Source of the DNA: Sulfurovum sp.
GTDB taxonomy: Bacteria; Campylobacterota; Campylobacteria; Campylobacterales; Sulfurovaceae
Assembly: GCA_027012955.1 (NCBI GenBank)
Contig: JALUYL010000066.1
Coordinates: forward strand, 1-43,103
Length of the DNA: 43,103 nt
Direction of reading: 5' to 3'
In this document: piece by piece, positions 1-43,103 of the stretch
How the letters are laid out: every line of letters starts with the position of its first letter
Numbering within the stretch: the stretch's first letter is position 1
The notes under the pieces: model-generated
What the model was told of the DNA's origin: nothing
Seen by the model: only the letters and a program-made list of their open reading frames with translations
Database searches by the model: none
Program-made: the position numbers and the translations under genes

Positions 1-140
1 ATTTTCTCCCAAAGTGACTCTTTAAAGACTTCTTTTTTGTAGCCATCATTGGTTTTTTTATGGACATTGGCAGACAAAACATGTTTGTCCAATTTATCAT
101 TGGCATGTTTTAAATGTACCGGTTCAAAATCACTTTGCAT
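1..140 (-). CDS. N-terminal part of an unidentified protein running off the left edge (MQSDFEPVHLKHANDKLDKHVLSANVHKKTNDGYKKEVFKESLWEK...)
   Basis: Open minus-strand frame from ATG at 140 to the window edge, overlapping the stop of the OmpA-like gene by 11 nt. Confidence 0.6.
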   Translation of the reverse strand, partial: MQSDFEPVHLKHANDKLDKHVLSANVHKKTNDGYKKEVFKESLWEK

Positions 141-1284
141 CAAGTACCTTTTCTATCTCATTCATAGCATCTTCATTTTTAAGTCTAAACTTAATCTCGA
201 TACGTCTTGAAGCTTCTTTGTCTTCTACACCGTTTTTAACGATATGGTCAAGATACGCACGTCCTGATGCTGTCATAAGTGGCCTAATGTTATATTTTTG
301 CGTAAAGTCAAGTGTGAGTAGGTACTCCATCACAGCCAAAGCACGTTTTTGTGAAAGATTAAGGTTATAAATGTACGAGCCAACACTGTCTGTATGACCC
401 TCTATAATAATCTTATCTAAATGTGGTCTGATTTCTTTGTTTCGTACCAATGTTCCGATGTAGTCTTCAAATGCCTTTTTTAGCTCTACTTTCGCTTCTG
501 GCTTCAAAGTAGACTCACCACTCCCAAAAAGAATGTTCGATGCAAGACGTAAAGAACCTGTCTTTTTGTCTATATCGATATTATTTCCCAGTGCTTCTTT
601 AAGTGCCGCTACAACTTTTAGCTTGATACCTGTTAAAGATTTTATCTTTGCTTTTTGTGCTTGAAGATTGGCTAGAAGTTCATCATATTTGGTCTTTTTT
701 TCATCCATAGCATTGAGCACTGCCAAGAGTTTTTCATCTTTAATCTTGACTGCATCTTTCGCAGTAGACAACTGATTTGAAAGTACTAATACTTTCCCTT
801 CATAGTCTTTAAGCGTCTTTTTCTCTTTTTTAAGTGACTCTTTGGTTTTAGAAAGTACCGTTTGGACAATGACTATTTTATCGCTTAGTTTTGCTTCACT
901 ATTTTTAGAGTCAAGCAACATTTTGTTGAGTTTGGCTATCTCATCTATCTTGAGCTTAAGTAAACGTTCGTCTTTTGTAATACGTTGGCTCTTTTTTTCT
1001 AAAAGTGTTTTGTTTTGAGAAAGGTAAGAGTCTTTTTCTCCTACTAAGGCTCTACTTTTTGCCAAAGTATCACGTACCTCGTTAAGTCTTGTCTCTTTGT
1101 CTTTGAGGTTCTTAGAGATACTTGCAAGCCTTGCTTCTTTGTTATGCAAGTCAGACTTCAAGATAATAGACTTAGAGATAATCGCCCCAATCAACAATAT
1201 AAAAACAAAAAGTAACCCTGCCATAAGGTCCGCATAGGATATCCAGAAATTACTGTCTTCGCTTGCATTCTCTTTTCTAAACAT
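130..1284 (-). CDS. OmpA/MotB-family protein with N-terminal TM, long coiled coil and C-terminal OmpA-like peptidoglycan-binding domain (ZorB-like)
   Basis: FWISYADLMAGLLFVFILLIG TM segment with conserved Asp; OmpA motif IIIEGHTDSVGSYIYNLNLSQKRALAVMEYL. Confidence 0.85.
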   Translation of the reverse strand: MFRKENASEDSNFWISYADLMAGLLFVFILLIGAIISKSIILKSDLHNKEARLASISKNLKDKETRLNEVRDTLAKSRALVGEKDSYLSQNKTLLEKKSQRITKDERLLKLKIDEIAKLNKMLLDSKNSEAKLSDKIVIVQTVLSKTKESLKKEKKTLKDYEGKVLVLSNQLSTAKDAVKIKDEKLLAVLNAMDEKKTKYDELLANLQAQKAKIKSLTGIKLKVVAALKEALGNNIDIDKKTGSLRLASNILFGSGESTLKPEAKVELKKAFEDYIGTLVRNKEIRPHLDKIIIEGHTDSVGSYIYNLNLSQKRALAVMEYLLTLDFTQKYNIRPLMTASGRAYLDHIVKNGVEDKEASRRIEIKFRLKNEDAMNEIEKVLDAK

Positions 1285-1289
1285 CTAGA

Positions 1290-2396
1290 TTACTTTTCTT
1301 GCTGTTTTAATGTAGCCATGTTTTTCAAAATCAATTGATTTTGTTCAGAAACAATACGTGCAAAGGTTGCTAGTTTTTCAACTGCTTGGCCTAACTCTTC
1401 ATCTATCTTCACAAAGGTATGATCGACTGAACCATCGAAACGTTCCATGGATTTTTGCAAACTTTTTGCATTTTGGTTAAAGCCAGAAATATTCTCTTCC
1501 ATGGTTTTCACAGCAGTGGCTGTCTCTTTTCTACCATGAAGGTTTTCAAGTGTGTCTCGAAGTTCTGAAGAGGCTTCTTGCATATGCACAGTAAGTTTAG
1601 TGAAGCTGTTTGTTGTGTCATTGATAATCGTAGTAAAGTTTTTAAGATACTGGTCATTAAGCTCTTTAATGAAGTCCATGTTGAACGTTTCTTTAAGCGT
1701 TTGCACTATCTTTTGGTCTTTGAGTTCTGACTGCATGTGCTCATGCTTAATCAGTTCAGACTTTTTCCATACACGTTTACCATAAAGTTTTTCAAGGTCA
1801 TAAATCTGCTTATCTACCTTTGCCACACCTCTTTTTTCAAAGTATGTCCATACAAGTGAAAGTAAGATACCATAAATAGAAGCATAAAACGCCGTACCGA
1901 TACCAGAAAGAAGTACCGATATCTCACGGTCAAGTGAACCTAAATCTTTCACCGTAAAGTCAGGCATAGAGAGTGCAATAGCGATAAATGTACCCAAAAT
2001 ACCCATCATAGGGAATACTGATGTCGCAACACGTGCAAAGTTGTCGTTACGGATATCTTGATAATACTCAGCGATAAAATCTTTAACATTTAATGTAGAC
2101 TTTGTTTTTCCCATGATAGTGAGTGCATTGGCACGTAGTGCTGCTTGTAAGTCTTCTTCCATACGGAAAAAAGAACTTCTCATATGGCAAACAGCATAGT
2201 TGGCGTTGTGTTTCACAAAAAAAGCAAACACCACAAAGATAAATGCCACAATACCTAAAGTATGCACCTCAACATGAAGAGAGAATACCCCAATATATGC
2301 CATGACCAATCCCAATAAAAATAAAGCGGGAAGAAGGAGTATCGCTATAGAGTGCGAAGTACATGAACCACTATTTTGCTTGTCAAATGTTTCCAT
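1290..2396 (-). CDS. MotA/TolQ/ExbB-family proton channel (ZorA-like) with C-terminal coiled tail
   Basis: FPMMGILGTFIAIALSMPDF and LLSGIGTAFYASIYGILLSLVWTYFEKR segments typical of MotA/ExbB; 5 nt from the OmpA-like gene. Confidence 0.85.
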   Translation of the reverse strand: METFDKQNSGSCTSHSIAILLLPALFLLGLVMAYIGVFSLHVEVHTLGIVAFIFVVFAFFVKHNANYAVCHMRSSFFRMEEDLQAALRANALTIMGKTKSTLNVKDFIAEYYQDIRNDNFARVATSVFPMMGILGTFIAIALSMPDFTVKDLGSLDREISVLLSGIGTAFYASIYGILLSLVWTYFEKRGVAKVDKQIYDLEKLYGKRVWKKSELIKHEHMQSELKDQKIVQTLKETFNMDFIKELNDQYLKNFTTIINDTTNSFTKLTVHMQEASSELRDTLENLHGRKETATAVKTMEENISGFNQNAKSLQKSMERFDGSVDHTFVKIDEELGQAVEKLATFARIVSEQNQLILKNMATLKQQEK

Positions 2397-2442
2397 TAAA
2401 TTTCCTATATATATGTTAAAGTTAGGTTATTATAGCCAAAAT

Positions 2443-3639
2443 CTATAAATCAATCTCAACAACTTCGCCAAAAGGCACTTCTTTTGCTTCTGGCATTACC
2501 CAAAGTACATCATAAGAGACTTCCTCTTTCGGATATGCACCCTCTCCATCGGTAAAATAGATAAGCAGTGTCGGGTAGTCTATATGTCTATCTATATACT
2601 CAAAGACAGGACGAAAATCTGTACCCCCTCCCCCACCTAGTTCATACACCAAAGGTTCACCAGGTAAAAAGGTATGGACTGATTGCACTTTGGCATCTGC
2701 TGTGATAAGGTCTATCTCGTAGTTGGGGTACTGCTGCATCATGGAGCTTACTTCTCCTAAAAAGGTAGAAAGTAAGGCTTCATCTACTGAACCAGAAGTA
2801 TCGACAGCTACGATAATGCGTAACAAGTCAGAACTCATACTGGGTAGATAGATACCTCGGTAAAGAAACTTCATATTCGGAGGTGTAAATGTGTACGAAG
2901 TTTTGGCATGTGTGGCAATGTAGCCATACAAAAACTCACGCCAATCCACTTTATGGGAAAAATACTCAGGTACGACAAACTGTAAATCTTTAGGTAACTT
3001 CCCCTGACGTTTATGCTTTTGAAATATCTGTTCAAGATGTTCTTTTATCTCTTCGCTTAAGGTTTCAGGTTCAGAGGTAGAAGCCTCTTCCTCTTGGTCA
3101 TCCGCATTTTCTTCTTGCGTTTCCTCTGTATTGACATCTGGCATATGTTCTTTTTGCATGTGCAGATTTGGGGCATCGGTTTCATCGGAGTCTGTTATCT
3201 GCTCTGTCTCTTGCTCCATACTATGATCAGAGTTATCTCTCATCTCTGCACGGAGCATCTCATAGACTTCTTCTACATACATTCCGTCAAACTTCTCTTC
3301 AAAGTAAGCATACTCAGGCAGATGCATACCATTTTTAACCAACATAGCATTGACCACATAGTCAGTCGCAGTCTGCCAGAGCCATTTGGTGCGTCCATTC
3401 ACACGTTCATGATGCTTAAGTACGGTATGCATCGCCCCGTTTGCCATCACAAACTCAACCTCTTCAAGGCTCAGTCTATCGAGGTACTCAGAGTTATAGC
3501 GCATCTTTTCACCATCAGAGGTAAAGGTCAATATGTCATTATTTTTTTCTAGAGGAAGAGAAGATGCTATCGTACCAAAGTAAGGATGCTCAAGCATCAG
3601 TCTCGCTTTGGCTTTGGTAATTTTGTCTTTGTAGGTCAT
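2443..3639 (-). CDS. VWA-like domain protein, DUF2201-type putative metallopeptidase
   Basis: IIVAVDTSGSVDEALLSTFLGEV (MIDAS-like DxSGS), YFTDGEG; N-terminal NGAMHTVLKHHERVNGR. Confidence 0.75.
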   Translation of the reverse strand: MTYKDKITKAKARLMLEHPYFGTIASSLPLEKNNDILTFTSDGEKMRYNSEYLDRLSLEEVEFVMANGAMHTVLKHHERVNGRTKWLWQTATDYVVNAMLVKNGMHLPEYAYFEEKFDGMYVEEVYEMLRAEMRDNSDHSMEQETEQITDSDETDAPNLHMQKEHMPDVNTEETQEENADDQEEEASTSEPETLSEEIKEHLEQIFQKHKRQGKLPKDLQFVVPEYFSHKVDWREFLYGYIATHAKTSYTFTPPNMKFLYRGIYLPSMSSDLLRIIVAVDTSGSVDEALLSTFLGEVSSMMQQYPNYEIDLITADAKVQSVHTFLPGEPLVYELGGGGGTDFRPVFEYIDRHIDYPTLLIYFTDGEGAYPKEEVSYDVLWVMPEAKEVPFGEVVEIDL

Positions 3640-3655
3640 ACTAAAGGAAGCTTAC

Positions 3656-4681
3656 TCAACAGATAATACCACCACCGAGTAATTTGTCTTCTTCATAAAA
3701 AGCAGCCACCTGCCCTTTAGCGAGTCCAAATACTGGTTCATGAAGCGTTACATTTGCTCTACCATCTTTAATGACTACGTGACAAGGTACCGCGGTAGTT
3801 CTGTAGCGTACTTTCACCATACACTCAAACTCAGTGAGTTCTTTAAAGAGGTTGATGTGTTTTACTTCAAATGCATTCTCTTCAAGTTTTTCTTTGGTAC
3901 CTACGACTATCTGATTGCTCTCAGGTTTGATTTTAAGTACAAAGTGTGGGTCATGTGCACCATCTACGGTGAACCCTCTACGTTTTCCTATGGTGTAGTG
4001 CATGTAGCCTTTGTGTGTACCGACAACATTACCTTCCGTGTCTACTGTTTCACCAGGTATGTTGATGTCCATATGTTTAGCTAGTACTTCATCGTACGTG
4101 TTTTCAACAAAACAGATTTCCGAACTCTCTGCCTGTGTGGCAAAGTCTTTGAGTACTTCGATGTTGGCAGCATACGCCTTTACATCTGGTTTTACCCATG
4201 TACCCAAAGGAAAGATGAGTCTAGGTAAAACTTCTTTTTTCACTTCACATAGGAAATAACTCTGGTCTTTGTTTGCATCTTCTGCTGCATAAATGAACTC
4301 GCCATCACACTTAATGTAGTGTCCTGTAGCCACAAACTCAGCACCTACTTCATCGGCAAACTCTACCATCTTACCAAACTTGATGGTACGGTTACACATA
4401 ACACAAGGGTTAGGCGTAAGTCCCTCTTTGTAGCTCTCTACAAAGTAAGAGTATACTTCATCGTTAAATTCTTCACTGAGATCCAAGAAGTGTACTTTCA
4501 CACCCAAGTACTCTGCGACACGCTGTGCCTTAGTGAAGTTTGACTCATGGTAACCAGGTTTATGGTGTAACTTCATATACACACCTTCTACCTCATACCC
4601 CTCTTTTTGCAAAAGAATCGATGTTACCGTGGAGTCAACTCCACCACTCATACCTACTAAAACTTTACCTTTTTTAGCCAT
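3656..4681 (-). CDS. mnmA: tRNA 2-thiouridine(34) synthase MnmA
   Basis: [12 protein letters not shown]-loop, [29 protein letters not shown]. Confidence 0.95.
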
Positions 4682-5153
4682 TTTTTTCTACCTTGTCTAC
4701 TTTCACAGCTATCTTCCCGTCAAGATTGACGAGTGATGCTGTGGCTATTTGTTTTTCTTTACGCATAAGGGAAACTGTTTCCAAATCCATCTGCGACACA
4801 TCTATCGTATGTCCTACTTCTACGATGCGACTCTGCACTGTACCAAACGAAAGTTTCAGAACTTCATGTTCTTTTCTTCGTGTTGTTGAAACTTGACGTT
4901 TGACAACGTTAAGTACTTCCATCATAACACTACGTTTTTTGCGTACTGGTATAACATGGGCATATACTATATCATTATTTAAAAGTATACACTCCAATGC
5001 TTCAAGTCCCATAAGTAGCACATCATCCACTTCTAAGTTGTCTAAACTTGAACTTCGCACCGTGACAAGGGGCAGTGTAAGTTCATAGCTAGGCAGACTC
5101 TTATGTTTTTGCATCAAAGACGCGAGACGATTTGCCTGAGTCTCTCCATGCAT
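4674..5153 (-). CDS. hypothetical protein, possibly SpoA (FliM/FliN C-terminal)-like
   Basis: ORF between flhF and mnmA, overlapping mnmA by 8 nt; C-terminal [22 protein letters not shown] resembles the SpoA second motif. Confidence 0.5.
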
Positions 5154-5159
5154 GGCTAA

Positions 5160-6248
5160 TTATCCATCCAAATCACCTATAAAACGCTCTAACAAGTACT
5201 CTTTAGATGCTACAAGTAAGTCATCTGGAACTTCTTGCCCTATGGAAAAGTAACTCATCGGTACATCGTAGAGCAACATAAAGTTTAGTAACGTACCCAA
5301 GTGCTTTGTCTCATCAAACTTAGAGATAATCACCGAATGAAGATCTAAAAATGAAAAGTTAGTATAAATGTCATCCATATCTTCATACTTAACTGTAGCA
5401 GAAAGTAGTAAATTTACTTCTATTTTTCGAGGTATGTCTGACTGCACAAACTCTACAGTTTTGATGAACTTTTGTGTATCGTACGGAGACATACCCGCCG
5501 TATCTACAAGTATCACATCATAGTCATGTAAAGATTCAAGCCCTTTTATAAAGGTCTCTACAGAGTCCACAGTCACATGCTTTATCTGCATGATGTCTGC
5601 ATAGTGTCCCAATTGATCAAAGGCACCTACTTTATAGCTGTCTAAGTTGATAAACGCGACTTTATAAGGTTTGTCCATCATGTAGGCATAACGGGCAGCG
5701 AGTTTTGCGATGGTAGTCGTTTTACCCACACCTGTTGGACCTACAAGCATCATAATTTTTGGGCTATCAAAAGACTCTTCGACCACTTTTAAAGACTCAT
5801 CTATCTCTTCAAGGATATACGAAACCAAAAGGGTATCGTCATTTAAAATATGGTTACCCATGAGAGAGATAAGTACATCATCTAGCCACTGCTTTGCAAT
5901 GCCTTTTGAAACAAAGAGCTTCTTGACTTTTGCCAATACACTGTCATCTTCAACACCAAGTATCTCTTCTTTCATACTTGCTAACTGTTTTTTAAGTGTG
6001 GTTAACTCTTCAAGTAAAGCTGTTTCATCGCTTGATGGTGTCATGCTATGTTGCACAGAAGGTATGGCATCACAAGATTTAGCCAAAAAAACTTCTTCGG
6101 CGACTTCTATGGCGACTTCACAGCGTAACTGTCCATCTTCATACTTCACTTGCTTTGCAGAGAGAAGTTTTAGTCCTGCACCATATTTACCCACAGCTTC
6201 TTCATACGCGCTTTTTGGGTCATCTGCTACAAATGTTTCTTGTATCAC
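5160..6248 (-). CDS. flhF: flagellar biosynthesis SRP-like GTPase FlhF
   Basis: LVGPTGVGKTTTIAKLAARYA, INLDSYKVGAFDQLGHYADIM, VDTAGMSPYD, SKFDETKHLGTLLNF. Confidence 0.9.
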   Translation of the reverse strand: MIQETFVADDPKSAYEEAVGKYGAGLKLLSAKQVKYEDGQLRCEVAIEVAEEVFLAKSCDAIPSVQHSMTPSSDETALLEELTTLKKQLASMKEEILGVEDDSVLAKVKKLFVSKGIAKQWLDDVLISLMGNHILNDDTLLVSYILEEIDESLKVVEESFDSPKIMMLVGPTGVGKTTTIAKLAARYAYMMDKPYKVAFINLDSYKVGAFDQLGHYADIMQIKHVTVDSVETFIKGLESLHDYDVILVDTAGMSPYDTQKFIKTVEFVQSDIPRKIEVNLLLSATVKYEDMDDIYTNFSFLDLHSVIISKFDETKHLGTLLNFMLLYDVPMSYFSIGQEVPDDLLVASKEYLLERFIGDLDG

Positions 6249-6733
6249 ACTACTGCCTTTTTCATCTGAGAAAGTGGTATCAGCACAGAAGCCCTTTGTT
6301 TCCAGCCTACATGAGGTAGGGTTAGTCTTGCACTATCCATTTTCACATTTTCGTAAAATATTATATCTATATCGAGTGTTCTTGGTCCATCTTTAAAAAG
6401 ACGCTTACGCCCAAACACTTTTTCTACTCTCAACACATAGTCTAACAATGCACGAGGGGTTAACTGAGTCTCTACCAAAAGTAGAGAGTTATAAAAATCC
6501 TCCTGCTCTGTATAACCAAAGGGAGGGTTTTTCAGCATCGGCGCTGTTTCTATCACACGGACAAAGCGGCTACGTTTTAGATACCAAAAGAGATGTTCAA
6601 AACGTCTTGGTACATCCCCTATATTACCACCAATACCTAAAAGTGCCCTATGCCCTCCTCTAGTCTGATAAGAAGAAGGATAGAGCTTTGTTTTTAATAA
6701 GGTGTGTTGACTATTTAGTTCTCTTTTTATCAT
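6245..6733 (-). CDS. folK: 2-amino-4-hydroxy-6-hydroxymethyldihydropteridine diphosphokinase
   Basis: LLGIGGNIGDVPRRFEHLF; RTLDIDIIFYENV; LPHVGWKQRASVLIPL. Confidence 0.92.
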   Translation of the reverse strand: MIKRELNSQHTLLKTKLYPSSYQTRGGHRALLGIGGNIGDVPRRFEHLFWYLKRSRFVRVIETAPMLKNPPFGYTEQEDFYNSLLLVETQLTPRALLDYVLRVEKVFGRKRLFKDGPRTLDIDIIFYENVKMDSARLTLPHVGWKQRASVLIPLSQMKKAVV

Positions 6734-6766
6734 GCTTATATTTTGGTGTTGTAAGGGTACAACACC

Positions 6767-7786
6767 CTACAGTACCTTTGCCTTACCATCTACCATAGCT
6801 ACCATATCTTCTATGCGTATGCCAAACTCATTGGGTATGTAGATACCTGGCTCTATAGTATAGACCATCCCATCTTCTATGATAGTATCTGATTTGCTAG
6901 AGATGTAAGGCATCTCATGAATATCAAGTCCAACCCCATGTCCGGTTGAGTGTACATAGTACTTCCCATACCCAGCTTTTTCGATGATATCACGTGTAAG
7001 CGCATCCACCTTTTTAGCCTTCATGCCAGAACGTGCTTTGGCTATAGCATTGTCATGTGCTTTGAGTACGGTATCATACGCTTTTTGTATCTTCTTTCGT
7101 TTATAGCTTTGGTTGGTATCGAACATCAGGTACTTGTCTGCCTGCACTGTACGTGTGCGGTCCGAGCAGTAACGCTTATACTTGAGTCCAGCATCTACCA
7201 AAAGTAGGTCATTTTTCTCTAGAACTGTTTCTGTTGGCAATGCATGAGGCTTTGCTGCATTTTTGTTGATAGCGACAATAGGGTCAAAGCTCAACGCATA
7301 CTTACCAAAGTCACCCAAAATACCTTTTGCCTCGTGGGTTAAAGTATATTCATCTTTCCCAAAACCATTTTTTCTAAACTCTTTAGCTAAGTGTTTAAAT
7401 GCCTTAGCCCCAAGTTTCGCAGCTTTGGCGATGATTTTCAACTCTTCATCAGACTTGATGATGCGCTTTTTATGAGAAAAATCTACCTGTGGTTTAAAGT
7501 CTACTTTCACATGAGAACGTACACGTTCAAACCCATCTACCGTCCACTCTTTAGGATCAAAAATCACTTTTTTGACTTTTGCTTTTTTAAGCAAAGTGAC
7601 TGCCTCACCATAAAGATCACCATTTATAATGACTATTGCATCTACCACATGTTCATTGGCATCAAGCGTATAACGGCTGTCCGTAATGAAAAATGCCTCT
7701 TTCCCTAAACGTAGGTAAAGTGCATTGTCACAGCTATAGCCACATTCATAATAGATGGCATTTTCGTCTTTGAGCATGTAGTTCAT
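6767..7786 (-). CDS. M24 family aminopeptidase (Xaa-Pro peptidase-like)
   Basis: LLVDAGLKYKRYCSDRTRT, HSTGHGVGLDIHEMPYIS, YTIEPGIYIPNEFGIRIEDM metal-ligand motifs. Confidence 0.92.
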   Translation of the reverse strand: MNYMLKDENAIYYECGYSCDNALYLRLGKEAFFITDSRYTLDANEHVVDAIVIINGDLYGEAVTLLKKAKVKKVIFDPKEWTVDGFERVRSHVKVDFKPQVDFSHKKRIIKSDEELKIIAKAAKLGAKAFKHLAKEFRKNGFGKDEYTLTHEAKGILGDFGKYALSFDPIVAINKNAAKPHALPTETVLEKNDLLLVDAGLKYKRYCSDRTRTVQADKYLMFDTNQSYKRKKIQKAYDTVLKAHDNAIAKARSGMKAKKVDALTRDIIEKAGYGKYYVHSTGHGVGLDIHEMPYISSKSDTIIEDGMVYTIEPGIYIPNEFGIRIEDMVAMVDGKAKVL

Positions 7787-7810
7787 AGATGACCTTTAGT
7801 GAGTTAGATA

Positions 7811-8080
7811 AAGGGCACCTCCAATAATAGGTAATACCCACAATGGGTTTTGCAAATGTGAGATTGTACAAGAGATTTATGAGTCCTAGCCATAGCTAAG
7901 ACGAAGTAAATATCTTGTGCAAGATTACGTTTGCAAAGCCCACCCAAGGGGCATCACTAGCTTTCGCCTATGCGTTGTTACTCTTTTTTACCTTAGCTAC
8001 GGCTAGGGTTTCAAAAGAGTGCCTAGCCTAGACAAAAGCTAGTGATGTTGTGAGTATCACCTATTATTGGAGGTGCCCTT
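7811..8080. repeat. 270-bp multi-branched palindromic element with three-way-junction geometry
   Basis: Outer inverted repeat 7811-7843/8048-8080 (31/33 matches) enclosing arm 7844-7879/7907-7942 (29/36) and arm 7952-7964/8035-8047 (13/13). Confidence 0.85.
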
Positions 8081-8121
8081 AAGTATAACCCTCCTCTCGG
8101 AGGAGAGGAAGGAGTATAAAA

Positions 8122-8598
8122 CTATTTTTGTTGTGCTTTGGCTTGTTGTTCTTTCATCATCTTCACTTCGTTAAGTATCTGAGTCATACCTACCATCGCC
8201 AAGTGGTAACCAAATGGTCCCATACCTGTGATTTGACCTGCACATACTGGCGCAGTCAATGAAGTGTGTCTAAACTCTTCTCTTTGATAGATGTTTGAAA
8301 GGTGTACTTCAAGCGTAGGTATCTGCACCGCAGCGATAGCATCACGAATAGCGATAGACGTATGTGTATATGCCGCGGGGTTGATGATAATACCATTCGC
8401 ATCACCGATACACTCTTGAATTCTATCGACTATCTCACCCTCTAGGTTGGACTGAAAAAATTCGATTTCAACTTTGTTTTGCTCTGCAAATGCTTTCATC
8501 TGACCATGAATATCTTCTAATTTCATAGGACCATAAATATTTTGCTCTCTCATACCAAGCATATTGAGGTTTGGACCTTGGATTACTACTATTTTCAT
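8122..8598 (-). CDS. aroQ: type II 3-dehydroquinate dehydratase
   Basis: [53 protein letters not shown]. Confidence 0.95.
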
Positions 8599-8862
8599 AT
8601 TTGTACCTTGTGTGTTATATTTGGCTATTATTTTAGCGAAATAGGTTTAATCTGACCATAAATATGTTTAGACTGAGTATTTTTTAGATCCCTTGAATAA
8701 CAAAAAGAATTCAGATTCTATATTTTTACATAACTTAACTTTCACACCTAAACCCAAGCATTTTCTGAGTAACATCCTGAAATACAGCGATGATACTCAC
8801 TAAATCCTCATTTCTCTTTACAATATCTTCAATTTTAACTATCTCATCTAGGTAAACTTACA

Positions 8863-9060
8863 ATGAAACTAAAGCGTAAAATTTCACTTTTTATTACACT
8901 GACAGCAATGATAGATTATTATGCTTATGATACAATTAGCCCATGGGTATTTATCGTTATAAGTACGATAGGTGCATTATGGGCTACATTAGCACATGCA
9001 AAAAGTCATCAGAAGACAAAAGCCGATGAATTGGCACACGATATTGAAGAAATACTATAA
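8863..9060 (+). CDS. small hypothetical membrane protein
   Basis: 65-aa ORF with hydrophobic stretch; first gene of plus-strand cluster. Confidence 0.55.
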   Translation: MKLKRKISLFITLTAMIDYYAYDTISPWVFIVISTIGALWATLAHAKSHQKTKADELAHDIEEIL

Positions 9061-9073
9061 TTAAGGAAAATAA

Positions 9074-9310
9074 ATGGTTGAATTTATAAAAAAAGCAATG
9101 GATTGGGTACTTGAAAAAGAAGCAGAAGCAGCAAAAGATTGTCATGCTGATCCAGAAGATATAGAAAAACAAATTAAAGCACTTGAAGAGAAACGTGCAA
9201 AACTCAAAAAGAAGTTTGAAGAAGAAGATGCTGAATTTGGACATATTTTAGACAAACTACATTTTATTAAAGCGGCTTCACTTAAATGCCATACAAATAA
9301 AAAGTCATAA
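9074..9310 (+). CDS. small hypothetical protein, paralogue of 27542..27781
   Basis: KKAMDWVLEKEAEAAKDC...KCH pattern shared with the second ORF; close spacing to flanking genes. Confidence 0.65.
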   Translation: MVEFIKKAMDWVLEKEAEAAKDCHADPEDIEKQIKALEEKRAKLKKKFEEEDAEFGHILDKLHFIKAASLKCHTNKKS

Positions 9311-9313
9311 TTC

Positions 9314-10630
9314 GTGCCTAAACAACCCACAATCAAAAATCTTGGACTTAAAGAGCTTATCGCTATCGCTGTAGGTGGTATGGTAGGGGGAGGTATCTTT
9401 ACGATACTCGGTATTTCTGTTTCTATGGTAGGGTTTCTAGCTCCTTTTGCCATAGCTCTAGGAGGTGTCATAGCACTTTTTGCCGCCTACTCTTATGTCA
9501 AGTTAGGTGTATACTATAAAGATGAAGGTGCCACCTATGCCTTTTTTAAACGTACCTACCCTAACTCACATATGGCTGCTTCTTTCATAGGTTGGTATAC
9601 CATTTTTGGCTACATTTCCACCCTCGCACTATACGCCTATACTTTTTCTTCTTATGGCATCAGTGGTTCAGAGTATGCACATAATGAATGGGTACGTAAA
9701 GGCATTGCTATTTTAATCATTTGGATCTTTGCGGCTATCAATCTTTGGAGTGTGAAAGGTATGGGGAAATTAGAAGACCTTATGGTTTACATTAAATTGC
9801 TTATCTTATTTATTATATCTATGATGCTTATCTATTATGGTGAGACTGATTTTAAAACATTTTCAGATACTTTAATACAGGATATTGAACACGCAAAAAC
9901 TCTCAATATTTTAATAGTAGCCTCTGTAACATTTGTAGCCTATGAAGGCTTTCAACTCGTCATCAATGCAGTCAACGAAATGGACAATCCAGATAAAAAT
10001 ATACCAAGAGCTATTTACAGTGCTTTAATACTGGTAGCATTGATTTATTTTATCATTTCTTTGGCTTCAGTAGTGGCTATCCCCGTGCATGATCTTATAC
10101 AAAATCAAGAGTATGCTTTAGCATCTGGCGCTGCAGATATCATGGGGAATTGGGGTCGGAACTTGGTCATCACTGGTGCTGTACTTGCTACATCATCTGC
10201 TATTAGCGGTACGATGTTTGGTTCTTCACGTCAAATGGCACGTATTGCAGATGACCATTACCTTCCTAAGATTTTAAGTAAACGTAAAAATATGATTCCT
10301 TCTTATGCCATTATGGCAATGGCTGCTACTGCATCTATGCTCATCTTGGTGGGAGGATTGAGACTTATTTTAGAATTTGGAAGTATTACTTTTTTACTTG
10401 TATCTCTGCTCATGGCTATCGCCAACTTCAAAATACGGCACGCCACAAATTCTTCCACACTCTTTACGAGTATTGCCATACTAGGACTCAGTATAGGGTC
10501 TATCCTTATTTTATGGTATGAATATAAGACCAAACCTGAACAGATGCTTTTTATTCTTATACTTTATGCACTACTTACTTTAGGGGCATGGGGATATGCT
10601 AAACTTGCTAAAAAAACTTTAAAACATTAA
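9314..10630 (+). CDS. APC family amino acid/polyamine permease
   Basis: IAVGGMVGGGIFTILG N-terminus, multiple TM helices, FVAYEGFQLVINAVNEMDNPDKNIPRAI. Confidence 0.88.
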   Translation: MPKQPTIKNLGLKELIAIAVGGMVGGGIFTILGISVSMVGFLAPFAIALGGVIALFAAYSYVKLGVYYKDEGATYAFFKRTYPNSHMAASFIGWYTIFGYISTLALYAYTFSSYGISGSEYAHNEWVRKGIAILIIWIFAAINLWSVKGMGKLEDLMVYIKLLILFIISMMLIYYGETDFKTFSDTLIQDIEHAKTLNILIVASVTFVAYEGFQLVINAVNEMDNPDKNIPRAIYSALILVALIYFIISLASVVAIPVHDLIQNQEYALASGAADIMGNWGRNLVITGAVLATSSAISGTMFGSSRQMARIADDHYLPKILSKRKNMIPSYAIMAMAATASMLILVGGLRLILEFGSITFLLVSLLMAIANFKIRHATNSSTLFTSIAILGLSIGSILILWYEYKTKPEQMLFILILYALLTLGAWGYAKLAKKTLKH

Positions 10631-10684
10631 CTCTAAATTAACACTTTTGATGTAAACTATACTAATAAATAACAAGGAAAATCA

Positions 10685-10894
10685 ATGACACCACAAGAAC
10701 AAGAAATAGACAAAATGAAATCAGAAATTAAAAAAGAGGTACGCCTTGCTTTTAAAGCCAATATGAAGATATTTGACTGGGATATTCCAGAGAATGATGA
10801 CAGAAAATCTGCTGAACTTATCATCTCGGTCATGCAAGAGGCAATGGACGAACTTAAACAAGAGATCGCCAATGGCGAATTTAACCAATATTAG
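10685..10894 (+). CDS. small hypothetical protein
   Basis: 69-aa ORF preceded by AAGGAAA, collinear with cluster. Confidence 0.55.
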   Translation: MTPQEQEIDKMKSEIKKEVRLAFKANMKIFDWDIPENDDRKSAELIISVMQEAMDELKQEIANGEFNQY

Positions 10895-10903
10895 GAGAAA
10901 GCT

Positions 10904-11110
10904 ATGAGTCAAAGTAATTTAAAACATTTAGAAACAATAAAAGAGAATATAGATAAAACAGATGCACTAAGCCAAGAAGAGAAAAGTGATTCGTTCAAAC
11001 GTATAGAAGAGTGGTTTAATGAAGATAAAGCATGGGAATCACTCATGGCAGAGCTAAGTGAAATTTCACCAAAAGTCAAAGCTTTTCTTGCAGAGTTAGG
11101 GCTTATCTAA
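10904..11110 (+). CDS. small hypothetical protein
   Basis: 68-aa ORF preceded by TTAGGAGAAA, collinear with cluster. Confidence 0.55.
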   Translation: MSQSNLKHLETIKENIDKTDALSQEEKSDSFKRIEEWFNEDKAWESLMAELSEISPKVKAFLAELGLI

Positions 11111-11128
11111 TTTATTAAAGGATGTCAT

Positions 11129-11929
11129 ATGCAATCTGTTAAAAAAATAATTGCTGTACTCAATGATTTCACTATGATTGATGAAGTACTTGCTAAAACA
11201 TTTGCTTTTGCCAAAAAGTACCATGCCATCGTAGAAATACTTTATGTCCATGAAAGACCACTTTTTGAGATTCCTGATTTTTTTCGTTCAGGCGAGAAAG
11301 AGTTACCTCTAGACAAAGAAAAAATCAAAGCATCTATTCTTGAAAAAGTCAATACCTTTGACTTTGAAAAGACCCCTGTTGTATTTGTCAAGATAGACGA
11401 TACTGCAGATAGAGTTTGGGCATTGATACGTGAAGATAAAGAGACCTTTGTGATTACAGGGTATCATAAAGATATTACACAAAAACTTGTGAGTAAAATA
11501 ACCCAACCCATACTTGTACTTAAAAGTAAAACACAAACATACCAAAAAATGGCACTTATTGTTGATGCAGGAAGTCCTTCGGCGCAATGTATAGAAAAAG
11601 CAAAAAATTATTTTCCACAAAGTGATATTGAGCTTTTTTATGACTATCGATATATTGTTGATCCAAGTATGGAAGCTGATTTACAAAACATACAGATTAT
11701 AGAAGAGGCACAAAAAGAGGCATTTGAAGCACTGAAAGAAGAAAGTGGGCTAGAAGGTAAATTCTTTATAGATGGAGACTTTTTAGGTACACAAATGAGT
11801 GACTATCTGCAAGAAAAAGATTTTGATATTCTCTATGTATGTTCACATGGAGATGATTTTTTTGTTGCAGACAATTTATCAGTAGCACTTTTAGAGGATG
11901 TAGCCTGTGATATGTTGGTTGCAAACTAA
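11129..11929 (+). CDS. universal stress protein family
   Basis: UspA-like start IIAVLNDFTMIDEVLAKTFAFAKKYHAIVEILYVHE and tandem layout. Confidence 0.7.
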   Translation: MQSVKKIIAVLNDFTMIDEVLAKTFAFAKKYHAIVEILYVHERPLFEIPDFFRSGEKELPLDKEKIKASILEKVNTFDFEKTPVVFVKIDDTADRVWALIREDKETFVITGYHKDITQKLVSKITQPILVLKSKTQTYQKMALIVDAGSPSAQCIEKAKNYFPQSDIELFYDYRYIVDPSMEADLQNIQIIEEAQKEAFEALKEESGLEGKFFIDGDFLGTQMSDYLQEKDFDILYVCSHGDDFFVADNLSVALLEDVACDMLVAN

Positions 11930-11969
11930 AAGTCTATCTTCCAGACTAGGTAAAAGTTTGGTCATTTAG

Positions 11970-13013
11970 ATGGATATTACTACCTTTCTGCTAGGTATCA
12001 CCGTTGTTACTGTCTTTATCTTTGACTTTACCAATGGTTTTCATGACTCTGCAGATATGGTAGCCACAGCCATAGCATCAAGAGCTATGAAAACATGGAT
12101 AGCTATTGCCATAGTCAGTATTTTTACTTTCCTTGGACCACTGGTTGTAGGTTTAGCTGTGGCAGATACCATCGGTACCTTTGTCGATATGAAACAGGCA
12201 AAACTTATCGATGCACAGGCACTTGTCATTGCAGCGCTATTGGCTGCAGTGACGTATAACCTTATCACATGGTGGTTTGGTCTCCCCTCCTCTTCATCCA
12301 ATTCACTTGCGGGTGGATTGGTAGGAGCGGGACTCTATGTTGTAGGTACAGAACAGATTAACTGGGGATTAGATGCACTCTATCAAGGTCAACTCACAGG
12401 TGTGATGAAAGTCATTGCTGGTCTGTTTGTCTCCCCATTTTTCGGTTTTATCGTTGGTTTTTTCATCATGAAGCTCATCTTCTTTCTCTTTAAACGCTTC
12501 AGCATTAAAATTCGTTCATTTTTTGTCATTTCACAATACTTTTCTGTAGCATGGCTAGGTTTTTCACATGGTGCCAATGATGCACAAAAAGGTATGGCAA
12601 TCATAGGGATGATGCTTTTGGCTTCCCACCATACACAAACTTTTACCATCCCCTTATGGGTCATTATCATGTGTACTTCTGCCATCACGTTAGGTACGAT
12701 GTTTGGAGGGTGGAGTATCATCAAAACTTTAGGCTTTGAACTCTACCATGTCAAACTCATACATTCCGTTGCCAATCAACTAGGCGCTGCACTCATCAAT
12801 ACACTTGCAACTACCATTGGTGCCCCTACTTCAACCACACAAGTCGTAACAGCCACCCTACTGGGAAACGGTGCGGCAGAAAAACCTTCTCATGTTGCAT
12901 GGGGACGTGCAGGACAAATTATAGTGGGCTGGTTGGTGAATGTACCAGTATCCATATGTTTCGGTGCGCTGTATGCATATTTACTTATTAAACTATTAGG
13001 AGCTATTTCATGA
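11970..13013 (+). CDS. inorganic phosphate transporter, PiT family
   Basis: DFTNGFHDSADMVATAIASRAM; FSHGANDAQKGMAIIGMM signatures. Confidence 0.93.
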   Translation: MDITTFLLGITVVTVFIFDFTNGFHDSADMVATAIASRAMKTWIAIAIVSIFTFLGPLVVGLAVADTIGTFVDMKQAKLIDAQALVIAALLAAVTYNLITWWFGLPSSSSNSLAGGLVGAGLYVVGTEQINWGLDALYQGQLTGVMKVIAGLFVSPFFGFIVGFFIMKLIFFLFKRFSIKIRSFFVISQYFSVAWLGFSHGANDAQKGMAIIGMMLLASHHTQTFTIPLWVIIMCTSAITLGTMFGGWSIIKTLGFELYHVKLIHSVANQLGAALINTLATTIGAPTSTTQVVTATLLGNGAAEKPSHVAWGRAGQIIVGWLVNVPVSICFGALYAYLLIKLLGAIS

Positions 13014-13637
13014 TTGTATCACTCATTAAAAAATATATTTTGCCCAAAGAGATAGACTTTCTCGCTGCACTGGACGAGCATGCTATGATTATTAAACAGA
13101 TTACAGATGATTTACAAAAATGTTTTATAGAAGCCAATGAAAAGAGCTGTCAAGCCATCTTGCAGGATCAACATCAAGCCCAAGCCATCAGAGACAAGAA
13201 CATGAAAAACCTTTTAAATGTTTTTATCACCCCCCATAGACAGGGAGTCTATTTATCGTGTCATTACAGAACTTGACTGGATTGCTATCAGTATCAGACA
13301 TTTTCTCATTGAAGCAAAGTCATACCAAATACATAAAGAGAATGACGTCTATAATGCCCTGATAAAAAAGATACAACTTCAAGCTGAACTATTAACCGCA
13401 GGGTTTAAAACACTCAAAAGCAACCGTGAAAAAACAGCACAAAGTGCCAAAAGAGTACGAGACACCTATGATACACTGATGGATATCTACGTAGAAGAAG
13501 TGTCTAGTCTTGTTGAGTCAAAAGATATGGAAAAAATATTCATCCATAAAGAATTACTCTCTCAACTCAAAGAGATAAGTAAACGTATGAGAATGGCGGC
13601 GAACTCATTAGAAGATATTATTATGAAAATGAGTTGA
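13010..13637 (+). pseudogene. DUF47/PhoU-like protein interrupted by a frameshift at a C6 tract
   Basis: Two overlapping ORFs (13010..13276 and 13218..13637) give one continuous DUF47-like protein if one C is dropped at 13230-13235 (NVFITPIDRESIYRVITELDWI). Confidence 0.75.
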
Positions 13638-13638
13638 A

Positions 13639-14961
13639 TTACAAAACAGTATCTTCTTCTACCTGTTGACTCGCCTCTTTAGGTGTCTCAACGCTCTTTC
13701 GCTTTCTCTCAATTCTTGTAACATTGCGTCTTTGGATGGTAAAGTAGATTTGTGAGAAGTACTCCACCAAGACCACACTCACACCTGTACCAATGACCAC
13801 ATTGTAGTCAAAGGTTGTCTCTAGTGCCAGAACCGCAGCTGTCAAAGGCAGTTTCATAATAACCCCCATAAACACCGAAGCACCCACAGCTGCAAAATAA
13901 AAAGGTTCAATATCTAATCCAGCATACGCTATCATCAGTTCAGCATAACCATACCCAACCAAGGCACCAATACTCATAAGAGGTAAAAATATCCCTCCTA
14001 CAGCATTGGCATAGATGGCAACCGTTGTACCTATAATACGTAAAATAAGGATGGTAAATATCATTGAAAGAGGGATTGTTGTTTCAGAGTTAATCAGACT
14101 TAGTACCAAAGCATGACCAGAAAAGGCTGCTTCTGGTTGAAGTAGTAAAATTGTACCAATCACCCCTCCCCCTATCAGTGCAAAAATATAATTACGATAA
14201 ACAGAAAGGTTGTTAAATATTTCCAAATCAATAAAACTCAATACCCTCTTTTTTAAAAAGAGATAGAGATACACAAAAGAGGTAATAAAAGGTAAAAACA
14301 AAATATGAGAAAATAAATGATTAAAATTAAAAGAACGCCCTTGAGAATGTAAAAAAACGATAGGTTCTAAAAAGTATATACCCACAGAAAAGGCTACAAA
14401 AGAAGCCAATATCAAGTAGCCAATATACTGCTTTATAAACTGATAGGCGATAATCTCCACAGCAAAGGCTATGCCTGTTACAGGCGTAACAAAAATAGCC
14501 GCAATACCAGAACTTGCCCCAACACTCAACATCATTTTAACAAGCATTTTAGGGAGCTTGAACCATTTATGCACATGATAGGCTATCATCGCCCCAATAC
14601 TTGCACTAGGTCCCTCAGTTCCCACAGTAAAACCACTAGCCAACGAGAGTGCAGATGCGAAAACTTTGAGAAACAATGTCTTCAAAGAGAGTGTCATCTT
14701 GTTTTCTACAATAGAGTCAGCAACTTCATTCAGTCCATACTCTTTTACATTTCCGTCATGCGAAACGATAAAATTGACAACCAAAATAGCCATCGTAGGT
14801 AAAGCATACAAGTACCAAGTAGGTAATGTAGGTATGGTTTTCATGGGATCACCCATAAAAAAAAGATGGGTCATAAGGTTAATAAGAAAACTATAAAAAG
14901 CAATAAAAAGTCCACTGAGAAGTCCTGTAAGTATAGAGGCAGTAAGTAGTTTAGCAATCAT
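13639..14961 (-). CDS. ClC family chloride channel/antiporter
   Basis: GFTVGTEGPSASIGAMIA; NAVGGIFLPLMSIGALVGY. Confidence 0.9.
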   Translation of the reverse strand: MIAKLLTASILTGLLSGLFIAFYSFLINLMTHLFFMGDPMKTIPTLPTWYLYALPTMAILVVNFIVSHDGNVKEYGLNEVADSIVENKMTLSLKTLFLKVFASALSLASGFTVGTEGPSASIGAMIAYHVHKWFKLPKMLVKMMLSVGASSGIAAIFVTPVTGIAFAVEIIAYQFIKQYIGYLILASFVAFSVGIYFLEPIVFLHSQGRSFNFNHLFSHILFLPFITSFVYLYLFLKKRVLSFIDLEIFNNLSVYRNYIFALIGGGVIGTILLLQPEAAFSGHALVLSLINSETTIPLSMIFTILILRIIGTTVAIYANAVGGIFLPLMSIGALVGYGYAELMIAYAGLDIEPFYFAAVGASVFMGVIMKLPLTAAVLALETTFDYNVVIGTGVSVVLVEYFSQIYFTIQRRNVTRIERKRKSVETPKEASQQVEEDTVL

Positions 14962-15124
14962 AGTGATACTTTTAATAATGGAATAGAATTATTGTAACGC
15001 ATAATGATTTAAAACATTGTTGTAAAAACAAAAGTTTATTCATTTTTTAGTTTTTCGTTACATAAACTTATTATCATTAAGTAGCATGGAGTATAATACT
15101 TCATCTTAAAACAAAGTACAACAT

Positions 15125-15889
15125 ATGAAAAAATACCTTATTTTACTCTTGCTCACATTGCCTCTCTTTTCTAACCAAACTTTAGGTGTGGCAGAAAAAC
15201 TCGGGACTATGGTGCCTTTAGACCTCACGTTTATAGATGAAGATGGTGCATCCGTAACACTTAAAAAACTCATGGATGGGAAACCCACACTTCTCACACT
15301 CAACTATTACAAGTGTGCAGGTATTTGTGGTCCACAACTTAACAAAATGGCTGATGCTTTAAGTAAAGTAAAACTGGCTGAGAATACAGACTATAAAGTG
15401 ATTACGGTGAGTTTTGCCGAGACAGAAAAACCTTCTCTGGCACTGACAAAGAAAAAAAATACGCTTCACATGATGAAACGAAATTATGTTCAAGATACTT
15501 GGCACTTTGTCATTGGAGAAAATAACAGTTCAGGAGAACTTGCCAATCGTGTTGGTTTTAAATACGAAGCTGTAAAGATAAAAAGTGGAGATATTGGCTA
15601 TATTCATCCAGCTATGACTGTTGTGCTCTCACCAAAAGGAAAGATTACAGGTTATTTACTAGGTGTCAACCAACTTCCTGCCGATTTAACTATGGCAATT
15701 AATGAAGCTAAAATAGGACGTACAAGAGACCCTATTTTAAGAAATGATGCCCCTTTTTGTTTTACTAAGACACCTGCATTTGACAGAGCCGTCAATAAAA
15801 TGACGCGTATTTTGGGTGTATTAAGCGTACTTCTATTTTTAGGATTTATCTTTTTTGTACTTCGTAAAAAAACTAAAAAAGAGGATTAA
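15125..15889 (+). CDS. SCO1/SenC family protein
   Basis: Signal peptide, YYKCAGICGPQLNKMADALSK (CxxxC), C-terminal TM. Confidence 0.8.
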   Translation: MKKYLILLLLTLPLFSNQTLGVAEKLGTMVPLDLTFIDEDGASVTLKKLMDGKPTLLTLNYYKCAGICGPQLNKMADALSKVKLAENTDYKVITVSFAETEKPSLALTKKKNTLHMMKRNYVQDTWHFVIGENNSSGELANRVGFKYEAVKIKSGDIGYIHPAMTVVLSPKGKITGYLLGVNQLPADLTMAINEAKIGRTRDPILRNDAPFCFTKTPAFDRAVNKMTRILGVLSVLLFLGFIFFVLRKKTKKED

Positions 15890-15900
15890 TCCTCTTTTTT
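15875..15900. terminator. bidirectional intrinsic terminator overlapping both stop codons
   Basis: Perfect 26-bp palindrome AAAAAAGAGGATTAATCCTCTTTTTT between convergent genes. Confidence 0.85.
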
Positions 15901-17358
15901 ATTACGCTTACGGTTCTTTAATATTTCACGTTTTATATGCAGTCTATCTTTAATATCATCTATTTTTTTCTTTTCTTTGTCTTCTAAACTAGTATGAATA
16001 TTTTCTATCTCTTCTCCAATTTTTACCGAAAGCATTTCTGACTTTTTCATGGCAAGTATTTGAGAGGAGAAAATACTTCTATGTCCTGAAAGCAAAAAGC
16101 TAATGACTGCCCCAAGTGCCGCATAATGTGCAATATCAATACCAAAAAGTTCTACTGCCATAATAGTTGATGCTATGGGGGTATTGGTAGTTGCGGAGAG
16201 TACACTCACAAACCCAAGTGCTGAAAAAAGTACCAAATGCTCAGGTGAAACCAAAGTCGCAAAGGCATGTCCACTGGTTGCCCCAATATAAAATATAGGT
16301 GTAATAATCCCACCACTACCTCCTGAGCCCAACGAAATGGAGGTAAAAAAGGTTTTTAAGATAAACGTGTACCAATGAATATTTTCTGCTTGTGCAGAAT
16401 CGAGTATATGTGGGGTAAGTGCATTTCCAATCGTATCTAATCCAAGACCAATGTATTGTTCTCCAAATATGAGTGTAAGAACAACAATGACCACCCCTCC
16501 CAAAAATGCTTTTAGATATCTATTTAATTTAATATGTTTAATAAATTTTTCTGTCCCAGAAACAGTTGTAATCACCATATCTGAAACAATACCAAAAAAT
16601 ATCGCTGCCAATACTACTTTCGCAATGAGTGATAAATCTAGTGTAATATCTTGATAAAAATGAAGGTCATAGTAGGTGTACTTAATACCTAAAAGTTGAG
16701 CAGTAGTAAAAGCAGCAAAACCTGCGATAAAAGAAGGAAGGAGGACATCATATAGTATGACTCCTATAATCAATACTTCTACCCCAAAAATAGCGCCCGC
16801 GATAGGTGTACCAAAAACAGTTGCAAATCCTGCGCTTATTCCACAAATAACAAGTTTCTTACGGTCATGTTTGTTAAATTTGAAAAGTCCTGAAAGTGCA
16901 GAAGCAATCCCTGCACCAATCTGTGCCCCTGGTCCCTCTTTACCCACAGAAGCACCAGAGAAAATACTCACTACCGTAGCAAAAAGTTTAACAGGAATTA
17001 CGGAGATATCAATTTTAGCATCCTCTCTATGTACTGCAGAAATGACTTTCTCTGTACCATGTCCTTCAGCCGTAGGTGCAAATGTTTTTACAAGCCATAC
17101 GGTAAGCACAAGTGCAAAAGGAAGTGTATAATAATAGTGGAAAGGCAAGAGTGAACGTGAGCTTTCAGAATACTCTAAAATATTAAGAAACAATGTAACA
17201 GCGGTACCAATAATAATACCAATAACAGAAGATAAAAATACCCATTTTGTTACACTGAAAAAGATAGCTGTTTGTTCTGTGAAATGTTCTTGTATCATAA
17301 TATATCCAAAGTATAGAAGTGACTTATAATTATTATGCCATAAATATATATATAACAA
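15886..17358 (-). CDS. ClC family chloride channel
   Basis: GASVGKEGPGAQIGAGI; GSGGSGGIITPIFYIGATSGHAF. Confidence 0.9.
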   Translation of the reverse strand: MLYIYLWHNNYKSLLYFGYIMIQEHFTEQTAIFFSVTKWVFLSSVIGIIIGTAVTLFLNILEYSESSRSLLPFHYYYTLPFALVLTVWLVKTFAPTAEGHGTEKVISAVHREDAKIDISVIPVKLFATVVSIFSGASVGKEGPGAQIGAGIASALSGLFKFNKHDRKKLVICGISAGFATVFGTPIAGAIFGVEVLIIGVILYDVLLPSFIAGFAAFTTAQLLGIKYTYYDLHFYQDITLDLSLIAKVVLAAIFFGIVSDMVITTVSGTEKFIKHIKLNRYLKAFLGGVVIVVLTLIFGEQYIGLGLDTIGNALTPHILDSAQAENIHWYTFILKTFFTSISLGSGGSGGIITPIFYIGATSGHAFATLVSPEHLVLFSALGFVSVLSATTNTPIASTIMAVELFGIDIAHYAALGAVISFLLSGHRSIFSSQILAMKKSEMLSVKIGEEIENIHTSLEDKEKKKIDDIKDRLHIKREILKNRKRNKKED

Positions 17359-17549
17359 GTACGAGTAACAGGTAAAATGCTACAAAATTTTCAATATATG
17401 GCTCATACTTAAAGTTATTAACATACTTACAAGAAGCAATACACCAATAAAAGAGATAAAACAAAATATTTATCTGTTAGAAAACTAACATTAGATAGAT
17501 TCAAAAAGGAATTTTATGTTAAAAGAACTTTTTCAGACTACTTTATCAA

Positions 17550-18359
17550 CTAATTTGACACCAAAGAAAGTGTATCCATGTTATAGAAATCTTTGAGCTC
17601 TTTATAGAGTTCGGGGAAATGACTGTTTAGACTATGGGGTGATTCGAAAAATCGCTCTGTAACTACCGCAAAAAATTCTGCTTCATTTGTAGCAGCGTAG
17701 CTCCCAAGCAGTTTATATTTTCCCCATTCTCTATCTTTTATGGCTATATTATTGAGTTTTTGATACTCTTCAAATAAGACTGAAGTCCATTCATTATACT
17801 TAGAGTTTTCAAGTGGTGGTACACCGTCTATTTCGCCATCCATGAAGTCTATCTCGTGTGCAAACTCATGCACTATGACATTGTCATGTCGTAGATGATA
17901 GGCTTCAAACTTTGCATCATGCCAGACAAGTATCACCGTATCATTTGCAGACTGACCATCAATGACAAAATCTTCTTTGGTATAAATGCCACCATTTTCT
18001 CTAACATCTTTCAATACCACAGGAGTGGGGTAAATAATGATTGTATGAAGGTTGTTGTAGCAATTGTCTGTCTCTATATGTAAGAGAAGTAAACAGGCAT
18101 AAAAAGAAATAACGATTTTCATCTCATCTGTTACTTCCATCTTCACACCGATAAACTCTTTTGTATAGACAAAACGTATGATGGATTTTTCTATCTTTTG
18201 CTTGTCTGCATCTGAGAGGTTTTTATAGTGTGGTAACTTTGAGAGTAATTTTCTATGTACGTCTTTAAAAGGTATCTTTTCTATATCTTTTAACCTTTGC
18301 TTTTTTCTATAGCCTATATAGAGATAGGTAGCAACTAAGGTCATACCTCCAAAGAGCAT
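17550..18359 (-). CDS. M90 family zinc metallopeptidase (MtfA-like)
   Basis: VIVHEFAHEIDFMDGEIDGVPPL; NEAEFFAVVTERFFE. Confidence 0.85.
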   Translation of the reverse strand: MLFGGMTLVATYLYIGYRKKQRLKDIEKIPFKDVHRKLLSKLPHYKNLSDADKQKIEKSIIRFVYTKEFIGVKMEVTDEMKIVISFYACLLLLHIETDNCYNNLHTIIIYPTPVVLKDVRENGGIYTKEDFVIDGQSANDTVILVWHDAKFEAYHLRHDNVIVHEFAHEIDFMDGEIDGVPPLENSKYNEWTSVLFEEYQKLNNIAIKDREWGKYKLLGSYAATNEAEFFAVVTERFFESPHSLNSHFPELYKELKDFYNMDTLSLVSN

Positions 18360-18388
18360 AAAATAAATAAGTTTGAGATAATAAGCTT

Positions 18389-19339
18389 CTATGGAAATTT
18401 CCTTTTGTGATAGATTTCTTTTTCATTTTTTTCTAAGCTCTTAAAATAGTGAAACATTGTAATCTCTCCAAAGAAAGGTCCAAAAAGGTTCAAGATAGGA
18501 ATAAAGTTAAACAACACTGTCACAAAACCAATAAACCATACCGCTACGCGATGTTCTTTAAGTTGCTCTTTTTCTACTTTATTCGAAACCAATGCAAGTG
18601 CATCATACCCTACTGTATCTTTTACAAGCCAAGTCCATAGACCTATCTGCACAAACATGTTTACGACAGGGATAAAAAGCAAAGGAAAAGCTAAGAGAGA
18701 CACCAACAAGAAGATAAAACTGTCTTTAATCGTATAGCCTACAGAAGAGAAAATGTTGTCTCTCAATACATCCTCACCATCAAAATGTCTTTTCTCAACC
18801 GAAGCAATTAACGGTTCACTAAACACACTGGCGACAAAAAGCATCGTTACGATAATCGCATTATAAATAATATAAAAGCCTATCAAAAATGCAATACCTT
18901 TTTCTATCGTTTCAAAAGGAAGCCAAGTGAGAAGTTGTAAAAACTGTGCATAAATGTAGTCCCCTTTAAAATACCAAATGATAGACCAAAAAAGTGCACT
19001 TCCCATGGCTACCAACAAAGAGAAAGAAGTATATTTTTCTTCAGAGACAGACCTTAGAATAAAATTTCCAAAAAAAGCAAAGATGAGTGCAAAGGTCAAT
19101 AAGATAAGCTGTAACCAAACAAAAGCAGAAAGCATCCATGCACCGTTAGAACGCATCATAGAAAATGGTACCCAACCTAAAACATGACTGCTTAAATCGA
19201 CAATACTATCCCATAACACGATGCCAATACCTATCCACAAAGCAGTCACAATGATACCTATTGCAAGTGCATATTTCATTGTATGCCATGTAAGGATTTC
19301 TCTAAATCCAAAAAAGATTGCCTGCATCGTATTTTTCAT
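18389..19339 (-). CDS. EI24/CysZ-like membrane protein
   Basis: Multi-TM protein with KRHFDGED and repeated Phe/Leu-rich TM segments typical of EI24 family. Confidence 0.6.
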   Translation of the reverse strand: MKNTMQAIFFGFREILTWHTMKYALAIGIIVTALWIGIGIVLWDSIVDLSSHVLGWVPFSMMRSNGAWMLSAFVWLQLILLTFALIFAFFGNFILRSVSEEKYTSFSLLVAMGSALFWSIIWYFKGDYIYAQFLQLLTWLPFETIEKGIAFLIGFYIIYNAIIVTMLFVASVFSEPLIASVEKRHFDGEDVLRDNIFSSVGYTIKDSFIFLLVSLLAFPLLFIPVVNMFVQIGLWTWLVKDTVGYDALALVSNKVEKEQLKEHRVAVWFIGFVTVLFNFIPILNLFGPFFGEITMFHYFKSLEKNEKEIYHKRKFP

Positions 19340-19350
19340 CTATTTTCCTT

Positions 19351-19533
19351 CTACATTCTAAACATAAACATATTGAACACACCACCAAAAAGTGTCGATA
19401 AAAGTCCTAGTGCCGTAAATATAATAATCATTGCAGGAATTGCTGCAAATGCTAGTTTTACCAATAATACCACTAAATCCATAAAAGGTATATCAATACC
19501 TCTTATAATGATTCCTTTTTCTTCATTTTCCAT
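19351..19533 (-). CDS. small hypothetical membrane protein
   Basis: 60-aa hydrophobic ORF sharing a boundary with the downstream permease. Confidence 0.55.
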   Translation of the reverse strand: MENEEKGIIIRGIDIPFMDLVVLLVKLAFAAIPAMIIIFTALGLLSTLFGGVFNMFMFRM

Positions 19534-20882
19534 TATTTTTCTCCTATAAATTCTTTTATTTCATCTTCTATATTTTCAAATACACTATGAGAAGTCTGTG
19601 GACTAATCACTCTTTTTGTCATTAAACGAAGCCCTATTTCTATGACAAATGCTAATACAAACCCACCCGCAATAAAATACCCCACATCAGGAATATGTTT
19701 AGAGGTATAGTTGAGTGCCAAGACTATAGCCACCGCAATAGTTACAATGGCTAAAATAACCAAAAACTTTGAAGCTTTGGTATCTTTTATTTTAAGTAGA
19801 TGTCCTATATGCACTAACGCATGTATGAAAAGGATAGAGATAGACCCAATAGCTGCAATTTCTGTAAGGTCAAAAAAGAGTACAAATGCGATTAAGATAA
19901 TAGTACTCACAATAAGTCCTTCACTACTGTGCCAAACATTACGTTTGTAGACTTTAGGAAGTTCTCCGTTTTTTGCCATCTGGTAGGTGACATTGGTCAC
20001 GGCATAAAGATTGGCATTGATAGACGATGCCGTTGAGATAAGGGCAGCTACTGCCATGATGGTAAAGCCTATGTGTCCAAAGGCTGGTTTTGCTGCTTCT
20101 GCCAAGGCATAGTCTTGTGCTTTGATAATTTCAGCTAAGGGTAAGTTTCCAAACACTGCAAACGTCACGGCAACATATAAAACCATGACAAAGACTATCG
20201 CTACAGTCATTGCTTTAAGCATCGTTTTTCCTGGGTTATCCATATCTTCTGCTGTGTTGGTAATAACCCTAAATCCTTCAAAAGCAAAAAAAGTCAGTGC
20301 CACAGAAGAAAATACATTCATTACAGGAGGAGCATCTTTTAAAGATAGCAGTGCAGGATCAATGTAAAAAAAGACTACTACTGTAAAAAGCACAATAATA
20401 CTAAGTTTTATAAGTACTATAACTGTTTCACTTTTAGCAATAAGCGCACTTCCTGCAAGATTTATAAACATAAAAATAAGGAGGATTACTATGGCAAAAC
20501 CATTTGACCAGATAGGAATATTGGCGCCTACACTCATCATCGCTGCGTAGGTACCAAAAGTTTTTGCCACCATGGCTATGGCAACCATAGCAGAGAGATA
20601 AAAAAGTACGGAGAGTGAGCCAGAAAAGACACCCTCACCATAACACTGCACCAAATACTCGACGATACCTCCACGACTCGGATATGCAGTAGCAAGTTTA
20701 GCTAATGAATACCCACTAAGCAGTGCAATAATACCGCCTAAAATAAATGATATCCATACCAAGTTACCAGCAATAGCACCTGCTTCACCTAAAAGTACAA
20801 AAATACCTGCTCCAACCATGGAGCCTATGCCTAAAAAGACTGCGCTCCATAGTCCGAAGGCTTTTTGTTTAGTTATCATCAT
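19533..20882 (-). CDS. APC family permease
   Basis: GIGSMVGAGIFVLLGEAGAIAGN; FFAFEGFRVITNTAEDMDNPGKTMLKAM. Confidence 0.88.
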   Translation of the reverse strand: MMITKQKAFGLWSAVFLGIGSMVGAGIFVLLGEAGAIAGNLVWISFILGGIIALLSGYSLAKLATAYPSRGGIVEYLVQCYGEGVFSGSLSVLFYLSAMVAIAMVAKTFGTYAAMMSVGANIPIWSNGFAIVILLIFMFINLAGSALIAKSETVIVLIKLSIIVLFTVVVFFYIDPALLSLKDAPPVMNVFSSVALTFFAFEGFRVITNTAEDMDNPGKTMLKAMTVAIVFVMVLYVAVTFAVFGNLPLAEIIKAQDYALAEAAKPAFGHIGFTIMAVAALISTASSINANLYAVTNVTYQMAKNGELPKVYKRNVWHSSEGLIVSTIILIAFVLFFDLTEIAAIGSISILFIHALVHIGHLLKIKDTKASKFLVILAIVTIAVAIVLALNYTSKHIPDVGYFIAGGFVLAFVIEIGLRLMTKRVISPQTSHSVFENIEDEIKEFIGEK

Positions 20883-21420
20883 TCATTTTTTTCATAGCAT
20901 TGGCACCCATAAGTAGCGCCAAACCATCAAAAAAGAGGCTAAATCCTACCAATAGACCTATCAGATACATAGAAGTAAATGGCCAACCTATCACAAATAC
21001 CATTGCCATCACCAAGGACAATATAGCATTGAGAAACCATACCCACCAATGATTATTTGGATAATTTGAAGATGCCATCATGAAGCCACTAAAAGCATCC
21101 ATAAAAAAGTAAATAGAAAAGAGCAGCCCTAAGGTTGCTATACCACCTAACGGTGAAAACAGCATATAGAGAGCAACACCAACCAAGACAAAACTTTTTA
21201 ACCATCCTGCCCAATCATCTTTGTTTGTAATCCATGTAAAGTAACCTGCCATAAATCCAGTGAGTAACATAAGCCAAGAAACAAAAAGGACTGTAGCATA
21301 CGTTCCAAATACGGGGAATAATGCACTAATCGCCCCTAAAACCATAAAAAGTATACCTGCTATTTTTGCATACTTTCCAAACTTATCCATACCTATTATT
21401 TCTTCTGGCGCTTTCCACAT
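20869..21420 (-). CDS. HdeD/DUF308 family membrane protein
   Basis: Multiple short TM segments, SIYFFMDAFSGFMMAS. Confidence 0.65.
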   Translation of the reverse strand: MWKAPEEIIGMDKFGKYAKIAGILFMVLGAISALFPVFGTYATVLFVSWLMLLTGFMAGYFTWITNKDDWAGWLKSFVLVGVALYMLFSPLGGIATLGLLFSIYFFMDAFSGFMMASSNYPNNHWWVWFLNAILSLVMAMVFVIGWPFTSMYLIGLLVGFSLFFDGLALLMGANAMKKMNDDN

Positions 21421-21487
21421 TTTTAATCCTTTAATAAAAGTTAAGTATCTAACATGAAATTAATTTTCATGTATGTTCATGAGTAAT

Positions 21488-21516
21488 ATTACATCCTTTA
21501 TGTATTAGGATGTAAT
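21488..21516 (-). terminator. hairpin overlapping the stop of the 21498..21791 gene
   Basis: Perfect 9-bp stem ATTACATCC...GGATGTAAT. Confidence 0.5.
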
Positions 21517-21791
21517 TTCTTTGCTACTTCTTCTACTTCTTCAATAATTTCATCTTCTATATGGGTAATATCAGCATCTATCGCAGCATCCATATCTGTT
21601 TGTTCTTTATACTTTCCATGATAAACCCCTAAAACAAGTGCCACTATAGCTGACGAAATGAGTAAAAATTTGTATTCCAACATTTGAGAGTCAGACATAT
21701 AGAACATAGCCAATATTCCCGCAAAGATAGTAAAGTAACCTAAAGAGGAGCCTATAAATCGTTTAATTGAAAAAGATGTTTTTTCATTCAT
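21498..21791 (-). CDS. small hypothetical membrane protein
   Basis: 97-aa ORF with two hydrophobic segments. Confidence 0.55.
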   Translation of the reverse strand: MNEKTSFSIKRFIGSSLGYFTIFAGILAMFYMSDSQMLEYKFLLISSAIVALVLGVYHGKYKEQTDMDAAIDADITHIEDEIIEEVEEVAKKLHPNT

Positions 21792-21910
21792 TTTTTATTC
21801 CTTATGTAGTATTACATTAATTATAGCACTTTTTATACAATATATTTGTTTACCAACGAACATATCTTTTATTTTTCACGAATACTAAAGACCTTAACCA
21901 GTGAATAAAA

Positions 21911-22627
21911 CTAAATCATTCCACCATTTTCAGATACAACTTCTGAAACTACTTTTTTATCTTCTATTTTGAGTATGCGGTCACATAATGGGAGCATTGC
22001 TTCATCGTGTGTTACCATGATGATGGCAACATTTTGATCGAGTGCAATTTTTTTAAGCATCTGTACTACAGAAACAGAACGTTTATTATCCAAAGCTGCT
22101 GTTGGTTCATCTGCCAAAATAATCTCTGGTTTGTTTGCCAATGCTCTGGCAATGGCAACACGTTGGTTCTGCCCTCCTGAGAGTTCAGAAGACATATTGT
22201 GTGCCTTGTCAGCGATGTCAAAATACTCTAAAAGTTCCATAGCAAAACTTTCTGCTTCTTTTTGTGGCACACCATTGGTCTGAGGTACCAGCGTTACATT
22301 GTCTATGACATTCAAAAAAGGTATCAGGTAGTGTGCCTGAAAAATAAACCCTATCTTCTCTCGACGTATTTTTCGGGTTTCTTTGGTAAGCCATTTGTTC
22401 TCATAGACTTTCTCATTCCCTAGCCAGATGGTGCCGCTGCTTGGGTCTTCTACACATCCTATCATCATCAGGAGTGTTGTCTTACCTGCACCACTGGGTG
22501 CAACCAATGCAACAAGCTCCCCTTTTTCAATACTGAAATCTGCACCGTCTATCACTTCGACTAAAGTATCATCTTTACCAAAGTGTTTGACAAGGTTCTC
22601 TACTTTAATGGCATAATTTTTTTCCAT
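21911..22627 (-). CDS. ABC transporter ATP-binding protein (MacB/LolD type)
   Basis: LVAPSGAGKTTLL Walker A, ELSGGQNQRVAIARALANKPEIILADEPTAALD. Confidence 0.93.
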   Translation of the reverse strand: MEKNYAIKVENLVKHFGKDDTLVEVIDGADFSIEKGELVALVAPSGAGKTTLLMMIGCVEDPSSGTIWLGNEKVYENKWLTKETRKIRREKIGFIFQAHYLIPFLNVIDNVTLVPQTNGVPQKEAESFAMELLEYFDIADKAHNMSSELSGGQNQRVAIARALANKPEIILADEPTAALDNKRSVSVVQMLKKIALDQNVAIIMVTHDEAMLPLCDRILKIEDKKVVSEVVSENGGMI

Positions 22628-22628
22628 T

Positions 22629-23774
22629 TTAACCTCCTATGGCTTCTGCAGGATTTGCTTTCATCACCTTATGCACTGCCACAAAAGAAGCCAAGATAGA
22701 AGCCAATATCACAACTACGAACAAGACCAAGGCATCAGGAGTTTCCAAAACAACCCTTTTGGGAAACTTAGAATAGATAAGATGCGCAAAAATATTGGCA
22801 AACATAAATGCCAACACTCCCATAAGCAGTGTCTCCTGTACAATCATTTTGATAATCATACTGTTAGGCAAGCCTATCAATTTCATAATAGATATCTCTT
22901 TCATCTTTTCCAGTGTCATCGTATAAATAATAAGCGCGATGATAATAGTCGAGACTACGACCAAAATTACCGTAAACATTCCTATCTGCTTGGAAGCCAT
23001 CTTAATGAGATTTTTGGTTAAAAGTGTCTTCTCTTCTGTGGCGGTATAGACACTGTTATGTTTCCATGTTCGTATCGTATCTGCGACTTCATCGACACTG
23101 TAGCCCTCTTTGACGGTGGCGACTACTGCGTTAATCATATGAGAGTTCAGTGCATTGATGCCTCGTTCTCTGTCATTTCTTGTACGTGCATTAGAGTAGA
23201 GAAATTGCAATGCCTGTGCATCTTTCAAGCTCACATACACCAGTGGGTCACCCCCAGAAGATACCGTGCCATGTGTCACCCCCACAACGCTATAGACATC
23301 TCTGCCTAACGGCACTTTGTCACCTACTTTAAATCCCGTCTTGTCTGTCACAACCATCTCATAATGGTCACGCTCCAAGCCTCTACCTGCAACGATTTTT
23401 GTGCTATCTATAGGACTGATATCTCCAAAGGGGTCAAACCCTACTGCAAATACACGCACTTCATTTCCCTCTAGGGGGAGTTGGAGGTTTTGAAAGGTAA
23501 GCCCTTCAGATTTTGCAACACCCTCTGTGACTTTTATGGTATTTTTCATATCTTCATGCAAGCGTGAAGGTTCGGCAAAGGGTCCGAGTGTATTTTCCTG
23601 AACCACCCACAGGTCAATCTTCAAATCATTTAAAAGTACCTGTGCATCGATAATCATACCCCTGTACACACCAATCATAATAAGCACAATCCCAAGCAAC
23701 ATCCCTACACCCATGGATGTAACGATGAACTTTCCTAAAGTATGGGCAATGTCTTTTTTCGCAAGATTTATCAT
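22629..23774 (-). CDS. FtsX-like ABC transporter permease
   Basis: Four-TM layout with C-terminal FtsX domain, KVMKANPAEAIGG ending. Confidence 0.88.
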   Translation of the reverse strand: MINLAKKDIAHTLGKFIVTSMGVGMLLGIVLIMIGVYRGMIIDAQVLLNDLKIDLWVVQENTLGPFAEPSRLHEDMKNTIKVTEGVAKSEGLTFQNLQLPLEGNEVRVFAVGFDPFGDISPIDSTKIVAGRGLERDHYEMVVTDKTGFKVGDKVPLGRDVYSVVGVTHGTVSSGGDPLVYVSLKDAQALQFLYSNARTRNDRERGINALNSHMINAVVATVKEGYSVDEVADTIRTWKHNSVYTATEEKTLLTKNLIKMASKQIGMFTVILVVVSTIIIALIIYTMTLEKMKEISIMKLIGLPNSMIIKMIVQETLLMGVLAFMFANIFAHLIYSKFPKRVVLETPDALVLFVVVILASILASFVAVHKVMKANPAEAIGG

Positions 23775-24913
23775 TAGTGTATGCTCATGCCCTCTGAGAG
23801 AGGTTTTTTCTTTCCTGAGTCTATCAGTATTTCTGTATCTGTCTTCAATCCTGTTACTGCAGCTTCACTGTGACCTCGTGCCAAAACTTTGAGCACAACA
23901 AAATGTGCTTTGCCTGAATGCTCTGTCCAAACACCTCTCTTTTCTTTATAATAGCTCAACGCTTTTAACGGCACCTTCACCACATCTGTATAGGTCTTAG
24001 ATGCAATGCGAACTTCTGCCTGTTCATTGATGTAAAAAGGCTCAGGCAGACTATCGAAAGCCACATCTACCTCTCGTTCCTGTGTCACAGCATCACTTTG
24101 TGCAACGATTCTCTTTACACTGCCACTGAAACGTTTTTCATATTGAGAACGCAACGTTATCTCAGCTTTTTGTCCCACTTTCACCGCACCACTAATCTTC
24201 TCATCTATGTAGGCTCGAATCCATACATCTTTAGGATTGACTATCTTTAAAATGGATTGTGCCGGCAGTACACTCTGTGCTACTTCTGCCGTACGTGCGA
24301 TGACGTAGCCATCTACAGGTGCATAGACCTTATATCTGGCAAGTTTCTCCTTGAGTGCCTCTACAGACTTTTGTGCACGTTCTTCTTCCATTTGAGCAGA
24401 CACAATATGCGCCTGCGTCGCTGCAATCTGTGCAGCAATAACATCTAGGTCTGCTTTTGCTTTGTCATACTCTGCTTTAGAGGCAAACGACTCTTTTTTG
24501 AGTTTCTCATAACGTGCATAGGTTATCTGCGCCAATCGTTTCTGTGCAAAGAGACTCTCTAACTCTTTTTTCGTAGCAAGTAGTTCTGAGCCTGCCTTGT
24601 CGGCTAAAAGTTTTGACTCATCAAGAAGCTGAGGAACATCTACACTGTCCATCGTAATCAACAAGTCCCCTTTTTTAACCCATTTACCTTCATCTGTAAG
24701 AATAGAAAGAATCCTCCCTCCAGTCTGTGCAGTGATACTATAGGTATACTTCGCCCCCACATTCCCAATGCCAAATACCTCAACAGAAAGATTTCCTTTT
24801 GTGGAAGTCACGGTATCATAGGTTGTTTTAGGGATATAGACTTTTTTATAAAACACTATACCTCCCAAGAGAAGTAACACTATGACTGCAATGTATTGAA
24901 ATAATTTTTTCAT
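23774..24913 (-). CDS. HlyD/MacA-type periplasmic adaptor
   Basis: N-terminal TM, lipoyl-like segment, coiled hairpin, YAPVDGYVIARTAEVAQSV. Confidence 0.88.
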   Translation of the reverse strand: MKKLFQYIAVIVLLLLGGIVFYKKVYIPKTTYDTVTSTKGNLSVEVFGIGNVGAKYTYSITAQTGGRILSILTDEGKWVKKGDLLITMDSVDVPQLLDESKLLADKAGSELLATKKELESLFAQKRLAQITYARYEKLKKESFASKAEYDKAKADLDVIAAQIAATQAHIVSAQMEEERAQKSVEALKEKLARYKVYAPVDGYVIARTAEVAQSVLPAQSILKIVNPKDVWIRAYIDEKISGAVKVGQKAEITLRSQYEKRFSGSVKRIVAQSDAVTQEREVDVAFDSLPEPFYINEQAEVRIASKTYTDVVKVPLKALSYYKEKRGVWTEHSGKAHFVVLKVLARGHSEAAVTGLKTDTEILIDSGKKKPLSEGMSIH

Positions 24914-26190
24914 TAGATTTTTCCTTTTAGGTATTCAATCCTGTATAAAGCAAGACTACGAGAGTAATAGGCTTCGAGTACACCCAGTTCTGCATTCAGA
25001 GCAAGGGCAATACTATCGAGTACTTCAATATAGGTCGAAAGTCCCTCTTTATACCGTGCATTCAACTCTTTTTGTGTACTTTGTGCAGAAGTGAGTTGTG
25101 CCTTTTTAGCTTGTATCGTCTTTCCATAACGCTTAATATCTATCAACAAAGCACGAAATTCATCTTGCAGAGCAAGGGCATCTGAAGCTTCCTGCTCTTG
25201 TGCAATCATCGTCCCTATACGAGCTTTCTGCTCTAAGGCACTTAATCTTCCTCCAGAGTAAAGAGGTACGTTATAGCTCACTCCCACATAGTCAGAGTTA
25301 TACTTGTTTAACGTATCAAATCGGTCATACGAAGCAACCAAATCAACAGAGCCAAAATGTGCCGACTTGGCAGACTGGTGCAGTAAACGGTTTTTGTCAA
25401 TGTTCAAGCGATCCATCTTCACTTTGTAGTTGTCTTCCAGCATAGCAACTTCGTTTTGTCTGCTTAGATTATATGTTTTCTTTAACGCAGCACTTTGCAG
25501 TTTTACACTGCTGTCAAGCTTTTTTCCCATATAGAGAGAAAGAGAAGTCTTTGCTTTTTCAAAAGAAGCCTTGGCAATGGCAAGCGCATCTTCTGCCACA
25601 TAAACAGAAGAGAGGAAACGGTTGCTGTCGGCATGGGTTTTAAGCCCTTGTTTTACCAATGCCTGAGACTGTGCATAGAGTGCTTTTTTTGACTCCAGGT
25701 CTTTACGTCTCACACGTACTGCTTCACGCTGCACAAGTAGAAGTGCATAGAGTGATTTCACTTTATATGCCAGGAGTGCTTTGACCTCACCCAGTGAAAG
25801 TTTGGCGATCTCTTCATCCACCTTTGTTGCATCAACTATCGAAGAGGTCTTGGCAAAGTCCCAAACTTTTTGATGCAATGTCACACCTGCACTCCAACCA
25901 TCTTTTTCGATAGTATTGAACATACCATTTACAGGAAGTACATAGGTTTTGGTAGGATTGTACACAGCAGAGAGATCGAGCTGAGGAAGATAGTCAGCAT
26001 ACGCAACATTATACCCCTGCTCTGCCTGTTGTATGCGTAACATAAAAGTTTTTACATCAGGGTGATGCGCCAAGGTACTCTCTATAGCTGTTTTCAATGT
26101 CAAGCTTTGGGCAAACAAGCTTTGTAGTGTTAACAAAGCCCATATCCATACTATCTGTTTCATCTGGATCCTTTCATATGCGAGGTACAC
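24913..26190 (-). CDS. TolC family outer membrane protein
   Basis: Signal peptide, LKTAIESTLAHHPDVKTF, GVSYNVPLYSGGRLSALEQKA, YKEGLSTYIEVLDS. Confidence 0.88.
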   Translation of the reverse strand: MYLAYERIQMKQIVWIWALLTLQSLFAQSLTLKTAIESTLAHHPDVKTFMLRIQQAEQGYNVAYADYLPQLDLSAVYNPTKTYVLPVNGMFNTIEKDGWSAGVTLHQKVWDFAKTSSIVDATKVDEEIAKLSLGEVKALLAYKVKSLYALLLVQREAVRVRRKDLESKKALYAQSQALVKQGLKTHADSNRFLSSVYVAEDALAIAKASFEKAKTSLSLYMGKKLDSSVKLQSAALKKTYNLSRQNEVAMLEDNYKVKMDRLNIDKNRLLHQSAKSAHFGSVDLVASYDRFDTLNKYNSDYVGVSYNVPLYSGGRLSALEQKARIGTMIAQEQEASDALALQDEFRALLIDIKRYGKTIQAKKAQLTSAQSTQKELNARYKEGLSTYIEVLDSIALALNAELGVLEAYYSRSLALYRIEYLKGKI

Positions 26191-26266
26191 TAAATTTTAA
26201 AAATTCTATCATTGTGATGTGAACTATTTATGAATTGCCCACAAATAAGGCATCAATATTGGTAAT

Positions 26267-26860
26267 TTACGATAACTTTGGACTTAACCCTTTGTTTTGA
26301 TGTGCATAAATCACAATAGCAACAAAAACACCACCCTGCACCACACCCAAAATAACTTCAGAAATAACCGCAATCATCGCCGGAAGTGTTTGGGGTATCC
26401 AGTCTCCTGAACCCAGTGTGGTAAAGGTCACAGTTGAGATATACATAGAAGTTACAAAACCATGTGCATGAATGGCAGTAAGGTTTTCTGTGCTAAACTG
26501 CGCACTCAAATGAAAAAGAGAAAAAACATCAAATATGTTAAATACTGCCGCATAATAGACGATAGTAATAATCGTCACTTCCAGATAAAGCAGTACAATT
26601 TGTACCAATGCAAGGTGTACATGACTCTTAGTACGACTGAAAATATAGACTGCCGTGTCAAGCATAGCAAAACGTGCAATGACAATATAAAGAATATTGG
26701 CGATAAGTATCTGTGCACGATGTAACGCAAACCATTCAGGTTTAATGCTATGTAGTGCCAGTTCCAGAAGTAGTGGTATCAACACCATAGGCAAGAGTAG
26801 AAAAGCCATCTTCTCACTGTGTATAAAACGGTTCTCTCTTTGCATAAATCTTGATAACAT
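26267..26860 (-). CDS. two-TM ion-channel-like protein
   Basis: Pore-like STVTFTTLGSGDWIPQT followed by a TM helix. Confidence 0.7.
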   Translation of the reverse strand: MLSRFMQRENRFIHSEKMAFLLLPMVLIPLLLELALHSIKPEWFALHRAQILIANILYIVIARFAMLDTAVYIFSRTKSHVHLALVQIVLLYLEVTIITIVYYAAVFNIFDVFSLFHLSAQFSTENLTAIHAHGFVTSMYISTVTFTTLGSGDWIPQTLPAMIAVISEVILGVVQGGVFVAIVIYAHQNKGLSPKLS

Positions 26861-26861
26861 A

Positions 26862-27182
26862 CTACTCCTTCTCTACAAGCACTCTTTCAAATGCTTTTGT
26901 TATTGTTTCAGCCTGTACAAGCCCTTCGAGAAATATCTCTCCATCCAATGTGAGTGTTGGATCTTGTACTATACCTTCTTCAACTGCTTTGAGTGTGTCG
27001 TACTCAAAAGTAAACTTGACACGTAAAGGCAGATGCTTAATCGCACAGCTCAGACGTTTGGAAAACTTTTCTGTACTTACTTTGTCTCCATATAAAATAG
27101 CATGGAAGAGCGGATATTCTGTTTTATCGGCATTGAGTATCTCACCCTCATGCATCGTATGGCATGCTTCACCCATTTGCAT
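26862..27182 (-). CDS. hypothetical protein, possible thioredoxin-like fold
   Basis: C-terminal QDPTLTLDGEIFLEGLVQAETITKAFE resembles the cis-Pro region of thioredoxin folds. Confidence 0.5.
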   Translation of the reverse strand: MQMGEACHTMHEGEILNADKTEYPLFHAILYGDKVSTEKFSKRLSCAIKHLPLRVKFTFEYDTLKAVEEGIVQDPTLTLDGEIFLEGLVQAETITKAFERVLVEKE

Positions 27183-27199
27183 AAAATACTCCTTTTTCT

Positions 27200-27523
27200 C
27201 TATTTTATCTGATTGGCGATTTGATACAAATAATCATGCATGTCAAAATAGCCAATCATCGCTTCAAACATCATACGCCAACACAGTTCCATACACAAAA
27301 ACATGGTGACGAACATCATCCAAAAGATGATTTTTCCATTGGAAGAGAAAGAAGCATAAAACGTATGCAGTGTGTCATTGATCTTTTTTACAAAAAAGAG
27401 ATGTGCTATCAGGTAATCTTTGAACACATACAAGACAACAGGCATAAGCACCGCACCTATATAATAAAAAAATATCAATATATCCTGTGTGATAAATGTA
27501 TTGAAAGTAAGTATATCCTGCAT
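27200..27523 (-). CDS. small hypothetical membrane protein
   Basis: 107-aa ORF with hydrophobic segments in a collinear gene run. Confidence 0.55.
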   Translation of the reverse strand: MQDILTFNTFITQDILIFFYYIGAVLMPVVLYVFKDYLIAHLFFVKKINDTLHTFYASFSSNGKIIFWMMFVTMFLCMELCWRMMFEAMIGYFDMHDYLYQIANQIK

Positions 27524-27541
27524 AAAATCCCTTTTTCATTT

Positions 27542-27781
27542 TTAATCTATATGACATTTCTTTTTGCGTATCGCTTCTATCTCTTTGACCTTTTCATCCA
27601 AATCTGTGAGCATTTCATACTGCTCACTTTTTAACATGCCATTTTGTTGCATGCGTTTTTTACGATCTTCTATGGTCTTAAGCCACTCATCTATAATTTC
27701 ATCAGAAATTGAACAATCTGTTGCCGCTTTTTTTTCATTTTCAACAACCCAATCCGCAATTTTTTTCATTACATGTATCAT
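27542..27781 (-). CDS. small hypothetical protein, paralogue of 9074..9310
   Basis: KKIADWVVENEKKAATDC...KKCH. Confidence 0.65.
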   Translation of the reverse strand: MIHVMKKIADWVVENEKKAATDCSISDEIIDEWLKTIEDRKKRMQQNGMLKSEQYEMLTDLDEKVKEIEAIRKKKCHID

Positions 27782-27782
27782 C

Positions 27783-28535
27783 TTACACTCCTAACAATTT
27801 ATAAATCATTTTAGCCGCGAGCAACAATAACACTACGGCAATAAGTTTTTTAACCTGTGCAGGCGTCAAACGGTAATGCATAATAAAGTCACCCACATAG
27901 CCACCGATGATTGCCGCCACTGTTACCACACCAAGAAGCACCCAGTCCATATCTACAAATGAGAGATAAGTCGCAAATGCACCCAATGTTGAAAACGGAA
28001 TCACAAAGCTGATGGCATAAGCCGCCTTTTTCGCATCAAAACCGAGTAGAATGAGCAATGGCATAATAAGTGAACCGCCCCCTACTCCAATAGTTCCCGA
28101 GATAAGTCCAACCACCGCACCAATCACATACAGCACCCATGCTTTATCATAAACCACTTTTTGTTCCCGATTGCTAAAGAGCAACAGCAGCGCACTGACA
28201 AGTAAAAATGCTACCAATATCCACTCAACAACCTCTTTTTGCACATATTGACTTAACCATGCACCAATAGGTGTCGTAATCATAATGGAAATAATAAGTG
28301 GAATAGCAAATTTTATATCTAAAACCCCGCGAAAGAAGTTCATAAATGAAGCTGTCATAGTAGAAGCGGAGTTTATGAAAAGCCCAATGGCTTTGGCTAA
28401 ATTTATAGGCATTCCCATCATAGAAAAAATGGGCACAAGCCCGATAGCCGAACCGACTCCACCCATAGAAAAGAGTGTAGAGAGCCCAAGCGTTAAAAAA
28501 AAGTAGATAGCATAGTGAATAAGTTCAGGATTCAT
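27783..28535 (-). CDS. TauE/SafE family sulfite/anion exporter
   Basis: GGVGSAIGLVPIFSMMG and GTIGVGGGSLIMPLLILLG repeats. Confidence 0.9.
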   Translation of the reverse strand: MNPELIHYAIYFFLTLGLSTLFSMGGVGSAIGLVPIFSMMGMPINLAKAIGLFINSASTMTASFMNFFRGVLDIKFAIPLIISIMITTPIGAWLSQYVQKEVVEWILVAFLLVSALLLLFSNREQKVVYDKAWVLYVIGAVVGLISGTIGVGGGSLIMPLLILLGFDAKKAAYAISFVIPFSTLGAFATYLSFVDMDWVLLGVVTVAAIIGGYVGDFIMHYRLTPAQVKKLIAVVLLLLAAKMIYKLLGV

Positions 28536-28545
28536 TAGTCATCCT

Positions 28546-28911
28546 TTAAATTTTTATTTTTTTTGCCAAGCCACCTTTGAGACTGTCCATAAGCCCTAAA
28601 AGCCCACCACTGAGGTATTTTACTTCAAATCCCTGTATTGCCAGCCAGGATCGTGCCATATTGGAGCGATCCGCTTTTGGACAGGCAACGACTATGAGTT
28701 TGTCTTTTGGTAGTTCACCCAGTCTATCAGGCAACTCATTCGCAGGAATTTGCAAACCAAAATTCACCTGCCATACCTTTGTTTCCATTGGTACTCTGAT
28801 ATCAACGAATTCACACTCTTTTTTATTGTATAACTCAATAAATTCATCAATTTCTATACGCATATTGTTCATTGCACTTGGAACAATTTCTCTTGCTAAC
28901 TCATCCATCAC
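28546..28911 (-). CDS. rhodanese-like domain protein
   Basis: EFVDIRVPMETKVW; IVVACPKADRSNMARSWL. Confidence 0.85.
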   Translation of the reverse strand: MMDELAREIVPSAMNNMRIEIDEFIELYNKKECEFVDIRVPMETKVWQVNFGLQIPANELPDRLGELPKDKLIVVACPKADRSNMARSWLAIQGFEVKYLSGGLLGLMDSLKGGLAKKIKI

Positions 28912-29310
28912 TTATCCTTTAATCTTTTGTATATAATCTCTGGCTTTGTCGCCACGTAAGCCTTCCACAACACCAAGCAAACCATTTGTCAAATAGCGTG
29001 CATTAAAACCGTTCAACTTCAAATAAAGCCGTGCTATTTCCGCTCGGTCATAATGCGGACACATCGTTACAATCGTTTTACTTTTATCTATCTCAGAGAG
29101 TCGCTCAGGCAATTCATTCAGCGGAATGTGGTCTCCAAAACCGATGTGCCATGCCTCATACTCTTCATTAAAACGAATATCAATTAATTGTGCTTCACCT
29201 TTAGCGTAGAGTTCAAAAAACTCCGGCAACTGTATTTTCATATCTTTGCGTTCTTGATAATCAAAATCTTTTAAATACTTATCAAAACTTATACTATAAT
29301 CTTTCATCAT
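28912..29310 (-). CDS. rhodanese-like domain protein
   Basis: QLIDIRFNEEYEAWHIGFGDHIPLNELP; IVTMCPHYDRAEIARLYL. Confidence 0.85.
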   Translation of the reverse strand: MMKDYSISFDKYLKDFDYQERKDMKIQLPEFFELYAKGEAQLIDIRFNEEYEAWHIGFGDHIPLNELPERLSEIDKSKTIVTMCPHYDRAEIARLYLKLNGFNARYLTNGLLGVVEGLRGDKARDYIQKIKG

Positions 29311-29319
29311 TTACCTTTC

Positions 29320-29976
29320 TTACTTTGTTTCAACTTTACGTGAAAAGTACTCTTGTGGATGCCCACAGACAGGACATTTACCTGGTGCTTTTTTACCATA
29401 ATGTACATGTCCACACACTTCACATATCCATACCTCTTCATCATCACTTTCAAACTCATGCCCTTCACTCAGACGAGCAAGCAACTCTTTATACATCTTC
29501 TCATGTTCCACTTCTACTTGACCAATGTTCTTAAAAAGACGTGCTGCTTCACTGTGTCCTTCTTCTTTGGCTATGGCTGCAAAGTCAGGGTACATGGTCA
29601 AGTTCTCATAACTCTCTCCATTGATAGCATCTTGCAGATTGGCAAGGGTATCACCCCATGAATCTTCACTGGCATTTTGCATACGGTTATGTAGTGCCAG
29701 TTCAAGTTTTGCATGTTCTTTTTCATTGTTTGCCGCACGTTGAAAATGTGCTGCGATGTCACGATAGCCTTCTTTTTGCGCTACTTTGGCATAGTATTCA
29801 TATTTGTTACGTGCCTGAGACTCACCCGCAAAAGCTTTAAGCAAGTTCACCAAAGTAAGATCAACAGTTATCATATTCATAGCCTGTCCGCAACAGTGTA
29901 ACTCACCACCACCAACTTCCTGTACTTCTACCACATTCCCACACAACTCACATCTGTAACTTTCATGTTTTCTCAT
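29320..29976 (-). CDS. rubrerythrin with N-terminal desulforedoxin-like and C-terminal rubredoxin-like domains (desulforubrerythrin-like)
   Basis: CELCGNVV...LHCCGQAM at the N-terminus; FAGESQARNKYEYYA; C-terminal CEVCGHVHYGKKAPGKCPVCGHP. Confidence 0.92.
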   Translation of the reverse strand: MRKHESYRCELCGNVVEVQEVGGGELHCCGQAMNMITVDLTLVNLLKAFAGESQARNKYEYYAKVAQKEGYRDIAAHFQRAANNEKEHAKLELALHNRMQNASEDSWGDTLANLQDAINGESYENLTMYPDFAAIAKEEGHSEAARLFKNIGQVEVEHEKMYKELLARLSEGHEFESDDEEVWICEVCGHVHYGKKAPGKCPVCGHPQEYFSRKVETK

Positions 29977-30024
29977 TTTTTATCCTTTTATATTTTTATT
30001 TAACTATTATAGCCAATGTATATA

Positions 30025-30708
30025 CTAAACAGATACACCAAACATCTGTCCTACTCCTGCTGTTAGTGCCATGGCAAGTGCACCCCAGAAAGTTACTCTG
30101 AAGGCTCCTTTAAAAATGGATGCACCGCCGGCATATGCTGCCACTCCTCCAAGGAATGCCAAAAAGAAAAGAGATGCTATGGACACAGCCCATATCAGAC
30201 TATTTAAAGGCATAAACCATGCCACAAGTACAGGAAGTGCCGCTCCTACAGTAAATGTCAGTGCAGATGAAAAGGCGGCTTGCAAAGGATTTGCATTATT
30301 CACTTCAGAGATACCTATCTCATCTCTTGCATGTGCACCCAGTGCGTCATGTGCCATCAGCTGCTCGGCAACTTTATCGGCAAGCTCCGGATCCACACCT
30401 CTGGACTCATAAATATCTGCCAATTCTTTTTTCTCTGCTTCAGGTTCATTTTGTAAAGCCGCCTTTTCAAGTGCAAGGTCTGCATTCTCTGTATCTGCCT
30501 GAGAACTTACAGAAACATACTCACCTGCAGCCATAGACATAGCTCCTGCTACCAAACCTGCTACACCAGCAAGAATGACTCCCTCTTTTGTTGTATCTGC
30601 AGCAGCAATACCTACTATCAAACTTGCAGTTGATACAATCCCGTCGTTCGCACCAAGTACCGCTGCACGCAACCAACCTGTTCTATGTGATTTATGTAAT
30701 TCAGCCAT
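30025..30708 (-). CDS. VIT1/CCC1 family transporter
   Basis: LRAAVLGANDGIVSTASLIVGIAAA; AGAMSMAAGEYVSVSSQADTE. Confidence 0.92.
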   Translation of the reverse strand: MAELHKSHRTGWLRAAVLGANDGIVSTASLIVGIAAADTTKEGVILAGVAGLVAGAMSMAAGEYVSVSSQADTENADLALEKAALQNEPEAEKKELADIYESRGVDPELADKVAEQLMAHDALGAHARDEIGISEVNNANPLQAAFSSALTFTVGAALPVLVAWFMPLNSLIWAVSIASLFFLAFLGGVAAYAGGASIFKGAFRVTFWGALAMALTAGVGQMFGVSV

Positions 30709-30752
30709 TTTATTCCTTTGTTAAATAACTATTTATTTCTCATTATATTAAA

Positions 30753-31718
30753 TTAAACATGATTATTCAAAATAATAGTTTCATAAAACGGTTCTACAGG
30801 ACCTTCAACGATGTATGGGAAAATTTTCATCACATCGGCTCTAAAACGAGGGTCAGTGTGAGAATTTTCATGATCATACACACTTTCCCAAACTCCATGG
30901 AAAAGGTAATGTGTTTTGTCATTTCCATCAGAAAAAGCACTCTGTAAAATTTCTGTAGCAATGGCTTTCCTGTAATGTAAGTTTTGATAAGAGCCTGGAA
31001 TTCCTACTGGAAATTTCGGATTATAATCATAATCCCCTTTTGCAGGGCGGAAAGTATTTTGTGCCACTTTTAGCAATGATGTACTTTTTTTGTTAAATAT
31101 AGCTGCATCTTTTGTAAAAATACCAACATGATTATTTACTGTTAAGTATCTGTTTGTAGGTTTGTCTTTTTGATTTTTTAAGAACTTTTGTATCTCTGAT
31201 TGTGAAATATAAATATGTTCTCTATCGCCAGCTGCAACAGTTTTATAGACACCCTCATGATAGTTTTTGCTGAGTGTTCCATATTTTGCAATAACTTTTG
31301 CAAACCATTGTGTTGTTTTCGATGCCATCAAATCTTGATAATTCTCAAAACGAATAAAAAGTGAATAAAACAGAGGCATACTCCCCTCTTTACTTGCATC
31401 AAAATAGGCAGAGCTTAAGACACCTTTTAAGGCTGTAGGGTAATTGTGTACCATTGTAGAATCACCCACCATATTTTTAAGACTTAATGATAAGAAGCCT
31501 TTTGTATGATGAAGTTTTTTCCCATACTCGGCTACATGAGCCAACATGTCATCTTTAAATTTATCTATGATACGGAATTCAAAGTATAAAGTCACTGCAC
31601 CAGAAGGCAACTTTTCACCTTTTGTAGGTTTCATCATACTTGCATTTGCCATTGCTGGCATCATAGCCATAGAACCCGCTGCCAAAGCAGCACCTTTTAA
31701 AAAATTACGTCTTTGCAT
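30753..31718 (-). CDS. hypothetical exported protein with Tat-like signal
   Basis: N-terminal MQRRNFLKGAALAAGSMAMMPAMANA. Confidence 0.75.
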   Translation of the reverse strand: MQRRNFLKGAALAAGSMAMMPAMANASMMKPTKGEKLPSGAVTLYFEFRIIDKFKDDMLAHVAEYGKKLHHTKGFLSLSLKNMVGDSTMVHNYPTALKGVLSSAYFDASKEGSMPLFYSLFIRFENYQDLMASKTTQWFAKVIAKYGTLSKNYHEGVYKTVAAGDREHIYISQSEIQKFLKNQKDKPTNRYLTVNNHVGIFTKDAAIFNKKSTSLLKVAQNTFRPAKGDYDYNPKFPVGIPGSYQNLHYRKAIATEILQSAFSDGNDKTHYLFHGVWESVYDHENSHTDPRFRADVMKIFPYIVEGPVEPFYETIILNNHV

Positions 31719-31764
31719 TTTAAATCCTTTTTATTTAGTATATAAGAAGAAGGTCAATCATCAA

Positions 31765-31784
31765 TTAACCAACTGGTTAGTTAA
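31765..31784. promoter_or_regulatory. TetR-operator-like imperfect palindrome upstream of the Tat-exported protein
   Basis: TTAACCAACTGGTTAGTTAA, 16/20 self-complementary, 46 nt upstream of the ORF start. Confidence 0.4.
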
Positions 31785-31896
31785 CTATATGCCTATTCTC
31801 TTTAAACTTTTCTGAAAGAGGTATAAATTGTGATATAAAATCAATAAAAAATTAAAAAAATAGTTCTACTCTTCAATATCACAGCGTATACATTTG

Positions 31897-32787
31897 TTAA
31901 TTTACAATCTCTTTATTGTCATCTCTCTCATATTCACACTGAAAGGTTGTATGTTCTATATCAAAACTATCATGTAGTTTTTTCTCTAATCTATCCATCA
32001 CCCTATTTGATACAGAAAGCACTACATCATCAAGGAAATCCAAATGTGCTTCAAGGTGAATATGGTTGTCATCAAGTTTCCATACATGCAGGTGATGTGC
32101 ATTTTTAATTTCTGGCTCTTCTTCTATAGATGAAACAATTGAATCGAGTTCTATCCCTTTTGGAGTAAACTGCATGAGTATGGCGCTACTTTCTCATACC
32201 AAACCAAAAGATGCCCATATAAGATATACAGCGACACATGCAGAAATCACAGGATCTATCCAGAAGAGTCCAAAATAGTACATCAATACGCCACCAAACA
32301 CAACAGCCACAGAAGTCATGACATCGGTTAAAAGATGCAGATAGGCTGCTTTAATGTTCATATTGTCATGGGCATCCTCTTTCACAAGTAAGACACTTGC
32401 CGCATTGAGCACAATACTTAGTGTACCCAGTCCAATCACCCATATTGAGTTAATGGCTTCAGGATGGTAAAATTTATGGAACGCTTCAATAATAAGAAAA
32501 ATTGCAATCCCTATAAGTACAGAAACATTAAAAAGTGCTGCTAAAATCTCAGCACGTTTATAGCCAAATGTTTTCGTTGCATTGTTTGGACGTGCAGCCA
32601 AACGGTTTGCAAAATAGGCGATAAAGAGTGCCAAGACATCACTAAAGTTATGCATAGCATCACTCAAGAGTGCAAGAGAACCTGACAATATACCTCCCAC
32701 AATTTGTGAGAGTGTAATAATAATATTTAAAACAATGGTAATAAAAAGATTTTTACCACTGACGTTATGATGGTGGTGTTCGCTCAT
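31897..32787 (-). pseudogene. cation diffusion facilitator (CDF) transporter interrupted by an in-frame TGA
   Basis: ORFs 32194..32787 and 31897..32175 are in the same frame: ...WASFGLV[TGA]ESSAILMQFTPKGIEL...; SLALLSDAMHNFSDVLALFIAYFANRLA identifies CDF. Confidence 0.85.
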
Positions 32788-33197
32788 AGTTTTTCCTCTT
32801 TTTTATAATTATCCACCGCTTCTTTTAAAATATCTACAAAATATTTTCCTGTTTTACCACCTAGAAGTGTTTCTCTGAGTTTTTTTCCTTTAGCATCTAT
32901 AAATTGGAAAGTAGGTGTCGCATACGTTTCTAAATCTTTAGGCACCTTATAGGTATTGATATTCACCTTTACAGGAATAAAGGCATCATTGATATACGCA
33001 TAGACCATTTTATCAGTAAAGACTTCTTCCTCCATAAATTCACATGCACCGCATCCTGGTTTATAGATAAACAGTAATATGGGTTTATGCTCTTTTTGCG
33101 CAGCATCTATACCCTGTTTGTATGTTTTTAACCATGTGATTTCACCGGCAAAGACGACATATGTCATTAGCATAAGTAACCATAGGTATTTTTTCAT
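32784..33197 (-). CDS. thioredoxin-fold protein
   Basis: Signal peptide; ILLFIYKPGCGACEFMEEEVF (CGAC). Confidence 0.85.
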   Translation of the reverse strand: MKKYLWLLMLMTYVVFAGEITWLKTYKQGIDAAQKEHKPILLFIYKPGCGACEFMEEEVFTDKMVYAYINDAFIPVKVNINTYKVPKDLETYATPTFQFIDAKGKKLRETLLGGKTGKYFVDILKEAVDNYKKEEKL

Positions 33198-33218
33198 TTT
33201 TTATCCTTCATACACTCA

Positions 33219-33620
33219 TTAAAATCCATACTTCTCTAAAAGTCCATTCAATTCATCATCTTCCAAAACACCTACATGTCTATAGACCTCTTTGCCACTG
33301 GCATCGAAGATGATCTGTGTAGGTATCATCATAATTTTCATCTCTATGGCTGCTTCACGCTCTTCTTTTACATTGATAAACTTGATAACATAATCAGGAT
33401 GTGCCTCTGTAAGTGTATAGAGTTTTTTACCCATCTTACGACAGCTTCTACAGGTGTCTGAACCTACTTCAAAAAAGACAGGTTTTCCTTTACCCAAAAG
33501 TGTTTTGGCTTGTGCATAAGGTGTTTGGGCGAGCATAGGACGACCGTGCATTTCTCCTGCATCTAGCCCCAAAGTAAGCGACAATGTAAGCAATAGTGCT
33601 AATATCATATTTTTTTTCAT
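33219..33620 (-). CDS. thioredoxin-fold protein
   Basis: Signal peptide; VFFEVGSDTCRSCRKMGKKLY (CRSC). Confidence 0.85.
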   Translation of the reverse strand: MKKNMILALLLTLSLTLGLDAGEMHGRPMLAQTPYAQAKTLLGKGKPVFFEVGSDTCRSCRKMGKKLYTLTEAHPDYVIKFINVKEEREAAIEMKIMMIPTQIIFDASGKEVYRHVGVLEDDELNGLLEKYGF

Positions 33621-33629
33621 TTGTTTCTC

Positions 33630-34331
33630 CTAAAGTTGTAAATATGCTTCATAATAAAAGTAGATACCAAATCCTACCAAAATCAGAGCAAAGCCTTTAT
33701 TGAGTGCATTAGAGAGTTTTGATACCATACTACTAGAAGTAATACTCTGTGCAAATCCAACGGATACTCCTGCTACAAGCAGTAACAAAGAGTGTCCCAG
33801 TGCAAATAGCAGTATGAGTACATATGCATAAACGTACCCACTGCTACTTGCCAATGACATAATGGCAAACAGAGGTGCAGAAGCACAAGGAGTGCTCACC
33901 ACACCAAAAATAAGCCCTATCAAAAACCCACCAAAAAGTCTGTAAGGTATCAGCTTTCTAATGAGTGCAGATTTATCTACCTCTCCTAAGAAGCCAAGTG
34001 CATACAAGGCAATGAGCATACTTGCACTTCCTGCCACAAGATATGCCCATAACGGTGCCACCGAAAAAAAGCCTCCAAATTTTGCCACAATGAATCCAAG
34101 TATGGAGAAACTCACTGCTACACCCAAAGCAAACAGTGCTGTAAATGCATACGTATAGAGTGCTTTTTTTCTTCCCTTTAAGTCTTTATTGAAAGCAACT
34201 GCACTACCTACAAGTAGAGGCACTGCCACGAGTGAACAAGGAGCTGCCGCAGTTATGCCTCCAGAGAAGAAAGCACCTGCAAAAACAAGCCAACTATCAG
34301 ACTGCATAAGGTGGGTAATAAAAGCTTCCAT
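33630..34331 (-). CDS. CcdA/DsbD-like cytochrome c biogenesis membrane protein
   Basis: GITAAAPCSLVAVPLLVG; GVVSTPCASAPLFAIMSLA paired TM cysteines. Confidence 0.85.
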   Translation of the reverse strand: MEAFITHLMQSDSWLVFAGAFFSGGITAAAPCSLVAVPLLVGSAVAFNKDLKGRKKALYTYAFTALFALGVAVSFSILGFIVAKFGGFFSVAPLWAYLVAGSASMLIALYALGFLGEVDKSALIRKLIPYRLFGGFLIGLIFGVVSTPCASAPLFAIMSLASSSGYVYAYVLILLFALGHSLLLLVAGVSVGFAQSITSSSMVSKLSNALNKGFALILVGFGIYFYYEAYLQL

Positions 34332-34336
34332 CTTAG

Positions 34337-35053
34337 TTATCGCTCAACATTTTTGTTTTTTACATCACTACGTGAGCCAATACCATCGATATTGAAATGA
34401 TACTGATAGCCTTTGAGTTCCGTAACTTTCAAGAGTTTCTTTGGATTTGTCTGTAACATATAACGCATCGCTTCAAATGCCAACGCTTCTACTTCGTCAA
34501 TCTCTTTTGCTGTTACTTTTTGATGTTGTTTCTGTTTTGTTTTAATCACTGCTTCTTTGCTTTTGAGTGCTTTTAAGAAGCTTTTATCTGCAAGTGAGAC
34601 TTTGTAGGTTTGACCTGTAGAGATACGCTGTACTATAAAACTCCCACCCAAAGTGTTATCTAGAGAGAGTGTTTGATGGTTGATGCGTGCACCACTCATG
34701 AGTGCCGAAGTATCGACCAGACATGGACTGTTTTTAGCAACAACACGAATGTCGGTTCTGTCAATGACACCATCGCTAAAAAGTTTGGGTAGTGTATGGG
34801 AGAGTTCCACATAGGCAAGTACAAGCCCATCACACAAATGCCCATGTGCGCGGGCAAGTGTTTTTATATCTAGCTTTTTAGGGTAGAGATTGTATCTGCC
34901 AAGGGCACTGTCTGTGTCGCGTACCCATACCGCTTTTGCATTGGGTGCCTCTTTGACACTTTTTTCATAAAAGCGGTCATCTATGTTGCTGTCTATTTGG
35001 CTTGCCCAGAGGCTGACACCCATGAGCATCAAAAGTGAAACGGTTCTAAGCAT
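34337..35053 (-). CDS. exported FmdE-like domain protein
   Basis: Signal peptide; LARAHGHLCDGLVLAYVELSHTL resembles the FmdE H-x-H-x2-C motif. Confidence 0.75.
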   Translation of the reverse strand: MLRTVSLLMLMGVSLWASQIDSNIDDRFYEKSVKEAPNAKAVWVRDTDSALGRYNLYPKKLDIKTLARAHGHLCDGLVLAYVELSHTLPKLFSDGVIDRTDIRVVAKNSPCLVDTSALMSGARINHQTLSLDNTLGGSFIVQRISTGQTYKVSLADKSFLKALKSKEAVIKTKQKQHQKVTAKEIDEVEALAFEAMRYMLQTNPKKLLKVTELKGYQYHFNIDGIGSRSDVKNKNVER

Positions 35054-35294
35054 TTTCTTCTGCCTCTTTTATGTGTTGGCGAATCTCAGTGGCACTCAGT
35101 ACTTTTCCTGTCGAAATGAGCTTTCCATTGATGACAAATCCTGGCATACTCAGTATGTTATACTTCATAATTTCCATAATATCATCTACCTTAACCACTT
35201 CATAATCACCATCAAGTTGGCTAACGACCTCTCTTACGATTTTTTCCAGCGTGATACATTTTGCACAGCCCGTACCTAAAATTTCTATTTGCAT
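35046..35294 (-). CDS. small thioredoxin-like redox-active disulfide protein (TM0996/MTH895 type)
   Basis: IEILGTGCAKCITLEKIV; YNILSMPGFVINGKLISTGKVLS. Confidence 0.85.
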   Translation of the reverse strand: MQIEILGTGCAKCITLEKIVREVVSQLDGDYEVVKVDDIMEIMKYNILSMPGFVINGKLISTGKVLSATEIRQHIKEAEENA

Positions 35295-35308
35295 GCTATT
35301 TCCTTATT

Positions 35309-35863
35309 TTATGAAAGGATTTCTTTTATCTCATCCACACTGAGGAGTCTTCCTTTGCTTTTTACTACGCCATCGATTACAAGTGCAGGAGTAGATGTCA
35401 CACCATAATTGGCTATCTCTTGAATATCCTCAACCTTAATGACTTCATAGTCAGCATCTAAGGATGTAACCGCCTCTTTTGCAGCCATCTCAAGCTCTTT
35501 ACATTTTTTACACCCTGTACCTAAAATCTCTATAGTACCTTTTTTACTTGCTGAAAAAGAGAGATTGCTTGCATCTTTTGCTACTGTAGATTGTGCAGAA
35601 GCAGGTGTAGAACAACAAGCACTTTCATTCTTTTTTGGTGCAGCTGGTGTACAACAAGCGCTTGCATTTTCTGCCGATGCAGGTGTCGCACAACATCCCG
35701 ATGCAGGATCACACGTTCCCATCTTCATCTCAAGTGGACACCAGTTGATAATACCAGTAAATAAAGGCATAACCCCTAGATAAAACCACGCGTTACCACT
35801 ATATAAACCATAAGCAATTAATGCCAAACCTACTACTATTCTTACTATTCTATTTGTACTCAT
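35309..35863 (-). CDS. DUF2892-like membrane domain fused via a CC-repeat linker to a TM0996-type thioredoxin domain
   Basis: N-terminal NRIVRIVVGLALIAYGL...; linker with three CC pairs; IEILGTGCKKCKELEMAAKEA. Confidence 0.8.
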   Translation of the reverse strand: MSTNRIVRIVVGLALIAYGLYSGNAWFYLGVMPLFTGIINWCPLEMKMGTCDPASGCCATPASAENASACCTPAAPKKNESACCSTPASAQSTVAKDASNLSFSASKKGTIEILGTGCKKCKELEMAAKEAVTSLDADYEVIKVEDIQEIANYGVTSTPALVIDGVVKSKGRLLSVDEIKEILS

Positions 35864-35878
35864 TTTTATTCCTTTGTT

Positions 35879-36826
35879 TTATTTTAAAATATAATTAAAG
35901 AGATACCCTATACAGATAATCCCAAAGCCTACAATACCAAAAAAGATACCTATAAGTCTAATATGCAATATCTTTTTCAATATCATCGCTTCTGGCAAAC
36001 TCAAAGCCGTAATCGCCATCATAAAGCTAAGAGCAGTTCCCAAAAGCATCCCTTTTTGTGTCAGCACTTCAACTAGAGGCATAACACCTGCTGCATTGGA
36101 GTACATCGGTATACCCATGACTACAGCTAGAGGTACACCATACCAGTTGTCTCCACCTGCATATTTGGTGATGAAGTCTGCTGGAACATAGCCGTGTATA
36201 AACGCCCCTACCCCTACTCCTATGAGTACATAAAGCCAAATTTGTTTGACGATATCCAAGGTATATTCCCACGCTTCGTTTATGCGCATTTTTTGAGTAA
36301 GGTCTATCTTTACCTCTTCTAGTTCACCCTCCATAGGCTTGACATCAAGAAGTATATATTTCTCTAGCCCCATTTTCCCAATAACAAAACCACCTACAAT
36401 AGCCACAAGCAACCCAAACCCAATATAAATAGCAGTAATTTTCCAACCAAAAAGTCCAAAAAGTAGTGCAATGGCTATTTCATTGTTCATAGGAGAGCTA
36501 ATAAGAAAGGAGAAGGTCACCCCAAGAGGGATACGTGCCTGAATAAACCCTAGAAAAAGAGGAATAGCAGAACAGGAACAAAACGGCGTGATAATCCCAA
36601 AGAGAGCTGCTAGTACATTACCATAGAGTTCGGATTTACCCTGTAGGTGTGCCCTAACATACTCCGTGTTAAAATGTGTTCTCAGGTAAGAGACCACAAA
36701 AATGATAGTGACAAGTAAAAAAAGTATTTTAATACTGTCATAGATGAAAAAATTTACCGTTTCATTTACACGTCCAGTAAGTCCGAGTAAATCCACAGTA
36801 AAATAATCGACTGATTCTTTCCACAT
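35879..36826 (-). CDS. permease, DUF318/ArsP-like family
   Basis: FGIITPFCSCSAIPLFLGFIQARIPLGVTFSFLISSPMNNEIAI. Confidence 0.85.
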   Translation of the reverse strand: MWKESVDYFTVDLLGLTGRVNETVNFFIYDSIKILFLLVTIIFVVSYLRTHFNTEYVRAHLQGKSELYGNVLAALFGIITPFCSCSAIPLFLGFIQARIPLGVTFSFLISSPMNNEIAIALLFGLFGWKITAIYIGFGLLVAIVGGFVIGKMGLEKYILLDVKPMEGELEEVKIDLTQKMRINEAWEYTLDIVKQIWLYVLIGVGVGAFIHGYVPADFITKYAGGDNWYGVPLAVVMGIPMYSNAAGVMPLVEVLTQKGMLLGTALSFMMAITALSLPEAMILKKILHIRLIGIFFGIVGFGIICIGYLFNYILK

Positions 36827-36846
36827 TGATAATCCTTTATTAAGTT

Positions 36847-36870
36847 ATATATCAATATATCTTGATATAT
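36847..36870. promoter_or_regulatory. operator-like inverted repeat upstream of the permease/thioredoxin operon
   Basis: ATATATCAA-N6-TTGATATAT, perfect 9-bp half sites. Confidence 0.6.
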
Positions 36871-36892
36871 CATAAAGTTGGCTTAAAATATT

Positions 36893-36912
36893 TATTATCT
36901 TTTAAGATAATA
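36893..36912. promoter_or_regulatory. operator-like palindrome upstream of the RHH gene
   Basis: TATTATCTTTTAAGATAATA, 9-bp arms around TT. Confidence 0.5.
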
Positions 36913-36977
36913 TCCTATATGGTTAATATAGACATCTTAACCCCAAAACAATTTTTACAACAAAGAGGAGCACTAAA

Positions 36978-37205
36978 ATGAATTTTGCACTACGTATTCC
37001 TGACTATTACAAAGCAGAGATAGAAGAGCTAAAAGGCAATGTTTCGATGAATCAATTTATAGTCAATACCCTATCTGAAAAGATAGCGACACTCAGAACA
37101 GTGGACTATCTAGAAGAAAGAGCCCGTAGAGGTTCTGTGGAGCATGCATTAAAACTGTTGAACAATGCACCTGACGTTGAACCTGATGAGCGTGATAAGC
37201 TTTAG
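36978..37205 (+). CDS. ribbon-helix-helix (HicB-antitoxin-like) DNA-binding protein
   Basis: FALRIPDYYKAEIEELKGNVSMNQFIVNTLSEKIATL; C-terminal NAPDVEPDERDKL. Confidence 0.7.
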   Translation: MNFALRIPDYYKAEIEELKGNVSMNQFIVNTLSEKIATLRTVDYLEERARRGSVEHALKLLNNAPDVEPDERDKL

Positions 37206-37372
37206 GGTTCAATAACGGCTGTTACATATGTGCAAAGTAGCCTTTTCTTCATACGAGTAGCTGGAAATTCAAAAAGTGCACTTTCAACGCCTGCCTCCAA
37301 CGATTCTCATGAGCGATAATTTTCCTTTAGGTAAATTATTCGTTCCTCATCCTTATTAATATGGCTTATTAT

Positions 37373-38356
37373 CTACGTTGTAATAATATCCATTAGTGAA
37401 TTGCTTACATGCCACATGAGAACTGGTGGCACAGCATTTCCTATTGCACGATATTGTCTATTTTCTGAAACAGATTCTAAGTGAAAATCATCTGGAAAAG
37501 ATTGTATATTTGCTGCTTCTCTTGGAGTAAATCGTCTGTATTTTCCATCTTCTAATAATACAGGGTCAGTGCTATTCAAGCTAACTTTTGAAAGGTGGGC
37601 GCTTATTGTATTGCATGGTAATTCTATGTTTTGGGATCGCCCTTTATTCATCTTATGTTGAACACGCTTCATTCCTTCTACCGCTCTATCACTAAAATAG
37701 TATTTTTCTATAATATTATCTTGAAGAACAGTTTTTAAAGGAACATGATTTTCTTTTGTAATGGCTTCTGGGAATGAAAATTTTTGGTAATCTTTTTCAT
37801 TTTTAAACCCTAAAATAAATACTCTTTCTCTTTTTTGAGGTACTCCAAAATCTGCTGAATTAAGTAATTTCCATTTGACAAAATAACCACTTTCTTCAAA
37901 ATGTTTAATAATTAAAGGAAAAGCTTTTTTCTTATTCGCAGATAATAGTCCTTTGACATTTTCAGCAATGAAAAATCTTGGTTTTTTCGTTTGCAATATT
38001 CTACACATTTCGAAAAAAAGCTGACCTTTTTCATCTTTAATTCCCAAACGAGGTGGATTCTGTGCGACAATTGAAAATGACTGACAAGGAAACCCTCCAA
38101 GCAATATATCATGTGCAGGTATATCTTTATCTGAAACTTTTCGAACATCTTTTGTTTCACATTTGTGTGAAAAATTATTATTATAAATTGTTGTTGCATA
38201 AGAATCAAAATCAGCAGCGTATACAATTTTTGTAGGATGCTTTTTATAAAAATTTTTTAAATAATTAAAGTTTCCTTGTATACCTAAATCCATACCTCCA
38301 CATCCACAGAAAAATGATGTAACATTTAATGTCATATTTCCAATAACCTTTGCCAA
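37373..38356 (-). CDS. DNA (cytosine-5-)-methyltransferase
   Basis: SFFCGCGGMDLGI, GGFPCQSFS, FFIAENVKGLL, REAANIQSFPDDF, AIGNAVPP. Confidence 0.95.
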   Translation of the reverse strand: MAKVIGNMTLNVTSFFCGCGGMDLGIQGNFNYLKNFYKKHPTKIVYAADFDSYATTIYNNNFSHKCETKDVRKVSDKDIPAHDILLGGFPCQSFSIVAQNPPRLGIKDEKGQLFFEMCRILQTKKPRFFIAENVKGLLSANKKKAFPLIIKHFEESGYFVKWKLLNSADFGVPQKRERVFILGFKNEKDYQKFSFPEAITKENHVPLKTVLQDNIIEKYYFSDRAVEGMKRVQHKMNKGRSQNIELPCNTISAHLSKVSLNSTDPVLLEDGKYRRFTPREAANIQSFPDDFHLESVSENRQYRAIGNAVPPVLMWHVSNSLMDIITT

Positions 38357-39765
38357 TTTCCATTTGAGTTAGAAAAGTTCACTACTAAATACTTGTCAAT
38401 TTTCAACTCTCCCTCGTTATATTTTTTAACTGGGTCCTGAATTGTAAATATTTTTTTCTCTGTGTCATTAATAACTAAATAATAAATAAAGTAACGGTCA
38501 CCCATAGTTTCAGCTGTATCCCATTCATTTGGAGTTAGTTTAAATCTATTAATTGAACTCGCTTTTTTTGATTTAGTTGATTTGACTTCTATATATCTTT
38601 TGTTCTTTTCAACTTCTATACTTTGAATATCATATCCAACACCTAAATGTGTTGGGATTTTATTAATGATATGTTGTCTCTTGGATTTATCTTTAGTTCT
38701 TAAATATTCATGTGCTAAAATTAAACTTTCACCATAGTCACCAATAATTTTAGTCGGGACACTTTTGCCACCTTTTAATTGAGAATGATATTCTTGTATA
38801 AGTTTTGAAAGGTTCTCTGATTGCTTAGAATTAAGCTGAGGAGAGAAAACTTCTATAGAATCAAAATCATTTACATAATTAAACCATACTTCTTCTGCAT
38901 TAGATATATCTGATGTTTCTATTTCAGGCTTATTATAGAATTCATCATAAGAGTTAAACCAAGTTGTTTGAGTTAGGTGATAATTAATGGTATTTTCATT
39001 TTCATCATTTAAATAATAATAGAAAGATGTTCCCTTATCATGTAGTAAGTTAGCTAGTACCATATAGTCTAATATATCACCCGCATATCTGTATACATCA
39101 CCACTTGAAGGAAATGTACCTGTTTTTTCATTTTTTAATTGTTCATACTTATAATCGTACTTAACTTTATTTTTTCTATTTTCTAAAACTAGTTTTGCGA
39201 CTTCTTTAGGAGAACGGCCATCTCTAGTTACTCTTAAATCATAATACGCACACTGGGTCAATTCTTCTGCTGTGATTGAAAATGGTTTCTTTAAAAGTTT
39301 TTCCCCTTCAGCTAAAATATTTAATATATACGTACATGGTTTAAATTTTATACCTGCATGGATTTGTGATTTAATATAATCAGGTCTTGTATGTCCTCCT
39401 GGATATTGAAAGGTATATAAAAAATAATTAAAAAACTCATCTAGATATTGATTTCTAGAAAGCCTTTTGGCCATCTTACTTGGATGCAGTTTTTTCTCAC
39501 TTTTTTGAATAAATGCAAATAGAGCAGATATTTCTGTTCTCCAATTATTTATAGTTTTATCTGATGAACTTCTATTTTTTTTAAATTGTTTGATTACTTG
39601 ATTCAACTCTTTATCAGATTCTTTTTTTGGTAAAACATTCATTTCTGATATTGAAGTTGCAACATATAATAGAACTTCTTCAATATCAGTTTTAAAACGA
39701 GGTCGTACATGGTGTAACCTGAAAAAGTATTCATCAGGTATTTTATACTTGATTGGAGTAATCAT
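38332..39765 (-). CDS. DUF3883-type putative restriction endonuclease (PD-(D/E)XK-like)
   Basis: IGDYGESLILAHEYL...HLGVGYDIQSIEVEKNKRYIEVKSTKSKK; overlaps both flanking methyltransferase genes. Confidence 0.8.
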   Translation of the reverse strand: MITPIKYKIPDEYFFRLHHVRPRFKTDIEEVLLYVATSISEMNVLPKKESDKELNQVIKQFKKNRSSSDKTINNWRTEISALFAFIQKSEKKLHPSKMAKRLSRNQYLDEFFNYFLYTFQYPGGHTRPDYIKSQIHAGIKFKPCTYILNILAEGEKLLKKPFSITAEELTQCAYYDLRVTRDGRSPKEVAKLVLENRKNKVKYDYKYEQLKNEKTGTFPSSGDVYRYAGDILDYMVLANLLHDKGTSFYYYLNDENENTINYHLTQTTWFNSYDEFYNKPEIETSDISNAEEVWFNYVNDFDSIEVFSPQLNSKQSENLSKLIQEYHSQLKGGKSVPTKIIGDYGESLILAHEYLRTKDKSKRQHIINKIPTHLGVGYDIQSIEVEKNKRYIEVKSTKSKKASSINRFKLTPNEWDTAETMGDRYFIYYLVINDTEKKIFTIQDPVKKYNEGELKIDKYLVVNFSNSNGNWQRLLEI

Positions 39766-40802
39766 AATAAATACTTTTTGATAGATTGAGCTAATACTTC
39801 AGCTAGCATAGGAGGAACAGCATTCCCCACCTGCTTTTCTTGAGCAGTTTTAGAACCATAAAATATAAAATTATCAGGGAAAGATTGGATTCTAGCTGCT
39901 TCACGAACAGTCGGTATTCTATTAAATTTATAATGAAAGTGATGTCTATGTCCAGTGTCAATAGTAAAACTTGGTTTTTTACTATTAAGCCTTGTCCACG
40001 CAATATTTACTTTTCTTATTTCCTGTAATTCTTTTGGCAAGCTCTTATAATTTCCTCCATCAGGAACAAGAGCAATTGTTTCTTTCGTTGTTTCTGTATG
40101 TTTTGTTATTTGGTGATTATATATTCCTTCAGAATTCTGACGTATTAGTTTTTGATAGTCACTTTGATGTTTAGCATTATATGCTGAACCATTTTCAAGT
40201 TCATCTTCAGGTAAATCACTAATAGCTTGACCTGAAGTTACTTTACTTTCGGAGTGTGTTGTTAATGGGAATAAAAAGTCATCTTTACTATTTAATAAAC
40301 CTATGAAAAAAACACGTTTTCTATTCTGAGGAACACCATAGTCAGATGCCAGCAAAATTTTATAAGTAACCGTATAACCAATATCCTCAAATTCTTTTAT
40401 TATTTCATCTTTCACTAAGCCTTTATTCATTGAAACTAAGTTAGGAACATTTTCCATGACAAAAACTTTAGGCTTAAAATATTCAACATATGATACAAAA
40501 GATTGATACAGTTTGTTTCGGGGGTCATTTACATCTCTTTTTCCAGAGATTGAAAATCCTTGGCAAGGTGGCCCACCTATTATTACATCGACTCCATCTT
40601 CTAAATATTCATTTTTTATAGTGGATGGAAGAATCTCACTTATGTCTCCACAAATAGTTTTAGAGTTACTATGATTCTTTTCGAATGTTACTAAAGCTGG
40701 TTCCCATACATCTATGCCTAATTTAATATCAAAATCTGCTTTTTCAAAACCTAGAGAGATACCACCACAACCACAAAATAAATCTAATACTTTTCTTTTC
40801 AT
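39762..40802 (-). CDS. DNA (cytosine-5-)-methyltransferase
   Basis: LDLFCGCGGISLGFEKADF, IGGPPCQGFSISGKRD, VFVMENVPNLVSM, REAARIQSFPDNF, QVGNAVPPMLAE. Confidence 0.95.
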   Translation of the reverse strand: MKRKVLDLFCGCGGISLGFEKADFDIKLGIDVWEPALVTFEKNHSNSKTICGDISEILPSTIKNEYLEDGVDVIIGGPPCQGFSISGKRDVNDPRNKLYQSFVSYVEYFKPKVFVMENVPNLVSMNKGLVKDEIIKEFEDIGYTVTYKILLASDYGVPQNRKRVFFIGLLNSKDDFLFPLTTHSESKVTSGQAISDLPEDELENGSAYNAKHQSDYQKLIRQNSEGIYNHQITKHTETTKETIALVPDGGNYKSLPKELQEIRKVNIAWTRLNSKKPSFTIDTGHRHHFHYKFNRIPTVREAARIQSFPDNFIFYGSKTAQEKQVGNAVPPMLAEVLAQSIKKYLL

Positions 40803-41156
40803 TTTATTCCAAATATATATATATTGAATTTTAACATACCTATAAAAAAAAGTGGTTTATATTGTAATGTATTTGATTATTTTTTTATACAGGCACTTTG
40901 GATGGGTGACTCTTAACGTAACATAATATCCTGCTATTACGATATTTCCATATTAAGAGTATATCAAATATGTCTTTATATTGATGAAAACAAAGTAGAT
41001 TTGCAGATTTGACAATATTTCACGTTTTGATAACTAGTCCTAATGTTCTTTTATTAACCCTTACGGCAAAACATTGACCTTATACACATTTTCCTGCATG
41101 GTGGGTGCAACCCACCCGACGCTTACTTCAATCCAATATATAAACTCAAATCATAT

Positions 41157-41891
41157 TTAAAAATCATCGTCGTCGTTAAAAAAGGCATCTTCTTCCGCCT
41201 GTTCTTTGGCTTTTTGTATGGCTGAAAGTTCAGCTTTACTTTTTAGCATATTTTTCATATGTTTTACAAAGATAGTTCTATCTGGCAACTTGGTAAAATA
41301 AGCATACGTTCCATACCCTAGTGCAAACACTGTCATAAGTAAAATAATCTTTTGTGCCATATTAAACTTTTGTACAGGGTCTTTCGTCTGTATCTCGCAT
41401 ACACCACCTGGGCAATACATAGGGTCTTTTCTTTTGATCCATCCATAAATTTTACATCCAAGACAGATGGAAAAGGCAGACTCAAAGAAAAGCAGTGTCA
41501 TACAAATGAGACAGACCAATACCTTTATTGGGTTAGGCTCAAAGTGTATCACCAAATAATAAAACATCGGCCATGCCAAAACAAATCCTAATGCCCATGC
41601 AAAACGCTTCTGTGCTGCACCTACATACTCAGGTGTTTGATTGCGTACAAAAAAACGCCCTAACATCAAGCTGGGTGAATAGCGTGGCTGTATGATACGC
41701 ATCGTAAAATCTATCGCAAAAAAGGTAACAAAATATTTTGAGAATATAGCAGTATGGAGCATCACTCCATTCATCAGTCCTAAAAACGCGCCCACAAACA
41801 AAATAGCCGCCGCTGCACGTGCTTCTCTCTCGTTAAGGACTCGAACCTCATAACCTAAAACTTTTTCTCCATATGCTAAAAACTCTTTCAT
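41157..41891 (-). CDS. DUF4395-like membrane protein
   Basis: LNEREARAAAAILFVGAFLGLMNGVML; FTMRIIQPRYSPSLMLGRFFV; FESAFSICLGCKIYGWI. Confidence 0.75.
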   Translation of the reverse strand: MKEFLAYGEKVLGYEVRVLNEREARAAAAILFVGAFLGLMNGVMLHTAIFSKYFVTFFAIDFTMRIIQPRYSPSLMLGRFFVRNQTPEYVGAAQKRFAWALGFVLAWPMFYYLVIHFEPNPIKVLVCLICMTLLFFESAFSICLGCKIYGWIKRKDPMYCPGGVCEIQTKDPVQKFNMAQKIILLMTVFALGYGTYAYFTKLPDRTIFVKHMKNMLKSKAELSAIQKAKEQAEEDAFFNDDDDF

Positions 41892-42295
41892 ATTAGGCTC
41901 TCAAAAGTATCAAATGCTGCTTTGGCATTACCCATCACTGCACTACCCTGTGCATGTTTCACAATCTTGACAAGATATGCCAGTTCTTCTTTGGTAATGC
42001 CCATCTTTTTAAGCATTCTTGTCTGTTGCATCACACATTCGTTACTTCCTAATGCAATAGATGCAGAGAGTGCCAGCATCATAGATGTTTTAGGGTCAAA
42101 CGGATTTTTCTCATCTTGCATACTAAACTTAGAACTCATCGCCTGCTCTACTAAAAATCTAGGGTCAATCGCTTTTGCACTGTTCAAACTTTGTGGCAAA
42201 GCCCCCATTTTCTCTATCATCATTGCTTCTACTTGTTCTGGTGTTGGTGTCATGTTTAATCCTTTAAAATAATTTAGATGAAATATCATCTTCAA
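41888..42295 (-). CDS. carboxymuconolactone decarboxylase/AhpD-like protein
   Basis: MMLALSASIALGSNECVMQQTRMLKKMGITKEEL. Confidence 0.6.
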   Translation of the reverse strand: MKMIFHLNYFKGLNMTPTPEQVEAMMIEKMGALPQSLNSAKAIDPRFLVEQAMSSKFSMQDEKNPFDPKTSMMLALSASIALGSNECVMQQTRMLKKMGITKEELAYLVKIVKHAQGSAVMGNAKAAFDTFESLI

Positions 42296-42317
42296 AGCAC
42301 TCTACAAAAGAGTGCTT
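42295..42317 (-). terminator. hairpin between the RND gene and the CMD-like gene
   Basis: AAGCACTCT-ACAAA-AGAGTGCTT, 9-bp perfect stem. Confidence 0.55.
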
Positions 42318-42328
42318 CAAAGATACTA

Positions 42329-43103
42329 CTATGACAATACCTCATTAATAGGATTTGTCTTTTTATTGTCTTTGTCAAAAATATAGGCATACATCGGGAT
42401 ATACACCAATGTCAACAACGTTCCTACCAATAATCCACCAATAGCCACATCTGCCAATGGTGAAAGACGTTCAAGTCCTACTGCTTGCTCTAATGCAATA
42501 GGAATCATCCCTGCGATGGTACCAAAGGCAGTCATCATCACCGGACGGAAACGTACACGTACTGCCTCTTGAGCACTTTGGAAAGGTGTTTCGCCTTTAC
42601 CTCTGTAGTCTTGATAGAAATCTATCAACAAGACGGCATTTTTGATAATGATACCAAAAAGTAGCAAAATTCCTAACAGACTTGGCATACAGCTAGGCTT
42701 GTCAAAGAGTAACATACCCCATGCAGCCCCTATAAGCGAAAGTGGCAATACCATAATCATAATAAATGCCATTCTGACTGATTTGTAAATCGCAATCAGT
42801 GTCATGATAAGCACAATCACCCCCAACCCTATGGCTTTTGCCATACGTTTGAAACTGTCGTTTATCTGAGCAATGTCACCTGTCTGGTCTATCTGTATAT
42901 CTGTCACATTTGCATCTTTTAATGCTGCTACGGTATCGTCTGTCAAGTGTGTCACAGGACGTTTTGCACGGTATCCGTTCACATCAACACTATAGAGCAT
43001 CTTGTCACGCTCTATTTTGGCAAAGGTGAGGTGCCGTTTGAGTGTAGCCACTTGACTTAGCGGTATCTCACCTTGTGGGGTAGAGATAGGCAAGAGTCTT
43101 AAC
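42329..43103 (-). CDS. RND efflux transporter, C-terminal part (5' end outside the window)
   Basis: LLGILLLFGIIIKNAVLLIDF, VRFRPVMMTAFGTIAGMIPIAL; frame is open to the right edge (LRLLPISTPQGEIPLSQVA), so the listed start at 43093 is probably internal. Confidence 0.9.
   Translation of the reverse strand, partial: LRLLPISTPQGEIPLSQVATLKRHLTFAKIERDKMLYSVDVNGYRAKRPVTHLTDDTVAALKDANVTDIQIDQTGDIAQINDSFKRMAKAIGLGVIVLIMTLIAIYKSVRMAFIMIMVLPLSLIGAAWGMLLFDKPSCMPSLLGILLLFGIIIKNAVLLIDFYQDYRGKGETPFQSAQEAVRVRFRPVMMTAFGTIAGMIPIALEQAVGLERLSPLADVAIGGLLVGTLLTLVYIPMYAYIFDKDNKKTNPINEVLS

What the first reader, a model, noticed from the sequence alone, without database searches (positions are those of the whole stretch)
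7811..8080. 270-bp Y-shaped (three-way-junction) palindromic element between aroQ and the M24 peptidase gene
A 33-bp outer inverted repeat (7811-7843/8048-8080, 31/33) encloses two more inverted repeats that abut it with no spacer. Arm 1 is 7844-7879/7907-7942 (29/36). Arm 2 is 7952-7964/8035-8047 (13/13), with an inner ACTCTTTT/AAAAGAGT stem and an apical CCTTAGC-TACG-GCTAGGG hairpin. Only 9 nt (7943-7951) separate the arms. The arm tips are near-identical inverted copies (CCTAGCC[A/G]TAGCTAAG, 15/16), so a tip-tip interaction is possible. Both outer-stem mismatches become G.U wobbles in minus-strand RNA, while several arm-1 mismatches are wobbles in plus-strand RNA, and the plus-strand apex is a UNCG-type C(UACG)G loop. 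The transcribed strand is therefore ambiguous. It could be a structured leader/ncRNA or a non-autonomous (MITE-like) element; no coding content is evident.
Basis: seen in the sequence. Interest (0 to 1): 0.68.

Follow-up and report, generated by a model that had tools for sequence, protein, structure and literature searches.

The report
Campylobacterota structured-core mobile palindrome
The 266-bp palindrome is one copy of a small, gene-less jumping element spread through Sulfurovum genomes by IS5-type transposases, and its folded core recurs across the Campylobacterota inside three different kinds of transposon ends, which suggests that the fold itself is under selection.

Summary
The palindrome is real (RNA fold z = -17.7 on +, -15.5 on -). 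[quoted passage not shown] The element proper is 7813-8078 (266 bp), flanked by an imperfect 4-bp target duplication (TAAA/TTAA). The same genome holds 7 more copies (88-93% identical). Relatives in Sulfurovum and Nitratifractor hold up to about 22 each. Over 95 copies with ends fixed by the terminal repeat alone, 59 have an exact 4-bp duplication (6.6 expected). 29 syntenic relatives lack this copy, one showing a clean empty site. IS5-family insertion sequences with the same ends and 4-bp duplications exist.

Two things go beyond an ordinary MITE. (1) The same core is found between two different end types in Sulfurovum, and a third in other families; each type matches a different IS5-type transposase group. 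(2) A covariance model of arm 1 finds it in 36 of 298 Campylobacterota genomes (13 genera). In 26 diverse arms, 27 of 34 pairs show double compensatory changes, G.U outnumbers A.C 121:9 on one strand, and a tandem G.A loop and tip TAGCCNNAGCTA are conserved. The fold therefore seems selected as a single strand, most likely RNA. What it does is unknown; host cis-regulation is not supported (37:37 orientation).

The parts
7813..8078 (.). the complete mobile element (266 bp)
   Evidence: ends fixed by the terminal repeat GGGCACC...GGTGCCC and by the 4-bp duplications of 95 copies; empty site in relative G021
7809..7812 (.). left copy of the target-site duplication, TAAA
   Evidence: the empty site in G021 reads TAGA
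8079..8082 (.). right copy of the target-site duplication, TTAA (3 of 4 identical)
7813..7843 (+). left terminal inverted repeat / outer stem (type 1a, GGGCACCTCCAATAATAGGT...)
   Evidence: matches GGGCACCTCTAAAAAC ends of IS5-family elements
8048..8078 (-). right terminal inverted repeat / outer stem
7845..7941 (+). arm 1 of the core: hairpin conserved across the Campylobacterota
   Evidence: covariance model R1, 111 bits; covariation in A4
7862..7863 (+). GA, 5' half of the conserved tandem G.A internal loop of arm 1
7923..7924 (+). GA, 3' half of the tandem G.A internal loop
7887..7898 (+). invariant tip TAGCCATAGCTA (TAGCCNNAGCTA)
   Evidence: TAGC and GCTA invariant in 26 diverse arms
7943..7951 (+). 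small hairpin CCC-AAG-GGG at the junction between the arms
   Evidence: pairs kept in 37-39 of 39 representative copies
7952..8047 (-). arm 2: hairpin related to arm 1 but reading on the opposite strand
   Evidence: covariance model hit 7953-8046 on -, 35 bits, E 4e-6

Best explanation
It is a non-autonomous DNA transposon (MITE). An IS5-family transposase made elsewhere recognises the GGGCACCTCTAATAA-type inverted ends and inserts the 266-bp element into AT-rich intergenic targets such as TTAA, TAAA or TTAT, duplicating 4 bp. Shown: copies, ends, duplications, empty site, matching autonomous elements. Inferred: that these transposases act on it in trans. The core between the ends is a two-armed structured module that is older than, and separable from, any one kind of end. 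Arm 1 has been kept by selection on a single folded strand, most likely its transcript. The likely reason is that a compact RNA hairpin with a tandem G.A loop and a fixed tip binds some factor, or makes insertion next to genes tolerable; this last step is inference. The confidence given is for the MITE part; for selection on an RNA it is about 0.5.
For: Eight copies in the own genome; 24 of 60 relatives carry it; Sulfurovum and Nitratifractor MAGs. 4-bp duplication in 59 of 95 copies against 6.6 expected (maximum 16 in 2000 shuffles), with no excess at 1-3 or 5-8 bp in the main class. 29 syntenic relatives lack the insertion and G021 shows a precise empty site. 18 distinct full copies in complete genome G015 have mean identity 0.991, so recent spread. 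IS5-family elements with the same ends and duplications: L194 (1270 bp, TTAA), L195 (TAAA), and a decayed one in Sulfurovum, L149 (924 bp, ATAT); transposase assigned to IS5. A second end type, GAACCCTCTGAATAA, is matched by L346 (1272 bp, TATT duplication, 351-aa frame) in a Sulfurovum genome, and by L345 and L347. A third, TAGACTTCTTGCAAAAC, is matched by multicopy 918-bp elements with HTH_Tnp_4/DDE_Tnp_4 proteins. All 129 testable copies are intergenic. Fold selection: 63 of 99 pairs compensated in 39 Sulfurovum-type copies; in 26 arms from several families 27 of 34 pairs compensated, covariation score 0.675 against 0.206 shuffled and 0.11-0.17 slid; G.U 121 against A.C 9.
Against: No matching transposase was found in the own, incomplete genome, nor in complete G015 with its recent burst. 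Transposition in trans is not demonstrated. The window copy's duplication has one mismatch. No transcript is shown, and orientation relative to co-directional neighbours is 37:37, which argues against a host cis-regulatory role. TIR-only derivatives of about 50 bp also carry duplications, so the core is not needed for transposition.
Confidence: 0.9

Rival explanations
1. An ordinary IS5-derived MITE whose fold is only a by-product of DNA palindromes: inverted halves are kept complementary by hairpin-templated (quasipalindrome) correction during replication, without selection on any RNA.
For: Palindromic MITEs are common; whole-element covariation in inverted repeats can arise mutationally. The outer stem and arm 2 lean the other way in G.U versus A.C.
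Against: Templated correction should remove G.T and A.C mismatches alike, yet G.U is 13-fold commoner than A.C in arm 1 across families, several wobble pairs are nearly fixed, and unpaired features (G.A loop) and the tip are among the most conserved parts.
Confidence: 0.3
2. The folded strand that matters is single-stranded DNA (a cruciform or replication-fork hairpin used in transposition or recognised by a DNA-binding factor), not RNA.
For: G.T and tandem G.A pairs are also tolerated in DNA hairpins (general knowledge); the element has no orientation preference; the mobile unit itself is DNA.
Against: Ordinary DDE (IS5) transposition uses double-stranded ends (general knowledge); core-less short elements with duplications exist.
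Confidence: 0.2
3. A regulatory leader or terminator of the aroQ-peptidase pair.
For: It lies 26 nt upstream of the M24 peptidase start codon; copies in general sit near starts (median 38 nt).
Against: Absent from this locus in all 29 relatives examined, which keep the gene pair; copies lie beside many different genes in either orientation.
Confidence: 0.03

Closest known systems
Bacterial MITEs derived from insertion sequences (reviews PMC10969869, PMC2229807)
   Same: Short, non-coding, terminal inverted repeats, target duplications, AT-rich intergenic sites, stable stem-loop fold
   Different: The core is conserved across several families of one phylum and is found between at least three different IS5-type end sequences
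IS5-family insertion sequences (NCBIfam NF033581; Pfam PF01609, PF05598, PF13359)
   Same: Closely similar terminal repeats and the same 4-bp duplication for end types 1 and 2
   Different: No transposase gene in the element; the core was not seen inside these insertion sequences
Bcr1, NEMIS/Correia, ERIC elements (named in PMC3733652)
   Same: Described as MITEs; NEMIS transcripts fold and are proposed to be processed by RNase III (PMC2229807)
   Different: Not compared by sequence here; whether any of them has a core carried by several end types was not examined
REP/GTAG and CGTC palindromes, reported in Sulfurovum NBC37-1 (PMC3733652)
   Same: Intergenic palindromic repeats in the same genus
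   Different: 20-40 bp, GTAG or CGTC tagged; no long terminal repeats with 4-bp duplications

Membership tests
MITE | Terminal inverted repeats | tested here: met
   31 of 33 bp
MITE | Target-site duplication | tested here: met
   family: 59/95 exact 4 bp against 6.6 expected; this copy 3 of 4
MITE | Dispersed multiple copies and empty sites | tested here: met
MITE | No coding capacity | tested here: met
   only chance frames under 50 aa over the element
MITE | Ends shared with an autonomous element | tested here: met
   IS5-family elements L194, L195, L149 and, for the second end type, L346
MITE | Mobilisation in trans by that transposase | not testable with these tools
   needs an experiment
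Rfam non-coding RNA families | Score above a family's gathering threshold | tested here: not met
   none for the window or for 7 distant copies; permissive search gave only chance-level hits
REP / RAYT palindromes | GTAG or CGTC tag on a 20-40 bp stem | tested here: not met
   266 bp, ends GGGC/GCCC, 4-bp duplications
Structured functional RNA | Covariation beyond chance on a defined strand | tested here: met
   caution for relatedness of copies
Structured functional RNA | Transcript exists | not testable with these tools
   no RNA-seq available

The most novel reading that the evidence does not exclude
The core is a selfish or useful structured RNA module in its own right. It has been carried through the Campylobacterota by capturing the ends of at least three IS5-type transposon groups, with arms on opposite strands so that a transcript entering from either side makes the sense hairpin first.
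Probability: 0.35. Interest if true: 0.82.

Novelty: new variant of a known kind. Interest (0 to 1): 0.62.

Why it matters
MITEs are usually seen as decayed insertion sequences, defined by their ends. Here the ends differ while the folded core persists across several bacterial families, with compensated base pairs and a fixed loop and tip. If right, the inside is the unit of selection, and a phylum-wide repeat family with an apparently selected structure has no Rfam entry.

Tried and rejected
Rfam at gathering and permissive thresholds: nothing. Viral contigs and phages: no match; plasmids: one, the Sulfurovum mangrovi megaplasmid; distant copies not found on plasmids. A DDE_Tnp_1 search alone did not show the partner; it was found by pairing terminal repeats. 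I first read a self-match of 73-76% as arm 1 against arm 2; one search showed that each arm matches itself, so the kinship of the arms rests only on the covariance model and the tips, and notebook entry 5 is wrong on this. A cis-regulatory role was tested by orientation (37:37) and not supported. Clean tracing of end switches was limited by a poorly resolved core tree. No literature on this family was found in the held library.

Full report
Observation. Neighbours are an M24 peptidase gene (6767-7786, -) and aroQ (8122-8598, -).

It is a dispersed repeat. The own genome holds eight copies, the other seven 88-93% identical to this one. Of 60 relatives 24 have matches, up to about 22 per genome. 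Named records are Sulfurovum, Nitratifractor and other Campylobacterota MAGs (one record labelled Methanospirillum is probably contamination, which was not checked). It was not found in viral contigs or phages, and once among plasmids, in Sulfurovum mangrovi.

It moves like a DNA transposon. With ends set by the terminal repeat alone, 59 of 95 copies have an exact 4-bp direct repeat, against 6.6 from mispaired flanks. Preferred targets are TAAA, TTAT and TTAA. In 29 relatives the peptidase-aroQ pair is kept without the element, and G021 shows the site without the insertion. Complete genome G015 carries copies that are 99% identical on average, a recent burst.

Its likely motors. Terminal repeats paired over about 0.9-1.35 kb led to IS5-family elements with GGGCACCTCTAAAAAC ends and 4-bp duplications (L194 TTAA, L195 TAAA). 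In Sulfurovum itself there are decayed or partial ones (L149, L191, L192). Many MITE copies instead have GAACCCTCTGAATAA ends. These match a second IS5 group, for example L346, an element of 1272 bp with a TATT duplication and an uninterrupted 351-aa frame in Sulfurovum genome G023. Distant copies have TAGACTTCTTGCAAAAC-like ends, which can be read as GAC...GTC flanked by TA. These match multicopy 918-bp elements whose transposase lies in two frames with HTH_Tnp_4 and DDE_Tnp_4 domains.

One core, several ends. On a tree of the core alone, end type 2 needs 19 changes for 22 rows, no better than shuffled labels (105 of 500 as low), and well-supported branches force at least 4. In one well-supported clade almost all rows come from a single genome and carry both end types. 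Either ends are exchanged or cores are homogenised by gene conversion inside a genome; I cannot tell which. The tree is weakly resolved.

The core is old and folded. A covariance model of arm 1 finds matches in 36 of 298 Campylobacterota genomes, in 13 of 58 genera. Distant copies lie within inverted repeats of about 257-272 bp, or 166 bp in one family. Some have type 1 ends with exact duplications (L378 TAAT, L379 TTTC, L386 TTAT). In 26 arms as low as 51% identical to the window arm, 96.4% of pair cells are standard pairs, 27 of 34 pairs have double changes, and no shuffle or slide comes near. The tandem G.A internal loop and the tip TAGCCNNAGCTA are among the most conserved parts.

Strand. 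In arm 1, G.U outnumbers A.C 121 to 9 (39 to 6 at pairs that are mostly Watson-Crick) on the sense strand. A structure kept only as a DNA palindrome should show both equally. Arm 2 leans the other way and matches the model on the opposite strand, as if the two arms were sense on opposite strands. The counts are not independent, because copies share ancestry, and the model was built on that strand; they are strong hints, not proof.

What it does. All 129 testable copies are intergenic, median 38 nt from a start codon. Divergent gaps are somewhat over-represented: 37% of the element-bearing gaps, against 24% of the bases in other gaps of the same loci. There is no orientation preference. Core-less derivatives of about 50 bp, and 24-bp remnants, also carry duplications. 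So the core is not needed to move, and no host regulatory role is implied by placement. My best guess is an RNA hairpin that serves the element or makes it harmless beside genes; its function must be tested.

Noticed in passing
L041:1503-1526, L043:1503-1526, L052:1503-1526: 24-bp palindromes GGGCACCTCTAATAATAGGTGCCC flanked by 4-bp duplications; probably remnants left when the long palindrome is deleted between AGGT direct repeats.
   Followed up: partly
L044, L050, L059, L061, L063 (terminal repeats about 50-55 bp apart): Short TIR-only elements without the core; 10 of 13 short elements (50-186 bp) have an exact 4-bp duplication.
   Followed up: partly
L149:525-1448: Decayed IS5-type element in Sulfurovum genome G023 that also contains what looks like a fragment of an IS200-like transposase.
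   Followed up: no
window 8090-8109: Short G+C-rich inverted repeat after aroQ, kept in G021 beside the empty site; probably the aroQ terminator.
   Followed up: no
L344 (NZ_CP087125.1, 95718-95919): A divergent copy of the element on a 395-kb plasmid of Sulfurovum mangrovi, between TCA-cycle genes.
   Followed up: no
G404, many contig ends: Repeats TAGACTTCTTGCAAAAC about 80 bases from many contig ends, suggesting a high-copy insertion sequence collapsed in assembly.
   Followed up: no
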